NCBI RefSeq assembly: GCF_900116425.1
Contig: NZ_FPAS01000006.1
Span: 124,001 to 188,000 of the forward strand
Direction of reading: 5' to 3'
Origin: Lishizhenia tianjinensis
GTDB taxonomy: Bacteria > Bacteroidota > Bacteroidia > Flavobacteriales_D > Crocinitomicaceae
DNA length: 64,000 nucleotides
The position numbers were made by a program, and so were the translations under genes. The stretch's first letter is position 1. Each line of letters opens with the position of its first letter. Below the pieces are notes generated by a model, which had not been told where the DNA came from, did no database searches, and worked only from the letters and a program-made list of their open reading frames with translations. Shown here piece after piece: positions 1-64,000 of the stretch.

Positions 1-2215
1 TACAATTCAGTAGTGTAGATATTCAACATATAAGGATATCCGTACTCCGAAGAAGATAAAAAACCTATGGTACCGGCGTTTTGCGCATGGTTAAATTCTT
101 CGGATGCTGAAGAATAGTTGGGTAAGAAAATATTCCCACTCAAACATGCATTTCCGATTAACAAAGGGTATTTACCTTGGTTATTCCAATTTTGAGGATC
201 TTCAACACTTAAGTCAAACCCATCTGGTGTGGCGTGACCAAAGAAGGTCATCAACGACACTCCCGTCTGCAGTTTATCAAACAACACATTCAAATCTACT
301 GGGTTAATTGGGTTGGAAGTAGTTTTGTAAAAAGAGAAAACTTCGCCGCCAAAATCGGCACCTTCTATTGTATTTTCATAGATCCCTAAATAAGCTTTAA
401 ACAAGTTTTGCTGTGCTGCAGTAGACCCCCCCCAAAGTGGAGAATTTTCTTCTGCCATTCCTTTTCATCTTTCGTGTATACGCTGTTTTGATCTTGCGCC
501 AGTTCAAATTCTTTTACCTTGTTGAGGTAATTGATTAATTCATTGTTGTCTTTTACGGAAACACGTCCAGTTGGAATTGCCGGCACCCAGCTGTACTGCG
601 GAGTAAAGCCTGTGGTTAACAATATATCTGACGATGGGTAACCATAACTCGGAACCAGAGACATTTGATAGGCTCCGTTGTTTTTTCGCGTTCCTAGCCC
701 AAAGGTTGAATTAGGAGGATTAGCTTCTCTCACCCCTTTTCCAAGAACCAATAGGGCAGCAGGTTTTACCTGAGCAATGTCGTAGATGTGGTGCAAGAAT
801 CTTTTAATCCCTAACACGTGCTTCTCAATTCCGCCTCCATATTGTAAATACAATTCCTTTACTTCGGCTGTGAGCACATTATTTTGTCCACCCGCCACAG
901 AACCTCTATAGGCCGCATATTGAAAAGTACCTGCTTCTATTTTTTTGTTGTAAACAATAATATAAGCCGAGTCTGCATTTACCTGTGAGTAATCCGTAAA
1001 ATATCCAGATGGTGTTACAGGTTCAATATCGGTAACATTACTAATTAAACTCGTTCTGCTGATAATGATTTTTTGTCGATTACCGTTGTTGGCATTAGGA
1101 ATGATTGTGTGCCAAGCACCGTTAAAATATTCCATACGGGTTTTTCTGGGTACGTTCCCACCCAATACATAACATACCCTATCCGCACTTCCTCCACCGG
1201 CAAATTGAATGTAGTTTTTACCTTGAGAATGATCATCAAGTTCCACTTCTAAGTAATTGGCACTCGTGGGTGATTGGGGATATTCTATGGATAAATAATT
1301 TATGGCTTGTCGATCTGAAGCAACATTTAAATCTGGAGTTACTTGGAATAGAAAGCTGGAAGTTCCGTTGTTTAATTCGTTTACATTGAATTGCTTTTCA
1401 TGATAAATGCTCTTATATCCGTTAAAGATTGTATCCGTTAAATCATAAAGAGTTCCTCCTCCTTGGTTGATAAACCATGCTCCATGATGATTACCCGGTC
1501 CGCTGAAACTTGCATTCGATGCTGAAATAGTTTTAGACTTAAATACTGCATTTGGTTGATTTAAATTTTGACCATAACCATAAATATTTGGAGTTGACAA
1601 ATTGTGATAACCACCAGACCAATTCGCTCCTCCGTTATAGGTTCCACCTCCCCAACCTTCTCCAGCTTCGTAAATAGATCTATGTCCAACACCTTCTGTG
1701 GTTCCATAATAGTATTTGTTCGAATAGGCTTTAACGGATTTATTCCAAACATACCGCGTGGTATTATAGGCTGAATAATTATTATCAGTTTCTTTAAAAT
1801 AACGCAAACTTGGGCTTGGAGACCAAGTAATGAAATAGATTAAGGTATCGTTATACAAAGAATATTCAGGGTTCGCAATATCACTTGGAGAAGCATACAA
1901 TTGTTCATCTAACCACCCATTATTGCGCTCAGCATAAAATTCAATAAAATCTGTAGAATCAAAGGCAGGCGTACTTCCAAGTTCTATGTAGAGGGGCACT
2001 TCTTTTTCCTTTCCGAAAACTTTAATATGTTGGTGGGGAAAAGTATTCACTGGAATACCTGCTGCTAACAAGTCTTCATAGCTCAAGCGATAAATACCAT
2101 CCTTTACAATTTTAAAGGAATAATACTTTTGGTTATAGTTGATCCATTCATTCCCATATTGAGAAAAAGCACCAAAACTGAGGAGTAGTAGAAGAAGAGT
2201 TAGTATTTTATTCAT
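1..2215 (-). CDS. porU2: PorU2-like type IX secretion sortase, C25 peptidase; frameshifted and cut by the window edge
   Basis: Gingipain-like (peptidase C25) cysteine protease of the kind that removes the C-terminal targeting domain from type IX cargo at the cell surface. The upstream frame (2215 to 386) starts with a signal peptide ending near SFGAFSQ and the N-terminal domain typical of this group. It runs into an 8-base C run at 426-433 and stops at 386. Adding one base to the run restores a frame continuing to the window edge that carries the catalytic regions: FFGHATPDG (His codon near 235) and GNACLSG (Cys codon near 145). The C-terminus lies outside the window. Its start overlaps the porV2 stop by 4 bp (ATGA). 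The length and partner fit the PorU2/PorV2 branch better than canonical PorU, but this assignment is by eye. The frameshift is either an assembly error in a homopolymer or a real lesion. Confidence 0.75.
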
Positions 2216-3318
2216 CGCATATTTTTAGGTTTATCCAAGCCAAATTTGAGTGAAATAATATGAGTATATGCATTCACCGCTCCACCGAGGTTGGTAAACG
2301 CGTAATCTAAAGTTACTCCTTTAAAACCTACACCTATACCAACATTGGGCTGAAAGGTGTAGCTCATATTATCGTCGAAATCTTTAACTTGTTGAACTTT
2401 ATTAAGTCCTGCTCTCAAAGCAACATATTCTTTATACCCTACTTCAATTCCTAGGTGTGGATCTCCACTTAACAAATCCGTTTGAAGTAAAACATTTCTC
2501 CTTTTGTCTGTAGTCAGGTCTAAATTCGCCTCTGCATTGATAAACATTCCATTTTTACCAAGATCATGTCGGTAACTGGCTGCAAAAATCAAACGCGGTA
2601 GGGTAAGCTCTAAACCATTTTCTGGAATTTCATTACCTGTTTCGATGAAGACCTCTTTGGTGGCATCGTCTAAATTAAACATCCATGCATTGAAGGTAGA
2701 AGTAATATCTCTTCCCATCAAGGCGAAATTCCAATGTTTATTCATTTGATATTGCACACCGGCATCGAGTCCAAAACCCCAAGATTTTGCGAAATCTCCT
2801 GCTTTTCGGTGTACTACTTTAAAATTCCCTCCAAAAGACAAACCTTTTACATTTAATTCTCTTGCATAAGAAAAGAGAAAAGCCATGTCTGCCGCAGTAA
2901 ATGTTGTTATTCTATCGTAGTCTATTCTACCTTCATTGTCGATAAGCTGAGTCGTATTTGGAATGTCATCTACTCCAAAACGAATAGCAGAAAATGCCAC
3001 CGTACTTTTCTTATCTAATGAATGAGCGATTCCCAAGTAATCGTATTTGGCAATTCCAGCAAAATACTCTGAGTGCATTAAAGCCACCTCAGCCCAATCG
3101 TCGACTTGGGTTAAACCTGCTGGATTCCAATAAGCAGCCGTTACATCGTTTACATTTGCCACATTGGCATTACCCATGGCATAAGCGCGTGCACCTACTC
3201 CAATCTGTAAAAATTCATTCGAATATTTCGGGGCAACAGTACTTTCTTGCGCCGATGCGTTCATAAAAAATGAACTGAATAAAACAGTAAGGGCGGTTAA
3301 CTTCAATGTATTTTTCAT
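2212..3318 (-). CDS. porV2: PorV2-like outer membrane beta-barrel protein of the type IX system
   Basis: 368-residue PorV/PorQ-family outer membrane protein. PorV proteins are barrels that shuttle type IX cargo from the translocon to the PorU sortase. A signal peptide ends near NASAQ. The mature N-terminus carries the family signature (FLQIGVGARAYAMGNANVA followed by AAYWNPAGL), and the rest is alternating amphipathic strands with an aromatic end. The signature is closer to the PorV2 subtype than to canonical PorV, which has PFLxIAPDARxxGMG. It is translationally coupled to the downstream sortase, so the two are probably made together as one sorting module. No clear promoter is visible between it and the divergent pssA. 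Confidence 0.75.
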   Translation of the reverse strand: MKNTLKLTALTVLFSSFFMNASAQESTVAPKYSNEFLQIGVGARAYAMGNANVANVNDVTAAYWNPAGLTQVDDWAEVALMHSEYFAGIAKYDYLGIAHSLDKKSTVAFSAIRFGVDDIPNTTQLIDNEGRIDYDRITTFTAADMAFLFSYARELNVKGLSFGGNFKVVHRKAGDFAKSWGFGLDAGVQYQMNKHWNFALMGRDITSTFNAWMFNLDDATKEVFIETGNEIPENGLELTLPRLIFAASYRHDLGKNGMFINAEANLDLTTDKRRNVLLQTDLLSGDPHLGIEVGYKEYVALRAGLNKVQQVKDFDDNMSYTFQPNVGIGVGFKGVTLDYAFTNLGGAVNAYTHIISLKFGLDKPKNMR

Positions 3319-3453
3319 AGTCTAATAACTGCGAAAGGCTTTAAAAATTGTTCTAATCTACAGCAAAAAAAACTTCCTGCATAATATAAAACGATTTTTA
3401 GCATTAATAGTTAGTTCAACAACAATTATCTTCCTATTTTCGGGCTAAAAAGA

Positions 3454-4329
3454 ATGTTTACACTTCCCAATATAACAACAGGTCTAAACCTCTTATCTGG
3501 ATGTGCCTCAATTATTTTCGCCTTAGGTGGCAGATTAGAGCTTGCTGTTCTCTTCATCTTTTTAGCTGCGATTTTTGATTTTTTAGACGGGATGTTGGCC
3601 AGGGCCTTAAAACTTTCTGGCGAGCTAGGAAAACAATTGGATTCTTTGGCCGATATGGTGAGTTTTGGATTTGCTCCCGGCATTATCGTATTCGTCCTTT
3701 TCATACTTGGCGGAGCTATGGATATTTTCGTACAACAAGGTGGTAGCATGCAAAACTTTTGGATGAATGGTACTTTCGGGTACAACATCTCTTACTGGAT
3801 ACAAAGTTACTTCAACGACTTGTTGGGTAATCAGTCTGCTTTATATCCTCCTCACTTCAAAGGCTGGTACTTGTTTTTACCTTTCGTAGGTTTCATCATT
3901 CCTTTCTTTTCACTTTTCAGACTTGCCAAATTCAATTTAGACACCAGACAAACTACTTCATTTATAGGACTTCCAACACCGGCAAACACCATATTCTTTG
4001 CTTCTTTTGCCCTCATGCTATGGGATGGCTTTGGAACGGATGATTGGAGAGCAACTTTATCTACAGTACTCATACAAGATCAAGTCTTGATGACCCTAAC
4101 AGTTGTTTTTAGTGTCTTACTTGTTTCTGAACTTCCTTTATTTTCATTAAAGTTCAAAAGCTTGAAATTCAAGGAAAACGGGCTTAGATACATCTTTTTA
4201 TTAATAAGTTTAATATTAATTGCACTTTTATTAGTGTGGGCTCTACCAATTATTATACTTTTGTACCTGATTTTATCGATTATTGATAATTATTTGATTA
4301 AAAATAGAAAGCATGAAATTCAAAGCTGA
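3454..4329 (+). CDS. pssA: CDP-diacylglycerol--serine O-phosphatidyltransferase
   Basis: Makes phosphatidylserine from CDP-diacylglycerol and serine, the precursor of phosphatidylethanolamine. The CDP-alcohol phosphotransferase signature is complete: D42, D45-G46, A49-R50, G59, D63 and D67. Several hydrophobic membrane segments follow through the 291 residues. The start sits just after the hydrophilic-free leader MFTLPNITTG, usual for this family. The 3' end overlaps purS by 17 bp, so the two are cotranscribed. The purS pairing has no metabolic logic but reads as a simple growth-linked operon. Confidence 0.92.
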   Translation: MFTLPNITTGLNLLSGCASIIFALGGRLELAVLFIFLAAIFDFLDGMLARALKLSGELGKQLDSLADMVSFGFAPGIIVFVLFILGGAMDIFVQQGGSMQNFWMNGTFGYNISYWIQSYFNDLLGNQSALYPPHFKGWYLFLPFVGFIIPFFSLFRLAKFNLDTRQTTSFIGLPTPANTIFFASFALMLWDGFGTDDWRATLSTVLIQDQVLMTLTVVFSVLLVSELPLFSLKFKSLKFKENGLRYIFLLISLILIALLLVWALPIIILLYLILSIIDNYLIKNRKHEIQS

Positions 4330-4564
4330 GATTGATGTGATGCCATTAGAGGCTCTTTTAGACCCACAAGGGAAAGCTGTTAGTAACAGTATGAAAAATA
4401 TTGGTTTACCGGAAATTGATGGTGTTAGAATAGGTAGACACGTAAGATTATTCGTAGAAGCATCTAACGAAACAGAAGCATCTGAGAAGGTAGAACAAGC
4501 TTGTAAAAAGTTGTTGGCTAACCAAATCATGGAGAGCTACACATTCCACATTGAAGAAGCTTAA
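4313..4564 (+). CDS. purS: Phosphoribosylformylglycinamidine synthase subunit PurS
   Basis: Small 83-residue subunit of the split FGAM synthase (PurS-PurQ-PurL) of purine synthesis, where PurS bridges the glutaminase and the ATP-dependent subunit. The whole protein matches the family: a beta strand start KFKAEIDV, the segment DPQGKAVSNSMKNIG, then the conserved VRIGRHVRLFVEA and a final strand ESYTFHIEE. PurQ and PurL are not in this window. It overlaps the pssA stop and is followed by a strong intrinsic terminator. Confidence 0.93.
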   Translation: MKFKAEIDVMPLEALLDPQGKAVSNSMKNIGLPEIDGVRIGRHVRLFVEASNETEASEKVEQACKKLLANQIMESYTFHIEEA

Positions 4565-4586
4565 TTCGCTCAACATATTTATTAAG

Positions 4587-4618
4587 AAAGACTGTCTGTT
4601 TAGACGGTCTTTTTTTTT
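4587..4618 (+). terminator. Intrinsic terminator after purS
   Basis: AAAGAC-TGTCT, a GTTT loop, AGACG-GTCTTT and a run of nine T. This is a classic rho-independent terminator 22 bp after the purS stop codon. Confidence 0.9.
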
Positions 4619-4640
4619 GAGGATAATTTAGGGACACAAA

Positions 4641-4668
4641 AAAGGGAGTAAAAACATTTACTCCCTCT
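4641..4668 (-). terminator. Intrinsic terminator of the DUF4290-murA-thioredoxin operon
   Basis: The inverted repeat AGGGAGTAAA / TTTACTCCCT has a four-base loop and is followed on the minus strand by a T run. It lies about 20 bp past the stop of the thioredoxin-like gene. Confidence 0.85.
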
Positions 4669-4688
4669 TATCAATATCTTATGGAATA

Positions 4689-5177
4689 TTACTCCATTTC
4701 ATTTTCGATAGCCACGTGCAATTTAAATCCACGTAATTCATTTCCTTGAGCAACAATGTTTCCCTCTCCATCAATCAAGAAAGAGTATGGGATACTTCGA
4801 ATTCCAAATTTCTTAGCTACCTCACTGCCTTCATCAAAACCGTGGTATTTCCATTTCAAACCGTCGTCTTTAATGGCTTTTTTCCATGCTTCTTTGTCTT
4901 TATCTAAAGAAACACTAAATACTTCAAAGTGCTTACCGTTTTTGAATTTTGCCTTCTTGTATTTTTGATAAGCTTCAACCACGTTGGGGTTTTCCTTTCT
5001 ACATGGTCCGCACCAAGAGGCCCAAAAATCAAGAAGGACGTATTTTCCTTTGAGATCATTCAAAGAAATTTCTTTCCCTTTTTGATTTTTCAATACAACG
5101 CTGTAAGCTTTCTCATTGTTCTTGGGCATACTCGCCGTGAACAGAAAACTAACAAGGAGTATACTTAGTAATTTCAT
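4689..5177 (-). CDS. Secreted TlpA/ResA-like thiol-disulfide oxidoreductase
   Basis: 162-residue thioredoxin-fold protein with an N-terminal signal peptide (MKLLSILLVSFLFTAS), so it acts in the periplasm. The redox motif is FWASWCGPC with Cys56 and Cys59. The cis-proline region is RSIPYSFLID, and the strand-helix order is that of the AhpC/TSA-Redoxin TlpA group. It probably keeps envelope protein thiols reduced or serves cytochrome maturation; the specific partner is not visible. It starts 3 bp after the murA stop and ends the operon before the terminator at 4641-4668. Confidence 0.85.
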   Translation of the reverse strand: MKLLSILLVSFLFTASMPKNNEKAYSVVLKNQKGKEISLNDLKGKYVLLDFWASWCGPCRKENPNVVEAYQKYKKAKFKNGKHFEVFSVSLDKDKEAWKKAIKDDGLKWKYHGFDEGSEVAKKFGIRSIPYSFLIDGEGNIVAQGNELRGFKLHVAIENEME

Positions 5178-5180
5178 GTT

Positions 5181-6485
5181 TTACATTCTTCTGATATCGG
5201 CACCAAGGTTATTCAAACGTAAGTCTATGTCTTGGTAACCTCTATCGATTTGTTCAATATTATGGATAACACTTTTACCTTCTGCAGAAAGCGCTGCAAT
5301 CAATAATGAAACTCCAGCTCTAATATCAGGCGAAGTCATTTGAATACCTTTTAACGAGTGTTTTCTATCCAAACCAATTACTGTAGCTCTGTGTGGATCA
5401 CACAAAATAATTTGCGCACCCATGTCGATTAATTTATCCACAAAGAACAACCTAGATTCGAACATTTTTTGGTGAATCAAAACTGAACCCATGGCTTGTG
5501 TAGCTGTAACCAGAACTATACTCAATAAATCAGGCGTAAACCCAGGCCAAGGTGCATCTGCTATGGTTAAGATAGACCCATCAATAAAGGTATCTACTTG
5601 GTAAGATTCCTGACTTGGAATAAACAAATCATCTCCTCTTAATTCCATATCTATACCCAAACGTTGGAAAGTTTGAGGAATGATTCCTAAATTTTCGTAG
5701 CTCACATCCTTGATGGTAATCTCAGATTGTGTCATGGCTGCCAACCCAATGAAAGAACCAATTTCTATCATATCAGGAAGAACTCTGTGGAAACATCCAC
5801 CCAATTCGCTCACCCCTTCTATGGTCAACATATTACTACTAATCCCTGAGATTTTAGCTCCCATTTTATTCAACATCTTACAAAGTTGTTGCAAGTAAGG
5901 CTCACAAGCGGCATTGTAAATTGTTGTTTTACCTTCGGCTAAAACAGCGGCCATTAATACGTTGGCCGTACCTGTAACTGAAGCTTCATCTAAATGGATG
6001 TAGGTACCCTTTAATTTTTCAGCCGTTACAGAATAAAAGTAAGCTTGCTGATCGAAATTAAATTTCGCACCTAGTTTGGCAAAACCTTCAAAGTGTGTAT
6101 CTAAACGTCTACGTCCAATTTTATCCCCACCCGGTTTAGGCATAAAACCTTTACCATATCGGGCCAATAAAGGACCAACAATCATGATAGATCCTCTCAA
6201 AGACGAGGCTCTATTTTTAAAATCTTCTGTTTGTAAGTAGTCTAAATCTATATCCTTGGCTTGAAAAATAAAGGTCCCCCTTTCCACCTTCTCAATTTTT
6301 ACCCCCATTGCTTGGAGTAGGTTGATGAGTTTGTTTACATCTATGATGTCGGGCAAATTGGAAATGGTAACTTTTTCAGGTGTCATTAAAACCGCACACA
6401 AAACTTGTAATGCTTCATTTTTTGCTCCTTGTGGAACCAGTTCACCTTGAAGTCTTTTACCTCCGTTAATTTCAAATGATGCCAT
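5181..6485 (-). CDS. murA: UDP-N-acetylglucosamine 1-carboxyvinyltransferase, Asp-type active site
   Basis: First committed enzyme of peptidoglycan synthesis: transfers enolpyruvate from PEP to UDP-GlcNAc in the cytoplasm. 434 residues, full length, with the EPSP synthase fold visible throughout (KNEALQ substrate loop, RASSLRGS, VTGTANVLMAA, SPDIRAG). In the active-site loop the usual PGGCxIG is PGGDKIG, with Asp121 (codon GAT at 6123-6125) in place of the Cys alkylated by fosfomycin. Asp at this site is known to be catalytically competent and fosfomycin-insensitive in Mycobacterium and Chlamydia. It sits between the DUF4290 gene and the thioredoxin gene with gaps of 6 and 3 bp. Confidence 0.95.
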   Translation of the reverse strand: MASFEINGGKRLQGELVPQGAKNEALQVLCAVLMTPEKVTISNLPDIIDVNKLINLLQAMGVKIEKVERGTFIFQAKDIDLDYLQTEDFKNRASSLRGSIMIVGPLLARYGKGFMPKPGGDKIGRRRLDTHFEGFAKLGAKFNFDQQAYFYSVTAEKLKGTYIHLDEASVTGTANVLMAAVLAEGKTTIYNAACEPYLQQLCKMLNKMGAKISGISSNMLTIEGVSELGGCFHRVLPDMIEIGSFIGLAAMTQSEITIKDVSYENLGIIPQTFQRLGIDMELRGDDLFIPSQESYQVDTFIDGSILTIADAPWPGFTPDLLSIVLVTATQAMGSVLIHQKMFESRLFFVDKLIDMGAQIILCDPHRATVIGLDRKHSLKGIQMTSPDIRAGVSLLIAALSAEGKSVIHNIEQIDRGYQDIDLRLNNLGADIRRM

Positions 6486-6491
6486 GAATAT

Positions 6492-7121
6492 TTATTTTTT
6501 TCTTTTTTTCGGTTTAACTACTTTCTTGCGTTTGTTGGGTTGTATACCGTATTGCTTTAATACTTGGTTGGTCGCAGTAAATACATTGAGATCATCTATT
6601 TTCAATTTCCCTTTCGACAATTCTGACAAGTGATCTGCAATTACTTTATCCTCCACGTTTCCTGTATGGAAAACGAGGTAGTGACGTTTCATCAAGTTCG
6701 CAATGGTATATTTCAAGAACTCCTTTTCTTCCCCGTCTTCTAATTTAACCGCTTCTTCTATCATTTTTTGAACATAGTTTCCAAAATGACCGAATCTGAT
6801 TTTATTTTTCGGGTACTTCATTCTCGCTGGCTTCTCAGCCAATGATTCTGGAGTTGGTTTTTCATAAGGAGAATCACAATCCATTTTAAAATCGGACATG
6901 ATAAAAAGGTGCGTCCACAATTTATGCTTGTAGTCGTCTACATCTCTTAAGTGAGGATTAAGTTGACCCATCACCTCTATGATTGCCTTTGCGGCTTTAT
7001 TTCTTTCCTCTCTATTCTCGATTTTTACGGCATAGTTAATCATGCGTTGCACGTTACGGCCGTATTCGGGAATCTGCATTTTTCTTCGTTGAGTATTGTA
7101 CTCAAGACTGTTGTATCCCAT
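6492..7121 (-). CDS. DUF4290 domain protein
   Basis: 209-residue soluble protein of a Bacteroidota-specific family commonly found directly upstream of murA, as here. It is helical and charged, starts with the family-typical MGYNSLEYNTQR, contains the conserved IPEYGRNVQRMI and a second related segment FGHFGNYVQKMIEEA, and ends in a lysine/arginine-rich tail (KRKKVVKPKKRKK) that could bind nucleic acid or the membrane. The two half-motifs suggest an internal duplication. Function is unknown; cotranscription with murA suggests a role tied to cell wall growth, an inference only. Confidence 0.8.
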   Translation of the reverse strand: MGYNSLEYNTQRRKMQIPEYGRNVQRMINYAVKIENREERNKAAKAIIEVMGQLNPHLRDVDDYKHKLWTHLFIMSDFKMDCDSPYEKPTPESLAEKPARMKYPKNKIRFGHFGNYVQKMIEEAVKLEDGEEKEFLKYTIANLMKRHYLVFHTGNVEDKVIADHLSELSKGKLKIDDLNVFTATNQVLKQYGIQPNKRKKVVKPKKRKK

Positions 7122-7126
7122 ACTTT

Positions 7127-7134
7127 CAAATGTA
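7127..7134 (-). promoter_or_regulatory. -7 box of the DUF4290-murA operon
   Basis: Minus-strand TACATTTG fits the Bacteroidota consensus TAnnTTTG and lies 5 bp before the DUF4290 ATG, implying an almost leaderless mRNA. No clear -33 TTTG is seen. Confidence 0.5.
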
Positions 7135-7256
7135 ATAAGTTAAAATGGTTTAGGCGACTGTAAGGTAGGTAAAATTATTGTTAAGTATCAACAATGCAGG
7201 GAGGGAAGCGCAGAGTTGTTGACACCAAAAAGTGCGTGGAGTGATCTCCACAAAAC

Positions 7257-7287
7257 AAAAAAAATGGTTAGAAAAATTTTCTAACCA
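7257..7287 (-). terminator. Palindromic terminator overlapping the miniprotein stop codon
   Basis: TGGTTAGAAAA / TTTTCTAACCA is a perfect inverted repeat at 7265-7287, followed on the minus strand by eight T. The stop codon of the 32-residue ORF is inside the stem. A second hairpin (GTGGAG-TGAT-CTCCAC, 7236-7251) lies just beyond. The rest of 7135-7235 shows no feature I can support. Confidence 0.75.
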
Positions 7288-7379
7288 AACATTAAGATAC
7301 CACCGATAATTGCTAAAGCAATAATTGTGTAAATTGTACCTACTGCTGCTGTTGATTGATCAAAAAAGTTATCAGACAT
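7281..7379 (-). CDS. 32-residue single-pass membrane miniprotein
   Basis: Reading frame of 32 codons: a short acidic/polar head (MSDNFFDQSTAAVG) followed by one hydrophobic helix rich in Ile, Ala and Gly (TIYTIIALAIIGGILMFG) ending at the stop. It has its own -7 box at 7397-7404 and its own terminator whose stem contains the stop codon, so it is a self-contained transcription unit, which argues that it is real. I do not recognise a family. Small hydrophobic proteins like this may stabilise membrane complexes; that is a guess. Confidence 0.6.
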   Translation of the reverse strand: MSDNFFDQSTAAVGTIYTIIALAIIGGILMFG

Positions 7380-7396
7380 TCTATTTAATTTTGATA

Positions 7397-7404
7397 CAAA
7401 AATA
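7397..7404 (-). promoter_or_regulatory. -7 box of the miniprotein gene
   Basis: Minus-strand TATTTTTG matches TAnnTTTG, 17 bp before the ATG. A TTTG about 21 bp further upstream (near 7426-7429) could be the -33 element. Confidence 0.5.
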
Positions 7405-7458
7405 ATTATTCTAGCCTACTAATGCCAAATGATTTAGAAGTTTTCTTAACCCTGGCCT

Positions 7459-8838
7459 TTATTTCGGCAAACTAAAAGTCGTGAGTTGCTTTAAATCAAT
7501 TACATATAAATCCATACTCGACTTTTCATCTTGCAAACGAATGCTACTACAAAAAGCCACTCCGTACTCTGGATAGTATTGAAAATGCGTATCACTGGTA
7601 ACAGAGTTCACTTCAGGACCTAAGTTTACAGGATCGCTCCATTTATCATCTCCTAAATATTTAGACACATAAATATCGTAATCTCCGTACCCCTCTAAAC
7701 CATTCGACGAAAAGAACAAATACTTCCCATCAGGAGTTAAGAAAGGAGTAGTTTCGTTTTCTCTAGTATTAATGTTATCTGGTAAAGCAACAGCACGTGT
7801 CCACTTTCCTTCTTCTTTTCTAGAAATGTATAAATCCGATCTTTTCTCCATACCATTTCTATCTGAAACGAAAATCATCGTATTTCCAAATTTATCTAGG
7901 GTTGCAGAACCTTCAAAGAAAGAGGTATTGATGTTAGCATCGTCTATAATTACGGGTTGCATCCACGCACCGCTTTCGTCCTTTCGAGAGATAGCAATAT
8001 CAGACCCCTTGGTTGTAAAACTTCTCCCTACCTCAACTGTACTCGTGTTTAAAGTAATGTAAGCTGCTCCTCCATTTCTATTGAAGGCATTAATCGCATC
8101 AAAACCTATGCTGTTTAATTGGGCCAAATCATTACTTACACTATCAAATGCTGTTGCGTTTTTATCCCAAGCCACGCTGTAAATATCTTCGTAAAACCTT
8201 TGATCATCCGGGTTTACTCCCCCACCCTTTGTATTTACTCTTCTTGAAACAAAATAAAGCGTCTTTCCATCTTTGGACAAGACCGCACCGTAATCGTCAA
8301 AACCAGAATTAATGTCTTCGGGTAAAATGTGTTTAATGGCATCGTTTCCAGCAGCTGTTAAACCAGCTTCCTTCGCTCGGGTACATTCGGCCATCCTTTC
8401 TTCTATCCTCAAAACACTTACGGCGTAAGAACTCATTTCATCCTTACATTTCTTGTAATATTCAAGGGCCATATCCAACTCATTCATGCGGTGGTAAGCA
8501 TTCGCTATAATGTAAAACACTTCATCATCTACCTTTGGATCTATTCCCAATGCATCTTTCGCGTAACTCAAGGCATATCCATAGTTTTTGAATTCATTGT
8601 GACACTTACTCACCCAAAAAGCTGCCGCTGCATTTGCAGGATCTTTCAATAAGGCTTGACGAAACTTAACGATAGCTGTTCTTGTGTACCCTTCTGCAAA
8701 ATCTTTTTTACCGTCTTCTACCATAAGTAAAGAAGCCGTTTTTTCTCTTAAAGAGATCTTTGTTGTATCTGCAGGAGCTGCGAACAAATAAGAAGCACTT
8801 ATAAAAAGTGCACATAGTAGCATGGTAATATTTTTCAT
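7459..8838 (-). CDS. Secreted TPR and PD40 beta-propeller protein
   Basis: 459 residues with a signal peptide ending near SYLFAAPAD. Residues about 35-150 form tetratricopeptide repeats (EGYTRTAIVKFRQALLKDP and following). Residues about 175-450 form WD40-like PD40 propeller blades (GKTLYFVSRR, GNTMIFVSDRNG, GKYLFFSSNGLEGYGDYDIY). This is the front part of the PorE/Pal-like architecture of Bacteroidota, but the C-terminal OmpA peptidoglycan-binding domain is absent and the frame ends cleanly, so it is a natural short form. It is probably periplasmic. Its start overlaps the stop of the EI24 gene by 4 bp, so the two are coupled. Confidence 0.7.
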   Translation of the reverse strand: MKNITMLLCALFISASYLFAAPADTTKISLREKTASLLMVEDGKKDFAEGYTRTAIVKFRQALLKDPANAAAAFWVSKCHNEFKNYGYALSYAKDALGIDPKVDDEVFYIIANAYHRMNELDMALEYYKKCKDEMSSYAVSVLRIEERMAECTRAKEAGLTAAGNDAIKHILPEDINSGFDDYGAVLSKDGKTLYFVSRRVNTKGGGVNPDDQRFYEDIYSVAWDKNATAFDSVSNDLAQLNSIGFDAINAFNRNGGAAYITLNTSTVEVGRSFTTKGSDIAISRKDESGAWMQPVIIDDANINTSFFEGSATLDKFGNTMIFVSDRNGMEKRSDLYISRKEEGKWTRAVALPDNINTRENETTPFLTPDGKYLFFSSNGLEGYGDYDIYVSKYLGDDKWSDPVNLGPEVNSVTSDTHFQYYPEYGVAFCSSIRLQDEKSSMDLYVIDLKQLTTFSLPK

Positions 8839-9713
8839 TCGTCTTTTCTTTTTTCAGTTACTTTCACTGAATATTTGTTGTTATTCAGATCGACAATATC
8901 ATGCATAGAAAGCGTAGCACTTACTATGGCGAGTATAGGAGCAATGGAGGCCAGAAACCATAAAACCATATTTAAGGCTATGATTCCAAATTGTTTCAAA
9001 GGAGCTTTTCCAAAGTTCGAAAAATCAAACATCACCCCTAAATCAACTGGCACTAATATAAAAATAGAATATATACTTCCAATGGCTACAGCCAAACCTC
9101 TGTGATTTCTCACAAAGAAAATACTCTGATCTATGTCCAACCTTCTGCGTTCATTTACGTAGTCGATAAAACTAAAACCATAGTAAAAGAACCCTATAAC
9201 AAAGGTAAGGTAGAAAATTGGAGAAGCCTTAGGATCGTCCCAACCTATGAATGAAAAAATTAAAATAATCAGGAAGAAAAAATATTCCCACATCACATTT
9301 CTGAAGGCTATTTGTATCCCACGTTGTACATCGTGTAGGGTTTGATTGAAGTCAAAAGGATATTTTTTACCCGTTAAAATGGTCTCCACTTTCTGAGAAA
9401 TCAATGAAATCATGGGCGACAGTAATACCACTACAATGTACTTGGCGAATTTCATTAAGATGAGTCCGACCGTTATAGAAAGCAGTAACTTGAGCACAAA
9501 CCAAATGGTATCGTTCATGGTTTCACATTCCAAACACCCCAATTGTTCGCTCCAGGTAGACTGCCAAGTTAGGGCTTGATTACCGACAAAATAAATTCCC
9601 AGCATCAATAAAGCAGGAATGGGGAAATACCAATACAATTTGTGAGCAATAATAAATCGTACTGCCTTGTAATAATTCTTTATCCCTAAAGCGAAATGTT
9701 TAAAAAACTCCAT
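8835..9713 (-). CDS. EI24 domain (CysZ-like) integral membrane protein
   Basis: 292-residue membrane protein opening with the family-typical MEFFKHFALGIKNYYKA, followed by about four to six hydrophobic segments (near residues 25-45, 70-105, 145-180, 200-225, 240-270) and a charged C-terminus. EI24/CysZ-like proteins are linked to sulfate or small-anion movement in other bacteria, but the substrate here is unknown. It is the first gene of a two-gene operon with the TPR/PD40 protein and divergent from purB. Confidence 0.7.
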   Translation of the reverse strand: MEFFKHFALGIKNYYKAVRFIIAHKLYWYFPIPALLMLGIYFVGNQALTWQSTWSEQLGCLECETMNDTIWFVLKLLLSITVGLILMKFAKYIVVVLLSPMISLISQKVETILTGKKYPFDFNQTLHDVQRGIQIAFRNVMWEYFFFLIILIFSFIGWDDPKASPIFYLTFVIGFFYYGFSFIDYVNERRRLDIDQSIFFVRNHRGLAVAIGSIYSIFILVPVDLGVMFDFSNFGKAPLKQFGIIALNMVLWFLASIAPILAIVSATLSMHDIVDLNNNKYSVKVTEKRKDE

Positions 9714-9783
9714 ACGTTAAACCCAGAGCTATAAATATAATATTAAAGCCCCTTAATCAAAATGCTATGTGAGATTGATTTCT

Positions 9784-9791
9784 TATCTTTG
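9784..9791 (+). promoter_or_regulatory. Probable -7 box of purB
   Basis: TATCTTTG, a perfect TAnnTTTG. The predicted leader before the purB ATG is about 88 nt, unusually long for this window. Confidence 0.5.
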
Positions 9792-9884
9792 CGCTTTCTT
9801 TTTAAAACGCCTCTTAGATATTCTAAGGAAGCTAAAAGGTTTGAAAAGAAAGCAATACATAATTGAATCTTAAAAAAAACAGAG

Positions 9885-11237
9885 ATGGATTTAAATGCGC
9901 TTACAGCAATTTCACCAATAGATGGTAGATACAGAAGAAAAGTTAATGAATTAGCCCCTTATTTTTCGGAGTTTGGTTTAATCAAATACAGGGTATTGGT
10001 TGAAATCGAATATTTGATTGATTTGGTAAATTCTGGAATTGCTCCCTTAGCCGATTTTCCAAAAGACAAGTTTGAAGCCTTAAGAGATGTTTACAGAAAC
10101 TTCTCGGAAGACAACGCTTTAGAGATTAAAGAAACAGAGAAAACTACCAACCACGATGTTAAGGCGGTTGAGTACTTTGTGAAAGCGAGAATGACAGACT
10201 TAGGTTTAGAAAAATACTTAGAGTTTGTTCACTTTGGTTTAACGTCTCAAGATATCAACAACACTTCTATTCCTTTATCTTTAAAAGAAGCTGTAAATGA
10301 TGTTTACAAGCCAGAATTAGAAGCAATTTTAGCGAAATTGGATACTTTGAGCGAAGAGTGGAAAGATATTTCTATGTTGGCTAAAACGCACGGTCAGCCA
10401 GCTTCTCCAACGCGTTTAGGAAAAGAAATTAAGGTTTTCTCTGAGCGTATTAAGGTTCAATTAGCACAATTAAACGCTGTTGATTTTTCTGCAAAATTCG
10501 GTGGTGCAACAGGAAACTTAAATGCACACCACGTTGCCTTCCCTACAGGAAACTGGGTAGAATTTGCCAATAACTTTGTAAACAATACTTTGGGATTGTC
10601 TAGATCTCAAACAACAACTCAAATTGAGCACTACGATAACTTAGCTGCTTTATTTGATGCTATGAAGCGTATCAACACTATTCTTGTTGACTTGAACAGA
10701 GATATGTGGACGTACATTTCTATGGAATACTTCAAGCAAAAATTAAAAGAAGGAGAGATTGGTTCCTCTGCTATGCCACACAAAGTAAATCCTATAGACT
10801 TCGAAAACTCTGAAGGAAACTTAGGTATGGCCAATGCTATTTTCGAACACCTTTCTGCAAAACTTCCAATTTCTAGATTACAACGTGACCTTACAGATTC
10901 AACTGTATTGAGAAATGTTGGGGTTCCTATCGGACACACATTAATTGGATTTAAATCTACTATGGTAGGATTAGAGAAATTATTGTTAAACCCAGCTGCG
11001 TTGGCAGAAGATTTAGAAAACAACTGGGCAGTTGTTGCTGAAGCAATTCAAACAGTCTTAAGAAGAGAAGGTTACGAAAAGCCATACGAAGCATTAAAAG
11101 GTTTAACGCGTAAGAATGAGGCTGTAACGAAAGAAACGGTACACAATTTCATTGAAACTTTAAACGTTAGTGACCTTATAAAAGCTGAATTAAAAGAAAT
11201 TACACCAAGCAATTATACAGGTATACAATTAGTGTAA
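9885..11237 (+). CDS. purB: Adenylosuccinate lyase
   Basis: 450 residues. Cleaves SAICAR and adenylosuccinate, serving two steps of purine synthesis. The fumarase/aspartase superfamily signature SSAMPHKVNPIDFE, with the flexible-loop catalytic Ser, is present near residues 295-308. The other conserved regions are HDVKAVEY, LTSQDINNT and AKTHGQPASPT, the last containing the catalytic His. It is full length with no defects and is followed closely by an unrelated secreted protein gene. Confidence 0.96.
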   Translation: MDLNALTAISPIDGRYRRKVNELAPYFSEFGLIKYRVLVEIEYLIDLVNSGIAPLADFPKDKFEALRDVYRNFSEDNALEIKETEKTTNHDVKAVEYFVKARMTDLGLEKYLEFVHFGLTSQDINNTSIPLSLKEAVNDVYKPELEAILAKLDTLSEEWKDISMLAKTHGQPASPTRLGKEIKVFSERIKVQLAQLNAVDFSAKFGGATGNLNAHHVAFPTGNWVEFANNFVNNTLGLSRSQTTTQIEHYDNLAALFDAMKRINTILVDLNRDMWTYISMEYFKQKLKEGEIGSSAMPHKVNPIDFENSEGNLGMANAIFEHLSAKLPISRLQRDLTDSTVLRNVGVPIGHTLIGFKSTMVGLEKLLLNPAALAEDLENNWAVVAEAIQTVLRREGYEKPYEALKGLTRKNEAVTKETVHNFIETLNVSDLIKAELKEITPSNYTGIQLV

Positions 11238-11267
11238 ATAATTGCTGGTTTTTTGTATTTTAAAACC

Positions 11268-12818
11268 ATGAAATTATTTATCTCCCTTATCGTTGTATGT
11301 ATTTCGACTTTTGGAATCTGTCAAGATTTTGAAATTGGCCAAGCTGTAAAAAACATCGGAGCTATTAAAGAAGTTCAAATTCTTGGTCCGAACGAATACA
11401 TAGCCACTTCGATTAAACAACGCATAGGGAGAAACAAGATAGTACTTGAACATTTTGTTAACCACAAAAAGGTAAAAGAGATAGAAACTCCTTACCGGGT
11501 TAATAAAAGTTTAGGAAAATTTGAAGATTTCATCTTGGTCGATGGTAAGGGCTTTGCCTTTATCAGCGACCAAGTTGGAAAAGCCCGCAACCTTTACATC
11601 GAAGACCTAGATTTAGAAGACGGAGAATTTGGCAAAGCTGAATTCATTATGGAAGATCCCCTTCCCCGTAACAGACAACTTCCTTCTGCTTTTCAATTCA
11701 AAGTTTCAAACAACAAAAAATTTATAGGAATTATGGTTGATGTTTCTCTAAAAGGAGACTCCATCAACACCTATCAATTTGTGGTTTTAAACAATAAAAA
11801 AGAAATAATTAATAGAGGAAGATTCAACCTACGCTCTCCTAAAGCAAGAAATGTAGATTTCAATTTCTGGGTAACCAAAAGTGGTAAGATAGTGGTTTAC
11901 CATAAAGAAGGTGTACAAGAAAGTACGGGTATTTTTAAAAACAAATTTGTTCTGGTAAGGAGTCATCTCTACAAAGTTGATGGCAAGGAAGTGTATCATC
12001 AAGTATTGAACAACGCTAAGGATGAAATTGCTTTTGAAATTGAAGTGGAAGAGGGAAATGATGCCTCTTTATATGTCCATGGGTTTTATCAAAAACAGAG
12101 TCACGATCAATACAACACAGACATCAATGGAGCTGTATTTAAGAAATACTCACCCCAATTAGTTTTAGAAATAGAAACCTACAAAGAATTCCCTACAGAT
12201 ATATTACTGATAGGCTTAACTGAAGAAGAGGTGAGCAAACAACGAGAAAATCTTTCTATGTCTGATTATTTGCTAAGAAATTCATTTATAGACACTCTTC
12301 ATAATTGTATTATTGGCGTAGCCGAGCAGTACTACAAACTTGAAGAAAGCTATCCAGACTCGCGGGGATATTTAAGAACGGAAACGCGTTACTATTTCAA
12401 TGATATATTGAGCTATAGATTTAATTTGGATGGCAGTTTTGAATGGATGAACAAAGCGCCTAAAATTCAGGTTACAGCAAATGATAAAGGGTATTACTCC
12501 AGTTTCTTTTCTTACATGAATGAAGACCAAGATTTAGTGGTAATTTTCAACGATGACTCTGCCAATTATTTAGAAAATGGCGATTATGTTGATCCTTCTA
12601 AACAGAAAATTAGTACTCAGCGAAAATCTGCTTATACTACAACAAAATTGACCATAGATAATAGAACGGGTGATAAGGAATTTGAAAAGTTTATCGTAAA
12701 GTTTGAAAGAAAGGCACTACTTGTTCCTCGCTTGGGTTATGTTAATGGTGATGGAAGTATACGTGTAGTTCTAATTGAAGGTCAACACACCTACAAATTT
12801 GTTTCAGTCTTGAATTAA
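11268..12818 (+). CDS. Secreted protein of unknown function
   Basis: 516 residues from the ATG at 11268. An in-frame TTG 15 bp upstream is possible, but the ATG gives a proper signal peptide (MKLFISLIVVCISTFGICQ). The mature part is rich in beta strands and in polar and aromatic residues, with no motif I recognise and no obvious C-terminal sorting domain. Weakly repeating blocks such as VLVRSHLYKVDGKEVYHQ suggest a propeller-like fold; this is inference. Its last 15 bp overlap the convergent anti-sigma gene. Confidence 0.6.
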   Translation: MKLFISLIVVCISTFGICQDFEIGQAVKNIGAIKEVQILGPNEYIATSIKQRIGRNKIVLEHFVNHKKVKEIETPYRVNKSLGKFEDFILVDGKGFAFISDQVGKARNLYIEDLDLEDGEFGKAEFIMEDPLPRNRQLPSAFQFKVSNNKKFIGIMVDVSLKGDSINTYQFVVLNNKKEIINRGRFNLRSPKARNVDFNFWVTKSGKIVVYHKEGVQESTGIFKNKFVLVRSHLYKVDGKEVYHQVLNNAKDEIAFEIEVEEGNDASLYVHGFYQKQSHDQYNTDINGAVFKKYSPQLVLEIETYKEFPTDILLIGLTEEEVSKQRENLSMSDYLLRNSFIDTLHNCIIGVAEQYYKLEESYPDSRGYLRTETRYYFNDILSYRFNLDGSFEWMNKAPKIQVTANDKGYYSSFFSYMNEDQDLVVIFNDDSANYLENGDYVDPSKQKISTQRKSAYTTTKLTIDNRTGDKEFEKFIVKFERKALLVPRLGYVNGDGSIRVVLIEGQHTYKFVSVLN

Positions 12819-13040
12819 ACCTGCTTTCATTTTACCTTTTTCTTCTTCTGTACATTTAGAAGTTTCATTTTTTTCTTGGCCCGATAAAACACGGTCAATT
12901 TTTTCCGAACAGGACGTATAATCTCTGCAACATTTGCACATTAAAAGGTGAAAGCGAATTCTTGTTTTTCTCAAAAAACCAACGCCTTTTGCCAATTGCT
13001 CCTCGTGCAATATTTGTATTTCTTCACAATGCTTACTCAT
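12804..13040 (-). CDS. Small zinc-finger anti-sigma factor-like protein
   Basis: 78 residues, directly downstream of an ECF sigma gene (3 bp gap). It carries the His-Cys-rich core of zf-HC2-type anti-sigma factors (HLLMCKCCRDYTSC, with an upstream HCEEIQ). It has no membrane segment, so it would be a soluble regulator that holds the sigma factor until a redox or metal signal releases it. The assignment rests on cysteine spacing and context. Its end runs 15 bp into the convergent secreted-protein gene. Confidence 0.65.
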   Translation of the reverse strand: MSKHCEEIQILHEEQLAKGVGFLRKTRIRFHLLMCKCCRDYTSCSEKIDRVLSGQEKNETSKCTEEEKGKMKAGLIQD

Positions 13041-13043
13041 CTT

Positions 13044-13592
13044 CTAAAACCATTTTGTTCCCAAACATTCTCTCAAGGTTGTTTTTGCCCTATGAACGAT
13101 TACCCAAAGGTTGGACGCTGTAATGTCAAACTCCTTACTTATCTCCTCCCCTTTTTTGTTCTCAAAGTACTTTGCCCGCATAATTCCTTGCCATTGCTCT
13201 GGTAATTTGGCCATACAATCTTCCAACAGCATTTGCTCTTCGTCAAAAATCAGAGCTGATTCGCCATCATTTTCGTGCTTTTCTCCGGTTTCCAATAACC
13301 AATCTTGCGATCCATCTTCATCAGATCCATAATGTGAAATCGGTTTAGTTTTCCTAGATTGTTGTTGCCTCCAGTGGTCAATAATTTTTCGATTCAATAT
13401 ACTCACCAACCATGTTTTAGGCGAGCTTTTTCCTTGGAAGGTATGGAGGTTTTTAAGGGCAGACACATAAGTATCTTGTAAAAAATCTAAGGCCAAATCT
13501 CTGTCTTTTATTTTTGACAATGCAAAGTTCAGCAAGTAGTCACTATATGCATCTACCCACTCTTCTAAAATTGCGGCATTGGATTTTTCCAT
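13044..13592 (-). CDS. ECF-type RNA polymerase sigma factor
   Basis: 182 residues. Region 2 is visible as YSDYLLNFALSKIKDRDLALDFLQDTYVSALKN with the core-binding and -10 recognition helices. Region 4 is LPEQWQGIMRAKYFENKKGEEISKEFDITASNLWVIVHRAK, the -35 helix-turn-helix. A longer than usual acidic linker (SDEDGSQDWLLETGEKHEND) joins them. It is paired with the zinc-finger protein downstream. The regulon is unknown. Confidence 0.9.
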   Translation of the reverse strand: MEKSNAAILEEWVDAYSDYLLNFALSKIKDRDLALDFLQDTYVSALKNLHTFQGKSSPKTWLVSILNRKIIDHWRQQQSRKTKPISHYGSDEDGSQDWLLETGEKHENDGESALIFDEEQMLLEDCMAKLPEQWQGIMRAKYFENKKGEEISKEFDITASNLWVIVHRAKTTLRECLGTKWF

Positions 13593-13728
13593 AAAACGAA
13601 GATAGTAGAAAAATCTTTGCGTAGAGAACCCCCTTGGTCATTATGATTACAAGTTCTAAAATGGTCTAGATCTGTTTCTTTTTTGGAATTGTTTAACAAT
13701 AATTCTAGACAAGCAACGTAATCTTCTT

Positions 13729-13736
13729 TAAATTTG
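13729..13736 (+). promoter_or_regulatory. -7 box of the outer membrane protein-waaA unit
   Basis: TAAATTTG matches TAnnTTTG and ends 4 bp before the ATG at 13741, implying a leaderless mRNA. Confidence 0.55.
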
Positions 13737-13740
13737 TGGC

Positions 13741-14502
13741 ATGACAAGATTTGTACTCCTTATTAGCCTTTTTGTTTTGGTAGGAAATACCTATGCTCAA
13801 AGAAATGTGAAAGATAAAGCCATAGGTACACCTTACATTGGATTGCAGTATACTGCATCCCTACCTCAAGCCGATTTGGCTAAGCGATTCGGATTTTTCA
13901 ATCAAATCGGGAGTTTTGCAGGATATAAAACAGCCAAAAACTGGATTTATGGTGTAGATGGAAACTTCTTTTTTGGCGGTGATATCAAAGACAAATCACT
14001 ACTCTCTAACTTTGTAGATCCTAATGGAAATATAACAGAGGCAGAAGCAGGAAATGCGGGTACTGTTTTGTTATTCATGAGAGGTTTCAATGCCAATGTG
14101 AGTGTTGGTAAAATCTTCCCTGTTCTATCTCCCAACCCCAACTCGGGAATTATGGTACAATTCGGTGCGGGTTACTTACTTCATAAATATAGAATAGAGA
14201 CGAACGATGATTTCATACCGCAATTTGAAAATGACTATAGAAAAGGTTATGACCGTTTAACCATAGGCGTGAATACTTCTCAATTCGTAGGATACAGTTT
14301 TATGGCCAATACGGGAGTTTACAATTTCTACGCAGGGTTCTATTTCCAACAAGGTTTTACTAGAAACCAGAGAGATTTGAACTGGGACCAACCAGATGTA
14401 CCTGTTTCTAAAGACCTCCGTTTTGATCATCAAATAGGTATAAGAGCAGGTTGGTTAATACCCGTATACAAAAGACAACCTAAAGATTTTTACCTAAACT
14501 AG
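13741..14502 (+). CDS. Putative outer membrane beta-barrel protein
   Basis: 253 residues with a signal peptide (MTRFVLLISLFVLVGNTYAQ). The mature chain has alternating hydrophobic/polar strands with Gly and aromatic residues (IGLQYTASLP, WIYGVDGNFFFGG, NSGIMVQFGAGYLLHKY, YNFYAGFYFQQGF, IGIRAGWLIPVY) typical of small barrels. It abuts waaA with no gap, so it may be linked to lipopolysaccharide export or the outer leaflet. No family recognised. Confidence 0.65.
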   Translation: MTRFVLLISLFVLVGNTYAQRNVKDKAIGTPYIGLQYTASLPQADLAKRFGFFNQIGSFAGYKTAKNWIYGVDGNFFFGGDIKDKSLLSNFVDPNGNITEAEAGNAGTVLLFMRGFNANVSVGKIFPVLSPNPNSGIMVQFGAGYLLHKYRIETNDDFIPQFENDYRKGYDRLTIGVNTSQFVGYSFMANTGVYNFYAGFYFQQGFTRNQRDLNWDQPDVPVSKDLRFDHQIGIRAGWLIPVYKRQPKDFYLN

Positions 14503-15705
14503 ATGCTCTTTTATTCCATAGGTATTCGCACATATGCACTTTTGGTAGCCGTGGCGTCCATATTTAACCCTAAGGCGAAATTATGGTTAAATGGACGTAA
14601 GAATTGGCGGGATAAATTACCAAAAACAGACAAAGATGTGGTTTGGTTTCATGCTGCTTCATTGGGAGAGTTTGAACAAGGTAGACCTATCATAGAAGAC
14701 TATAAAAAGGAACACCCAGAAGCTTTTATCTTGTTGACATTTTTTAGTCCGAGCGGCTATGAAATACGCAAGAATTACGAGGGTGCAGACTACATTTGCT
14801 ACCTTCCTCTCGATACTAAAAAGAATGCAAAAGACTTCCTTGCTCACTTTCAACCCAAGACTGTATTTTTCATAAAATATGAATTTTGGTTACGCTATAT
14901 ATTTGAAGCAAAAAAACAGGGAAGTAAACTCTATGTTATTTCAGCGCTATTTAGAGAAAACCAACGTTTTTTCAAGTGGTATGGAAACAATTTCAGAAAA
15001 GCCTTAAATCAATTTGATCAGTTCTTTGTACAAAATCAAAAGAGTGCAACATTGCTGGAAAGTATAGGGATAACAAAATATAAGATCACAGGTGATACCC
15101 GTTACGATCGCGTTATGGAAAATGCACGTAAGGTAAAATCCATATCCAAAATAGAAAATTGGTTACAAGGAGAAAAGGCATTGATTATTGGTAGTTCATG
15201 GAAGGCGGATGAAGAAATCTTAGCTCCATTTATCAATGAAAACTACGGGGGAAAAGTTATACTAGCTTCTCATGAAGTGGGAGAAGAAAGAACCCATGAA
15301 ATTTTAAAAACATTTTCATTAAAGTCTCAACGATATACTGAACTTGGTGAGGAAATAAATACCGATACACAGCTATTGGTTATTGACTGTATAGGAATTC
15401 TGGCCAACGTTTATCAATATGGAAAAATGGCCTATGTGGGAGGTGGTTTCGGCACAGGACTCCACAATATTCTTGAACCAAGTGCTTTTGGGTTACCTGT
15501 AGTATTTGGCCCTATACATAAGAAATTTCCAGAAGCGCAAATACATATAGACCAAGGCATTGCTTTTTCAGTTTCAACAACTGAAGAACTTCAACGTAGT
15601 TTTGAGAACATCTCAGAAAATTTAGAGGTATTAAAAAGCTCCTGCCTTTCCTTTATGAAAGAAAGCACAGGAGCCCGAGAAATTATCAAAGGATTTGTTG
15701 CCTAA
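14503..15705 (+). CDS. waaA: 3-deoxy-D-manno-octulosonic acid (Kdo) transferase
   Basis: 400 residues. Adds Kdo from CMP-Kdo to lipid A at the inner face of the cytoplasmic membrane. An N-terminal membrane anchor precedes the glycosyltransferase N domain (VWFHAASLGEFEQGRPII, with the catalytic Glu in GEFEQ) and the GT-B C-terminal domain with GSSWKADEE and the nucleotide-binding YVGGGFGTGLHNILEP. The start codon follows immediately after the stop of the barrel gene. It shows that the organism makes Kdo-containing lipopolysaccharide. Confidence 0.93.
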   Translation: MLFYSIGIRTYALLVAVASIFNPKAKLWLNGRKNWRDKLPKTDKDVVWFHAASLGEFEQGRPIIEDYKKEHPEAFILLTFFSPSGYEIRKNYEGADYICYLPLDTKKNAKDFLAHFQPKTVFFIKYEFWLRYIFEAKKQGSKLYVISALFRENQRFFKWYGNNFRKALNQFDQFFVQNQKSATLLESIGITKYKITGDTRYDRVMENARKVKSISKIENWLQGEKALIIGSSWKADEEILAPFINENYGGKVILASHEVGEERTHEILKTFSLKSQRYTELGEEINTDTQLLVIDCIGILANVYQYGKMAYVGGGFGTGLHNILEPSAFGLPVVFGPIHKKFPEAQIHIDQGIAFSVSTTEELQRSFENISENLEVLKSSCLSFMKESTGAREIIKGFVA

Positions 15706-16415
15706 TCATCTCTTCTTCCCAATAAAAGAGAAACGTAGTATAGAACAGTAACCACCGCGCCAATTGCTGCTACTACATAGGTCATAGCAGCCCATTTTAA
15801 TGCATCCTTAGATCTTTCATACTCCGTTTGAGTAGAAATACCGGTTGATTTCAACCAAACCAAGGCTCTTTTCGATGCATCAAATTCTACCGGCAAGGTT
15901 ACCAAAGCGAAGAGTGCAAAAATTCCATAGGTTATAATGAGTACCCATAAAATTAAATCTAAGGGAAAAGATTGAAACAAGACGGCACCTCCAAAGATGG
16001 ATGCGAGCATGATAATGTTTAAAATCTTACCGCTTGCATTTTGTAAGGGCACTAATCTCGACCTCAATTCTAAGGGTTTATAAGCTTGCGCGTGCTGAAG
16101 AACATGGCCACATTCGTGAGCCGCGACGGCAGCAGCTGCTGCATTTGCACCATAGTACACATCTTTGGAAAGATTGACTGTTTTATTGAGCGGGTTGTAG
16201 TGATCACTTAATTGTCCAGGTACACATACAATGTCCACATCATAGATATTATTGTCTTGCAACATCGCCTCGGCAATTTGCTTACCTGTCATACCATGTT
16301 GCGAAGGAATTTTGGAATAACGCTGAAATTTAGCTCGGAGCACATTACTTACGACTGCACCGATAATCATAAATACAAAGCCAATCAGCATGGCCGGACC
16401 TATAGATACTCCCAT
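15702..16415 (-). CDS. Membrane zinc metallopeptidase, YugP family
   Basis: 237 residues with an N-terminal membrane helix (about 5-25), a cytoplasmic catalytic part containing HECGH (His100, Glu101, His104) followed by the AQAYKPLELR region, and two or three C-terminal membrane segments. This is the neutral zinc metallopeptidase 2 family related to M48/HtpX, inferred to work in membrane protein quality control. The last 4 bp overlap the convergent waaA end. Confidence 0.85.
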   Translation of the reverse strand: MGVSIGPAMLIGFVFMIIGAVVSNVLRAKFQRYSKIPSQHGMTGKQIAEAMLQDNNIYDVDIVCVPGQLSDHYNPLNKTVNLSKDVYYGANAAAAAVAAHECGHVLQHAQAYKPLELRSRLVPLQNASGKILNIIMLASIFGGAVLFQSFPLDLILWVLIITYGIFALFALVTLPVEFDASKRALVWLKSTGISTQTEYERSKDALKWAAMTYVVAAIGAVVTVLYYVSLLLGRRDD

Positions 16416-16561
16416 TGTTTTTTTATTTAAAAATAGTGAATTGTTTGGTGAATTAGTCGGGTGAGGTAAAGGATTCTTAATGGTTTTTGGGGTGAAATTC
16501 TTAAGAAATGTTAAGGGGGAGGTGGAGGTGACTTTATGGGGGAAGTTGAGTAATAATATTA

Positions 16562-16772
16562 TTGATTAGTCGCATGTTTGCCAAGTCTTAAAACTACCTA
16601 ATAATACTGGGAATAACGACGAAAATCCTTTCCTATTCAACAGTAAATACACCCTAAAAATGATGAAATTCATAGAAATTAAGACAAATCAATTCTTTAA
16701 AGATCATTCGATTTCACTACACTACCTATAAACACTATACTTCCAGCCTCTGGCAAACATGCGACTAATCAA
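16562..16772. mobile_element. Gene-less terminal-inverted-repeat element A
   Basis: 211 bp bounded by a perfect 22-bp inverted repeat (core GATTAGTCGCATGTTTGC at the left, its complement at 16751-16772). The 167-bp interior holds no gene beyond a 23-codon frame (MMKFIEIKTNQFFK...) and is unlike the interiors of elements B and D. It lies in the 404-bp divergent gap between the zinc peptidase and the Crp/Fnr gene, 48 bp before the latter's ATG, so it may affect its expression. The left flank (16490-16550) is G-rich. No target duplication is evident. Confidence 0.8.
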
Positions 16773-16819
16773 AGTATATCTCATCATTATTTTACTTTTA
16801 GATATTATAATCTTGATAC

Positions 16820-17398
16820 ATGCAAACGTTGAATTTTCTTAATAGTCCGCTGATTACGCACAATTTTAGCAACGAAGAAAAAGAGCATATTTCCACTTAT
16901 TTCACATTTGAAAAACATCCTAAAAAAGCCACCTTACTTCATGGAGGGAAAATCTGTAAGAACCTCTATTTTGTAAATAAAGGATGTCTACATTTGTACT
17001 TTATCGATCAGAATGGAACCCAGCGTACAACCCAGTTTGCTTTGGAAAATTGGTGGTTGACCGATTTCTTAAATTTTCCATTACAGACCACAACAGAATT
17101 CTATATAGATACGGTTGAACGATCAGAAGTACTTCGCATTACAACGGATCAGTACAATCAATTACTTTCTGACCATCCACATTTAGAACCGTACTTCAGA
17201 AAAACTTTTGAAATTGGATATGGTGCAGCACTACAAAGAATTAAATACATGCAGTCTTACACCAAAGAAGAAATGTACCTTTACTTTGCAGAGGCTTTTC
17301 CTCATTTTGTGAATAGGGTTCCTCAATATTTATTAGCCAGTTTTTTAGGGTTAACCCCTGAGTATCTCAGCGAATTGAAAAAGAAAAACATTTCTTAA
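16820..17398 (+). CDS. Crp/Fnr family transcription regulator
   Basis: 192 residues. A cyclic-nucleotide-binding-type beta barrel spans residues about 20-115 (LLHGGKICKNLYFVNKGCLHLYF), followed by the dimer helix and a C-terminal winged helix (VPQYLLASFLGLTPEYLSELKKK) that recognises DNA. It has no iron-sulfur cysteine pattern, so it is not FNR-type. Element A lies just upstream, and a DJ-1 lipoprotein gene with its own promoter box follows. Confidence 0.85.
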   Translation: MQTLNFLNSPLITHNFSNEEKEHISTYFTFEKHPKKATLLHGGKICKNLYFVNKGCLHLYFIDQNGTQRTTQFALENWWLTDFLNFPLQTTTEFYIDTVERSEVLRITTDQYNQLLSDHPHLEPYFRKTFEIGYGAALQRIKYMQSYTKEEMYLYFAEAFPHFVNRVPQYLLASFLGLTPEYLSELKKKNIS

Positions 17399-17430
17399 AC
17401 TGGCTTAAGATTTAAGGTAATTGTACTCCC

Positions 17431-17438
17431 TAAATTTG
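17431..17438 (+). promoter_or_regulatory. -7 box of the DJ-1-like lipoprotein gene
   Basis: TAAATTTG matches TAnnTTTG, 13 bp before the ATG at 17452. Confidence 0.5.
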
Positions 17439-17451
17439 TGAGAAAAAGATT

Positions 17452-18171
17452 ATGAAGACAATACTTATCACCTTAGGGGTAGCAATTTTATTCGGTTCTT
17501 GTAAACAAGAAAATACTCCATCTAGTATAGAAACCCAAAGTAAAGTTCTAACGGATGGACTTATAAATACCGAACTACCAACCATAGGATTATTAATCTT
17601 TGAGGGAGTTTTGCAAAGCGAGGTTGTAGCTACCTCTGATGTATTTTCAAAGACAAATTTTTCAGGTTCAAAATTATTTAATGTTGTTACCATTTCAGAA
17701 ACACTTTCACCCATAAAAACTGAAGAAGGTTTACACTTTGTCCCTGACTTCAACTATGATAATTGTCCTGAATTAGATGTATTATTTGTACCTAGTGGTT
17801 ATGACATGTACGGTCAAGTTAACAACAAAGAAACCATAACATTTATTCAGAGGAAAAACAAAGAGGTTGACCATGTGGTTAGCAATTGTGCAGGTGCACA
17901 ACTCATAGGAAAATCTGGTATTGCAGACGGACATAAAATCGTTACTTGGATAGGTGGTGGCAAGGATTTGCAAAATGATTACCCCAATCTATTGGTTCAA
18001 AATGACAGCCTAGTAAGCTTTGTGGAGGATGGAAGGTTTAGTTCTTCTAATGGTAATTTAGCCAGTTATATTTCTGCATTGAATTTATTAGAGAAAATGA
18101 CTGACAGTGCACATGTTGAATTTGTTAAAAGTTACTTGTATTTGGATAGGTTGCAGGATTGGGAGAATTGA
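17452..18171 (+). CDS. DJ-1/PfpI family lipoprotein
   Basis: 239 residues. The N-terminus is a lipoprotein signal with lipobox FGSC (Cys17). The DJ-1/PfpI (class I glutamine amidotransferase-like) domain covers about residues 43-230: strand TIGLLIFEGV, D/E loop LDVLFVPSGYDMYG, and the nucleophile elbow VSNCAGAQLIG with Cys146. Most DJ-1 proteins are cytoplasmic, so membrane anchoring is unusual. It could be an isonitrile hydratase-like or glyoxalase-like enzyme; the substrate is not visible. Confidence 0.85.
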   Translation: MKTILITLGVAILFGSCKQENTPSSIETQSKVLTDGLINTELPTIGLLIFEGVLQSEVVATSDVFSKTNFSGSKLFNVVTISETLSPIKTEEGLHFVPDFNYDNCPELDVLFVPSGYDMYGQVNNKETITFIQRKNKEVDHVVSNCAGAQLIGKSGIADGHKIVTWIGGGKDLQNDYPNLLVQNDSLVSFVEDGRFSSSNGNLASYISALNLLEKMTDSAHVEFVKSYLYLDRLQDWEN

Positions 18172-18192
18172 TTGAAAAGCAGAAAAAATTTG

Positions 18193-18392
18193 TTGATTAG
18201 ACGCATGTTTGCCAAGTCCTGAACGCCTTACCAATGCTGACTTTTATCTACCTCTAAGAGTTGATTGATACATGAATCTCAGCTTTATATTACAAAATAT
18301 CGACTTAAGATCAGACTTCTTCTACGTACAAAACCTTTCAAACATCAGTATTCACAGGATGATTAGGCATTGGCAAACATGCGACTAATCAA
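18193..18392. mobile_element. Gene-less terminal-inverted-repeat element B
   Basis: 200 bp with the same 22-bp terminal repeat as element A. The left arm has one mismatch (GATTAGACGC instead of GATTAGTCGC); the right arm (18371-18392) is perfect. The 156-bp interior has no gene and no resemblance to A or D beyond a few bases next to the left arm (AAGTCCTGAAC). It sits in the convergent gap between the DJ-1 and Bax inhibitor genes. Confidence 0.8.
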
Positions 18393-18467
18393 TATTTAAT
18401 AGCATTAAAACAACATCCAAACAGCGATAGAAATGGCAGCGCCGCACACCGAGACTTTAGTATATAT

Positions 18468-18509
18468 AAGCAAAAAAGACACGACCATAAGGAAGTGCCT
18501 TTCTTGCTT
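18468..18509. other. Imperfect hairpin in a convergent intergenic region
   Basis: AAGCAA-AAAG-CAC pairs with GTG-CTTT-TTGCTT through two A/C mismatches around a 12-base loop. It may end transcripts from either side but has no clean T run. The remaining bases of 18393-18568 show nothing I can support. Confidence 0.35.
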
Positions 18510-18568
18510 TAAATATTACTTAAGTCTTGGCGTGGGGACTACAATGGATAGCGCGCCCGTTTGCCCAA

Positions 18569-19291
18569 TTAATCTCTGTTTAAAATTCTTAATAAAGACA
18601 TGAAAAGGTTGATGAACAAAATGTACAGCTGCAACCCTCCAATCAAGGCCAGTTTTCTTTTATCTACTGCTCCTATGGAGGTATCTTCTGCAATGGCCTT
18701 AAAGTTTTGCATGTAATAAGCTGTTAAACCTGTAAAAACAAAAACTCCAACAATAGAAATAATCCAATCCATAGTTTCACTTCCCATCCAAAAGTTAACT
18801 ATACTCGCTATAAATATTCCTATGAAAGCCATGTATAACAAACTTCCCATTTTTGTTAGGTCAGTTTTCGTAGTATAACCTAATACTGCCATTGCTGCAA
18901 AAGCTCCTGCACTAATAAAGAATGTACTTGCTATTTGCCCTATTGAATACAGTAAGAAAATAGTAGATAAACTCATTCCTATCAGCACTGCATAGGCTAT
19001 AAAAGACACCAACAATACAGGCATAGACAATCTATTGTACGCCATTTGAACCAACAAGGCTAACCCTACTGGAGCAAAAACAACAATGTAGAAGAATGTG
19101 CTAATAGCACCTGTTTCTTGGTTAAGAAACCATTCAAAAACATTTCCAGATGCTGCCATCCAATAAGAAATTGCTCCGGAAAGAACCAAAGCTAGTACCA
19201 TGTAAGAATAAACGCTTCTAAAGAACTCTTTAGATTGCGCTTTACTTAAGGATTGATTTGACTCGGTGAAGTCAAGTATTTCGTTACTCAT
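18569..19291 (-). CDS. Bax inhibitor-1/YccA family membrane protein
   Basis: 240 residues with seven hydrophobic segments between about residues 28 and 236, preceded by a polar N-terminus with KEFFRSVYSYM. This is the UPF0005/BI-1 pattern. Conserved Asp residues in the last helices (DWIISIVGVFVFTGLTAYY) match the pH-sensing pair of the family. Related proteins are proton-dependent calcium leak channels or interact with the FtsH protease. It lies 9 bp downstream of folE. Confidence 0.85.
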   Translation of the reverse strand: MSNEILDFTESNQSLSKAQSKEFFRSVYSYMVLALVLSGAISYWMAASGNVFEWFLNQETGAISTFFYIVVFAPVGLALLVQMAYNRLSMPVLLVSFIAYAVLIGMSLSTIFLLYSIGQIASTFFISAGAFAAMAVLGYTTKTDLTKMGSLLYMAFIGIFIASIVNFWMGSETMDWIISIVGVFVFTGLTAYYMQNFKAIAEDTSIGAVDKRKLALIGGLQLYILFINLFMSLLRILNRD

Positions 19292-19300
19292 AATTTGTGA

Positions 19301-19894
19301 TTAATGTAATTTAGCTTGCACCAAATTAATAAATTCTTTTCTAGTTGAATCGTTGCTTAAAAAAAGTCCGGTAAAAGCAGAAGATGTAGTAGAAGAATTT
19401 TGTTTTTGCACTCCACGCATCTGCATACACATGTGGTTACATTCTAATACCACGGCAACACCTTTCGGGTTCAAAGTTTTCTCGATACAATCTCTAATCT
19501 CTATGGTCAAACGTTCTTGAACTTGTAATCTTCTTGCAAAGGCATCTACTACACGAGGCAGTTTAGAAAGTCCGACAATTTTACCATCAGGAATGTACGC
19601 GATATGCGCTTTTCCAAAGAAAGGTAACATGTGGTGCTCACACATAGAATATACTTCTATATCCTTAACGATAACCATTTCAGAATACTCTTCATTGAAA
19701 AGTGCTCCTTTAAGGATTTCTTCTGGATCTTCGTCGTACCCCTTGGTTAAATATTGTAATGCTTTTGCTACGCGTTCTGGTGTTTTAAGGAGTCCTTCCC
19801 TGTTTGGATCTTCTCCAATTTCACCCAATACCTCTTTGTATACTGCGCTTAATTTTTCGGTTACTTTATCGTCGTATATGAGTTTTTCTTGCAC
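19301..19894 (-). CDS. folE: GTP cyclohydrolase I
   Basis: 197 residues, type IA. Converts GTP to dihydroneopterin triphosphate, the entry to folate and to queuosine/pterin synthesis. The zinc and active-site residues are present in [23 protein letters not shown] and in [12 protein letters not shown]. It follows the 6-pyruvoyl-tetrahydropterin synthase-like gene, so the two together feed 7-deazaguanine or pterin synthesis. Confidence 0.96.
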
Positions 19895-19938
19895 TTTCGA
19901 GTATTAAAATGTTAGTTGTTTGATGAACAAACTTAGAA

Positions 19939-20370
19939 TTAAAATGGTTCGTTACCACCAAAATATTCTACAAAGTTATTTTCTGTCTCCACCAACTTAA
20001 TTTTAGCTAACTCACCGCCAGCCCTTTGGATAGAATCTTTGATTTGCTCCCAAATTTCTATCACCAAGTTTTCTGTAGAAGCTAATTTCCCTTTCATGAA
20101 AGGAACATCCAGGTTCAAATTTCTATGATCGAGTTGTTCTACCACTTCTTCCTTTACAATTTTACTCAAATCTTTAAGATCAATTACGAATCCTGTATCT
20201 GGGTTTGGTTTTCCTTTTACGGTAACGTAAATCACAAAATTGTGTCCGTGCCAATTTTTGTTGGAACACTTTCCAAAAACGGCTTCATTTTTTTCGTCGC
20301 TCCACTCTTCTCTCCACAATTTGTGTGCGGCGTTAAAATGCTCTCTACGTGTAATGTATACTGTTTTCAA
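19939..20370 (-). CDS. queD: 6-carboxytetrahydropterin synthase / 6-pyruvoyl-tetrahydropterin synthase family
   Basis: 143 residues. Zinc ligands are seen in FNAAH and in WHGHNF (two His). The catalytic Cys is in GKCSNKNWHGH, and LDHRNLN and a terminal VETENNFVEY complete the T-fold. Adjacent folE supplies its substrate. QueD (queuosine path) is the more likely role in bacteria, but a PTPS role cannot be excluded from sequence alone. Confidence 0.88.
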   Translation of the reverse strand: MKTVYITRREHFNAAHKLWREEWSDEKNEAVFGKCSNKNWHGHNFVIYVTVKGKPNPDTGFVIDLKDLSKIVKEEVVEQLDHRNLNLDVPFMKGKLASTENLVIEIWEQIKDSIQRAGGELAKIKLVETENNFVEYFGGNEPF

Positions 20371-20392
20371 AGCTCTTTATTTAAAGAAAATG

Positions 20393-20400
20393 CAAAGATA
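20393..20400 (-). promoter_or_regulatory. -7 box of the queD-folE operon
   Basis: Minus-strand TATCTTTG, a perfect TAnnTTTG, about 22 bp before the queD ATG. Confidence 0.5.
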
Positions 20401-20410
20401 GGGTTAATGT

Positions 20411-20437
20411 GGGAGATTTTGGGGGTTGGGGGGAGGG
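20411..20437 (+). other. G-run cluster (possible G-quadruplex) beside element C
   Basis: GGG-N7-GGGGG-TT-GGGGGG-A-GGG meets the usual four-run pattern, which is rare in AT-rich DNA. It lies between the queD promoter box and the left end of the IS1595-like element. Confidence 0.45.
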
Positions 20438-20466
20438 AGATTTTGGTAGAAAGAGCTATAAAATTG

Positions 20467-21385
20467 TTGATTAGTCGCATGTTTGCCATGAAACTTTATT
20501 TGAACTCAATTTATTTTTTTCGTAACTTCTTGACAACCTAATCTAAAATGTCATGAATATCAACCAATTCATTCGCCTTTATGGCTCCGAAAAAAAGTGC
20601 ATTTCATTTATCAAAACTCACCGAGAAGCTTGCGGAATTAGCTGTCCAAAATGTAATTCGAACGTCACTAATTGGAAAGAAAAACACCTCTACTGGCGTT
20701 GTAAATGTGGTAAGAAAATCAGCTTGAAAAGTGGGACCTTACTGGAATCTACAAAATTAAAATACGCAGTTTGGTTCAAGGCAATTTTCTTAATGACCCA
20801 CGTTAAAAAATCTTACTCTACGCTAGAACTAGCAAGACTCCTAGGAATTAAACGATATAGAACTGTATGGTATTTATGTATGAAGATTAGAACAGCTATG
20901 GGACAAGAATTACTCGCTAGAGAGTACTTTCAGTTTCTATATATTCTTTCCAAGGAAAATAAGTCTGAATACAACATCAACTCTTTGCGGCATAATTCAA
21001 TCAGCGCCATCTTAAAAAAAGCAGAAAAAGGTCGAGATGAAATAAATTTAATTGCACCTCAAATTTTACATGAGAGAGTACATGCTAGAGAAGTGCAATT
21101 AGCACGAAAAAAGTACAGATGTTTGAAAATTTTAGGCGCTCATGAAAAAATAGAACTCAAACCTGCCTACACACCTACAAAACCAGGTATTCAGTTGTGG
21201 ATGAAAAAGCTATTACGTAACTCCAATAAACTGCTCAATGGAATCCATCATGGCGTTAGTTTCCTGCACCTACAGAAGTATATGTTCGAATTTTCGTTTA
21301 ATTACAACTATCGTTATAAGGACAAATTCAATCCCATTATTCAACAATTATTAACTTAGGATTTGGCAAACATGCGACTAATCAA
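20467..21385 (+). mobile_element. IS1595-like element C with perfect terminal inverted repeats
   Basis: 919 bp flanked by perfect 22-bp inverted repeats identical to those of elements A, B and D (core GATTAGTCGCATGTTTGC). The complementarity extends 6 bp further (AAATTG on the left, CAATTT on the right), making 28 bp, and continues imperfectly into TATA/TATAG. It contains one intact transposase-like gene. The left flank is G-rich and the right flank C-rich. No 8-bp target duplication, the IS1595 hallmark, is visible. Confidence 0.8.
20553..21359 (+). CDS. IS1595-like transposase lacking a visible DDE triad
   Basis: 268 residues, uninterrupted. The N-terminal zinc ribbon has Cys31, Cys34, Cys50 and Cys52. 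A helix-turn-helix follows at about 70-116 (TLELARLLGIKRYRTVWYL), as in ISXO2/IS1595 transposases. The C-terminal tail GIHHGVSFLHLQKYMFEF (230-247) is also family-typical. Between them, residues 118-227 are shorter than usual and lack DExYxGG. Aligned by eye, the second Asp position is His173 and the IE of the third motif is IQ (Gln214). The protein may therefore bind the element ends without cutting. A decayed but still open frame is the alternative. Confidence 0.75.
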   Translation: MNINQFIRLYGSEKKCISFIKTHREACGISCPKCNSNVTNWKEKHLYWRCKCGKKISLKSGTLLESTKLKYAVWFKAIFLMTHVKKSYSTLELARLLGIKRYRTVWYLCMKIRTAMGQELLAREYFQFLYILSKENKSEYNINSLRHNSISAILKKAEKGRDEINLIAPQILHERVHAREVQLARKKYRCLKILGAHEKIELKPAYTPTKPGIQLWMKKLLRNSNKLLNGIHHGVSFLHLQKYMFEFSFNYNYRYKDKFNPIIQQLLT

Positions 21386-21533
21386 CAATTTTCTATAACC
21401 AACCCCAAATTTGTCCCCAAATCACCCAACCCAAACTTTCCCCGCGCTTTTTCCCATTTTAGCTCCTCCCTAACTCCCCTTTTTAATAAATCATTTTTAT
21501 ATTCGTTACATATTAATTGAAACACGAAATACA

Positions 21534-22202
21534 ATGTTTGATAATAACGAGTTTAACAAATTTGCTACCAAGCACATGGGGATTAGCAGCATGCATTTAG
21601 GGCACTATGTTGAATCTTCTCTTACACCATATATCATCGAAGAAAGACAAATGAACATGACGCAAATGGACGTGTTCTCTCGTTTAATGATGGATAGAAT
21701 TATTTTCTTGGGTACGGGTATTAACGACCAAGTTGCCAACATCATTAACGCGCAATTGTTGTTCTTAGAATCTGTAGATCCTAAAAAAGATATCCAAATC
21801 TACTTGAACTCTCCTGGAGGTTCTGTTTACGCTGGATTGGGTATTTACGATACGATGCAGTACATCAACCCAGATGTAGCTACAATTTGTACAGGTATGG
21901 CAGCTTCTATGGGTGCTGTTCTATTGTGTGCAGGTGCTGAAGGTAAAAGAACGGCTTTGAAACACTCAAGAGTAATGATACACCAACCTTTAGGTGGAGC
22001 GCAAGGACAAGCTTCTGATATCGAAATTACAGCAAGAGAAATCTTGAAATTGAAAAAAGAATTGTACGATATTATTGCACACCACTCTAAGCAACCTTTC
22101 GAAAAAGTAAGCGATGATTCTGATAGAGATTACTGGATGACTTCTAGCGAAGCAAAAGAATACGGAATGGTTGACGAAGTTTTGGTAAGAAAGTCAAAAT
22201 AA
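21534..22202 (+). CDS. clpP: ATP-dependent Clp protease proteolytic subunit
   Basis: 222 residues. Serine protease core that forms a tetradecameric barrel with ClpX or another unfoldase. The catalytic Ser125 lies in GMAASMGA and His150 in MIHQPLGG; the oxyanion strand region LNSPGGSV is intact. The N-terminus is about 20 residues longer than E. coli ClpP, normal for the phylum. clpX follows after 65 bp containing a terminator-like hairpin. Confidence 0.96.
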   Translation: MFDNNEFNKFATKHMGISSMHLGHYVESSLTPYIIEERQMNMTQMDVFSRLMMDRIIFLGTGINDQVANIINAQLLFLESVDPKKDIQIYLNSPGGSVYAGLGIYDTMQYINPDVATICTGMAASMGAVLLCAGAEGKRTALKHSRVMIHQPLGGAQGQASDIEITAREILKLKKELYDIIAHHSKQPFEKVSDDSDRDYWMTSSEAKEYGMVDEVLVRKSK

Positions 22203-22227
22203 CGTAATTTTGTAAAAATTTATAAGA

Positions 22228-22256
22228 AAGGTCGTACCTAGGTTATGACCTTTTTT
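22228..22256 (+). terminator. Terminator-like hairpin between clpP and clpX
   Basis: AAGGTC ... GACCTT with a 13-base loop, then T5. It ends 11 bp before the clpX ATG, leaving no room for a separate clpX promoter, so it may work as a partial attenuator that lowers clpX relative to clpP. Confidence 0.7.
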
Positions 22257-22267
22257 CAATTATAACT

Positions 22268-23497
22268 ATGGCAAAAAAAGATAGTTCTTCTTGTTCCTTC
22301 TGTGGACGTCCTCGTGCACAAGTTGGCCTGTTGATCGCAGGAATCTCTGGTCATATCTGTGACCATTGTGTTGGACAAGCACAAACTATAATTAAAGAAG
22401 AGGTGGTGGATGATGGATACAACGGTGAAGATGCACCTTTGAATCTTTTGAAGCCGCAAGAAATTAAAGCTGCACTAGACGAGTATGTAATCGGTCAAGA
22501 TGACGCCAAGAAGACATTGTCTGTTGCAGTTTACAATCACTACAAAAGGTTGAACCAAAGAGTTGAACCGGGTGATATAGAAATCGAAAAATCTAACGTT
22601 GTTTTGGTGGGTAGAACAGGTACGGGTAAAACTTTACTTGCAAAAACTATTGCCAAAATGTTAAACGTTCCTTTCTGTATTGCAGATGCGACGGTGTTAA
22701 CGGAAGCAGGTTACGTAGGAGAAGATGTGGAAAGCATCTTGTCACGACTTTTACAAGCTGCCGATTACAATGCAAGTGCTGCAGAAAGAGGTATCGTATT
22801 TATAGATGAGATAGACAAGGTAGCGCGTAAGAGCGACAACCCTTCTATCACACGTGATGTTTCTGGTGAAGGTGTACAACAAGCTCTTCTTAAATTGTTA
22901 GAAGGAGCTACGGTTAACGTTCCACCGCAAGGAGGGCGTAAGCACCCAGAGCAGAAAATGATACAAATCGATACGAAAAACATCTTGTTTGTTTGTGGTG
23001 GTGCTTTCGACGGAATTGAGAAGTTGATCGCTAGCCGTGTGAACAGACAAACCATAGGTTTTGGGTCTTCTGAAGAAGAAAGAATTGATGGGGAAAGCTT
23101 GTTGAAATACATCAACCCTACAGATTTGAAAAGCTTTGGTTTAATACCAGAATTAATCGGTCGTTTCCCTGTGTTAACGCACTTAAACCCATTAGATGGA
23201 GCTTCTTTAAGACGTATTTTAACTGAGCCTAAAAATGCCTTGGTAAAACAATACGTGAAGTTGTTCGAATTGGACGGAATCGATTTGAAATTCGACGGAG
23301 AAGTATTGGATTACATCGTTGAGAAAGCCATAGAATTTAAGTTGGGAGCACGTGGATTAAGATCCATCTGTGAAGCCATCTTAACCGAAGCGATGTTCGA
23401 TCTTCCTTCTAAAAACGAAACGGAATTCAAAGTAACCTTGGATTACGCGCAAAAACAATTCGCAAAATCAAAAATGGCCAAGCTCAAAGTAGCCTAA
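22268..23497 (+). CDS. clpX: ATP-dependent Clp protease ATP-binding subunit ClpX
   Basis: 409 residues. Hexameric AAA+ unfoldase that feeds ClpP. The N-terminal zinc-binding domain has the four Cys of CSFCGRPR and HICDHCVG. Walker A is [12 protein letters not shown] and Walker B is [10 protein letters not shown]. The pore loop region follows [10 protein letters not shown], and the ClpP-contacting IGF loop is QTIGFGS. Sensor regions LIGRFPV and GARGLRSI complete the fold. Strong terminator downstream. Confidence 0.97.
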
Positions 23498-23517
23498 ACT
23501 TTTTTTAAGAATATCGA

Positions 23518-23547
23518 AAGGACTGTCTGAAAAGATGGTCCTTTTTT
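23518..23547 (+). terminator. Intrinsic terminator after clpX
   Basis: AAGGAC-TCT / AGA-GTCCTT stem with a GAAA loop and T6. The octamer array at 23549 begins at the end of its T tract. Confidence 0.85.
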
Positions 23548-23548
23548 A

Positions 23549-23588
23549 TTAGACGCCTGGACAACTAGATGCCTAGACTGCTAGAAAT
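23549..23588. repeat. CTAGANNN octamer array, solo copy 1
   Basis: Five units in exact 8-bp register: TTAGA, CTGGA, CTAGA, CTAGA, CTAGA at 23549, 23557, 23565, 23573 and 23581, each followed by three variable bases. The first two units are degenerate. No four-helix-bundle gene is next to it. Confidence 0.75.
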
Positions 23589-23628
23589 GACTTTTTGAAT
23601 TTTGATTTTTAAATTTTGAATTTCATTT

Positions 23629-23772
23629 GGCAAACACCCGGGTCTTCCGCTAAAGTTTACTTGTACAAATGTGTTTTTACCTCCTTCTTATTTTAGCTTC
23701 TTTGGTCGCTAAAAACAAAGCCTAAAAACTACCTTTCTACAGCGCAAAGCTACCACTCCACCCCCTGTTTGA
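23629..23772. repeat. Degenerate intergenic repeat, copy 1
   Basis: Shares with the stretch at 55416-55572 the left end GGCAAACnCCC, an inner block GCTTCTnnGGTCGC...AAAGC, and the right end CCCTGTTTGA, at similar spacing. Both copies sit between convergent genes. The rest of the 366-bp gap (to 23862) is pyrimidine-rich with no gene. Confidence 0.4.
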
Positions 23773-23862
23773 TAAAACTCTTTACTCTTGCTCAAACTCT
23801 TGCCTCCTCAATTCTCACCCTCTCCCTCAAACTGAATAACTCACACTCAACCTCACACTGAC

Positions 23863-24516
23863 CTACTCCACCAATCCTTCTATCTCATCTTTTGCCACTA
23901 CTCCAAAGGCAGAGTTTCTCCATTGCTTTTGCATCTTTCCATCCTTCACCAAAACAAATGTTGGATAACTCGAGGTAATTGTTCTGTAAAACGAATATGC
24001 CGAAGTCGTATCGACCTCATATTTACCTTCCGCTACTTCCTTATACAATTCCATATCTGAAATTCTATCCGAAAGCACAACCTGTCTTATCGCCAAATCA
24101 GGAGTTCTTTCCTTCAACTTTTTCAAAGTAGTCGTGGCTTCAAAACAATACGGACAACCCGGAATAGAAATCATTAACAATCCTTCCTCAAATCCATCTA
24201 TGGTTGATTCTTCTTGCATCACAACTCCAGCTCCGGCAATATCTCCATCATAAATAGGATATTCCACAAAATGAAACGCGGCCATGGTTGTTGACAAAAC
24301 AAAACTTAAAACAGGAAGTACAAATCGTTCTTTCCTTTGTTGTCTTCTACGCATATCCACTATATAGTAAATCGGTAAAATCCAAAGTAAAATGTATATC
24401 CACCATTTACTCATTGTCCAAGACCACCCCAAATCTATCAGGTACGCCGAAATAGCCTCACTGTAAAACGCCAATACGGCAACAGGAAGCAGAAGTATGT
24501 ATTTTAAAAATTTCAT
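23863..24516 (-). CDS. Membrane-anchored thioredoxin-like protein with CPYC motif
   Basis: 217 residues. Two hydrophobic segments (about 4-24 and 38-55), a basic loop (RRRQQRKER) and a third hydrophobic stretch (67-85) precede a thioredoxin-like domain with the redox motif IPGCPYCFEA, a glutaredoxin-type CPYC, and a cis-proline region SSYPTFVLVKDG. Probably a membrane-bound disulfide reductase or sensor facing the periplasm. Its start overlaps the topB stop by one base (TGATG). Confidence 0.7.
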   Translation of the reverse strand: MKFLKYILLLPVAVLAFYSEAISAYLIDLGWSWTMSKWWIYILLWILPIYYIVDMRRRQQRKERFVLPVLSFVLSTTMAAFHFVEYPIYDGDIAGAGVVMQEESTIDGFEEGLLMISIPGCPYCFEATTTLKKLKERTPDLAIRQVVLSDRISDMELYKEVAEGKYEVDTTSAYSFYRTITSSYPTFVLVKDGKMQKQWRNSAFGVVAKDEIEGLVE

Positions 24517-26630
24517 CAGTCTATGATTTCTATATTGAAGTCAGGAGTAAAAGCCAATTTACCATCTACCTTTTCTTCACTACCTGGTTTTTCCAAGCCT
24601 TTGATCTTGGTTGTTTTTCCTTTTTGAATCAAATCCACCACTTGTTTACTGGTCAATTTTTTATTCAAGAATTGGAAAGGCAGTACAAATTTACATCCTG
24701 CTTTAAATTCGGAACAACCATAGGCTTTTTTACCTGTGAGTATGCTTCCTTGTTTACATTTCGGACATTTCAATTCGTCTATGCTTACCTTCTTTTTTGG
24801 AGCTGCTTTTTTCTTCGGCGCTTTCTTTTGCGCAGCCAATTCTTCGTCCGTTAAAATGGTGATTCCTTGCTCCACTTTTCTAAACATTACCTCATTGGTA
24901 ATGCCCACAACCATTTCTATCAGCTCCTTTTTAAAGTCTTCTGCAGAATATTCTCCTTTCTCAATTAAACGCAACTTCTTCTCCCAATCTCCGGTTAATT
25001 CTGGAGATTTTAGAGTTTCATTGTGTATCGTATTGATCAAATCTATCCCCGTTTGTGTTGCAACTATATTCTTACGCTGACGCGCAATGTATCTTCTTCT
25101 AAAGAGCGTTTCTATGATATTGGCACGTGTAGAAGGTCTACCTATACCGTTATCTTTCATCAATTCACGCGCTTCTTCATCGTCTACATTTCTACCTGCA
25201 GTTTCCATGGATCGCAGCAGTGTTGCTTCCGTATAATACTTCGGAGCGGTAGTTTGCTTTTGGTCAACTCTGGGTTCATGCGGACCACTTTCTCCCTCTT
25301 CAAAAACAGGCATCAAGTTTTCTTCGTCCTTTTTCTTGGCTTTATCACCTGCATAAACTTCTCTCCATCCCGGACTTAAAACCTGTTTACCCGTCGCTTT
25401 AAATTCTAATTTTAAAACTTCTCCTAAAACCGTTGTATTACTTACGATACAATCTGGATAGAATACACTGATAAAACGTTTGGCCACCAAATCGTAAATC
25501 TTTCCTTCTTCAGGAGAAACACCACTTGGTACTACCCCTGTTGGAATAATAGCATGGTGATCGGTTACCTTTTTGTCGTTAAATACATTCTTCGACTTTG
25601 GAATAGGTTTCTCTAATAAAGGCGCCGTAAGTCGGGAGTAATACTGCATCTTTTGCAATATTCCCGGAACTTTTGGGTGTATATCTTCAGAAAGATAAGT
25701 GGTGTCTACTCTTGGGTAGGTCACATATTTCTTTTCATAAAGTCCTTGAATATATTTCAAGGTTAAATCTGCAGAATAACCATATTTCTTGTTGGCTTCT
25801 ACCTGCAGTGCTGTAAGGTCAAACAATTTGGGAGGAGATTCCTTCCCTTCCTTTTGCTCAAAAGTTGTAATCGTAAATTCAGCTTCTTTGATTTTCTCCA
25901 AAGCATAATTTGCTTTTTCAACCTTTTGTATTTTCCCCAAAACACTGTTGAATTCGGTATCTCTGTACACCGTTCTTAATTCCCAGTAATCTTGAGGTTT
26001 AAAGTTTTGAATTTCTACTGTTCTGTCTACGATCATTGCCAAAGTTGGAGTTTGAACCCTACCTATAGAAAGCACTTGTTTTTGCTGACCATACTTCAAG
26101 GTAAACAAACGCGTAGAATTGATCCCCAACAACCAATCCCCTATAGCTCGCGAAGATCCTGCAGCGTATAGATTGTTGTAATCGTTGGCATCTTTTAGTT
26201 TTTCAAAACCTTCTTTAATTGCCTCTTCGGTCAAAGAAGAAATCCACAAACGCTTCACAGGAACCTTGCATTTTGCTAAATGCAATACCCAACGTTGTAT
26301 CACCTCTCCCTCCTGGCCGGCATCGCCACAGTTTATAACTTCATCACAATTTTGAACGAGTCGAGATATGATAGAGAATTGTTTCTTAACCCCACTATCC
26401 TCCATCACTTTAATACCAAAACGCGAAGGAACCATGGGCAAATCCATGATGTTCCACCAGCGCCATCTTTCTACATAGTCGCGCGGTTCTTTCAATGTAC
26501 ACAAATGCCCGAAGGTCCATGTTACTTGGTAACCGTTTCCTTCGTAATAACCATCGTTGCGTTTCTTAGCACCTAATACTTCGGCTATATCTTTTGCTAC
26601 ACTGGGTTTCTCCGCTATGCAAACTTTCAT
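24516..26630 (-). CDS. topB: DNA topoisomerase III (type IA)
   Basis: 704 residues. Decatenating topoisomerase acting on single-stranded DNA. The TOPRIM domain starts MKVCIAEKPSVAKDIA, with NCGDAGQEGE as the acidic metal site. The active-site region is YVTYPRVDTTYLSED, with the catalytic Tyr before PR. SIGRVQTPTLAMI and GIGRPSTRANIIE are conserved IA motifs. A C-terminal zinc ribbon (CPKC ... CSEFKAGC) follows a lysine-rich linker (KKAPKKKAAPKKK). Full length. Confidence 0.95.
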   Translation of the reverse strand: MKVCIAEKPSVAKDIAEVLGAKKRNDGYYEGNGYQVTWTFGHLCTLKEPRDYVERWRWWNIMDLPMVPSRFGIKVMEDSGVKKQFSIISRLVQNCDEVINCGDAGQEGEVIQRWVLHLAKCKVPVKRLWISSLTEEAIKEGFEKLKDANDYNNLYAAGSSRAIGDWLLGINSTRLFTLKYGQQKQVLSIGRVQTPTLAMIVDRTVEIQNFKPQDYWELRTVYRDTEFNSVLGKIQKVEKANYALEKIKEAEFTITTFEQKEGKESPPKLFDLTALQVEANKKYGYSADLTLKYIQGLYEKKYVTYPRVDTTYLSEDIHPKVPGILQKMQYYSRLTAPLLEKPIPKSKNVFNDKKVTDHHAIIPTGVVPSGVSPEEGKIYDLVAKRFISVFYPDCIVSNTTVLGEVLKLEFKATGKQVLSPGWREVYAGDKAKKKDEENLMPVFEEGESGPHEPRVDQKQTTAPKYYTEATLLRSMETAGRNVDDEEARELMKDNGIGRPSTRANIIETLFRRRYIARQRKNIVATQTGIDLINTIHNETLKSPELTGDWEKKLRLIEKGEYSAEDFKKELIEMVVGITNEVMFRKVEQGITILTDEELAAQKKAPKKKAAPKKKVSIDELKCPKCKQGSILTGKKAYGCSEFKAGCKFVLPFQFLNKKLTSKQVVDLIQKGKTTKIKGLEKPGSEEKVDGKLAFTPDFNIEIID

Positions 26631-26644
26631 AGAATACTTTAACC

Positions 26645-27154
26645 TTAGGCTTTGGTATATTTTTTAACTACAAAATCGTAAATGTCTTTCTCATCTTTCT
26701 GATGCGTCATCACCACTTCTTCCTTCCATTGAGAATAATCTACTTCCGGAAAAAAAGCATGTGCATCAAAGCTTTCTGCGATGTGGGTAATATACATCTC
26801 TTCCACTACCTCTTTTTCTAAAGCTAACTTATAAATCTCAGCTCCTCCAATTACAAAAAACACCCTATCATCTTTCAATGCTTGGTAATGTACAATGGCA
26901 TCTTCCAAGGTATTGAATACAGTAGCTCCATCTAACTCCAAACCTTCTGAACGGGTTAAAACCACGTTCTCTCTTCCGGGTAAGGGTCTGTATTTTTCAG
27001 GAATAGAATCCCAATTTTTTCTACCCATCAAAACAACTTGACCTTTGGTAGAATCTTTAAAAAACTGCATGTCTTTCGGCAGGTGCCAAATCAGATCATT
27101 GTCTTTACCAATTTCTCTGTTTTCACCCATCGCAACGATTAGTGCTATCTTCAT
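26645..27154 (-). CDS. folA: Dihydrofolate reductase
   Basis: 169 residues. NADPH-dependent regeneration of tetrahydrofolate. Conserved features include MGENREIGKDNDLIWHLPKDM with the catalytic acidic residue after the WHLP loop, the NADPH site MGRKNWDSIP and FVIGGAEIY, and the C-terminal strand pair. It follows thyA by 10 bp, the classical pairing since thymidylate synthase produces dihydrofolate. Confidence 0.96.
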   Translation of the reverse strand: MKIALIVAMGENREIGKDNDLIWHLPKDMQFFKDSTKGQVVLMGRKNWDSIPEKYRPLPGRENVVLTRSEGLELDGATVFNTLEDAIVHYQALKDDRVFFVIGGAEIYKLALEKEVVEEMYITHIAESFDAHAFFPEVDYSQWKEEVVMTHQKDEKDIYDFVVKKYTKA

Positions 27155-27164
27155 AAATGCGGTA

Positions 27165-27986
27165 TTATACAGCTACTGGAGCTTTAATGTGTGGATGCGG
27201 TTCGTAATTCAACAACTCGAAATCTTCAAATTTGAAAGAGAAAATATCTTTCACATCAGGATTGATTTTCATTGTTGGAAGCGGTCTAAAATCTCTAGAC
27301 AATTGCAATTCAGTTTGCTCAAAGTGATTTGAATACAAGTGTGCATCCCCAAAGGTATGGATAAACTCTCCTGCTTCTAACCCACAAACTTGCGCCAACA
27401 TCATTGTAAATAAGGCATAACTCGCAATGTTAAAAGGCACACCTAAAAATACATCTGCAGAACGCTGATACAACTGACAGCTTAATTTACCATCCGCTAC
27501 ATAAAATTGGAACAAACAGTGACAAGGAGGTAAAGCCATGTTCTCAACATCGGCTACATTCCAAGCACTTACCAACAAACGTCTGGAATTTGGATTGTTT
27601 TTAATTTGATCTACTAATTGAGAAATTTGATCTATCGTCTCGCCATTCTTTCCAGGCCAAGACCTCCACTGGTGTCCGTAAACTGGTCCAAGATCTCCAT
27701 TTTCATCAGCCCATTCATCCCAAATAGACACACCATTATCTTTCAGGTATTTGATATTTGTATCTCCTGAAATAAACCACAACAATTCGTGAATAATAGA
27801 ACGCAAGTGAAGTTTTTTTGTGGTTACACACGGAAAACCTTCTGATAAATCAAATCTCATTTGATAACCAAAAACTGAACGTGTTCCAGTTCCAGTTCTG
27901 TCACCCTTGTCGGTTCCATTTTCTAAAATATGTCGAAGTAAATCGTGATATTGCTGCATCTCTTTCTGTATTAAGCTTTTGCCCAC
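27165..27986 (-). CDS. thyA: Thymidylate synthase (ThyA)
   Basis: 273 residues. Methylates dUMP to dTMP with methylene-tetrahydrofolate. The nucleophile Cys155 lies in [11 protein letters not shown]. The dUMP phosphate site [18 protein letters not shown] and the LWFISGDTN segment are intact. It is the first gene of thyA-folA. The 173-bp gap to rlmH shows no gene and no obvious promoter. Confidence 0.97.
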
Positions 27987-28159
27987 CCACTAAGAAAATA
28001 GGGATATAATTTGGCGTAAATCCGGTTTAAAAATAGTGAAAATAGCCGTTCATTACTAGGTCGAATATGAACACCAAAAGCCAGTTTTCAACAAAACAGC
28101 TCCGCCACTAAGAAGAACTTTCGTCTAACTAATTTATTAATGATTTATACAAAGAACTT

Positions 28160-28633
28160 CTATCTGTGATGATAAGGTTCATTTCGTAAAATTGTCATAG
28201 CCCTGTAGACTTGCTCCAAAAAGAACATTCGTACCATTTGATGAGAAAAGGTCATTTTACTTAAAGAAATCTTAGCATTTGCTTTCGCATACATCTCTGG
28301 TGAAAAGCCGTAGGGTCCGCCAATCACGAACACCAACCCATGTCCACCCTGATTAAATTTCTGTTGTAAGAAATCTGCGAACTGCTCAGAACTAAAAGTC
28401 TTCCCACCTTCATCCAATAAAAAGATCGTTTCACCCGCATTGATTTTAGAGAGTATCATTTCTCCTTCGGCTTGCTTAATCTGTTCTTCTGTGAGTTTCT
28501 TTGCGTTTTTCACATCAGGCAACTCTATGCGTTCGACAGGAAGGTAGTGTTTCAAACGTTTCAAATATTCGTTTTCCCCCTCCACTAAAAAGGACTTGGA
28601 AGTTTTCCCTACACAGATTAATTTTATTTTCAT
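28160..28633 (-). CDS. rlmH: 23S rRNA (pseudouridine1915-N3)-methyltransferase
   Basis: 157 residues, SPOUT fold. Methylates pseudouridine 1915 in helix 69 of 23S rRNA. Family features: start MKIKLICVGKT, the S-adenosylmethionine knot LVFVIGGPYGFSPE, and the C-terminal LEQVYRAMTILRNEPYHHR ending on the invariant YHxx. Stands alone on the minus strand with its own promoter box. Confidence 0.96.
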   Translation of the reverse strand: MKIKLICVGKTSKSFLVEGENEYLKRLKHYLPVERIELPDVKNAKKLTEEQIKQAEGEMILSKINAGETIFLLDEGGKTFSSEQFADFLQQKFNQGGHGLVFVIGGPYGFSPEMYAKANAKISLSKMTFSHQMVRMFFLEQVYRAMTILRNEPYHHR

Positions 28634-28653
28634 CGAACTTTGTATTTATAGAA

Positions 28654-28661
28654 CAAAAGTA
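28654..28661 (-). promoter_or_regulatory. -7 box of rlmH
   Basis: Minus-strand TACTTTTG matches TAnnTTTG, about 20 bp before the ATG. Confidence 0.45.
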
Positions 28662-28738
28662 ACATCTTTGAAAAACTTTACTAGTCTATTACTATGGGCA
28701 TAATTATTGCGCTTAAGCAATAAAACACGAAGGAGAGA

Positions 28739-29125
28739 ATGAAGTTATTACTTACTGTATTAACCACAATAATTTTTAGCATTAGCATAGCTGGAGAGAT
28801 CCCTTATGATGCTCTCGCGAAAAATTTTAGTTCTCAACGGGCCGGTGAAATCATCAAATTAGGGAAGGAAAAGATTGCTATTACAGTTTACGGAAAGACG
28901 GGAGTATATAGTCACCAACAAGGAGAGCTTGTACTGAATAATTTTTTCAAAGCAAACCCTGCCCAATCCTTTAAGTTCATCTTTAAAGGAAAGAAACACG
29001 GAAACAGTTCTTATGCTATTGGAACCTATGTTTCCGACAAAAGTAATTTTCGGATCACACTTCAGTTTAAACTGGGTTCGGAAGGAAATTATTTAATTGA
29101 GCGGTTGACGATAGAAAAGGAATAA
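28739..29125 (+). CDS. DUF4783 family secreted protein
   Basis: 128 residues with a signal peptide (MKLLLTVLTTIIFSISIAG). The rest fits a small cone-shaped NTF2-like fold: a helix-rich front (IPYDALAKNFSSQRAGEIIKL), then strands KIAITVYGKTGVYSHQQGE, SFKFIFKGKK, YAIGTYVS and RITLQFKLG. This Bacteroidota family is often of this length. Function unknown. Unusually for this genome, an SD-like AGGAGAG precedes the ATG. Confidence 0.7.
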   Translation: MKLLLTVLTTIIFSISIAGEIPYDALAKNFSSQRAGEIIKLGKEKIAITVYGKTGVYSHQQGELVLNNFFKANPAQSFKFIFKGKKHGNSSYAIGTYVSDKSNFRITLQFKLGSEGNYLIERLTIEKE

Positions 29126-29166
29126 ATGAGCTTTAGAGATTGGGCTCATTTTTTTTGGTTTTCACT

Positions 29167-29376
29167 TTGATTGGTCGCATGTTTGCCAAAACCTGAACTA
29201 GCCGTAAACACTATGCTTTGAACACGTTTTCACTCCTACTAGAGCACTTTTAAACGGATACAAAATCCATTATTGAGAGAAAATTCTAGCTATCACCTCG
29301 ATATGTAAGATCAAAAAGCCCCGAAACTCCTTATGAATATTGACTTTTGAGGATTGGCAAACATGCGACTAATCAA
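29167..29376. mobile_element. Gene-less terminal-inverted-repeat element D
   Basis: 210 bp with the common 22-bp terminal repeat. The left arm has one mismatch (GATTGGTCGC for GATTAGTCGC); the right arm (29355-29376) is perfect. The 166-bp interior has no gene. It shares only the first bases next to the left arm (CCTGAACTAGCC) and a short TAAACACTAT string with element A. It lies in the 356-bp convergent gap before the rpmA terminator. Confidence 0.8.
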
Positions 29377-29427
29377 TAAATATAATCTTCTTCATCCACC
29401 AACCTCCTCAATAATTCCAAAACAAAA

Positions 29428-29458
29428 AAAGTCCGTACACCAAAAGCATACGGACTTT
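29428..29458 (-). terminator. Terminator of rplU-rpmA
   Basis: AAAGTCCGTA / TACGGACTTT, an 11-base loop and T7 on the minus strand, about 25 bp past the rpmA stop. Confidence 0.88.
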
Positions 29459-29481
29459 AATATTTTAAAACAAAGACTGAA

Positions 29482-29751
29482 TTAAGCCTCAGCTCCTTCA
29501 AATGGAACTATAGATACGTAAGATCTATTGTTTTTCTTTTTTCTAAATTCAACTACACCGTCAACTAACGCGTATAATGTATGGTCTTTACCAATACCTA
29601 CGTTGTTACCAGGGTGGTGCGCTGTTCCTCTTTGACGAACGATGATGTTACCAGCGATTGCTGCTTGTCCTCCAAAAATCTTAACTCCTAATCGTTTCGA
29701 TTCTGATTCTCTACCGTTCTTCGAACTACCGACTCCTTTTTTATGTGCCAT
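29482..29751 (-). CDS. rpmA: 50S ribosomal protein L27
   Basis: 89 residues. Begins [16 protein letters not shown], whose tail reaches the peptidyl transferase centre, followed by [11 protein letters not shown] and [15 protein letters not shown]. No N-terminal Firmicutes-type cleavage extension. Cotranscribed with rplU as in most bacteria. Confidence 0.98.
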
Positions 29752-29793
29752 CTTTTTAAGTTTTTATTTCCGACCTGCGGAATTTATTTCTTA

Positions 29794-30105
29794 CTAAGCT
29801 TTAATATCTGTAATAGTGATCGCAGTTAAATACTGACGATGACCATTTTTCTTTTTGTAACCTTTTCTTCTTTTCTTTTTGAAGACGATTACTTTATCTC
29901 CTTTCAAGTGCTCTTCAACTTTCGCTGAAACTTTTGCACCTTCTATAGCTGGGGCGCCAACATTTACAGCTCCTTTATCGTCTGTTAACAAAACTCTGTC
30001 AAACTCTACAGTTGAACCTTCTTCTGCTTGCAAACGGTGAACGTAAACCTTTTGGTCTTTTTGCACCTTAAACTGCTGCCCTGCTATCTCTACAATTGCG
30101 TACAT
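29794..30105 (-). CDS. rplU: 50S ribosomal protein L21
   Basis: 103 residues, starting [19 protein letters not shown], with the conserved basic [21 protein letters not shown] segment that binds 23S rRNA. First gene of rplU-rpmA, driven by an unusually complete promoter at 30142-30172. Confidence 0.98.
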
Positions 30106-30141
30106 AGCTTAATTATTAAATTAATTTCAAAAATCGAGCTG

Positions 30142-30172
30142 CAAAGATAGAAAATTAAATTCAACCATCAAA
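30142..30172 (-). promoter_or_regulatory. Full -33/-7 promoter of rplU-rpmA
   Basis: TTTG, 19 bp, TATCTTTG on the minus strand: both elements of the Bacteroidota housekeeping promoter with correct spacing. The -33 element lies inside the 3' end of the EamA gene. The leader to the rplU ATG is about 30 nt. Confidence 0.7.
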
Positions 30173-31076
30173 CTCTTTTCACCGCAATTTTATTCGCAAT
30201 ATAGACTCCAGCCAATATAACTGTCATGGCCAAGACCTGATAAACGGTAATTCTCTCACCGTCTAACATGCCGAACAATACTGCTACCATTGGGATAAAG
30301 TAAGTTACACTACTCGCAAACAGAGCTGTTGAATTGGCTATCAATTGATTAAAAATAATTACAGCCAAAGCCGTTCCCACAAGAGAAAGTATAGAAATAT
30401 ATCCTAAACCACTCAAAGCGTGTGGATTGCTAGACAAGGTATCTTGCACCCCGAAATACCAACCTAAAACAAGGGCGGGTAGCAAGGTAAACAAGAAGGC
30501 CATACTCGTAATCGCAAAGGGCTTTATGCCTTGTAGGTTGTTTTTTATAGTATTCACCGAAGTTGCATAACACAAGGTAGCTAAGACTATGGCCAAAATA
30601 TGCCACCATGATCCAGAACTGCTCAAATCTGCTCCGGCCATCATCAACCAAACAATACCTACCGCGCCTATTACAACTCCAACTACCTGTAGTCGGTTTA
30701 AGCGTTGTTGAAAAACAATCATACCTATTAATAAGGTAAAAATTGGGGTGAAGCTGTTCAACATCCCTGCATAACCCGACGAAAGTTCCGTTTCTGCGTA
30801 GGTAAACATAAATGCCGGAATAAAGTTCCCTAAAAACCCTACTACCATAATACTTAGTACGGTTTTTAAATTCTTAATTTTCGACAAATGTTGAAATGCG
30901 AACGGACCTAATGCTAGTCCTGCTAAGGCCATACGTAATGCCCCGACTTGTGTATTGGAAAAAATCTCATCTCCAGAAGCCTTGTCTATCATCCCCCTTT
31001 TCATTAAAATAAAGGAAGACCCCCAAACACAGGCCAGAAATAAAAGCGTTAACCAGTTTTTTGTTTCTTTTTGCAT
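30168..31076 (-). CDS. EamA/DMT superfamily transporter
   Basis: 302 residues from the ATG at 31076. An in-frame TTG 18 bp upstream overlaps the -7 box, so the ATG is preferred. Ten hydrophobic segments in two EamA repeats: the first begins LTLLFLACVWGSSFILMKRG, the second WWHILAIVLATLCYATSVN. Likely a drug/metabolite exporter in the inner membrane; the substrate cannot be told. Confidence 0.88.
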   Translation of the reverse strand: MQKETKNWLTLLFLACVWGSSFILMKRGMIDKASGDEIFSNTQVGALRMALAGLALGPFAFQHLSKIKNLKTVLSIMVVGFLGNFIPAFMFTYAETELSSGYAGMLNSFTPIFTLLIGMIVFQQRLNRLQVVGVVIGAVGIVWLMMAGADLSSSGSWWHILAIVLATLCYATSVNTIKNNLQGIKPFAITSMAFLFTLLPALVLGWYFGVQDTLSSNPHALSGLGYISILSLVGTALAVIIFNQLIANSTALFASSVTYFIPMVAVLFGMLDGERITVYQVLAMTVILAGVYIANKIAVKRV

Positions 31077-31080
31077 GGCG

Positions 31081-31088
31081 CAAAGATA
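31081..31088 (-). promoter_or_regulatory. -7 box of the EamA gene, deciding its start
   Basis: Minus-strand TATCTTTG ends 4 bp before the ATG at 31076. A start at the upstream TTG would lie within the promoter. Confidence 0.55.
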
Positions 31089-31217
31089 GTTCAAGTATCT
31101 AGATTAAGAAGCGCACTTTTACACCTCCCCGAGGATTGCTATTTATTTGTATTTGAACATCAATCCGGTTCCTATAAAACTTAATTCACCACACTGCGAT
31201 ATATCACAAATCATTTG

Positions 31218-31225
31218 TATATTTG
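31218..31225 (+). promoter_or_regulatory. -7 box of the HMA lipoprotein gene
   Basis: TATATTTG matches TAnnTTTG, 17 bp before the ATG at 31243. Confidence 0.5.
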
Positions 31226-31242
31226 TTGGAAATTAAACAGCG

Positions 31243-31752
31243 ATGAAACCCTTCACCCTCATAGCATTACTAGGTATAGTTTCCTTAAGCGCATGCAACA
31301 ATGAAGCGAATACAGAAGAGATTACTTCCGAGCACAATGAAGTGGTGAGGCAAGAACAGGCGCATGACCCTGCTAGTGTTGATGCCAACGCAAGTGTTAA
31401 TCTTGAAGTTGAAGGCATGATGTGTGTGATGGGCTGCGGTTCGGAAATCAGAAAGCACTTATATGCCACCAGAGCCGTGAAAAGCGTAAGTTTTGATTTT
31501 CTAGAGGGACGTAAAAAAAATACGGCAACCATACACTACAACGCCAACGCAATAACAGCTGATAAATTAATTGAAACCATAGAAGATATCGAAAGTTCTG
31601 ACTTTAACGCAAATCTTCAAGAAGAAAAGGAAGAGGCTAAAGATAAAGCAGAAAATTTTGAAAACGATGAGGACGCGAGTTTGATTAACGTAAAAACTAA
31701 AAATATTTCTTTACCTAATCTTACAGAAATTTTACACCATTTGTTCTTCTAG
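31243..31752 (+). CDS. Lipoprotein with heavy-metal-associated (HMA) domain
   Basis: 169 residues. Lipobox SLSAC (Cys18) predicts anchoring in a membrane facing the periplasm. After an acidic linker, residues about 51-110 form an HMA domain with the metal loop GMMCVMGCG (Cys61 and Cys65). This is the CxxxC variant rather than the classic CxxC. The tail is very acidic and rich in Glu/Asp/Lys (EEKEEAKDKAENFENDEDA) and ends in a hydrophobic stretch with two His. Probably a copper or other soft-metal chaperone of the envelope. Confidence 0.8.
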   Translation: MKPFTLIALLGIVSLSACNNEANTEEITSEHNEVVRQEQAHDPASVDANASVNLEVEGMMCVMGCGSEIRKHLYATRAVKSVSFDFLEGRKKNTATIHYNANAITADKLIETIEDIESSDFNANLQEEKEEAKDKAENFENDEDASLINVKTKNISLPNLTEILHHLFF

Positions 31753-31817
31753 GCTCCAACCACTATTTTCCACCATCAATACTTTCCTTTCTCCTCGAAA
31801 CTTTCTATTTTCATCTC

Positions 31818-33185
31818 ATGATAGAGGTGATAAATCCATTTACAAAAGATAAGATAAAAGCGCTTGCCCTGCATACTGATGAAGAGGTAGAGCAAAAAAT
31901 AATTAATGCTCAAAAGGTTCAAAAAGAACTCAAGGACTTTACTCCTTTTGAGCGTTCTCAAGCCTTACATTTCATTGCTCAAGAAATAGAACGAAGAAAA
32001 GGCGAATTCACCGACCTCATCATTCAGGAAGCTGCGAAACCAAGAATTTATGCCGCGGGAGAAGTCGATAGAGCCATACAAACTTTTACCATAGCCGCTG
32101 AAGAAGCCTTGAGGCCGCCACACGAATTAATGGAACTGGGAAGATCTTTAAAAACGGCTCAAAAAATTGGGGAGATACGTTACTTTTCCGCAGGCATCGT
32201 ATTTGGAATTTCTCCCTTTAACTTCCCCCTTAATTTAGCCGTGCACAAAGTAGCCCCTGCCATTGCAACGGGTTCCCCCATTCTTTTAAAACCTTCTTCA
32301 AAAACTCCATTGACTGCTGAATTGCTTTTAGAAGTAATTCAGGCGAGTAAGCTCCCTAAACACAGCGTTCAACTCGTGCATTGCTCTCGAGAAAAAGGCA
32401 ATGAATTAGTTGCTGATGAAAGAATTGCAGTTTTATCCTTCACGGGGTCACCAGCAGTAGGTTGGAAAATGAAACAAAATGCTGGCAAGAAAAAAGTTGT
32501 GCTAGAACTAGGAGGGAATGCAGCAGCTATTGTGTGCAAGGATGCGGATATAGAAGATGCCGTAAACAAACTTATGGTTGGAGCTTGGGCCTACGCTGGA
32601 CAAGTATGTATACACACCCAGCGTATTTATGTAGCCGAAGAAATTTATGATCAATTTTTAGAGATGTTTAAAATCGCTACACTAAACCTTGTTCATGGAA
32701 ATCCAGATGAAGATACCACCAACTTTTCGTGTATGATAGATGATGCGAATACACAACGCGTTCTGTCATGGATAGAAGAAGCCGAAAATCAAGGGGCTCA
32801 ATTAGAATTTGGAGGAAAAGTGGAGAACAATATTCTTTCTCCCACCCTACTTTCTGCTACCACAAAAGGAATGAAAGTTAGGGATGAAGAAGTGTTTGGA
32901 CCTGTGGTTTGCATTGCCCCTTTTGAGAACTTAAAACAAGCTATTGAGGAGGTAAATGATACCAAATGGGGACTACAAGCCTCTATTTTCACTGATTCTA
33001 TTTCTAATTTAAACCTCGCTTTTAATGAATTGGAAGTGGGCGGTGTGATACACAACGAAGCCACTACTTTTAGAGTAGACAATATGCCTTATGGAGGAAT
33101 AAAAGACTCAGGTTTTGGAAGAGAAGGAGTGCGATACGCGATGCACGATTATCTCGAGGCTAAAATTCTTGTGAAAAACAAATAA
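31818..33185 (+). CDS. NAD(P)-dependent aldehyde dehydrogenase
   Basis: 455 residues, complete ALDH fold. Cofactor site SPFNFPLNLAVHKVAPAIATG with KPSSKTP. The general base Glu is in LELGGN, the nucleophile Cys in WAYAGQVCIHTQR, and EVFGPVVCIAPF and the C-terminal GGIKDSGFGREG are conserved. Substrate not determinable. Starts 65 bp after the HMA lipoprotein gene and runs to within one base of the convergent WG-repeat gene. Confidence 0.93.
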   Translation: MIEVINPFTKDKIKALALHTDEEVEQKIINAQKVQKELKDFTPFERSQALHFIAQEIERRKGEFTDLIIQEAAKPRIYAAGEVDRAIQTFTIAAEEALRPPHELMELGRSLKTAQKIGEIRYFSAGIVFGISPFNFPLNLAVHKVAPAIATGSPILLKPSSKTPLTAELLLEVIQASKLPKHSVQLVHCSREKGNELVADERIAVLSFTGSPAVGWKMKQNAGKKKVVLELGGNAAAIVCKDADIEDAVNKLMVGAWAYAGQVCIHTQRIYVAEEIYDQFLEMFKIATLNLVHGNPDEDTTNFSCMIDDANTQRVLSWIEEAENQGAQLEFGGKVENNILSPTLLSATTKGMKVRDEEVFGPVVCIAPFENLKQAIEEVNDTKWGLQASIFTDSISNLNLAFNELEVGGVIHNEATTFRVDNMPYGGIKDSGFGREGVRYAMHDYLEAKILVKNK

Positions 33186-36100
33186 CTACTTGCTGGGGAG
33201 GTAGATAACATCTCCGTTGATTCGCAGATACCCTACCTTTCCATCTTGTATCACTTGAACTACATCTGATGCTACTTTCTCTAAATAATCATAAACGGGT
33301 GGAATGACTTCCTTTCCCTGCGCATCAATGAGTCCAACTTTTGCACTTTCTTTGGTCTGAAAATATCGTCCCCCACAGTTACTTAATTCTCTATACCCTG
33401 GATAAGCTTGTAATTCACCAGTCTTGTCTATCAGCGTCCATCCTTCTAAATATTTAACCGCGGCATACCCATTTACAAAAGGTTTTGCATCTTCAAAAAA
33501 GTAATAGAACTGCTTTTCTAAAAGGGTATCAATAAAATAAAATTGTTGATCTTTTTCTACAAGTAAAAATCCATAATCACAAAATTCTCCCTCTACCTCA
33601 TCACATAAAAAAGATAGATCTTCCGAAGGATTGTACACGTTCACTTTATAATCTTGCTTGCGTACACGCATTTTGATAAACCCATTTTTCAGGTAACGAC
33701 AAGAGTAATTTTCTTCCAAAAGAAACACCTGGTTATTGGCTGTAACAAAAGCAATACATTCCTTCATTGCTCTCCCCATTAAAAGTCGCACGCCATCTTC
33801 TTGTTCTTCTAGGTAATCGAAACTAGGAACAGTAGTTTTCAAGTGATCTCCTTCGAAAATGTTTACACTATCCTCCTTCCACACAAAAACTAAACCTCCG
33901 CTCAAGACAACTTTTTGTCCTTTGTATTTAACTCTCCCTTTTCCCTCAGGTGAAGGGTAATATATGCTCTTATCCCCTTTCAACAACAGATACCCTTCTC
34001 CCAACTTGTCCAATTCTATCTTCTTTTGCAAGGGAAATTTTTCCACCAATTCAAAGTCTTTGGAATAAAGCTTTTGCTCATAGCCTGTTGTCAATAAGAT
34101 ATAGGCATTATTTACTACGGCCTCTTTTATATCAAACGGACTCAATGTATCTCCATTCACATGTATCACAGCCATTTTGCTTCCTTTCTTGGCTAAATAC
34201 AATTCATCACTCAACCATTGTTCAGCCTCTGGCATTTCTATGGCCTTTTCTAGACCATCAGTCCCATACAAGAACATTCGTCTTTTCTTTCTAAAATAAT
34301 AATCTTCAAAAGGCGTAAACTTTATGTATTTCGATCCTTCATACAATACATTCCCCGCTTGATTTAACAATAGCTTCTCTCGCCCTTTTGTCAACAACAA
34401 AAACTCCTTAGTGAATTTACTCGGTTGATAATTCACATAAGGCAATTGATTCAATTGTGCATCGTAGACCACACTTTCCTTGATAAAGCGATAAGCCTTA
34501 AAAAGAGTATCTCCAAATTCCTTTAAACGCTTGATATTGGAATACTCCAAGGGTGTAATTACAGAATCGGCTTTAATAATTCCATACTTTCCTGCTCGGG
34601 CAACAATTGCAGTTCCCTTTTGAAAGGGATAAGCATCCGTAAAGGCCTCTTCAAAAATAGCTTGAGCTTGTTCGTCGTAAAAATTGAATTCCTTTTCTAC
34701 AATCACATTACTTCGACGCTTAATAAAATCCGCTTCCTGTTTTAGACCATTCAACTCGTATTCAAAAGAATACCTATACAATTTAAAGTTATCCCTTTTA
34801 AAGCGGGTATCACTTTCCGTCCTTTTTAACAAAACATTTTCTCCATTGGTCATTTTCACCCCCAACCTATAATCTGTAAAACCTTGGAAAACAGAAAATA
34901 CTTCTTGCGTATTATCTTTTCGTATGACACTGAAATTTTCTGGCGTTAAAACACGTACAAACTCTTCACCGTTAAGATGATAAACCTTCGTAAACTCTTG
35001 GTTAAATGGAAAAACTCCCATAAGCTCATGATTAACCAGCAAAAGAACTTGCCTATTGTGAGACCAAGAGAAGCCTACACTGTCCATCACTTTAGGTTTA
35101 AAAAATCTAGGAGAAACAATGATAGAATCATTCATCTTTACTCCCCATCTCACAGCATGTATGTAGACGCTATCTCGTGCTGTTCGTAATTCTGGTGCCA
35201 AAAGGCGAAAAATAGTATCGCTGTACCAAACATCCGGCAAAGTGTATTCTTTCTCCTCTCGAAAGCTAATATCCATTTCTTGGTTGGAGGACCTAAAACC
35301 GTAAACACTCACCACATTCTCGAATTCCTTGCTCCCTACAACTTTATTGTCTTGAAGGTAGTATTGAGTCATCCCTGTGCCAGTATACCCCTTTATTATG
35401 GGTAAATTGATTCTGATCTGATCAAAATACTTCCCCAGTAAATCTCTACCATCCTCCGTATACAACTTATACCTTCCCTTCTCCTCTACTTGAAAATACT
35501 TTTGAGTCGAGAAATAAACTACACGCTCAAATTTCATGGGAAGTACGGGCCGTAATAAACTATCAACCACCCCATGCTTAGCTCCGTTTTTGATTTCAAA
35601 ATAAGTCTTATTTATTCTTCGGGTAATACAACCTTTTGTGGCGGTAATTTGACCTTCCTTGGAATAAAGCGTAGTACTATCTTCTTTAGAGAGGTATAAA
35701 TAGTCTCCCCTTACATGTATATCCTGAATGCTTTGCCAAGTGGTATCCTCATTCTTTTTATAAAACAAAACACTGTCCTCAAAACTTAGTAATTGAGCCT
35801 CATGTCCTACCAAATAACTATAGCTCATGGATTTGTAAACAAAACTATTTAAGTAAGCATCGAAATACATTTTATAGCCTTTATCATTGTAATGAAAAGC
35901 TATCAAATCATCTCTAATTTCACTTACCGTTGGTTTGATATCAAGCACCTTGAATCTAACGGTTTGAGTATGTAATAAAACTGTTTGCTGCTCGCAACGA
36001 AAAAGAAACCAATGCGCTCCCATGGCGGAGGCTTGTTCGATATCCTTGAATAAAACTTTCTTGGTAGAAATTTGATAAATATTATCTTGATTGCCTTGAA

Positions 36101-36371
36101 ACAAACGTACTAGATCAGGACCTAACACCTCAATTTTATCATAGGATAACGGAAGTACAACTTCATTTTGTAGGTTTACCAAACCAAATTTATCACCCTC
36201 ACCTTTCGCTACAGATAACCCGTATTTAAATACGGAAAGACCTCTATATTTTGGTTGCACGATGATCTGACCTTCTTCATTAATCACACCCCACCTTCCA
36301 TCTTTTAGGATGGGAAACTGACCAAAAGACCAAGCACTAATAAATACTATGAAAAGAATCAGGTACTTCAT
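33186..36371 (-). CDS. Large secreted WG-repeat protein
   Basis: 1061 residues with a signal peptide (MKYLILFIVFISAWSFGQ). WG repeats are clear at the N-terminus (DGRWGVINEEGQIIVQPKY and KFGLVNLQNEVVLPLSYDKI), in the middle (GKYGIIKADSVITPLEYSNI) and at the C-terminus (AKVGLIDAQGKEVIPPVYDYL and GKVGYLRINGDVIYLPS). In between the repeats are strongly diverged. WG repeats likely form an extended beta structure for binding. Last gene of an operon with the lipoprotein at 36376, 4 bp apart. No C-terminal sorting domain seen. Confidence 0.8.
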   Translation of the reverse strand: MKYLILFIVFISAWSFGQFPILKDGRWGVINEEGQIIVQPKYRGLSVFKYGLSVAKGEGDKFGLVNLQNEVVLPLSYDKIEVLGPDLVRLFQGNQDNIYQISTKKVLFKDIEQASAMGAHWFLFRCEQQTVLLHTQTVRFKVLDIKPTVSEIRDDLIAFHYNDKGYKMYFDAYLNSFVYKSMSYSYLVGHEAQLLSFEDSVLFYKKNEDTTWQSIQDIHVRGDYLYLSKEDSTTLYSKEGQITATKGCITRRINKTYFEIKNGAKHGVVDSLLRPVLPMKFERVVYFSTQKYFQVEEKGRYKLYTEDGRDLLGKYFDQIRINLPIIKGYTGTGMTQYYLQDNKVVGSKEFENVVSVYGFRSSNQEMDISFREEKEYTLPDVWYSDTIFRLLAPELRTARDSVYIHAVRWGVKMNDSIIVSPRFFKPKVMDSVGFSWSHNRQVLLLVNHELMGVFPFNQEFTKVYHLNGEEFVRVLTPENFSVIRKDNTQEVFSVFQGFTDYRLGVKMTNGENVLLKRTESDTRFKRDNFKLYRYSFEYELNGLKQEADFIKRRSNVIVEKEFNFYDEQAQAIFEEAFTDAYPFQKGTAIVARAGKYGIIKADSVITPLEYSNIKRLKEFGDTLFKAYRFIKESVVYDAQLNQLPYVNYQPSKFTKEFLLLTKGREKLLLNQAGNVLYEGSKYIKFTPFEDYYFRKKRRMFLYGTDGLEKAIEMPEAEQWLSDELYLAKKGSKMAVIHVNGDTLSPFDIKEAVVNNAYILLTTGYEQKLYSKDFELVEKFPLQKKIELDKLGEGYLLLKGDKSIYYPSPEGKGRVKYKGQKVVLSGGLVFVWKEDSVNIFEGDHLKTTVPSFDYLEEQEDGVRLLMGRAMKECIAFVTANNQVFLLEENYSCRYLKNGFIKMRVRKQDYKVNVYNPSEDLSFLCDEVEGEFCDYGFLLVEKDQQFYFIDTLLEKQFYYFFEDAKPFVNGYAAVKYLEGWTLIDKTGELQAYPGYRELSNCGGRYFQTKESAKVGLIDAQGKEVIPPVYDYLEKVASDVVQVIQDGKVGYLRINGDVIYLPSK

Positions 36372-36375
36372 GGTG

Positions 36376-37596
36376 CTAGATATAATCTTGCATAATTGCT
36401 TCTAACTCTTCATTGGTTTTAAACTTCCCTTTCAAAGGAGTAAATGGAGGCAAGTATTCTAATTCACCCTTAGCAAAAGCCGCGATATCCTTCGCTCCAA
36501 TGATACTCACATCTCCATATTTAGAGATGGCCATTAGTAACATTTTACTATCCAAATACAAAGGAAGCTGAGTTCGAATAGATGGCGTTCTCTCAAACAC
36601 TCCATTTCTTTCATATACCAATAACTTAACCCTATAATCACTTGGCATTAAGGAAGGAAAAGCAAGGGTTGAAACCGTAGCAAAATACTCCGGCACCTTC
36701 ATAATTTTGTCCCAATTATAATATCCAAAACTATTGATGCTTGCCCTTCTGAATGATTTGGTTTTGGACCTATAGGCGTATAACATATTTGTATTCATGC
36801 CTTCTTCCACTTCCATTTCGGTTAACAAAACGGGATCTACTGTAAGTTCATACATCCTACCACCTCCAATGCATGACATCACATATTCACCCTCTATTTC
36901 TTTTACGAATTGCGGACTTAGTTTTTCTAAATCGGCATTTTCTCTGTCATCCAAAACCTTCCAAGCTATCACTACCTCACCTTTCAAACTTTCTAAATGT
37001 TCATACCTTAATTCGTCATTCACATCTAAAAATAACTCCTCTTCTTTTGGCTGTAATTGAGAACTATCCGTTTTTAAATATTCCCAATTTTCAGTTTCCT
37101 CATTCAAGGCATAAAAATTATAGCATTTTGTATCCTGATAATTTGCCAGATCAACTACCACATCCTCTCCTTCTTTAATATGAACAGGTAAGTTATTTTG
37201 AGTAGCATCTATGTTAAACATTCCAGCTGATTGAAAATCATATTCCACTCCGGCACTATCGTAACGCATGGGCAAACCCGACGCAATGATATCCACTAAG
37301 GAATGGTATTCTTTAAAACTCAGCGTCACTTTACCTTGAATCACCTCTCCTTTTTCATTCACCAAACTATTGGGTAAAACGCGAATACGGCCTCCATTTT
37401 CCAGCGTAAGTTCAGCGCCTTCCTCACTTAAAAACTCAAAATTTTCGCTTGGAATATCTTCAATTTTTAATTCTGTAAAGCTCAATTCCTGAGCGATAAC
37501 CGTTTCAGATGCTTCATTAATTTCTGGTTCTTGTTCCCTTGTGCAGGCAAACAACAACAGCGTACTAAATGCGAGGGGTAAAATATACTTGTTCAT
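36376..37596 (-). CDS. Lipoprotein of unknown function
   Basis: 406 residues from the ATG at 37596. An ORF start 33 bp upstream would spoil the signal, while this one gives a clean lipoprotein signal with lipobox LLFAC. The N-terminal third contains a beta module GGRIRVLPNSLVNEKG...GKVTLSFKEYHSLVDIIASGLPM. A matching block (GTVDITLVENYSKLDMLMTN) occurs in the next gene at 37702, so the two proteins share a domain. Middle and C-terminus are strand-rich without known motifs. Paired with the WG-repeat gene. Confidence 0.65.
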   Translation of the reverse strand: MNKYILPLAFSTLLLFACTREQEPEINEASETVIAQELSFTELKIEDIPSENFEFLSEEGAELTLENGGRIRVLPNSLVNEKGEVIQGKVTLSFKEYHSLVDIIASGLPMRYDSAGVEYDFQSAGMFNIDATQNNLPVHIKEGEDVVVDLANYQDTKCYNFYALNEETENWEYLKTDSSQLQPKEEELFLDVNDELRYEHLESLKGEVVIAWKVLDDRENADLEKLSPQFVKEIEGEYVMSCIGGGRMYELTVDPVLLTEMEVEEGMNTNMLYAYRSKTKSFRRASINSFGYYNWDKIMKVPEYFATVSTLAFPSLMPSDYRVKLLVYERNGVFERTPSIRTQLPLYLDSKMLLMAISKYGDVSIIGAKDIAAFAKGELEYLPPFTPLKGKFKTNEELEAIMQDYI

Positions 37597-37636
37597 AGTT
37601 TTTGATTTGGGTACATAGGTGTAACTCAATTTCTCT

Positions 37637-37675
37637 TAAAAGTAACAAGCCCCAAGATAACAATCTTGAGGCTTG
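37637..37675 (-). terminator. Terminator of the 37702 lipoprotein gene
   Basis: CAAGCC-CAAGAT, AACA loop, ATCTTG-GGCTTG with one mismatch, followed on the minus strand by a T-rich stretch. Confidence 0.75.
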
Positions 37676-37701
37676 TGTGATATTAGTTGTTTTCCTTTCT
37701 T

Positions 37702-38688
37702 TTAAAAATAAGCTGAAAGCGCAGCTTCCAATGCTTGTAAATCTGCCACGGTTGTAAAATCTGAGGCTGTTAAAGTCTCTGTATGGTTTGTGGTTATGAT
37801 TGAATTTGAAATGACTGCATATTGTATTTGGCTGCCATTGTCACTGATCACCACAAAAGAAACATCCATTCCTTCTGGTACCGTATAATAATTTCCTGTT
37901 GAGAATACACTTGAAGCATAGTTGTACACACCCGTAACAGCATTTTCGTTCGTAAAGACCATAAATACCGTCGTATTGGTGTTGTCATATCCACTTGGAA
38001 CATTTACACTTACCCCTGTTTGAGGGCCTGTGTTACCCATAAAATAATCACAATTGATCCAGCTTAGAGAATCTGTCCATCCATAACCATAACCTGTTCC
38101 TGATGAATCCTGTACGATCGTTAACGTGTCATTATTGGCTGTCCAAGTTATATTTCCTAAAGCATCTGTAGTTCCATCAAATAGCTGCATGCTTCCCACT
38201 GGAGATGCTTGCCCAGGGGCTGTTACTACTTGAATAGGATTTACAACCTCCACAAGGTTTCCATTTTGAGCAATTTCCATATAAAATTCACCCCCAGAAA
38301 TTAACACCTCAGCACCACCACTACCGTTGGAAGCCAGTGTAACTTTATTGGTCATCAACATATCTAACTTTGAATAATTCTCAACCAAAGTAATATCCAC
38401 GGTTCCTGTAACAGGATTTCCATTTCCATCTTCAAAATTATTTCCCGATAAGTAGAACATCGTTCCTTTCTGTCCTTGGAAGTAATAGGTATTGGAAAGA
38501 TCTACTGTTATATTTTGTTTCTGCGACTCGAAATAAGTATTTAAGAGCTGAGCTGCTTTATTATCTGTATTAACCGTTGGATTTCCTGAGGGTGGATTGG
38601 TTGTCGGTTCATCCACATCCTTTTTACAACTTACTGCAACAACCAAAATACTCAAGGCCATTGTCAATAATACATTTCTCTTTTTCAT
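37702..38688 (-). CDS. Lipoprotein of unknown function sharing a module with its neighbour
   Basis: 328 residues. Lipobox VVAVSC, then a Thr/Pro/Asn linker (DEPTTNPPSGNPTVN). Next comes a beta module whose block GTVDITLVENYSKLDMLMTN matches GKVTLSFKEYHSLVDIIASG in the lipoprotein at 36376, including the hydrophobic-acidic end. The C-terminal half is rich in Thr, Ser, Asn and Gly, typical of outer-surface beta domains. It has its own terminator, so it is a separate unit from the two downstream genes. Confidence 0.65.
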   Translation of the reverse strand: MKKRNVLLTMALSILVVAVSCKKDVDEPTTNPPSGNPTVNTDNKAAQLLNTYFESQKQNITVDLSNTYYFQGQKGTMFYLSGNNFEDGNGNPVTGTVDITLVENYSKLDMLMTNKVTLASNGSGGAEVLISGGEFYMEIAQNGNLVEVVNPIQVVTAPGQASPVGSMQLFDGTTDALGNITWTANNDTLTIVQDSSGTGYGYGWTDSLSWINCDYFMGNTGPQTGVSVNVPSGYDNTNTTVFMVFTNENAVTGVYNYASSVFSTGNYYTVPEGMDVSFVVISDNGSQIQYAVISNSIITTNHTETLTASDFTTVADLQALEAALSAYF

Positions 38689-38749
38689 AATAGTTTCATT
38701 TAAGGTTCTTTGTAAATACCCCTCCTATTTCAACAAGGTTGTCTACACC

Positions 38750-38990
38750 TCAAAAAAAAATCCTGTAAAACACTTTTTCACAGGATTCTAAAACTTAAAA
38801 ACAAAAAATTTAACTCAGGTTTTTAGTCCCTCTTTGAAACTTTCAAAATCCGCTCTTTCAATACATCCTGCATAGGTATGTATTCTTGATGAGCCGAAAA
38901 TTCCTCAAGGTCTACTTATAATACGCTTTAGGCTGAAACACAGTTGCCTTAAAAAACTCATAAAAAATTCAAAAAAAACAATTCCAATTA
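38750..38990 (-). ncRNA. Candidate small RNA gene with intrinsic terminator
   Basis: The 326-bp gap before glyS has no gene but holds a strong minus-strand terminator (AATCCTGT / ACAGGATT then T9, 38752-38788) with no protein gene upstream of it. Minus-strand sequence ahead of it folds by eye into CTTGA / TCAAG, then AATACAT-CCT-ATGC-AGG-ATGTATT (38865-38890 region), then TTTGAAA-G-TTTCAAA. A structured RNA, possibly 6S-like, is suggested. Boundaries are approximate and no promoter is identified. Confidence 0.35.
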
Positions 38991-39002
38991 TCTACATACT
39001 CC

Positions 39003-39010
39003 TAAATTTG
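39003..39010 (+). promoter_or_regulatory. -7 box of glyS
   Basis: TAAATTTG matches TAnnTTTG and ends 4 bp before the glyS ATG. Confidence 0.55.
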
Positions 39011-39014
39011 CAGC

Positions 39015-40550
39015 ATGGAAAAAAAGGAAGACAAATTAAAAGAGGTGATATCTCATGCTAAAGAGTATGGATACATTTTCCCTTCATCAGAAATATACGA
39101 CGGATTATCAGCGACTTACGACTACGGTCAGTTAGGTAGTGAGTTAAAGAATAATATTAAAAATTACTGGTGGACTGCCATGGTTCAAATGCACGAAAAC
39201 ATTGTTGGTATAGATGCTGCAATTTTCATGCACCCAAAAACTTGGAAAGCCTCTGGTCACGTTGATGCCTTTAACGATCCATTAATCGACAACAAAGATT
39301 CTAAGAAAAGATATAGAGCCGATGTATTAATCGAGGAACACATCGAAAAATACAGAGCAAAAATTGAAAAAGACGTTGCCAAAGGAATTAAGAAATTTGG
39401 AGACGACTTTGACGAGGCTCAATTTAGAGCAACAAACCCAAACGTTTTAAGAAATCAAGCAAAAATTGATGAAATAGAACAACGCATGGGTGAAGCTCTA
39501 ACCAATGAAGATCTACCAGCAGTTAAAGCTTTGATAGAAGAATTGGGAATTGCTTGTCCTATCTCTGGTTCTAAAAACTGGACAGATGTAAAGCAATTTA
39601 ACTTAATGTTCTCTACAGAACTTGGAGCCGTTGCAGGAGATGCTTCTACGATTTACTTACGTCCGGAAACGGCACAAGGTATTTTCGTTAACTTCTTAAA
39701 CGTTCAGAAATCAGGAAGAATGAAGATACCATTTGGAATTGCTCAAATTGGTAAAGCTTTCCGTAATGAGATTATTGCGCGTCAGTTTATTTTCAGAATG
39801 CGTGAATTCGAACAAATGGAGATGCAATTCTTTGTACGTCCAGGAGAAGAAATGAAATGGTACGAGCACTGGAAAAACGAACGTTTAAAGTGGCACAAAG
39901 CTTTAGGATTAGGTGAAAACAACTACAGAGTTCACGACCACATCAAATTGGCACATTACGCCAATGCTGCTTGTGATATAGAATTCGATTTCCCAATGGG
40001 ATTCAAAGAGTTGGAAGGTATTCACTCAAGAACGGACTTCGATTTAAAACAACACGAAGAGCACTCTGGTAAAAAATTACAATACTTCGACCCTGAATTG
40101 AACGAAAACTATACGCCTTACGTAATTGAAACTTCTATTGGTTTAGATAGAATGTTCTTGGCGGTATTGAGTAACTCATTAAAAGTAGAAGATTTAGGAG
40201 AAGGTAAAACGAGAACTGTACTTCAAATTCCAGCAGCACTTGCACCTTACAAAGTAGCTGTTCTTCCTTTATTGAAGAAAGACGGTTTACCAGAAAAGGC
40301 AAGAGAAATCATCAACAGCTTAAAATTTGATTTCAACTGTCAGTACGACGAAAAAGATACAGTAGGAAAACGTTACAGAAGACAGGATGCTATTGGTACT
40401 CCTTTCCATGTAACGGTAGACCACCAAACATTGGAAGACAATACTGTAACTTTAAGAGATAGAGACACAATGGAACAAACGCGTGTAAACATCTCAGACC
40501 TTAAAGCCATTATTGGAGATAAGGTAAGTTTAGCTTCGTTATTGAATTAA
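39015..40550 (+). CDS. glyS: Glycyl-tRNA synthetase (single-chain type)
   Basis: 511 residues. Class II alpha2-type enzyme that charges tRNA-Gly. Motif 2 region IAQIGKAFRNEIIARQFIFRMREFEQMEMQFF and motif 3 ETSIGLDRMFLAVL are clear, as is YLRPETAQGIFVNF. The C-terminal anticodon-binding domain (QIPAALAPYKVAVLPLLKK to the end) is intact. Gene symbol glyQS is also used for this form. Confidence 0.95.
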   Translation: MEKKEDKLKEVISHAKEYGYIFPSSEIYDGLSATYDYGQLGSELKNNIKNYWWTAMVQMHENIVGIDAAIFMHPKTWKASGHVDAFNDPLIDNKDSKKRYRADVLIEEHIEKYRAKIEKDVAKGIKKFGDDFDEAQFRATNPNVLRNQAKIDEIEQRMGEALTNEDLPAVKALIEELGIACPISGSKNWTDVKQFNLMFSTELGAVAGDASTIYLRPETAQGIFVNFLNVQKSGRMKIPFGIAQIGKAFRNEIIARQFIFRMREFEQMEMQFFVRPGEEMKWYEHWKNERLKWHKALGLGENNYRVHDHIKLAHYANAACDIEFDFPMGFKELEGIHSRTDFDLKQHEEHSGKKLQYFDPELNENYTPYVIETSIGLDRMFLAVLSNSLKVEDLGEGKTRTVLQIPAALAPYKVAVLPLLKKDGLPEKAREIINSLKFDFNCQYDEKDTVGKRYRRQDAIGTPFHVTVDHQTLEDNTVTLRDRDTMEQTRVNISDLKAIIGDKVSLASLLN

Positions 40551-40571
40551 GGATAATTTACATTGAAAATA

Positions 40572-40607
40572 AAAAATGCGGTTCTCAAATACGGGAATCG
40601 CATTTTT
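40572..40607 (+). terminator. Terminator after glyS
   Basis: AAAATGCG-GTTCTC / GGAATC-GCATTTT with a short loop and a T run. Confidence 0.85.
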
Positions 40608-40640
40608 TATTTAACTTCCGCCTAAAACCAAAAAGCTACT

Positions 40641-41741
40641 ATGATAAGTTCTCAAGAATTTACTCTAAAAGACCTCCACCAATGCACAGAACAAAAACAC
40701 CAACTCGTGTTTGTTTTTGGTTATAGAGAACAATTCGAAAAAGAGTTTGACTTTGACCTAGTAAGAGCCAAATTTCCAAATGCTCAGATAATTACGACTT
40801 CAACGGCTGGACACATTCATGAAAATCAATTTGATGAAAACATTGTTATCTCTGCGCATCATTTTGAAAAATCTCAAATAAAGGCCTTTGCTAAAAATGC
40901 AAAAGTTGAAGGTAAGGAAGTAAGCAAACGCTTGATTAGCGAAATCCCCAAAGAAAATTTAAAGGGACTTTTAATCATTGCAGACAATACGTTTGGAAAT
41001 AGTACAGATTTGATCAATGATCTTAACGAAGAATATAAAGGAGAGATAAATATTTTTGGTGGACTAGCTGGGAACTTGGATTTAAAAGTACCTTCTATTT
41101 CCGGCTTAAATGAAGCCCCGCACGAAAACAACGTAATAGCGGTTGGTTTTTATGGCGAAAGTCTAACGATAAAAACCAACAAAGTAATTACTGCGAAAGG
41201 CTTTGGTTTAGACTACATGGTATCTGATTACGATAGGAATGTACTCATTGGATTGAATGGAAAACCCGCCTATGAGGTGATGTACAAACTACTTGGAGCA
41301 GAATCTGAGAAACATTTCGAAGAAAAAATTATGCTCTATCCTTTTCTGGTAAAAACAAAAAACCGAACAAAATTTGTGAGAAGCCCAATAGGGGTAGATC
41401 ACAACACTAAAACTTTGATATATGGTGGAGATTTTAGGTTGGGCGACAAAGTTCAACTAACAAGATCTGACATTATTGAAGGACTCGAAGAAACCGAAGA
41501 AGAAGCTTCCTTTTTAGGGAAGCATAAACCCCAAATGGTGTTTTTAACTTCCTGCTATGGTAGGCGTATATTTTTGAATGAATTGATTCATGACGAAGTA
41601 ACATCCCTACACCGTGGCTTTGGAGAAAATATTAAACTCACCGGATTTTACTCGTATGCCGAATTTTTAACAGAGGCGAACAACAATAACGCTTGTGAAA
41701 TCCATAATAATTCCATTGCACTTGTTGCATTTACAGAATGA
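40641..41741 (+). CDS. FIST-domain sensory protein
   Basis: 366 residues, no signal peptide or membrane segment. FIST_N covers about residues 20-200 (QIITTSTAGHIHE, INIFGGLAGNLD, NNVIAVGFYGESL) and FIST_C covers about 210-360 (ENIKLTGFYSYAEF). FIST is a small-ligand sensor domain. The stop overlaps the kinase start (ATGA), so it is likely the input for the kinase encoded next. A terminator separates it from glyS. Confidence 0.88.
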   Translation: MISSQEFTLKDLHQCTEQKHQLVFVFGYREQFEKEFDFDLVRAKFPNAQIITTSTAGHIHENQFDENIVISAHHFEKSQIKAFAKNAKVEGKEVSKRLISEIPKENLKGLLIIADNTFGNSTDLINDLNEEYKGEINIFGGLAGNLDLKVPSISGLNEAPHENNVIAVGFYGESLTIKTNKVITAKGFGLDYMVSDYDRNVLIGLNGKPAYEVMYKLLGAESEKHFEEKIMLYPFLVKTKNRTKFVRSPIGVDHNTKTLIYGGDFRLGDKVQLTRSDIIEGLEETEEEASFLGKHKPQMVFLTSCYGRRIFLNELIHDEVTSLHRGFGENIKLTGFYSYAEFLTEANNNNACEIHNNSIALVAFTE

Positions 41742-42625
41742 ACCTAAGAAATAAAATATTAATTAAACAAATAGAACGTCTAGCTCCAGACCAAAACTTG
41801 AGTGAATGGGAACCGCTCTTTCATGCCGTAGACAGGGTTTACGAGCAATTGCACACAGAGGTAAGGTTACTGGAAGAAATTGCCAATAAGATGGTGGATG
41901 ACATGACGGATGCTAATAAGAATCTGGAGCGTATTAATGAATCTTTAGATGGATTCAATTACCACGTTTCTCACGATTTAAAATCACGCTTTATGAATAC
42001 CCAAAGTTTAGTGATGATTTTAAAGAAATATGTAAACCAACCCGGACAAGAAGATAAAGTAAATGAAATCTGCGAAAAATTAGAATGGAACTCAGAAAAA
42101 GCCATAGAAACCGTAAATGAGTTTTTGGAAATTAGCAGACTTGAGTACGAAAACGAAGAGAAAAGAATAGAAATTTGTGATATAGCAGAATGTATTACCA
42201 ACCAGGTGGAGAGCATTAACGGTTTACTCTACAAACACATACAGTTGGATTTAGATGCGTTTGATAAAATACATTTTGATAAAACATCTTTAAACAGTGT
42301 ACTGAGAAATATTCTCACCAATGCGATTAAATACAAAAAAGAAGACGAAGAACCGAGGATAGAAATCAAAACATCTTTTAACTTTGACCACCCCATGATT
42401 ATTATTCGTGATCACGGTATTGGGTTGGACACAGAAATATTAGGAGATGAACTTTTCAAACCCTTCAACAGATTTAAAAACAGTAAATTTATTGAAGGAA
42501 ATGGTGTAGGTCTATTTTTAATTAGAAAAACCATGGAGTCTGGAGGAGGCTCTGTAAGTATATACGGAAAAGAGAACGAGGGTGTAACCCTCTCTTTAAA
42601 ATTTAAAAAAGATGCAGTTAGATAG
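41738..42625 (+). CDS. Cytoplasmic sensor histidine kinase
   Basis: 295 residues with no membrane helix. A coiled-coil front (ANKMVDDMTDANKNLERINE) leads into HisKA with the phospho-accepting His in YHVSHDLKSRF. HATPase boxes follow: N box RNILTNAIKYKK, G1 IIRDHGIGLD, F box LFKPFNRFK and G2 GNGVGLFLIRKTM. It lacks its own sensor, consistent with input from the overlapping FIST gene. Its stop overlaps the response regulator by 14 bp. Confidence 0.9.
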   Translation: MNLRNKILIKQIERLAPDQNLSEWEPLFHAVDRVYEQLHTEVRLLEEIANKMVDDMTDANKNLERINESLDGFNYHVSHDLKSRFMNTQSLVMILKKYVNQPGQEDKVNEICEKLEWNSEKAIETVNEFLEISRLEYENEEKRIEICDIAECITNQVESINGLLYKHIQLDLDAFDKIHFDKTSLNSVLRNILTNAIKYKKEDEEPRIEIKTSFNFDHPMIIIRDHGIGLDTEILGDELFKPFNRFKNSKFIEGNGVGLFLIRKTMESGGGSVSIYGKENEGVTLSLKFKKDAVR

Positions 42626-43031
42626 GAACAAAATACTCTTGATTGATGACAATGAAATCACCAACTTTTGTAACAAAGACATTATCGGTGATTTAAACAT
42701 TTTCAATGAAATTTTAGCATTTACAAGTCCGGGAGAAACCTTAGACTACTTGAAGTCTTTGTTCGAAAACAAAAAAGACATACCTGCTATTTTCATCGTT
42801 GACGTGAAGATGCCAGAAATGGATGGTTTTGAGCTCATCGATGAGATCGATGAATTGTTTGAAGAGCATGATTTTGAATTGATGCCGCTCTTCTTTATTC
42901 TAACGACTTCGAATCACAAAAGAGATTACGAGCAATTCGATAAAACTCCTCAAGCCAAAGAATACATCACCAAGCCCCTCAGTGAAGAGAAGCTTAAGGA
43001 GATGTTGTCTAAATTTAGTTTTTTGGACTAG
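42612..43031 (+). CDS. Single-domain response regulator
   Basis: 139 residues, receiver domain only: acidic pair in LLIDDNEITNF, phospho-acceptor Asp in FIVDVKMPEMDGFE, switch Thr in FILTTSNH and Lys in YITKPLS. No output domain, so it works by protein contact or in a relay. Third gene of the overlapping FIST-kinase-regulator set; its end overlaps the convergent hydroxylase gene by 17 bp. Confidence 0.92.
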   Translation: MQLDRNKILLIDDNEITNFCNKDIIGDLNIFNEILAFTSPGETLDYLKSLFENKKDIPAIFIVDVKMPEMDGFELIDEIDELFEEHDFELMPLFFILTTSNHKRDYEQFDKTPQAKEYITKPLSEEKLKEMLSKFSFLD

Positions 43032-43917
43032 TAAATATTTTCTTAAAGGGTTCTACTAACTGCGAAAAGAACCCTTGTGGATACTCCTCGTCGTCATCAA
43101 AACCTAACTCTATATCTCTTCCAGAATGTGGGATGTAATTTGTTCCGAATACATAATCCCATAAACTTAGAGAAATACCAAAATTCATCCCCTTAGGGTG
43201 GCTTTCTGGCAAGTCTTTAGCATGATGCCAAATATGCATCTTAGGGTTATTTAATATGTACTTTAATGGTCCGTAATCCCAAGATACATTGGCGTGATTT
43301 AAATGTCCTATCAAAATGGTAACACCATGGATAATAAAGGCATCTTGAAGCGAAAAGTTAAACAACATGATCAAGCCTAAATATTTCAAAGAATTATAGA
43401 CCACCGTTTCCATAAAATGGTAGCGCAAATGAGCGGCAAAGCCCATTTCTTTTACTGAATGATGCACTTTGTGAAACTGCCATAAAAAATCTACCCTGTG
43501 CAGTAGGTTATGTACCGACCATTGGATAAAATCAGACAATAAAAAGAAGGCCAAGAACTGTATCCACATGGCCTGACCCGAGAAATCATAAAGAGTAACA
43601 CTCTCTATACCCACAGCGGATAATACTCGGTTCAAATAGTAAACACTCACATCACTTAAGGCCGTATACAGCAATAGATTAAAAAAGAAAAAGTTGAAAA
43701 ACATGTAGAATGCATCCAACCAAAAATCCTTTCTAAACAAGGCTTGTTTCTTGCGCCAAGGCAATAAAATTTCTAATCCCCATACGGCTAAAGAAACGAG
43801 AATTAAATAATAGAAATAGTTTAAATCCCCCTCAAAAAAAGGATGAATTAAACTACGCCAAAAATAAGATGCGTAATTGCTATACGCATTGCTAATTATT
43901 TCAATAATACTATCCAA
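43015..43917 (-). CDS. Sterol desaturase / fatty acid hydroxylase family membrane protein
   Basis: 300 residues with several membrane segments and the di-iron histidine clusters HNLLHRVDFLWQFHKVHH, HLNHAN and HIWHH. Such enzymes hydroxylate or desaturate lipids at the membrane face. In this phylum relatives act on lipids or carotenoids, but the substrate is unknown. Its start overlaps the rhodanese gene by 8 bp. Confidence 0.88.
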   Translation of the reverse strand: MDSIIEIISNAYSNYASYFWRSLIHPFFEGDLNYFYYLILVSLAVWGLEILLPWRKKQALFRKDFWLDAFYMFFNFFFFNLLLYTALSDVSVYYLNRVLSAVGIESVTLYDFSGQAMWIQFLAFFLLSDFIQWSVHNLLHRVDFLWQFHKVHHSVKEMGFAAHLRYHFMETVVYNSLKYLGLIMLFNFSLQDAFIIHGVTILIGHLNHANVSWDYGPLKYILNNPKMHIWHHAKDLPESHPKGMNFGISLSLWDYVFGTNYIPHSGRDIELGFDDDEEYPQGFFSQLVEPFKKIFTSPKN

Positions 43918-44218
43918 AATACGGTTTCATTCTTGACCAAGCACCTCCATTGTAAGCATCAATACCAGCCGCTTTCAATTTAGACTTTGCCATGTTACTT
44001 CTTACACCTGATGCACAAACACAAACAACAGGCTTGTTTTTACTTTTCAATTTTGTAATTTCTTTCGACGAAAGATTTTGCAAGGGAATGTTGATCGCAG
44101 CCTTTATCCCAGCCGACTTCACTTCCCCTGGATTTCTCACGTCCAGTAAAATTGCACCTTTATCTTTTAATGCTTGGAAATCTGTTTTCGGTCCAAACAA
44201 TTTTTGTAATAATCCCAT
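43910..44218 (-). CDS. Rhodanese-like sulfurtransferase
   Basis: 102 residues, a single rhodanese domain. LLDVRNPGEVKSAG is the CH2A region. The active-site loop VCVCASGVRS carries the catalytic Cys68, with Arg at the end of a six-residue loop. Cytoplasmic, no signal. Upstream and overlapping the hydroxylase gene, so probably cotranscribed. Confidence 0.9.
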   Translation of the reverse strand: MGLLQKLFGPKTDFQALKDKGAILLDVRNPGEVKSAGIKAAINIPLQNLSSKEITKLKSKNKPVVCVCASGVRSNMAKSKLKAAGIDAYNGGAWSRMKPYFG

Positions 44219-44316
44219 CGTAATTTTTTTTCTCTTTCAAATATACGTTAATCAGCAGCTTTTGGACGTAGCTTTTGTTACACAGTAGGTAAAAATGTGA
44301 TTTGCGTTCTAGTGTG

Positions 44317-44324
44317 TATATTTG
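44317..44324 (+). promoter_or_regulatory. -7 box deciding the start of the propeller-kinase gene
   Basis: TATATTTG ends 5 bp before the ATG at 44330. It rules against the in-frame GTG at 44297, which would lie upstream of the transcription start. Confidence 0.55.
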
Positions 44325-44329
44325 CTGGT

Positions 44330-47287
44330 ATGATGAAAAACATCTTCTTGGCTTGCTTTGGTATACTGTTCACATTTCTTGTAAATGGTCAGCAGTTGAA
44401 TTTCACCAATTTTTCCGTTTCTGAAGGATTAGCACAATCTCAAGTCTATTCCATGTTAGAAACAGATGGAGGTGAATTAATTATTGCAACCCAAGGTGGT
44501 GGAGTATCTGTTTTTGATGGTAAGAACTTTACAACCATTAGCAAAAACAACGGATTACTTTCTAACAATGTAAACATCCTCTACCCGTACAGAGATAGCA
44601 TACTCATAGGTACAGACAAGGGCTTGAGTGTATATTTCAACAAACAAATTATACGCTCCTTACCTTTGGTAGCACAAGTAAGCAGCATACATAAAAAAGG
44701 TACAGCTTACTTGATAGGAACTACAAATGGCGTTTTTTTACTCAAAGAAGGTAAGACCTATCAGCAGAAAAACGTTCAACTCTACCACAAGAAAGTAACA
44801 GGATTTTTTAGCGATAGTCTCAATCAATATTGGGTTACAACTACAGAAGGGGTGTATAATCTATCCAATCCTTTTAAAAGAATTACGACCACCCAAGGTT
44901 TACCCACCAACGTCATTGCCTGTGTTACAGAAAGTGATGATTATATTTATTTAGGAACGGAAGGGCATGGAGTAGTTACCTTAAACAAAGGTCTCCAGGT
45001 CATCGCCGACAAATCTTTCAACAGAAAACTATCTGTTAGCAGCTTACTCATTGACAGTCAAAACAAAATATGGGTAGGGACTCAAAATCAGGGAGTTTTT
45101 AGAATCAATAAAAAACAAATTGATCACTATACCTTAAACGAAGGACTTCCAAGTAATTATGTAAAATCCTTTCACGAAGATCATTGGGGAAACATATGGA
45201 TAGGCAGTTTCGGAGGAGGTTTAAGTCGATTTACCGAAACCCAATTTGTTCATTTCGACAACTATTCGGGTTTGAGTAGTGATTACATCCTTCACTTAGT
45301 GGCTATCAAAGAAAACAAAGTATGGGCTTCTACGGGGACAGGAGGAATAAGTCTTATTGGTCCCAACCGCATCCACAACTTAACAAAAGATGACCAAGGA
45401 AGAACCTTGAACCGCATACCTGTATTCGACATAGATAAAAACGAAAATGCTTGGGTTTTTGAAGAGGAAAAAGGTTTGGCCTACATTAGTTTCTACAACG
45501 GTAGATTTGGTTTCCAACGCATCAATACAGATTACAAACTTTCCAAAATAAATGATGTAAAAATCTACAACAACGATATTTACGTTGCCACACAAGACAA
45601 AGGAATCTTAAAAGCAAAACTCTCGGGCTCTAAACGAAGCTTGCGCTTTGAAAGAATAGAATTACTTTTTGACAATACCGGACAAAACATTCTTCTCTTA
45701 CAATTCGACCCCCAAGGAAACCTCTGGTTTGTTGATGAGAGAAAGGGACTTGCCAAGTTAAGTAGAAACGAACTCCTTTACATAGACAATACCATAGATT
45801 TAGATATACGATCCATCACTTTCAACAAAACAACACCTGTTTTAGGAACGTCAAACGGACTGTATACGATAGAGGGCACGCACCTTTTGAAATGGAAGAA
45901 CAATCAGCGTTTAAGTTCTGAAAATATCTATCAAGTTGCCGTAGATAAAGATCTAAACCTTTGGGTGGGTTCTGAGCAAGGGCTGGATAAAATCAGCACC
46001 TTCTTTGGCGCTCCCAACTTTCAACATTATGGTCCACGAGAAGGTTTTCAGGGCTTAGAAACTACACGAAATGCGGTAGACGTTGACCCCAATGGAAACT
46101 TGTGGTTCGGAACCGTTAAGGGCATAGAAAAATACGCCAAGAAATCCTATGTTAGAAAGAAAATCGCACCGCTCTTATCGGTACAAGATATACGTATAGG
46201 CTACGTTCCTATAGAACAAACGGAGTATTTTTATTTTGTAAAAGACGGACTCCAAGAAACAGACTCTCTCATCCTTCCTTTTGATAAAAAACCCATAGAA
46301 ATTGAATTAAAAGCCTTGGATTTGTCTACTGCGCAAGGAGCAAACTTCACACATTTCTTAGAAGGTTATGATGAAATGTGGGCCCCCATCACAAAAAGAA
46401 ACACCATACTCTTTAACAATTTACCCCCAGGAGATTACATCTTGCGCTACAAAACAGGAAACTCTCAAGCATGGACACCCGTTAGAAGCATACGCTTAAT
46501 CATTACGCCTCCCTTCTACTCTGCATGGTGGTTTGTGTTGCTCGTTGTTTTGGGAATTATAGGTTTTATCTACCTCATCTTTAGAATAGCATTAGAACGT
46601 TTGAGAAAAAACAATGCGGCCCTAAAAGAAAAATTAGAAATGGAACGCAACCTAGTAGAATTAGAGCAAAAAGCATTGCGTTTACAAATGAACCCTCATT
46701 TTGTGTTCAACGTTTTACAATCTATCCAAGAACAAATTATCAAAGACGATAAAAACAAAGCCCGTTTGGTGATTGCCAAATTTGCCAAACTTATGCGTTC
46801 AATTTTGGAAAACTCACGCGAAAAATACATCAGTATAGAAGAGGAACTCAATACAGTTGAACACTACATGAAATTGGAGCAACTTATCAAGTCTTTAGAT
46901 TTTACTTACGACATTGAAGTAGATGATGAATTAGATGTTAATGAAGAAATCATCCCACCCCTTCTCATTCAACCTTTTATTGAGAATGCCATCATTCATG
47001 GATTCAAACATATAAAAAGGGCTCCCCATATTGCCATAAAAGTAATGTTAGAAACCGACAACAACATTTTGATAACGATAGACGATAATGGTTGCGGTCG
47101 ACAAAAATCACAATCTACCAAGAGTCAGGTAGACCACCTCCATAAATCACTGGCCCTTCAGGTAACTCAAGAAAGGCTCTCAATTTTGGATCAAAGTAAG
47201 AATGACAAACCGCTTTTTGCCATTATCGATAAGGAAGAAAACGGCGAAGCAATGGGTACGCGAATTGAATTAAGAATAGGAATATGA
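44330..47287 (+). CDS. Two-component propeller sensor fused to a LytS-type histidine kinase
   Basis: 985 residues. Signal peptide (MMKNIFLACFGILFTFLVNG). Residues about 20-630 are two-component regulator propeller blades (repeats such as LSNNVNILYPYRDSILIGTDKGL and IWVGTQNQGVFR). A Y_Y_Y domain follows at about 670-745 (FEG-type LEGYDEMWAPITKRN, PPGDYILRY), then one membrane helix (about 755-775) and a coiled coil. The His_kinase domain has LRLQMNPHFVFNVLQSIQ, then HATPase LLIQPFIENAIIHGFKH. This resembles hybrid sensors for surface polymers but lacks receiver and AraC parts. The start is set by the -7 box. Confidence 0.9.
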   Translation: MMKNIFLACFGILFTFLVNGQQLNFTNFSVSEGLAQSQVYSMLETDGGELIIATQGGGVSVFDGKNFTTISKNNGLLSNNVNILYPYRDSILIGTDKGLSVYFNKQIIRSLPLVAQVSSIHKKGTAYLIGTTNGVFLLKEGKTYQQKNVQLYHKKVTGFFSDSLNQYWVTTTEGVYNLSNPFKRITTTQGLPTNVIACVTESDDYIYLGTEGHGVVTLNKGLQVIADKSFNRKLSVSSLLIDSQNKIWVGTQNQGVFRINKKQIDHYTLNEGLPSNYVKSFHEDHWGNIWIGSFGGGLSRFTETQFVHFDNYSGLSSDYILHLVAIKENKVWASTGTGGISLIGPNRIHNLTKDDQGRTLNRIPVFDIDKNENAWVFEEEKGLAYISFYNGRFGFQRINTDYKLSKINDVKIYNNDIYVATQDKGILKAKLSGSKRSLRFERIELLFDNTGQNILLLQFDPQGNLWFVDERKGLAKLSRNELLYIDNTIDLDIRSITFNKTTPVLGTSNGLYTIEGTHLLKWKNNQRLSSENIYQVAVDKDLNLWVGSEQGLDKISTFFGAPNFQHYGPREGFQGLETTRNAVDVDPNGNLWFGTVKGIEKYAKKSYVRKKIAPLLSVQDIRIGYVPIEQTEYFYFVKDGLQETDSLILPFDKKPIEIELKALDLSTAQGANFTHFLEGYDEMWAPITKRNTILFNNLPPGDYILRYKTGNSQAWTPVRSIRLIITPPFYSAWWFVLLVVLGIIGFIYLIFRIALERLRKNNAALKEKLEMERNLVELEQKALRLQMNPHFVFNVLQSIQEQIIKDDKNKARLVIAKFAKLMRSILENSREKYISIEEELNTVEHYMKLEQLIKSLDFTYDIEVDDELDVNEEIIPPLLIQPFIENAIIHGFKHIKRAPHIAIKVMLETDNNILITIDDNGCGRQKSQSTKSQVDHLHKSLALQVTQERLSILDQSKNDKPLFAIIDKEENGEAMGTRIELRIGI

Positions 47288-47787
47288 GTAAAGCGAAGTT
47301 AAAAAAGCACTTACAAGAATTAAACGAAGAGCAGTTGCGTGAACAAATCATAGAGCTTTACGAAAAATTTGCACCCGTAAAAACGTACTTCAATTTTGCT
47401 TTTAATCCTAGAGAGGATAAACTCATAGAAGATGCGCGCGTGAAAATTAGCAAGGAGTATTTCCCTACAACAAAACGCAGGGCTAAGCTAAGAAGAACCA
47501 CGGCTACAAAATTAATCAAGCACTTTCAAAGCTTGGAAATGTCGCCCGACAAGGTTGCCGACATCATGCTTTACGCCATAGAAGTTGCTCAAACCTACAC
47601 TTCAACCTACACCTTAAGAAACGACAATTTCTTTGTAGGAATGTTTCGCCAATACGAAGAAGCTTTGCAGTGGATTTCTGGGAACAACCTCATGCATATT
47701 TTTAAACCCCGATTAGAACGCATCGTTGAAGAAGCTTGGGAACAAGATTGGTTCAACAGAACAGCCTTTCAAGATATGGCGCCTTAA
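47284..47787 (+). CDS. DUF6155 family protein
   Basis: 167 residues, soluble and charged. MSKAKLKKHLQELNEEQL and the conserved FNFAFNPREDKLIEDARVKISKEYFP segment are characteristic. It overlaps the kinase gene by 4 bp, so it is cotranscribed with the sensor although it is not a response regulator. Function unknown. Confidence 0.75.
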   Translation: MSKAKLKKHLQELNEEQLREQIIELYEKFAPVKTYFNFAFNPREDKLIEDARVKISKEYFPTTKRRAKLRRTTATKLIKHFQSLEMSPDKVADIMLYAIEVAQTYTSTYTLRNDNFFVGMFRQYEEALQWISGNNLMHIFKPRLERIVEEAWEQDWFNRTAFQDMAP

Positions 47788-47812
47788 GACAATATTTTAA
47801 CCGCAATTACGT

Positions 47813-47820
47813 TACTTTTG
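47813..47820 (+). promoter_or_regulatory. -7 box of the Rieske-like lipoprotein gene
   Basis: TACTTTTG matches TAnnTTTG, 14 bp before the ATG at 47835. Confidence 0.45.
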
Positions 47821-47834
47821 AACAAAATTAGAAC

Positions 47835-48263
47835 ATGAAATTTCTTCTTGCCTTTTTATTGATACTGAGTGTAAGTTTTGGGTGTAACAAAACCAAAAAT
47901 CATCCGGTACCTAGTCTACCCTTTGATACAGAAATTAACCTCACACTTCCTTCGTATTCAAATTTGCAAAACGTGAGTGGATATGCCTATGTCTTAGGCG
48001 GGGTAAAAGGCTTGGTGGTATACAGAAGAGGTCCAAATGATTTTGTATGTTTCGATAGAATGTCTACTGCCGAAAATGCTGCAGAATGTGATTCAGGCTT
48101 ATTAATAAATCCAGACAATTTCTTGGTTCTCGACGATCCTTGTTCAGACGCACAATACTCGCTGTATGACGGTTCTATCGTAAAAGGTGAAGTGGAGTTC
48201 GGACTCAGACAATACATTACCGTTTGGGATGGAAACACCAAATTGCGCATCTACAACCAGTAA
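47835..48263 (+). CDS. Rieske-fold lipoprotein without cluster ligands
   Basis: 142 residues with a lipoprotein signal (lipobox SFGC, Cys17). The remainder follows the Bacteroidota Rieske-like pattern: LGGVKGLVVYRRG, FVCFDRMS, DPCSDAQYSLYDGSIVKGE, then QYITVWDGNTKLRIYN. The CxH ... CxxH ligand set for a [2Fe-2S] cluster is not there; only isolated Cys remain. It is therefore probably a structural relative rather than a redox protein. Confidence 0.6.
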   Translation: MKFLLAFLLILSVSFGCNKTKNHPVPSLPFDTEINLTLPSYSNLQNVSGYAYVLGGVKGLVVYRRGPNDFVCFDRMSTAENAAECDSGLLINPDNFLVLDDPCSDAQYSLYDGSIVKGEVEFGLRQYITVWDGNTKLRIYNQ

Positions 48264-48322
48264 CATTGGTCAATAAAGCACGCTTAGCTCCTGAATAGCT
48301 TCTCATATTTCCTAGAGATGTA

Positions 48323-48330
48323 TATCTTTG
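48323..48330 (+). promoter_or_regulatory. -7 box of nadC
   Basis: TATCTTTG, a perfect TAnnTTTG, ending 4 bp before the nadC ATG. Confidence 0.6.
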
Positions 48331-48334
48331 GGGC

Positions 48335-49174
48335 ATGATAGATGAAATAATCGATTTTGCATTGAGAGAAGATCTCCAAGATGGAGACCATTCCTCGCTA
48401 TCTACTATTCCGGCAGACGCTACAGGAATAGCGAAACTATTGGTAAAAGACCATGGAATTGCAGCGGGTGTTGAACTTGCCGTAAGAATCTTTCATAGGT
48501 TTGATCCCAACTTAAAAGTAGAAGTTCTCATCCAAGATGGTGAAGTTATAAAAGAAGGTGATATCATACTTACCGTTGAAGGAAGTTCTCGCTCTATTTT
48601 ATCTACAGAACGTCTTGTTTTAAACTTTATGCAACGCATGAGTGGTATAGCAACACACACCAATAAGATCGTAAAAATTTTAGAGGGTTGCGAAACCAAA
48701 CTTCTCGATACCAGAAAAACAACTCCGTGTATACGTGCCATGGAAAAATGGGCCGTAAAAATTGGTGGAGGCTACAATCATAGATTTGGTTTGTATGACA
48801 TGATCATGATTAAAGACAATCACATCGATTACGCTGGAGGAATAGCCCAAGCCATTAAAGGTGCTAAAGATTATCTAGAAAAAACGGGCAAAGACCTGAA
48901 GATAGAGGTTGAAGTTAGAGACACCAAAGAATTGGAAGAAGTTTTAGCTGTGGGAGGTATAGACCGAATCATGCTCGACAATTTCACACCCGAAGAAATA
49001 AAAGCCATTCTTCCTACCATCCCTGCTCAATACGAAACAGAAGCATCAGGAGGAATTACCATAGAAAACATTCGCGCTTACGGTGAAACGGGAGTAAATT
49101 ACATCTCTTCTGGAGCCTTAACGCATTCAATAAGTTCTTTAGATCTAAGTCTAAAGGCAACATTCAATAAATAA
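48335..49174 (+). CDS. nadC: Nicotinate-nucleotide pyrophosphorylase (quinolinate phosphoribosyltransferase)
   Basis: 279 residues. Converts quinolinate and PRPP to nicotinate mononucleotide in de novo NAD synthesis. Characteristic pieces are EDLQDGDHSS, ERLVLNFMQRMSGIATHT, LLDTRKTTPCIRAMEKWAVKIGGGYNHRFGLYD, MIKDNHI and the C-terminal ASGGITIENIRAYGETGVNYIS. Full length, with promoter box directly upstream. Confidence 0.96.
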   Translation: MIDEIIDFALREDLQDGDHSSLSTIPADATGIAKLLVKDHGIAAGVELAVRIFHRFDPNLKVEVLIQDGEVIKEGDIILTVEGSSRSILSTERLVLNFMQRMSGIATHTNKIVKILEGCETKLLDTRKTTPCIRAMEKWAVKIGGGYNHRFGLYDMIMIKDNHIDYAGGIAQAIKGAKDYLEKTGKDLKIEVEVRDTKELEEVLAVGGIDRIMLDNFTPEEIKAILPTIPAQYETEASGGITIENIRAYGETGVNYISSGALTHSISSLDLSLKATFNK

Positions 49175-49177
49175 TAT

Positions 49178-49654
49178 ATGCAACAAATTACAATCGTTAA
49201 TATAGAAAAAGCGGTAAACAAAATTGACAACCTAGACGATGATGGATTAGAGAAAATCTCTGAAACTTATGGTTTAGCGCAACAAGACTTTTTAGGTTAC
49301 GCCCTTTCTGCAGGTATGGAATTCGAAAATGATACCTTAACTGGACTTATCATTTATTATTTCAATATTTTTTTCGAGGCATTTGCTCAACAGCAAGTAA
49401 GGTTAAATACCATTACTAATGAGGACATTGACGCTTTCCAAGATGAGTTTTCTCAAGTATTGGAGGAGTACATGGAAGAAGAAGATATCGATTTAATTCT
49501 TGCGATTACCAACCAACCTAATTTAATAGCGTTTATGGCTAACGAGTTAGAGATGGCAGATGACGATGGTACAACCTTGGATGATGAAACAGCTACACAA
49601 TTGTTCATCGTTTCAACTGCAATGATAGGTTTAATGAACAAAGCCATAGCTTAA
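49178..49654 (+). CDS. Acidic protein of unknown function
   Basis: 158 residues, strongly acidic (EEEDIDL, EMADDDGTTLDDETA), mostly helical, no signal peptide or membrane segment. It starts 3 bp after nadC and ends 1 bp before the thioesterase gene, so it is part of that operon. No recognised family. Confidence 0.6.
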   Translation: MQQITIVNIEKAVNKIDNLDDDGLEKISETYGLAQQDFLGYALSAGMEFENDTLTGLIIYYFNIFFEAFAQQQVRLNTITNEDIDAFQDEFSQVLEEYMEEEDIDLILAITNQPNLIAFMANELEMADDDGTTLDDETATQLFIVSTAMIGLMNKAIA

Positions 49655-49655
49655 G

Positions 49656-50063
49656 ATGAAGTCACCCCAAGAGATCGTGAACTTAATGATGCAAGAGGAT
49701 GCTTTTTCTCAATTATTGGGAATGCAAGTTGATGCGATTGCTGAAGGGAGTTGTACCTTGGAATTAGAGGTGACCAAAGATTTTGTAAATGGATTTAATA
49801 TTGCACACGGGGGACTATCTTATGCATTAGCAGATAGTGCCCTTGCTTTTGCTTCCAATGCTTACGGATACCAATGCGTGAGTATAGAAACTTCAATTTC
49901 ACACACGCGCCCTTGTTTTACGGGAGATAAATTAAAGGCCGTTTGCGTGGAAGAGAACAGAAGTAAAAGCTTAGGAATATACACCGTAAAAGTTACCAAT
50001 CAGGCTGATAAACTGGTAGCTCTTTTTAAAGGTACAGTGCATATTTCTAAAAATATTTGGTAA
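49656..50063 (+). CDS. PaaI-type acyl-CoA thioesterase
   Basis: 135 residues, hotdog fold. FSQLLGMQVDAIAEG, then the catalytic helix region FNIAHGGLSYALADSALAFASN, typical of PaaI (hydroxyphenylacetyl-CoA thioesterase). SISHTRPCFTGDKLKAVC and the final strands complete the domain. It may clear stalled CoA esters; the beta-oxidation operon follows after 200 bp, which supports a CoA-related role but is a separate unit. Confidence 0.85.
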   Translation: MKSPQEIVNLMMQEDAFSQLLGMQVDAIAEGSCTLELEVTKDFVNGFNIAHGGLSYALADSALAFASNAYGYQCVSIETSISHTRPCFTGDKLKAVCVEENRSKSLGIYTVKVTNQADKLVALFKGTVHISKNIW

Positions 50064-50195
50064 TATAACCCACTACACTTATTAATTGTTAAACAACAAC
50101 GAAAGGTTATTTGCCAATACACTAATTAATTTTATTAACTTTTGGATATATTCCTACTACGAATACATTCAGACCGGAAAATTTACTACGCTATC

Positions 50196-50227
50196 CGCAC
50201 AAATGAAATTCTAGAATTTATTGTGCG
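50196..50227. promoter_or_regulatory. Palindromic operator upstream of the MarR gene
   Basis: Nested inverted repeats: an outer CGCACAA / TTGTGCG and an inner AAATTC / GAATTT around TA, offset by one base. It lies 36-67 bp before the MarR ATG. Likely binding site for the MarR protein itself. The rest of the 199-bp gap shows nothing further I can support. Confidence 0.5.
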
Positions 50228-50262
50228 CGCTTAGAATATTTTCCTATATTTAAAAGATAGAA

Positions 50263-50718
50263 ATGAGTAATTCTAAAGCAGAAGAAAAAATTGATTTTAG
50301 CATACGTCACGCGTGGCATAAAATATCGAGGATGTATAATCAAAAAGCCTCGGTACATGATATGACCATTTCCATAGGTTTTATTTTATTAATCGTGGAT
50401 AAAGAAGGTACACCAAGTACACAATTGGGACCAAGAATGGGAATGGAGCCAACAAGTTTATCAAGAACCTTGAAAACAATGGAAACAAGAGGTTTGATTT
50501 ACAGAGAGGCCGACAAATTAGACAAGAGAAAGGTGCTGATTTTCCTAACACCTGCAGGAGTAGAACAACGAAGACTTGCCAAAAATGTAGTTTTGGAATT
50601 CAACGAGAAACTCTACGACCGCATTCCAAAGGGAAAATTGAAGGTATTTTTTGAAGTAATGGATAAAATTGATTTAACTGTTGAAGAAGAGCTTAGGAAT
50701 ATGATAAGATTTTTCTAA
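50263..50718 (+). CDS. MarR family transcription regulator of the beta-oxidation operon
   Basis: 151 residues. Winged helix-turn-helix: TQLGPRMGMEPTSLSRTLKTMETRGLIYREADKLDKRKVLIFLT, flanked by dimerisation helices. First gene of a set with the hydroxyacyl-CoA dehydrogenase (11 bp gap) and thiolase, so it probably senses an acyl-CoA or fatty acid and represses the operon through the palindrome upstream. The ligand is inferred. Confidence 0.9.
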   Translation: MSNSKAEEKIDFSIRHAWHKISRMYNQKASVHDMTISIGFILLIVDKEGTPSTQLGPRMGMEPTSLSRTLKTMETRGLIYREADKLDKRKVLIFLTPAGVEQRRLAKNVVLEFNEKLYDRIPKGKLKVFFEVMDKIDLTVEEELRNMIRFF

Positions 50719-50729
50719 AACGTTAAACT

Positions 50730-53135
50730 ATGAATAGACACATTCGCAAAGTTGCGGTGCTTGGTTCGGGAGTCATGGGCTCCCGAATAGCATGTCACTT
50801 TGCTAACATCGGGCTAGATGTTCTTTTGCTCGATATCGTACCCAGAGAACTCAACGAAAAAGAACAAAAAACAGGATTAACCCTCGAGGACAAATCCGTA
50901 AGAAACAGAATCGTCAACGATTCACTTACCACCGCCCTCAAATCCAATCCTTCACCTATCTACAGCAAGTCTTTCGCCGGTAGAATCAAAACCGGAAATT
51001 TCGAAGACGATCTTCACAAGATTAAAGATTGCGACTGGACCATAGAAGTGGTCATCGAAAGGCTCGACATCAAACAACAAGTATTTGCAAAAGTTGAGGA
51101 ACACCGCAAGCCGGGTAGTTTAATTACTTCTAACACTTCAGGTATTCCTATTCACCTTATGCTCGAGGGTAGAAGTGATGATTTCAAAAAACATTTCTGC
51201 GGAACTCACTTCTTTAACCCACCAAGATATTTACAACTTTTTGAAGTAATTCCAACTGCTGAAACTTCAGCAGAAGTGGTAGACTTCTTCATGGAATACG
51301 GAAGAAAATATTTAGGAAAGAAAACTGTTCTTTGTAAAGATACTCCAGCATTTATTGCCAACAGAGTGGGTGTATACTCTATCATGTCGCTTTTCCATGC
51401 AGTGAAAGAACTAGACATGAACATAGAGGAAGTAGACAAATTAACTGGTCCTATTTTAGGCCGACCAAAATCTGCAACCTTTAGAACCTGTGATGTTGTT
51501 GGTTTAGATACTTTGGTACACGTGGCTAACGGACTTAAAGAAAATTGTCCAAACGACGAAGCCAAAGAGCTGTTCAACTTACCCGACTACATTTCAAAAA
51601 TGGTAGAAAACAATTGGCTAGGTTCAAAAACCAACCAAGGTTTCTATAAGAAAGTTGTCGATGAAAATGGTCAGAAAAACATCCTTTCTTTAGATTTAGA
51701 AACCTTAGAGTACAGAGAAAAAGCCAATGTGAACTTCCCTACCCTTGCTATGGCCAAACCCATAGATGATTTAAAACAACGTACTAAAATGTTGTTCCAA
51801 GGGATGGATAAAGCGGGAGAATTCTACAGAAAAACTTTTGCAGGACTCTTTGCATACGTTACCAATAGAATTCCAGAAATCTCTGATGATTTATACAAAA
51901 TTGACGATGCAATTAAAGCAGGTTTCGGTTGGGAATTAGGTCCTTTCGAAACCTGGGATTTAATTGGTTTAGACAAAGGGCTAGAATTAATTGCCAAAGA
52001 AAGCCACAAAGCTGCAGCATGGGTTGAAGAAATGAAAGCCGCTGGCATTACTTCTTTCTACAAGAATGATAAAGGAAGTAAATTGTACTACGATATCGCT
52101 TCTAAAGCATACAAAACCATCCCAGGTACCGAAGACATGGTTATTCTTGATGCCTTGCGCGAAGAGAATACGGTTTGGAAAAATAGCGATGCTACCTTGG
52201 TTCATTTAGGAGATGGAATCTTGAATTTGGAATTCCACACGAAAATGAACACCATTGGTGGTGGGGTAATTGAAGGCATTAATAAAGCCATAGACATCGC
52301 TGAGAAAGAATACAAAGGATTGGTCATCTCTAATACGGGCCAAAACTTTAGCGCCGGTGCCAATGTGGGTATGATCTTCATGATGGCCGTAGAACAAGAT
52401 TTTGATGAATTAAATTTTGCAGTCAAAACCTTCCAAGATACCATGATGCGCGTACGTTACAGTGACATTCCTGTAATCGTTGCTCCGCACAACCTTGCTT
52501 TAGGTGGTGGATGTGAATTGTCTATGCACTCAGATAAAGTGGTAGCCCATGCCGAACTATACATGGGATTGGTTGAATTTGGAGTGGGTGTTATCCCTGG
52601 TGGTGGTGGAACCAAAGAGTTTGTGAAAAGACTCTCTGAGGAATTATCAGAAGGGGATATCCGCATCAACAAAATGCGTGAACGTTTCTTAACCATTGGT
52701 CAGGCAAAAGTGGCTACTTCAGCAGAAGAAGCGTTTGAATTGGGCTATTTAAGAAGAGGTCAAGACGAATACGTGATGTCGAGAGAACTACAATTAACTC
52801 GCGCCAAAGAAGCTTGTTTAGGATTGGCCAACAAAGGTTATGTAGCTCCAGCCAAAGAGAAAAACATTACCATCCTCGGACAAGAAGGCTTAGGTATCGT
52901 TTACGTTGGAGCAGATTCTATGCAATCGGGTAACTACATCTCAGAGCACGACAGACTCATCTCAGAAAAACTAGGATTTGTAATGTGTGGTGGAGATATC
53001 TCCGAACGTGTTCAAGTTTCAGAACAATATCTCCTCGATTTAGAAAGAAGAGCCTTCGTAGAACTCTGCGCCGAACGCAAAACACTAGAGCGTCTAGAAA
53101 GCATGGTGAAGAAAGGTAAAATTCTTAGAAATTAA
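50730..53135 (+). CDS. fadN: 3-hydroxyacyl-CoA dehydrogenase / enoyl-CoA hydratase
   Basis: 801 residues carrying two beta-oxidation activities. The N-terminal Rossmann domain (VAVLGSGVMGSRIACHFAN) and 3HCDH domain (about 1-330) come first, followed by a second dehydrogenase-like segment (about 360-460). The C-terminal crotonase domain (about 495-700) has FSAGANVGMI and LALGGGCELSMHSDKVV. This order is the reverse of E. coli FadB and matches FadN. It is followed by an octamer array, a small inserted gene, and the thiolase it works with. Confidence 0.92.
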   Translation: MNRHIRKVAVLGSGVMGSRIACHFANIGLDVLLLDIVPRELNEKEQKTGLTLEDKSVRNRIVNDSLTTALKSNPSPIYSKSFAGRIKTGNFEDDLHKIKDCDWTIEVVIERLDIKQQVFAKVEEHRKPGSLITSNTSGIPIHLMLEGRSDDFKKHFCGTHFFNPPRYLQLFEVIPTAETSAEVVDFFMEYGRKYLGKKTVLCKDTPAFIANRVGVYSIMSLFHAVKELDMNIEEVDKLTGPILGRPKSATFRTCDVVGLDTLVHVANGLKENCPNDEAKELFNLPDYISKMVENNWLGSKTNQGFYKKVVDENGQKNILSLDLETLEYREKANVNFPTLAMAKPIDDLKQRTKMLFQGMDKAGEFYRKTFAGLFAYVTNRIPEISDDLYKIDDAIKAGFGWELGPFETWDLIGLDKGLELIAKESHKAAAWVEEMKAAGITSFYKNDKGSKLYYDIASKAYKTIPGTEDMVILDALREENTVWKNSDATLVHLGDGILNLEFHTKMNTIGGGVIEGINKAIDIAEKEYKGLVISNTGQNFSAGANVGMIFMMAVEQDFDELNFAVKTFQDTMMRVRYSDIPVIVAPHNLALGGGCELSMHSDKVVAHAELYMGLVEFGVGVIPGGGGTKEFVKRLSEELSEGDIRINKMRERFLTIGQAKVATSAEEAFELGYLRRGQDEYVMSRELQLTRAKEACLGLANKGYVAPAKEKNITILGQEGLGIVYVGADSMQSGNYISEHDRLISEKLGFVMCGGDISERVQVSEQYLLDLERRAFVELCAERKTLERLESMVKKGKILRN

Positions 53136-53144
53136 TGGAGATAC

Positions 53145-53176
53145 CTAGATGTCTAGAGTGCTAGATATCTAGAAGA
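53145..53176. repeat. CTAGANNN octamer array, left flank of the four-helix-bundle gene
   Basis: Four perfect CTAGA units at 53145, 53153, 53161 and 53169, each 8 bp apart with variable trinucleotides TGT, GTG, TAT, AGA. It starts 9 bp after the dehydrogenase stop and ends 9 bp before the small gene's ATG. Confidence 0.85.
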
Positions 53177-53185
53177 GGATGAAAA

Positions 53186-53542
53186 ATGAAGAAGCACAAC
53201 TTTAAAGAAATGATGATTTGGAAAAAAGCCATGGATTTAGTGGTTTCCATTTACCAAATAACTGAAAATCTTCCAGCGAAGGAAAATTTCAATTTGGTGA
53301 GTCAAATCAACAGGTGTGCAGTATCCATACCATCAAATATTGCAGAAGGTAGTGGTCGTACAACCAACAAAAGCTTTTCAAATTTTCTAAACTTTAGTTT
53401 ATCCTCTGCATTTGAATTAGAAACACAATTGATATTGTTAGATCGTATTTACAAGGTTCCAACGAAAACGGAACAAAGCGAACTTGTTGAGCTTCAAAAA
53501 ATGATAAGGTCCTTCAATAATCAATTAATTAAAAATCTCTAG
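53186..53542 (+). CDS. Four-helix-bundle (S23-like) protein inserted in the beta-oxidation operon
   Basis: 118 residues. The signature SQINRCAVSIPSNIAEGSGR near residues 45-64, with KKAMDLVVSIYQ before and LNFSLSSAFELETQLILLDR after, is that of the 23S rRNA-intervening-sequence / four helix bundle family. No enzymatic residues; the family resembles the Avd proteins of diversity-generating retroelements in fold. It separates two genes that normally adjoin (fadN and the thiolase) and is bracketed by octamer arrays. Its TAG stop is part of the first unit of the right array. No rRNA gene or reverse transcriptase is nearby. Confidence 0.85.
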   Translation: MKKHNFKEMMIWKKAMDLVVSIYQITENLPAKENFNLVSQINRCAVSIPSNIAEGSGRTTNKSFSNFLNFSLSSAFELETQLILLDRIYKVPTKTEQSELVELQKMIRSFNNQLIKNL

Positions 53543-53578
53543 GCATCTAGAAATCTAGAAGTCTAGCAATCTAAAGAA
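53539..53578. repeat. CTAGANNN octamer array, right flank of the four-helix-bundle gene
   Basis: Five units at 53539, 53547, 53555, 53563 and 53571 (CTAGG, CTAGA, CTAGA, CTAGC, CTAAA), 8 bp apart. It includes the stop codon of the small gene and ends 2 bp before the thiolase ATG. Confidence 0.8.
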
Positions 53579-53580
53579 AA

Positions 53581-54756
53581 ATGAACGCATACATAGTAAC
53601 AGGATATAGAACCGCAGTTGGGAAAGCCAACAAAGGGGGATTCCGCTTTTACAGACCCGATGATTTGGGAGCGGATGTGATCAAACACATATTAAAAGAA
53701 GTGCCGCAATTAGATCCCGCACGTGTGGACGATGTAATTGTTGGTAACGCAACGCCAGAGGCTGAGCAGGGACTAAACATGGGAAGAATGATTTCTTTAA
53801 TGGGACTCGAAACCGATAAAGTTCCAGGTGTTACCGTTAACCGATACTGTTCTTCTGGATTAGAAACAATTGCCATGGCAACAGCTAAAATCAACGCCGG
53901 TATGGCAGATTGTATCATTGCTGGTGGTGTTGAATCTATGTCTGTAATGGCCATGGGTGGTTGGAGAATTGTTCCCAATGCCAAAGTAGCCAAGAAAAAC
54001 CCAGATTGGTACTGGGGAATGGGATTAACAGCAGAGGCTGTTGCCAAGGAATTTAAGGTAAGTCGTGAAGACCAAGATGCTTTTGCCCTAGAATCTCACC
54101 GAAGAGCTTTAGAGGCCATCAAAACTGGAAGATTTAAAGATGACATCGTTCCGATTGAAGTAGAACACATCTTCTTAGACCAAAACGAAAAACGTCAAGT
54201 AAAAACTTATACGGTAGATACAGATGAAGGACCACGTCCGGGAGGATCGCTAGAAGCTTTGGGAAGATTGCGTCCTGTATTCGCCCAAGGTGGATCAGTA
54301 ACGGCAGGTAACTCTTCACAAACTTCTGATGGAGCAGCATTCTGTTTGGTAATGTCTGAGCGTATGGTCAAAGAACTCGGCTTAGAACCCGTAGCGCGTT
54401 TGGCTTCTTACTCTGTGGTAGGTGTTCCACCAAGAATCATGGGTATAGGTCCAGTTGATGCTATACCAGCAGCAATCAAACAGGCAGGTTTACAAAAATC
54501 TGACATTAGTTTATACGAACTAAACGAGGCTTTTGCTTCTCAATCTCTGGCCGTAATTCGCGAAGTAGGTTTGGACAAAGAAATCGTAAACGTTAACGGT
54601 GGAGCCATTAGTTTAGGTCACCCGCTAGGTTGTACAGGTGCTAAATTAACCGTACAAATGATGAACGAATTGAAGAAACGCAAGGAGAAATATGGTGTAG
54701 TTACCATGTGTGTAGGTACCGGACAAGGTGCAGCCGGCGTTATCGAAAGGTTATAA
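53581..54756 (+). CDS. fadA: Acetyl-CoA C-acyltransferase (3-ketoacyl-CoA thiolase)
   Basis: 391 residues. Last step of the beta-oxidation cycle. The nucleophile Cys90 is in TVNRYCSSGLE, the His base in GGAISLGHPLGCTG, and the second Cys in TMCVGTGQGAAG. Partner of the dehydrogenase/hydratase upstream, from which it is split by the octamer-bounded cassette. Followed by a strong terminator, so the acyl-CoA dehydrogenase step is encoded elsewhere. Confidence 0.95.
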   Translation: MNAYIVTGYRTAVGKANKGGFRFYRPDDLGADVIKHILKEVPQLDPARVDDVIVGNATPEAEQGLNMGRMISLMGLETDKVPGVTVNRYCSSGLETIAMATAKINAGMADCIIAGGVESMSVMAMGGWRIVPNAKVAKKNPDWYWGMGLTAEAVAKEFKVSREDQDAFALESHRRALEAIKTGRFKDDIVPIEVEHIFLDQNEKRQVKTYTVDTDEGPRPGGSLEALGRLRPVFAQGGSVTAGNSSQTSDGAAFCLVMSERMVKELGLEPVARLASYSVVGVPPRIMGIGPVDAIPAAIKQAGLQKSDISLYELNEAFASQSLAVIREVGLDKEIVNVNGGAISLGHPLGCTGAKLTVQMMNELKKRKEKYGVVTMCVGTGQGAAGVIERL

Positions 54757-54774
54757 AGAACACTTCAAAATATG

Positions 54775-54808
54775 AAAACGGGTCGCTTTTAGAGTGACCC
54801 GTTTTTTA
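54775..54808 (+). terminator. Terminator of the beta-oxidation operon
   Basis: AAAACGGGTC / GACCCGTTTT with a short loop, then T6, 19 bp after the thiolase stop. Confidence 0.9.
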
Positions 54809-54840
54809 TTTTTAACATTCCCATTTAGCAATTGAATTCG

Positions 54841-54848
54841 TATTTTTG
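54841..54848 (+). promoter_or_regulatory. -7 box of the SRPBCC gene
   Basis: TATTTTTG matches TAnnTTTG, ending 4 bp before the ATG. Confidence 0.5.
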
Positions 54849-54852
54849 AGTC

Positions 54853-55401
54853 ATGTACAAACTTATTCTACTCTTCTTATTTTTCTGTTTCACAACAGTT
54901 TCTTTCAGTCAAAATGATACCATAATATCTACTGTAGACTCAACGAATGCCTCAGAAATTGTTCTGATACAAAGTTTCACTGTGCACAGCTCTATAGATT
55001 CTGTTTGGAAGGCCTTTACCACCAAAGAAGGATTAGAAAATTGGTCAGTACCCCTTGCAGAAGTTGACTTGAAAATTGGCGGAAGCATACAAAGCAATTA
55101 CAATCCAGCAGGTAAAATTGGTGATAGCACAACCATATATACCCACATCATTAATTACGTTCCCTATAAACTTCTCACCTTACAAGCCGAGGTTTCTGAA
55201 CACTTCCCCGAGTTCATGAAAGCAGATGCCAAGGATTTTTACAATGTTATTCTCTTCGAAGAATTAAAAGACGATCAAGTACAAATCACTTCTTACGGTA
55301 TAGGATATAAAAACACCCCAAAATATCTTTCTCTTCTCAAATTCTTCATTGCTGGAAACGAAAGTTCTTACAAAGAATTGATTAAATATTTAGAGCAATA
55401 G
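54853..55401 (+). CDS. Secreted SRPBCC (AHSA1-like) protein
   Basis: 182 residues with a signal peptide (MYKLILLFLFFCFTTVSFSQ). The START/Bet v1-like fold is seen from the opening strand IVLIQSFTVHSSIDSVWKAFTTKEGLENW, through VDLKIGGSIQ, to the long C-terminal helix. These proteins form a cavity for hydrophobic ligands; most are cytoplasmic, so export is noteworthy. Ligand unknown. Confidence 0.78.
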   Translation: MYKLILLFLFFCFTTVSFSQNDTIISTVDSTNASEIVLIQSFTVHSSIDSVWKAFTTKEGLENWSVPLAEVDLKIGGSIQSNYNPAGKIGDSTTIYTHIINYVPYKLLTLQAEVSEHFPEFMKADAKDFYNVILFEELKDDQVQITSYGIGYKNTPKYLSLLKFFIAGNESSYKELIKYLEQ

Positions 55402-55415
55402 TATTTGTAGTATAA

Positions 55416-55572
55416 GGCAAACTCCCCAAGCAACTTGGGGTCGGGCTGTACTTCCAATTCACCTCCTGCCCCACTCCTTTTTCTAAACTTTTCTGCGGCT
55501 TCTCAGGTCGCCCCATCAAAGCAATTTCAAGGGCAAGTCAATTCGGCTCATTTCCATCCCATCCCTGTTTGA
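55416..55572. repeat. Degenerate intergenic repeat, copy 2
   Basis: Same end blocks and inner GCTTCTnnGGTCGC block as the repeat at 23629-23772. Begins with a perfect hairpin CCCCAAG-CAA-CTTGGGG (55424-55440) and runs to 4 bp before the next minus-strand stop codon. No gene inside. Confidence 0.45.
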
Positions 55573-55576
55573 AGAT

Positions 55577-56854
55577 CTATTTCAAAGGTTTAAAAACTAT
55601 TCCTATTTGTGCACCTATCAATCCGTTGCCATATAAGCCTTCTATTTCATTGCCTGTTTTATAATACTGGAAATAAGGTTGAAGATCTAAATACAACTTC
55701 GGCTTCAATTGATACTTTAGTCCCATTTGGATTTGCGCACTTCCTACATATCCCGTTCGTGTTGGAGAAATAAAATAAGTATTCGTATACCCCAATCCTC
55801 CATAAGCCGAAAGCTTTTGTCCACTTAAAAACTCAAAATTCACCTGCAAAGGTTGTGATATCACATGACCGTGTAATCCACTCGAATTAAAGGATTGTTC
55901 TGTACCCGTCGTCTTTTTCACAAACTGACCATAACCCAATCCTGCTGAAACATTCAACCAAGGTTTTATGGCATAGGCGGCAGATAAATGAACATTCATT
56001 CTATTGTTAAAACGAGTTGTTTGATCTATCACAGCGTATTCATTGTTCACCGCAGGAGAATTAACCAAAGCATCATTACTATATCCAACGGAACTCTCTA
56101 CAGGTCTGTAATCATACGCTTCTCCTACATGTATACCAAACGACCATTTGCTTAATACTACTTCTGGAAGTAAAGACGCACGAGCTAATTCACTGTTCTC
56201 TTCTAAGTCTTCTTTAGGGGAAATACTGTCTGCACGACTAATTTTTTGGGCTACAAGCTCCTCCTCATTATTTTGAATTTCAGTAATCCCCGTGCTATCT
56301 TTTGTTACATTATCATCAGCTATCAAATACGTCTCATTTTCATTCTCATCCTTCTGTCGAACTTCAATACTATCTCCTAAACCTGGAATCGGTGAGGCTT
56401 CTATACTATAAAAGGCAGGTTCAACTCTTTTAAAAGTTGATGGGTTACCTAATAAACTTTCATCCATAGATAAATCGCTACCCCAATACTTAAAACTCGC
56501 TTCTGATTTGTCAACCACTACCTCATCAGCTGCATTTTCATCCTTTCGCACATGAATTACATCCCCAGTTTCTTCAACTACAGATTGATCATTATTTTTT
56601 TGCTCAAGTGAATTTAAAGGCTCCTTGACTTCCTCAATTTTACTCATCTTATCACCCTCTGGAGTTAGCGTATTCACAAACAGGAAAACTAAAACACTTG
56701 TAAGCACCACAAAAGAAGTTCCCGTCCACCAAAGTAGAGCGGCACGTTTCTTTTTCTTCCCTACCAATTCAGCCTCTAAGTTAGACCAAACCTGTTCTGA
56801 GGGTGCTGCACCGAATTCCGCAAAGCGATTTTTTAAATTGCTATCCTTTTGCAT
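55577..56854 (-). CDS. Anti-sigma-like membrane protein with C-terminal beta-barrel domain
   Basis: 425 residues. Cytoplasmic head of about 40 residues (FAEFGAAPSEQVWSNLEAEL), then one membrane helix (ALLWWTGTSFVVLTSVLVFLFV), a long acidic disordered linker (about 65-225), and a C-terminal half resembling an outer membrane beta-barrel (VSAGLGYGQF, LSAYGGLGYTNTYF, LYLDLQPYFQYY). Encoded 14 bp inside the sigma gene's end, so it is likely the sigma factor's regulator; bridging inner and outer membrane in one chain is inferred. Confidence 0.65.
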   Translation of the reverse strand: MQKDSNLKNRFAEFGAAPSEQVWSNLEAELVGKKKKRAALLWWTGTSFVVLTSVLVFLFVNTLTPEGDKMSKIEEVKEPLNSLEQKNNDQSVVEETGDVIHVRKDENAADEVVVDKSEASFKYWGSDLSMDESLLGNPSTFKRVEPAFYSIEASPIPGLGDSIEVRQKDENENETYLIADDNVTKDSTGITEIQNNEEELVAQKISRADSISPKEDLEENSELARASLLPEVVLSKWSFGIHVGEAYDYRPVESSVGYSNDALVNSPAVNNEYAVIDQTTRFNNRMNVHLSAAYAIKPWLNVSAGLGYGQFVKKTTGTEQSFNSSGLHGHVISQPLQVNFEFLSGQKLSAYGGLGYTNTYFISPTRTGYVGSAQIQMGLKYQLKPKLYLDLQPYFQYYKTGNEIEGLYGNGLIGAQIGIVFKPLK

Positions 56855-57452
56855 AATTCATTCTGTTTTTTTCGTTTTCAAGTTCTTCTTCTATCCATTG
56901 TCGCAATAAAGCGCGGGCTCTACTGTACTGAGATTTTGAGGTACCCGAAGTAATTTCTAATTGTTGGGCAATTTCCTCATGTGTATATCCTTCTATGGCA
57001 TAGAGGTTAAATACTGTTCTATACCCTAGGGGTAAGCGTTGAATTTTATTGACCAAATCTTCCAAGGCCATTTTCTCAAAAGCTGTGTCCAAATCAATTG
57101 CATCTCCTTGTATGTGCTTATAGTTTTCAAGTCGTAAATCTATGGCCTTGTTTTTTCGATACATTTCAAGTCCAACATTAACAGCTATAGTCCGCAACCA
57201 TCCTCCTAGATTACCATTAGGTTCAAATGAATGTATGGCCCTAAATGCCCGAAGAAATGCCTCCTGCAAATAATCTTCTGCTTCGGAGGCATCTCTGGCA
57301 TATCTTAGACATACCCCTTTCATCATGTATGCATATCTGTCATACAACTCACGCTGTGCTTTTAGCTTGCCTTTCTGACAAGCCACAACGAGCTCGGGTT
57401 CTGTATATCTATACTTTTTCGTAACCTTCTGATTATTTGAAGATGAAAGCAA
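56841..57452 (-). CDS. RNA polymerase sigma-70 family (ECF-like) factor
   Basis: 203 residues. Region 2: LKAQRELYDRYAYMMKGVCLRYARDASEAEDYLQEAFLRAFRAI with WLRTIAVNVGLEMYRK. Region 4: LPLGYRTVFNLYAIEGYTHEEIAQQLEITSGTSKSQYSRARALLR. Overlaps the anti-sigma-like gene and, by 20 bp at its start, the small barrel gene, so the three are coupled. Confidence 0.9.
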   Translation of the reverse strand: MLSSSNNQKVTKKYRYTEPELVVACQKGKLKAQRELYDRYAYMMKGVCLRYARDASEAEDYLQEAFLRAFRAIHSFEPNGNLGGWLRTIAVNVGLEMYRKNKAIDLRLENYKHIQGDAIDLDTAFEKMALEDLVNKIQRLPLGYRTVFNLYAIEGYTHEEIAQQLEITSGTSKSQYSRARALLRQWIEEELENEKNRMNYAKG

Positions 57453-57999
57453 ACTTTACTTCAAACCTGTTGGATACATAAAGGTAAGACCCATGTGGTG
57501 AAAATGGTAAGATATCGTCATAATAATAATAGTAGTTATCATGGGTGCGCTGTTGCCAATGTCTAAAGCCTACGCTGGTTGCAATTCCAACATGTTCACT
57601 AAAAAAGTTTTGAAATCCTACCTGAACGCCTGCAGTAAATCCACCTTCAGCACGTTGCCAATAACCTCTTTGTAAGGGTTGTAAATATCCTGTGGTGAAG
57701 GAAACAAAAGGTGTCTTCTTTCTGTTTTTCAAAATCAAATATTTCCCTTCAAAGGTCATGGGTAACTGCATTCCTGTCTGATTTCCTTCTAATCCAACTC
57801 CAAGTGATAACATGTAACGTTGTCTCAATAATACTCCATTATTAATAGACATTGCAAAATTAGATGCTGTGTTAAAGTCTGTATTCACTCCCAAATTAAC
57901 GGAAGTTATATAATCTAAATTATTACTGGTCAATTCTGTTTGTGCCGTAGTGTACAACCCTAAACTCATGAGGGCAAATACTGCTAAAATCTTTTTCAT
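57433..57999 (-). CDS. Small outer membrane beta-barrel protein
   Basis: 188 residues, signal peptide ending at TTAQ. Strand-rich with Gly and Tyr (LSLGVGLEGNQTGMQLPMTFEGKY, GGFTAGVQVGFQNFF, VGIATSVGFRHW) and ending in phenylalanines (FEVKFAFIFK), the outer-membrane targeting end. Family not recognised. It lies between the LVIVD lipoprotein (16 bp) and the sigma gene. Confidence 0.65.
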   Translation of the reverse strand: MKKILAVFALMSLGLYTTAQTELTSNNLDYITSVNLGVNTDFNTASNFAMSINNGVLLRQRYMLSLGVGLEGNQTGMQLPMTFEGKYLILKNRKKTPFVSFTTGYLQPLQRGYWQRAEGGFTAGVQVGFQNFFSEHVGIATSVGFRHWQQRTHDNYYYYYDDILPFSPHGSYLYVSNRFEVKFAFIFK

Positions 58000-58015
58000 C
58001 TTATTCTAATTTAGG

Positions 58016-59257
58016 TTATTGAATTTTACTTAAGTATTGAATATTCTGAACATCTGAACAATCATACTGGTACACACCATCCGTTGTTAAAACAATGGCC
58101 AAATCACCCAAAGGAATAATATCTATGGCTTGTATAGAGGTAAAATTACTGATCAATTGATTACCTGCATCCAATGGATTTGTATTGTCAAACACTTTTA
58201 ATCCGTCACTACCATCACAGATGTACAATACATCATCTTTCACCCCAAGTCCATGAGGATTTGTCATTTGGAAAGTAGCCTGAACCGTTGGGTTAGATGG
58301 ATTAGAAATATTGACAACATCCAACTGGTTAAGATCTCCCATACACGTTGTTCCCGTTCTCACTGTAACGTAGGCGTAATCCCCTTGTACCACAACTGGG
58401 TCACAAGCAGTGGCGTGAAACATGGTCCCCAAGTGATTAGGAGCGGTTGGCGTGGTTGTCGCGTATATCATCATTCCTGTAGTAGTTCCCATATACAATT
58501 TATCATCATGCGGAAATAAGGTTTCTACATTCATCCAAATTCTAATCGGTGCACTACTCACTAAGTTCATTGGATCGCTAATGTTTATAGGCACTAAATC
58601 ACGGTTATTCATGATGTAGAGGTAATCATTAATCACAGCAAACTTGGTGATAGATCCTGAAACGCTAGCATTCGTAGAACCTCCAGTAGCTATACTCTGA
58701 TTAGAAACAAGCGCATCCATAGCTTCAAAGCTGTAGTAATTGTTCACTTGCGAAACTTCTTCTTTCACTTGTTGTACTTCCCAACCTATTACAACTCCCT
58801 TCTCAGGGTCAGGTTGTTTGTAGGCATAATTATTATCTCCTGTCGGATAATTCTGAGGAAAGACACTTTCCAAGCGAGAAATAACTGTTGGCTGATTAAT
58901 ATTCGACACATCAACCACGGCGATGTCTATCAAATTATTAACGTACAACCTATCGTTTTTAATAGCTAATCCTGTACACCCTCTTACATTTAAAAATCCA
59001 ATTTTTTGTGGTGATGATGGATTGGTGTTGTTTATAAAATGAATCCCTTCGTTTTCTTCTACTACAAATAGATATTGATTCCAAGCGTAAATTCCGGTTT
59101 GCTTCTCTATATCCCTAGAAGATTCAAAGGCTATGGAACTTCTAAAGGTTTCGAAATCTTCATAAATGGGCACGTTGGCCATATGCTCGTGGAAGACTTT
59201 GTCTTTACAGGCTGTAAAAAGCACTAGAGCTAGACTTATAAAAAGTATTTTTTTCAT
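58016..59257 (-). CDS. LVIVD-repeat lipoprotein
   Basis: 413 residues. Lipobox LFTAC. A series of LVIVD-type propeller repeats covers most of the chain: GIHFINNTNPSSPQKIGFL, IAVVDVSNINQPTVISRL, LDVVNISNPSNPTVQATF, LKVFDNTNPLDAGNQLIS. Surface-exposed propellers of this type are often adhesive or ligand binding. It is the first gene of the operon with the small barrel, sigma factor and anti-sigma-like protein. Confidence 0.8.
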   Translation of the reverse strand: MKKILFISLALVLFTACKDKVFHEHMANVPIYEDFETFRSSIAFESSRDIEKQTGIYAWNQYLFVVEENEGIHFINNTNPSSPQKIGFLNVRGCTGLAIKNDRLYVNNLIDIAVVDVSNINQPTVISRLESVFPQNYPTGDNNYAYKQPDPEKGVVIGWEVQQVKEEVSQVNNYYSFEAMDALVSNQSIATGGSTNASVSGSITKFAVINDYLYIMNNRDLVPINISDPMNLVSSAPIRIWMNVETLFPHDDKLYMGTTTGMMIYATTTPTAPNHLGTMFHATACDPVVVQGDYAYVTVRTGTTCMGDLNQLDVVNISNPSNPTVQATFQMTNPHGLGVKDDVLYICDGSDGLKVFDNTNPLDAGNQLISNFTSIQAIDIIPLGDLAIVLTTDGVYQYDCSDVQNIQYLSKIQ

Positions 59258-59407
59258 GATTTAAATATTTGGCGTTTACTAGGGTAATGAAGCCGAGTTG
59301 GAAAGGGTTGCAGGTGAAAAGAAAAATTTTGCAAACTTCCTTCGTCTGATTTACTACAATTCAACATCTTGCTCCGCATATTTCTACGATAACATTAACT
59401 TTACGCC

Positions 59408-61012
59408 ATGCAAATTTCAAAGTCGACACGTTATATTTTAAGCATACTAAGTGGTTTACTCTTAACCTTTAGTTTTCCCAACACGGGAAGTTTGGCACCA
59501 CTAGCCTTTTTTGCTTTGGCCCCTCTGTTTATTGTAGAGCACTATATCTACAGTAAACAATACAGGAGTCAAAAAGTATTTACACACGCCTTCATCACTT
59601 TTGTTATTTACAATTTTGGTACGTGCTGGTGGATCATGAATGCAGACATTTGGGGAACTATAGTAGGCTTGTTGATTAACGCGCTAATCATGGCTAGCTT
59701 CTTTCAATTCTTTGTGTGGACCAAGCGTTTTGTGGGACAAAAAGAAGGATACATCGGTTTACTTTTTTATTGGATAGGACTCGAATATTTCCATTTAAAC
59801 TGGGAGTTCAGCTTCCCTTGGTTAAACCTAGGAAATGTATTCGCTACCACACCTTCACTTGTACAATGGTATAGTTACTCAGGTGTTTTAGGGGGCACCT
59901 TATGGATACTATTAAGTAACCTCTTGATCTTTAAAATCGCTTATAACCTTTGGGTTAAAAAGGAAAAATTTAAAATTCAAACACCTTTTGTATGGATGCT
60001 TTCTTTATTGCTACTTATCCCAATTGGGTATTCATGGATACAGTACGCGAGTTCTGATGAAATTCAAATCCCTCTAAACGCCGAGGTTATTGTTACCCAA
60101 CCCAATGTAGATCCGTACAGTCAAAAATGGAACATACCCGTTGAAGAGCAATTGAACAAGTTTTTAGATTTGGCCGACAGTTTAATAACTCCAGAAACGG
60201 ACTTTGTTCTTGCCCCAGAAACAGCAATTCCTTATGGTTTTGAAGAAGATGGATTTACCAATAGTTCTGTGTATGAACTATTAAACAAAAGATTAGAGCA
60301 ATGGAACAACACCAGTTTACTAACGGGTGCTTCTACCTACAAGTTCTTCGATAATCAACACACCTTTGCTGCTCGCTTTATTCCTGAGCGCAAACAATTC
60401 GTAGAGCACTACAATACTTCCTTATTAATGGATAAGAATCCTCCGCGTTTTGTACATAAGTCGAAATTGGTAATGGGTGTAGAAATGGTTCCTTTCTCCA
60501 AATACCTCCCGTTCATGAACGATTTAGCCATAGAAAATGGGGGGACTTCTGGAAATTTAGGGGTCGAGCCAGAACCCGCAATTATGCAAAGTAAGGGGAT
60601 AAAATTTGCACCCGTAGTTTGTTATGAATCTGTTTATGGAGATTTTATTGCACAACAATGTAGAAAAGGAGCTCAGGCCATCTTTATTATTACCAATGAT
60701 GGATGGTGGAAAGATACACCTGGTTACAGACAACATTTAAACTTAGCCCGACTTCGTGCCATAGAAACTGGAAGATGGGTAGCAAGATCTGCAAATACAG
60801 GAAGCTCTGCCTTTATCAATCCTAAAGGAGATGTAGTTCAAAAAACAGATTACAATACCAAAACGGCCATTAAACAAAACATACGATTAATAAATAAAGC
60901 AACCTTCTATGTCACGTATGGTGATGTGTTGGGTAGAACTTTCGGATTTGGATTCTTTTTGATGCTACTTTTTACTGGAGTAAGATATATGCGTAAGCTG
61001 AAAGGATTTTAG
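59408..61012 (+). CDS. lnt: Apolipoprotein N-acyltransferase
   Basis: 534 residues. Adds the third acyl chain to lipoproteins. N-terminal membrane helices (about 1-210), then a periplasmic nitrilase-like domain with the catalytic Glu in APETAIPYG, the Lys in VHKSKLVMG and the Cys in VVCYESVYGDF. TNDGWWKDTPGYRQHL and ARSANTGSSA are conserved. C-terminal membrane helix. It serves the many lipoproteins in this window. Its stop is followed after 1 bp by an octamer array. Confidence 0.95.
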   Translation: MQISKSTRYILSILSGLLLTFSFPNTGSLAPLAFFALAPLFIVEHYIYSKQYRSQKVFTHAFITFVIYNFGTCWWIMNADIWGTIVGLLINALIMASFFQFFVWTKRFVGQKEGYIGLLFYWIGLEYFHLNWEFSFPWLNLGNVFATTPSLVQWYSYSGVLGGTLWILLSNLLIFKIAYNLWVKKEKFKIQTPFVWMLSLLLLIPIGYSWIQYASSDEIQIPLNAEVIVTQPNVDPYSQKWNIPVEEQLNKFLDLADSLITPETDFVLAPETAIPYGFEEDGFTNSSVYELLNKRLEQWNNTSLLTGASTYKFFDNQHTFAARFIPERKQFVEHYNTSLLMDKNPPRFVHKSKLVMGVEMVPFSKYLPFMNDLAIENGGTSGNLGVEPEPAIMQSKGIKFAPVVCYESVYGDFIAQQCRKGAQAIFIITNDGWWKDTPGYRQHLNLARLRAIETGRWVARSANTGSSAFINPKGDVVQKTDYNTKTAIKQNIRLINKATFYVTYGDVLGRTFGFGFFLMLLFTGVRYMRKLKGF

Positions 61013-61013
61013 G

Positions 61014-61061
61014 TTAGATACCTAGACAGCTAGATTTCTAGATATCTAGATATCTAGATAA
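61014..61061. repeat. CTAGANNN octamer array, solo copy 2
   Basis: Six units at 61014, 61022, 61030, 61038, 61046 and 61054 (TTAGA, then five perfect CTAGA), 8 bp apart. The last two trinucleotides are TAT, making the repeat TCTAGATA. It sits between the lnt stop and the lnt terminator; no four-helix-bundle gene is next to it. Confidence 0.85.
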
Positions 61062-61069
61062 AATATAGA

Positions 61070-61108
61070 AAAGCTTCTCAATTGATTTTGGGAAGCTTTG
61101 TTGTTTTT
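61070..61108 (+). terminator. Terminator after lnt
   Basis: AAAGCTTC / GAAGCTTT with a 14-base loop followed by GTTGTTTTTG. Confidence 0.7.
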
Positions 61109-61141
61109 GTCAGTTTATTATCTGCTTATGACGAACTATTT

Positions 61142-61154
61142 TGACAATCTGTCA
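61142..61154. promoter_or_regulatory. TGACA-N3-TGTCA dyad upstream of dnaK
   Basis: Perfect inverted repeat TGACAATCTGTCA, 55 bp before the -24 element. Further half-sites TGTCAG at 61108 and TGACAG at 61192 lie on either side. Likely activator or repressor sites for dnaK. Confidence 0.5.
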
Positions 61155-61208
61155 GTGCAAAAACATAAAATTCAGACAATTTTTCGGGGGATGACAGAAA
61201 AAAGTGGG

Positions 61209-61223
61209 TGGCACAAGAATTGA
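61209..61223 (+). promoter_or_regulatory. Sigma-54-like -24/-12 promoter of dnaK
   Basis: TGGCAC-N5-TTGA, compared with the sigma-54 consensus TGGCAC-N5-TTGC. The GG to G(C) spacing is exact; only the last C is A. It lies 46 bp before the dnaK ATG. No TAnnTTTG box is found here. Confidence 0.5.
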
Positions 61224-61268
61224 CTAAAGCAAACCAAACGATTTAATTAACACGAAAGATAAATAGAC

Positions 61269-63164
61269 ATGGGAAAGATAATTGGAATTGACTTAGGTAC
61301 TACCAACTCTTGTGTATCTGTGATGGAAGGTAACGAACCTGTAGTAATTACAAATGCAGAAGGGAAAAGAACTACACCTTCAGTAGTTGCTTTTGTTGAT
61401 GGTGGAGAAAGAAAAGTTGGTGATCCTGCAAAACGTCAGGCCATTACCAACCCACATAAAACAATATACTCAATCAAGCGTTTCATGGGTTCGTCTTACG
61501 ACGAAGTGAGCAAGGAAGCTGGAAGAGTACCTTACGAAATAGTTAAAGGAGACAACAATACTCCAAGAGTAAAAATAGACGACAGAAACTACACACCTCA
61601 AGAGATTTCTGCTATGATTCTTCAGAAAATGAAGAAAACTGCAGAAGACTACTTAGGTCAAGAAGTATCTGAAGCAGTTGTTACAGTACCGGCGTACTTT
61701 AACGATTCTCAACGTCAGGCTACGAAAGAAGCAGGTGAGATTGCTGGTTTAACAATCAAGCGTATCATCAACGAGCCAACTGCAGCAGCATTGGCATATG
61801 GATTAGACAAAAAAGGAGTTGACCAAAAAGTTGTTGTATTTGACTTTGGTGGAGGTACACACGACGTTTCTATCTTAGAATTAGGAGACGGAGTATTTGA
61901 AGTATTATCTACAGATGGTGATACACACTTAGGAGGTGATGACGTAGATGACGCTATCATCAACTGGTTGGCAGATGAGTTTAAGAATGACGAAGGATTA
62001 GATTTAAGAAAAGATCCTATGGCATTGCAAAGATTGAAGGAAGCTGCTGAGAAAGCAAAAATTGAGCTTTCATCTACAACTTCAACTGAAATCAACTTGC
62101 CTTACATTATGCCAGTTGACGGAGTGCCAAAACACTTAGTAAGAACTTTACAACGTGCTAAATTTGAGCAATTAATTTCTGACATCGTTGAGCGTACAAT
62201 TGCGCCATGTAGATCAGCTTTGAAAAACGCAGGTTTATCTACAAGCGATATAGACGAAATCATTTTAGTAGGTGGATCTACACGTATCCCAGTTATTCAG
62301 GATGCAGTGAAGAACTTCTTCGGAAAAGAGCCTTCTAAAGGAGTTAACCCAGACGAGGTTGTTGCAGTAGGTGCCGCTATCCAAGGTGGAGTTTTAACTG
62401 GAGAGGTGAAAGACGTATTATTGTTAGACGTTATTCCACTTTCTTTAGGTATCGAAACTATGGGTGGTGTATTTACAAAGTTGATCGAAGCGAACACAAC
62501 GATTCCTACAAAGAAATCAGAAGTATTCTCTACGGCAGCAGACAACCAGCCTTCAGTAGACATTCACGTGTTACAAGGTGAGCGTCCTATGGCAACGGAT
62601 AACAAGACATTGGGTAGATTCCAATTGACTGATATTCCACCAGCACAAAGAGGAGTTCCACAAATTGAAGTAACATTTGACATCGATGCTAACGGTATCA
62701 TGCACATCTCTGCGAAAGACAAAGGAACTGGTAAAGAGCAATCTATCAAGATCGAAGCTTCTTCTGGATTAAGCGAAGAAGAAATTGCAAAAATGAAGGC
62801 TGAGGCAGAAGCAAACGCAGATGCAGATGCTAAGAAAAAGCAAGAAGTTGATACCTTGAACAAAGCTGACTCTTTAATTTTCCAAACGGAAAGACAAATG
62901 AAAGAGTACGGTGATAAGTTACCAGAAGACAAGAAGTCTGAAATCGAAGGAGCTTTAGCTGAATTAAAGACTGCTTTCGAAGCGAAGAACATGGAAGCTT
63001 TAGAACCAGCAATGGAGAAATTAAACACAATTTTCCAAGCGGCTTCTCAAGACATGTACAACGCAGGTAATGCAGAAGGTGCGGCACAAGGTGGAGCACA
63101 AGAAGCAAACTCTGAAGACGAAGTAACAGATGTTGACTTTGAAGAAGTAGAAGAAACAAAATAG
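61269..63164 (+). CDS. dnaK: Chaperone protein DnaK (Hsp70)
   Basis: 631 residues. ATPase domain opening [20 protein letters not shown], with [34 protein letters not shown] and the adenosine site [13 protein letters not shown]. The linker [16 protein letters not shown] leads into the substrate-binding domain, then the helical lid and an acidic tail ending EEVEETK. Complete. dnaJ and grpE are not adjacent, so the chaperone is encoded alone between lnt and an unrelated gene. Confidence 0.98.
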
Positions 63165-63183
63165 TTTTCTATACATAAATAAA

Positions 63184-63217
63184 AAATCCGCTAGTCGAAA
63201 GATTAGCGGATTTTTTT
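63184..63217 (+). terminator. First dnaK terminator
   Basis: AAATCCGCTA / TAGCGGATTT with a 10-base loop and T7, about 20 bp after the stop. Confidence 0.88.
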
Positions 63218-63249
63218 ATGTATAATACTCAAAAGTTTAGGTATAAAAG

Positions 63250-63280
63250 AAATCCGCTCGGTTAGAAGCGGATTTTCTTT
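63250..63280 (+). terminator. Second dnaK terminator with the same stem
   Basis: AAATCCGCT / AGCGGATTT with an 8-base loop, repeating the stem of the first terminator 66 bp downstream. Confidence 0.75.
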
Positions 63281-63294
63281 GATTTGGGGTTCAA

Positions 63295-63322
63295 AACCAC
63301 CAGATCATGGATCTAGGTGGTT
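63295..63322. other. Third hairpin after dnaK
   Basis: AACCACC-AGATC, ATG loop, GATCT-a-GGTGGTT: 12 base pairs with one bulge, no T run. The following 63323-63676 shows no gene I can support; a 62-codon minus-strand frame there looks accidental. Confidence 0.5.
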
Positions 63323-63676
63323 AGGAAAATGAATAAACTATGTGGACTTCTCCACTACTAAGCGTTTATACTTAGTTGACTGGTACAAACATAAGTCAAA
63401 GGAGATGAAATGCACTGCATAATTTTTTTATCTGCCTGTCTTAATTTCTTAACGACATATTTAATTTTTAAAATGTCGTTCTTATCTCGATGAACAATTA
63501 TCAAAAAACAAAAACTAACTCTAATTATCAGTGATTTACACTTCAATAAAAATTATTCGAATTAAAACTTTCTAACACATTAACTAAATAATTAAGAGAA
63601 AGTTTATTATCTTGGTTAGCAGACGCGAATTAATATTTTGTGAGTTTTAGAACTCATTTTCAGTAAAACTTCGACT

Positions 63677-64000
63677 ATGACCACAGCTAAAGACTTTCAT
63701 AAGACGGTTTTTACAAAAGAGTATTTTGTATTGCCCGATGAGGAAAAACTGTATTATGGAAAACTACTAAAAAGAAAAGAAGAAGAAGCTTTATTTGTTT
63801 ACAACCTCCGGGATAAGCGCATGGTATATGACGACGGTTGGTTAGACCTTTTAGGCTTAAGAAAGGGTGAAGTAAACATGCTTTATTTGTTAGACTGCAT
63901 AGATCCTAACTTTAAAGATTTTGTGATCGCCGTTACGGATAATTCTCTTTTCTACCTCTCCGAGAATAGACCTAATATACTAGACTACAGTTTCACCATA
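63677..64000 (+). CDS. Start of a protein cut by the window edge, possibly a PAS-LuxR type regulator
   Basis: 108 codons are visible from ATG 63677 and the frame is open to the edge. The sequence is polar and cytoplasmic-looking, with a segment LFVYNLRDKRMVYDDGWLDLLGL that resembles the PAS-like front of Bacteroidota LuxR regulators. The helix-turn-helix that would confirm this lies outside the window. Low certainty on function, reasonable on being a gene because of codon use and length. Confidence 0.55.
   Translation, partial: MTTAKDFHKTVFTKEYFVLPDEEKLYYGKLLKRKEEEALFVYNLRDKRMVYDDGWLDLLGLRKGEVNMLYLLDCIDPNFKDFVIAVTDNSLFYLSENRPNILDYSFTI

Follow-up and report, generated by a model that had tools for sequence, protein, structure and literature searches.

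Results

The window, as we call the whole stretch of 64,000 nucleotides of Lishizhenia tianjinensis DNA that was analysed, contains a gene of the S23/IVP family between a fadN-like gene and a thiolase gene, with an array of short repeats on either side of it (Table 1). A first-pass annotation of this DNA had described such an arrangement, and both the coordinates and the profile matches bear it out. The S23 protein matches PF05635 at 3.2e-32 (111.4 bits against a curated cut-off of 33.8, over residues 7-108) and TIGR02436 at 2.5e-31 (108.1, cut-off 24), and it is also matched by the bAvd and DivGenRetAVD profiles, both under cut-off. A profile built from 11 S23 members matches the solved relatives 2gsc and 2rld, each of which has five chains. 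The upstream neighbour, which we take to be FadN, matches profiles of the FadB/3HCDH type in a profile search.

The octamers of the 5' array start at 53145, 53153, 53161 and 53169, the first of them 10 nt downstream of where fadN stops. The units of the 3' array begin at 53539, 53547, 53555 and 53563 and are followed by a decayed fifth. Here an invariant T precedes each CTAG, corresponding to an A that follows CTAG on the opposite strand; the 3' array is thus the reverse complement of the 5' unit, and the two arrays form inverted arms. The strict 8-bp register claimed earlier holds for four units on each side plus the decayed one, while the orientation had to be corrected to inverted. The S23 stop codon (53540-53542) does lie within the first 3' unit, as had been noted. 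The gap between the neighbouring genes that holds the cassette measures 445 nt and, folded as RNA, has a minimum free energy of -107.4 kcal/mol, with a z-score of -5.5 versus 100 dinucleotide shuffles. A search of positions 52900-53800 for known RNA families returned a single match, under its gathering score.

Table 1. Position and parts of the S23 cassette, with two solo arrays of the same window
Feature	Position	Strand	Remarks
fadN-like gene (3-hydroxyacyl-CoA dehydrogenase / enoyl-CoA hydratase)	50730..53135	+	profile matches; upstream operon neighbour
5' array, four octamers CTAGATGT CTAGAGTG CTAGATAT CTAGAAGA	53145..53176	+	
S23/IVP four-helix-bundle gene, 118 aa	53186..53542	+	PF05635, TIGR02436
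3' array, inverted; + strand reads CTAGGCAT CTAGAAAT CTAGAAGT CTAGCAAT CTA	53539..53575	-	
Thiolase (acetyl-CoA C-acyltransferase) gene	53581..54756	+	profile matches; downstream operon neighbour
Whole cassette as RNA	53136..53580	+	arms paired, S23 ORF in loop
Solo CTAGANNN-class array without S23 gene	61014..61059	+	begins right after stop codon
Second solo CTAGANNN-class array, partly decayed	23557..23585	+	after terminator-like hairpin (by eye)

Two-unit matches to CTAGANNN with at most one mismatch number 25 in the window, where 3.1 are expected, and three-unit matches in the whole genome number 20 forward and 22 reverse, with none for the reversed pattern. This excess and the empty control argue that the arrays are not a product of chance. 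The triples fall in 22 places, over which the core is conserved while the spacer letters vary; two are the arms of the present cassette and 20 are solo arrays, of which all 19 that were examined are intergenic and 9 of the 19 lie between convergent genes. Among 60 sampled genomes of the host family, CTAGANNN triples were found in one, that of L. tianjinensis itself (reversed-pattern control 0), and we rejected the motif as a general S23 signature. The annotation's proposal that CTAGANNN is linked to S23 genes is unsupported on the same grounds, with 20 of the 22 places away from S23: arrays of this motif literally occur genome-wide apart from S23 genes, a finding which that annotation had itself set against its proposal.

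L. tianjinensis has seven PF05635 genes, one of them between CTAGANNN arrays. The other six are not in CTAGANNN arrays; five of these six have, by eye, arrays of another motif that are inverted across both sides, and of the six, five were scored and three of those pass the inverted-arm line defined below. These genes turned attention from the motif CTAGANNN to the S23 family as a whole, and the CTAGANNN octamer is one local version of a more general arrangement. At two sites of this genome, L011 (C2:1412217) and L014 (C7:35346), units of TTAGANNN and CTAGANNN continue in or near one register, which suggests that one motif grew from the other; no TTAGANNN-flanked gene was seen among the seven S23 genes. 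At L110, L112 and L123, also in this genome, adjacent ATTCAANN and ATTTGANNN arrays form gene-less, hairpin-like pairs; the S23 genes L036 and L034 are, by eye, flanked by this pair of motifs too.

The inverted-arm score compares, by local alignment, the 150 nt that precede the start codon with the reverse-complemented 150 nt that begin at the stop codon. The same score between different loci served as the first control, and a common pass line of >32 was used for a recount. The sample took the best-scoring S23 family members first, and its loci are phylogenetically non-independent. In the family set (74 of 77 loci scored), loci had a mean score of 36.1 with themselves and 21.9 with other loci; the highest mean of 10,000 random pairings was 24.7, and 45 loci exceeded the 95th percentile of other-locus scores. 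The named genomes (79 of 80 loci) gave 37.7 versus 21.1, a highest random-pairing mean of 24.0 in 10,000, and 49 loci over the 95th percentile. Seven other genomes from outside Bacteroidota (Gastranaerophilales, Peregrini-, Gracili- and Falkowbacteria, Fibrobacter, Ignavibacteriae and Bacillota) gave 47.3 versus 20.8 for 30 loci, with 25 over the percentile, and Cyanobacteriota gave 58.9 versus 20.7 for 22 loci, with 18 over it.

In the recount of distinct loci, the line was passed by 46/75 in the family set, 49/79 in the named genomes, 20/23 in the seven other genomes and 18/22 in the cyanobacteria, or 133/199 in total, leaving 66/199 under it. Ordinary genes passed in 33 of 1731 cases: 15/1222 in six family genomes, 8/297 in four cyanobacteria with heptamer arrays, and 10/212 in G060, G063, G064 and G065. 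The recount was made without eight loci common to two sets (seven of the seven-genome set and L319 of the named genomes). Rows that had initially been dropped or overlapped were L034, L039 and L089 in the family set, L250 in the named genomes and L378 in the cyanobacteria; the recount keeps L089 and L250, with flanks of 93 and 92 nt. Scoring was entered by 23 of the 30 cyanobacterial loci returned, leaving out L334, already in the seven-genome set, and the weak or partial L393-L398.

Direct, same-sense flanking arrays were tried as the rule and rejected: the mean direct scores (29.2, 26.7, 21.4 and 30.5) lie under the inverted means in all four sets, and the direct score passes the line at 31/199 distinct loci (15, 10, 1 and 5 by set), some of these passes coming, by eye, from extra inverted copies upstream. 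L082 and L086 have high direct-comparison scores too. Among plasmid-borne cyanobacterial S23 loci, 6 of 14 (fetched from 34 records) pass the inverted line; the failing loci L362 and L371 have long arrays in the same direction, with direct scores of 142 and 122. Periodicity was found in 110 of 402 flanks of distinct loci, with a period of 7 in 78, 8 in 27 and 9 in 3; in the set that includes the eight repeated loci, shuffling left 3 of 418 flanks periodic, versus 116 unshuffled. At 158 of 201 loci the 5' flank, just before the start codon, has more G than C.

PF05635 genes in Bacteroidota, Cyanobacteriota, CPR, Ignavibacteria and other groups are thus usually flanked by inverted arrays, whose units are mostly 7-8 nt long and whose motifs differ from locus to locus. 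The link between S23 genes and arrays proposed in the first-pass annotation reaches far beyond the genome in which it was noticed, though as a link to short-unit arrays generally and not to CTAGANNN. By eye, L038, L046, L050 and L065 have an extra array hairpin upstream besides the flanking pair, and such elements may nest or stack. At L241:7129-7735 (G056), an unrelated ORF of 202 codons lies between long inverted array-like copies with a score of 86; it is possibly a non-S23 cargo.

The recurrent junctions in the family set, with gene names assigned by eye from terminal residues, are fadN|thiolase (20 of the 77 fetched loci, one of them, L089, visible on the thiolase side only), sdhA|sdhB (11) and sufB|sufC (9). 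Others are atpA|atpG, carA|eno, enoyl-CoA-hydratase|3-hydroxybutyryl-CoA dehydrogenase and kynurenine genes. Where both neighbours could be called, 148 of 164 distinct loci lie in sense between co-directional genes, 7 are antisense and 9 are other; the cyanobacterial loci comprise 10 sense and 5 antisense.

Comparison of the fadN|thiolase junction between relatives, which the first-pass annotation had pointed to as the place where empty sites might be seen, covered 28 readable loci of 30: 18 have an S23 gene and 10 do not. The fadN end was found in seven of these ten but not in the other three. By eye, L151 and L152 have an array hairpin without the gene; L163 is nearly empty, with a gap of 14, and the remaining four have 54-160 nt of other sequence. 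At atpA|atpG, 25 of 30 loci were readable, with four gaps of 401-435 nt (two of them S23 loci by position), two further loci with S23 by position, and 19 gaps of 16-90 nt. Seven of these short gaps resemble gene-less array hairpins by eye (L179-L182, L185, L189 and L207), and several are plain palindromes. The palindromes of L184, L197, L204 and L205 look REP-like by eye and occupy the spot of array hairpins or S23 cassettes elsewhere, as though different sorts of hairpin could become established at this position.

By eye, the 3' arm of the S23 locus L047 (G045) shares a 19-nt array stretch with the gene-less hairpin L151 (G033), and G017 has an array hairpin and no PF05635 match. The gene-less array hairpins L214 and L217 of G045 have TTAGAC units and resemble, by eye, the arrays of that genome's S23 locus L069. 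With a strict array detector, 400 kb of the L. tianjinensis genome (G000) yielded 12 arrays and 400 kb of G004 none, and an array-hairpin detector found 3, 0, 3, 0, 1 and 0 in samples of G000, G004, G045, G017, G056 and G033; G004, which has S23 genes, showed no array in its 400 kb by either detector. BLAST of array arms versus genome samples is too strict for degenerate units: flanks of the seven L. tianjinensis S23 genes matched 3, 0, 6, 3, 0, 4 and 3 places in its own 400 kb and 0, 0, 0, 1, 0, 0 and 0 in G004, six G004 loci matched 0, 0, 1, 0, 0 and 0 in the L. tianjinensis sample and 1, 0, 1, 0, 0 and 0 in the G004 sample, and shuffled arms gave 0 or 1 matches.

Two pairs of genomes with the fadN|thiolase junction bear on how the cassette moves. 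Between G022 and G058, the flanking fadN and thiolase genes are 73-88% identical in segments of 60 nt, while seven segments across the S23 gene are 95-100% identical (98.6% for the S23 DNA) and the next two, in which the 3' array ends and the thiolase gene starts, are 90% identical. A single 7-nt unit is the only difference between the two 5' arrays, and the aligned 3' array stretches agree in 59 columns out of 60. The pair G054 and G031 is the reverse case: the fadN 3' piece is 94.2% and the thiolase 5' piece 97.6% identical, S23 is 71.6% identical and the arrays differ. Taken together, these patterns indicate, at the level of sequence, that array, gene and array can be exchanged as a unit between species, and the exchange could be ordinary homologous recombination. 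This is the part of the cassette insertion proposed earlier that stands; the gene is not unique to the present locus, since 20 of the 77 family-set loci share its junction.

Among 11 same-junction pairs in which both flanks are at least 85% identical, five have an S23 identity at least 15 points lower and six do not; by our reading the five amount to about three events. Over 196 same-junction pairs, we count about three swap events and one recent transfer. S23 is evolving somewhat faster than its neighbours, with a mean identity of 68.5% versus 74.0% over 182 pairs. A tree of 77 S23 proteins requires 19 changes of junction label (minimum 14, shuffled mean 50.9); the proteins thus mostly cluster by junction, which argues that most copies were inherited in place and that jumps are rare. 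L097, at sdhA|sdhB, falls among the fadN-junction proteins, and although its exact place is unresolved, well-supported branches exclude it from the sdh group; by eye its arrays are of an AGAC type, like those of the fadN junction. L055 (carA|eno) adjoins L051 (fadN) in the tree with a support of 98/65.

Array similarity was also compared between distinct loci whose flanks are unrelated, 19,140 pairs in all. It was found in 1.4% of pairs with less than 45% protein identity, 3.7% at 45-50%, 8.4% at 50-60%, 17 of 68 pairs at 60-80% and 3 of 3 over 80%. Three quarters of the pairs at 60-80% have dissimilar arrays by the same measure. The rise with protein identity indicates that arrays tend to go with the protein.

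In cyanobacteria, the S23 genes L385 and L386 each lie between two arrays of the heptamer TTAGTCA, and L382 has such an array on its 3' side only. The genomes of these loci (G085, G105 and G120) have 700, 683 and 315 overlapping heptamer triple matches, respectively. TTRGTCA triples occur in 8 of 59 cyanobacterial genomes, and 7 of these 8 have a PF05635 match (E up to 0.001) versus 21 of the 51 others (Fisher 0.02). A looser GGG-type heptamer pattern occurs in 12 of 59 genomes, 10 with PF05635, and its reversed control also matches in several genomes. By eye, larger genomes tend to have more arrays and more PF05635, and the genome counts hint weakly at a link between heptamers and S23. G088 is rich in arrays and gave no match to PF05635; this fits a loss of S23 or speaks against a need for it.

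On plasmids of Pseudanabaena and Anabaena (L362 and L367), the S23 gene sits between cas6 and cas4, with heptamer arrays that are direct at L362 and inverted at L367. Placement of this type may be the reason why a figure legend in the consulted part of PMC10910872, on CRISPR-associated proteins, includes 23S rRNA IVP.

Discussion

The present locus is probably an IVS-like mobile cassette, composed of an array, an S23/IVP gene and an inverted array and placed in sense in an operon; we infer part of its function. As far as sequences can tell, the comparisons document co-exchange, a tendency of related S23 proteins to have related arrays at unrelated sites, and arms that can pair as RNA. The cassette would be transcribed together with its host operon, and an RNase specific for double strands would cleave the paired arms, much as RNase III does in the Coxiella 23S IVS, thereby reducing damage to the operon. 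The S23 protein may recognise the repeated core, leaving the spacers free; that it does so as a pentamer is suggested by the five chains of 2gsc and 2rld and by the Xanthomonas S23 homopentamer described in the consulted sections of PMC4990558. Such recognition could keep and spread the array, the gene and the gene-less arrays, and the enzyme that cuts and joins the DNA may be the host's.

More broadly, S23/IVP proteins might be the recognition factors of widespread transposase-less mobile elements, in which a ring reads its own array and spreads both the cassette and gene-less STRR/heptamer arrays, 23S IVSs being the copies sited in rRNA. We offer this as a tentative proposal that could well prove wrong. 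S23/IVP proteins and dispersed heptamer/octamer arrays, two old orphans, do look like halves of a single system: S23 gains a candidate ligand in its own flanking array, and the arrays gain a candidate agent. This connection may also explain S23 genes inside unrelated operons, such as that between cas6 and cas4, where they can be mistaken for parts of the system.

The S23 protein might instead regulate RNA, binding the core in the operon mRNA to control its own translation or to uncouple the flanking genes, with selection acting on expression; the TRAP ring, which binds spaced GAG/UAG triplets in RNA, provides an analogy. Sense placement at 148 of the 164 called loci agrees with this, as do the pairing of the present arms in the predicted RNA, the excess of G over C just before the start codon (158 of 201 loci), a conserved core among variable spacers and the recurrence of junctions whose two genes belong to the same pathway or complex. 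However, array-to-array blocks change between species independently of their flanks, the junctions belong to unrelated pathways, solo arrays are many, convergent genes enclosing 9 of the 19 that were examined, and the cyanobacterial loci are 5 antisense versus 10 sense, so that we consider a regulatory role unlikely to be the explanation.

Slippage and quasi-palindrome correction at intercistronic hairpins, with S23 as a passive passenger moved by homologous recombination through the flanking genes, strikes us as a rather poor prospect. By itself slippage would not be expected to give free spacers and a kept core over 22 places. The association of one protein family with arrays in several phyla, as against 33 of 1731 ordinary genes, and related S23 proteins with similar arrays at unrelated sites also speak against this view, even though it accommodates the unit-sized indel of 7 nt between G022 and G058, the S23-free hairpins seen by eye at the same junctions and the conservation of junctions between genera. 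An artefact of chance or composition, conceivable given that many flanks are rich in A+T and that short motifs readily recur, deserves next to no credence: none of 10,000 random pairings reached the observed mean in the family set or the named genomes, the reversed-pattern CTAGANNN controls were 0, shuffling left 3 periodic flanks versus 116, and the ordinary-gene controls stand at 33/1731.

Comparison with known systems

The mobile cassette proposed here is closest to the intervening sequences of 23S rRNA genes. The sections of PMC4990558 consulted describe the Coxiella burnetii 23S IVS as a sequence of 428 nt that is excised by RNase III and has a 28-bp terminal stem and an S23p ORF, with tandem heptamers GACAGAT just before the ORF; they call the IVS a selfish element of scattered distribution, for which horizontal transfer is suggested, and cite the idea that the ORF served mobility. 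The statement in the first-pass annotation that S23-like proteins have no known mobility function is strictly correct, but it passes over this proposal, in which IVS ORFs are parts of selfish elements. Like the IVS, the present element has an ORF of the S23 family in a loop that is closed by a stem of terminal inverted repeats, and the sizes are similar (428 nt in Coxiella versus 445 here). Unlike it, the element is sited in an operon, between two protein-coding genes, and not in an rRNA gene, both arms are arrays, motifs differ between elements, and gene-less arrays are dispersed over the genome.

We know of no catalytic or nuclease motif in S23. A related four-helix-bundle family is found in the Avd protein of diversity-generating retroelements. 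Spread driven by a reverse transcriptase, as in those elements, was considered and rejected, since PF00078 has no match in the L. tianjinensis genome; the positive control gave matches in 3 of 14 genomes. In a REPtron, a RAYT gene, which encodes a Y1 transposase, is flanked by REP palindromes, and REPs are dispersed in the genome. The S23 cassette resembles a REPtron in having one small protein gene with a repeat class of its own that both flanks it and occurs elsewhere without the gene, and differs in that its arms are arrays whereas REPs are palindromes.

Heptamer repeats, called STRR in cyanobacteria, have been known for decades. Their defining trait, short direct repeats that are intergenic and dispersed, is found in kind in the present arrays, with units of 8 nt. 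The consulted part of PMC4679880 reports TAACTGA repeats in Beggiatoaceae, Cyanobacteria and Bacteroidetes, finds no evident mechanism of transfer, and suggests S1, Csp and CsrA-like proteins as possible binders of the repeats; the term S23 is absent from the main text of that paper. In the open-licence PMC literature, preprints excluded, we found no link between S23 and flanking arrays beyond the Coxiella heptamers. The present arrays share with STRR and TAACTGA repeats the units of about 7 nt in short direct arrays, the mostly intergenic, strain-specific and patchy occurrence, and the frequent position near start codons or within operons. What is new relative to those accounts is the inverted pairing of such arrays around an S23 gene.
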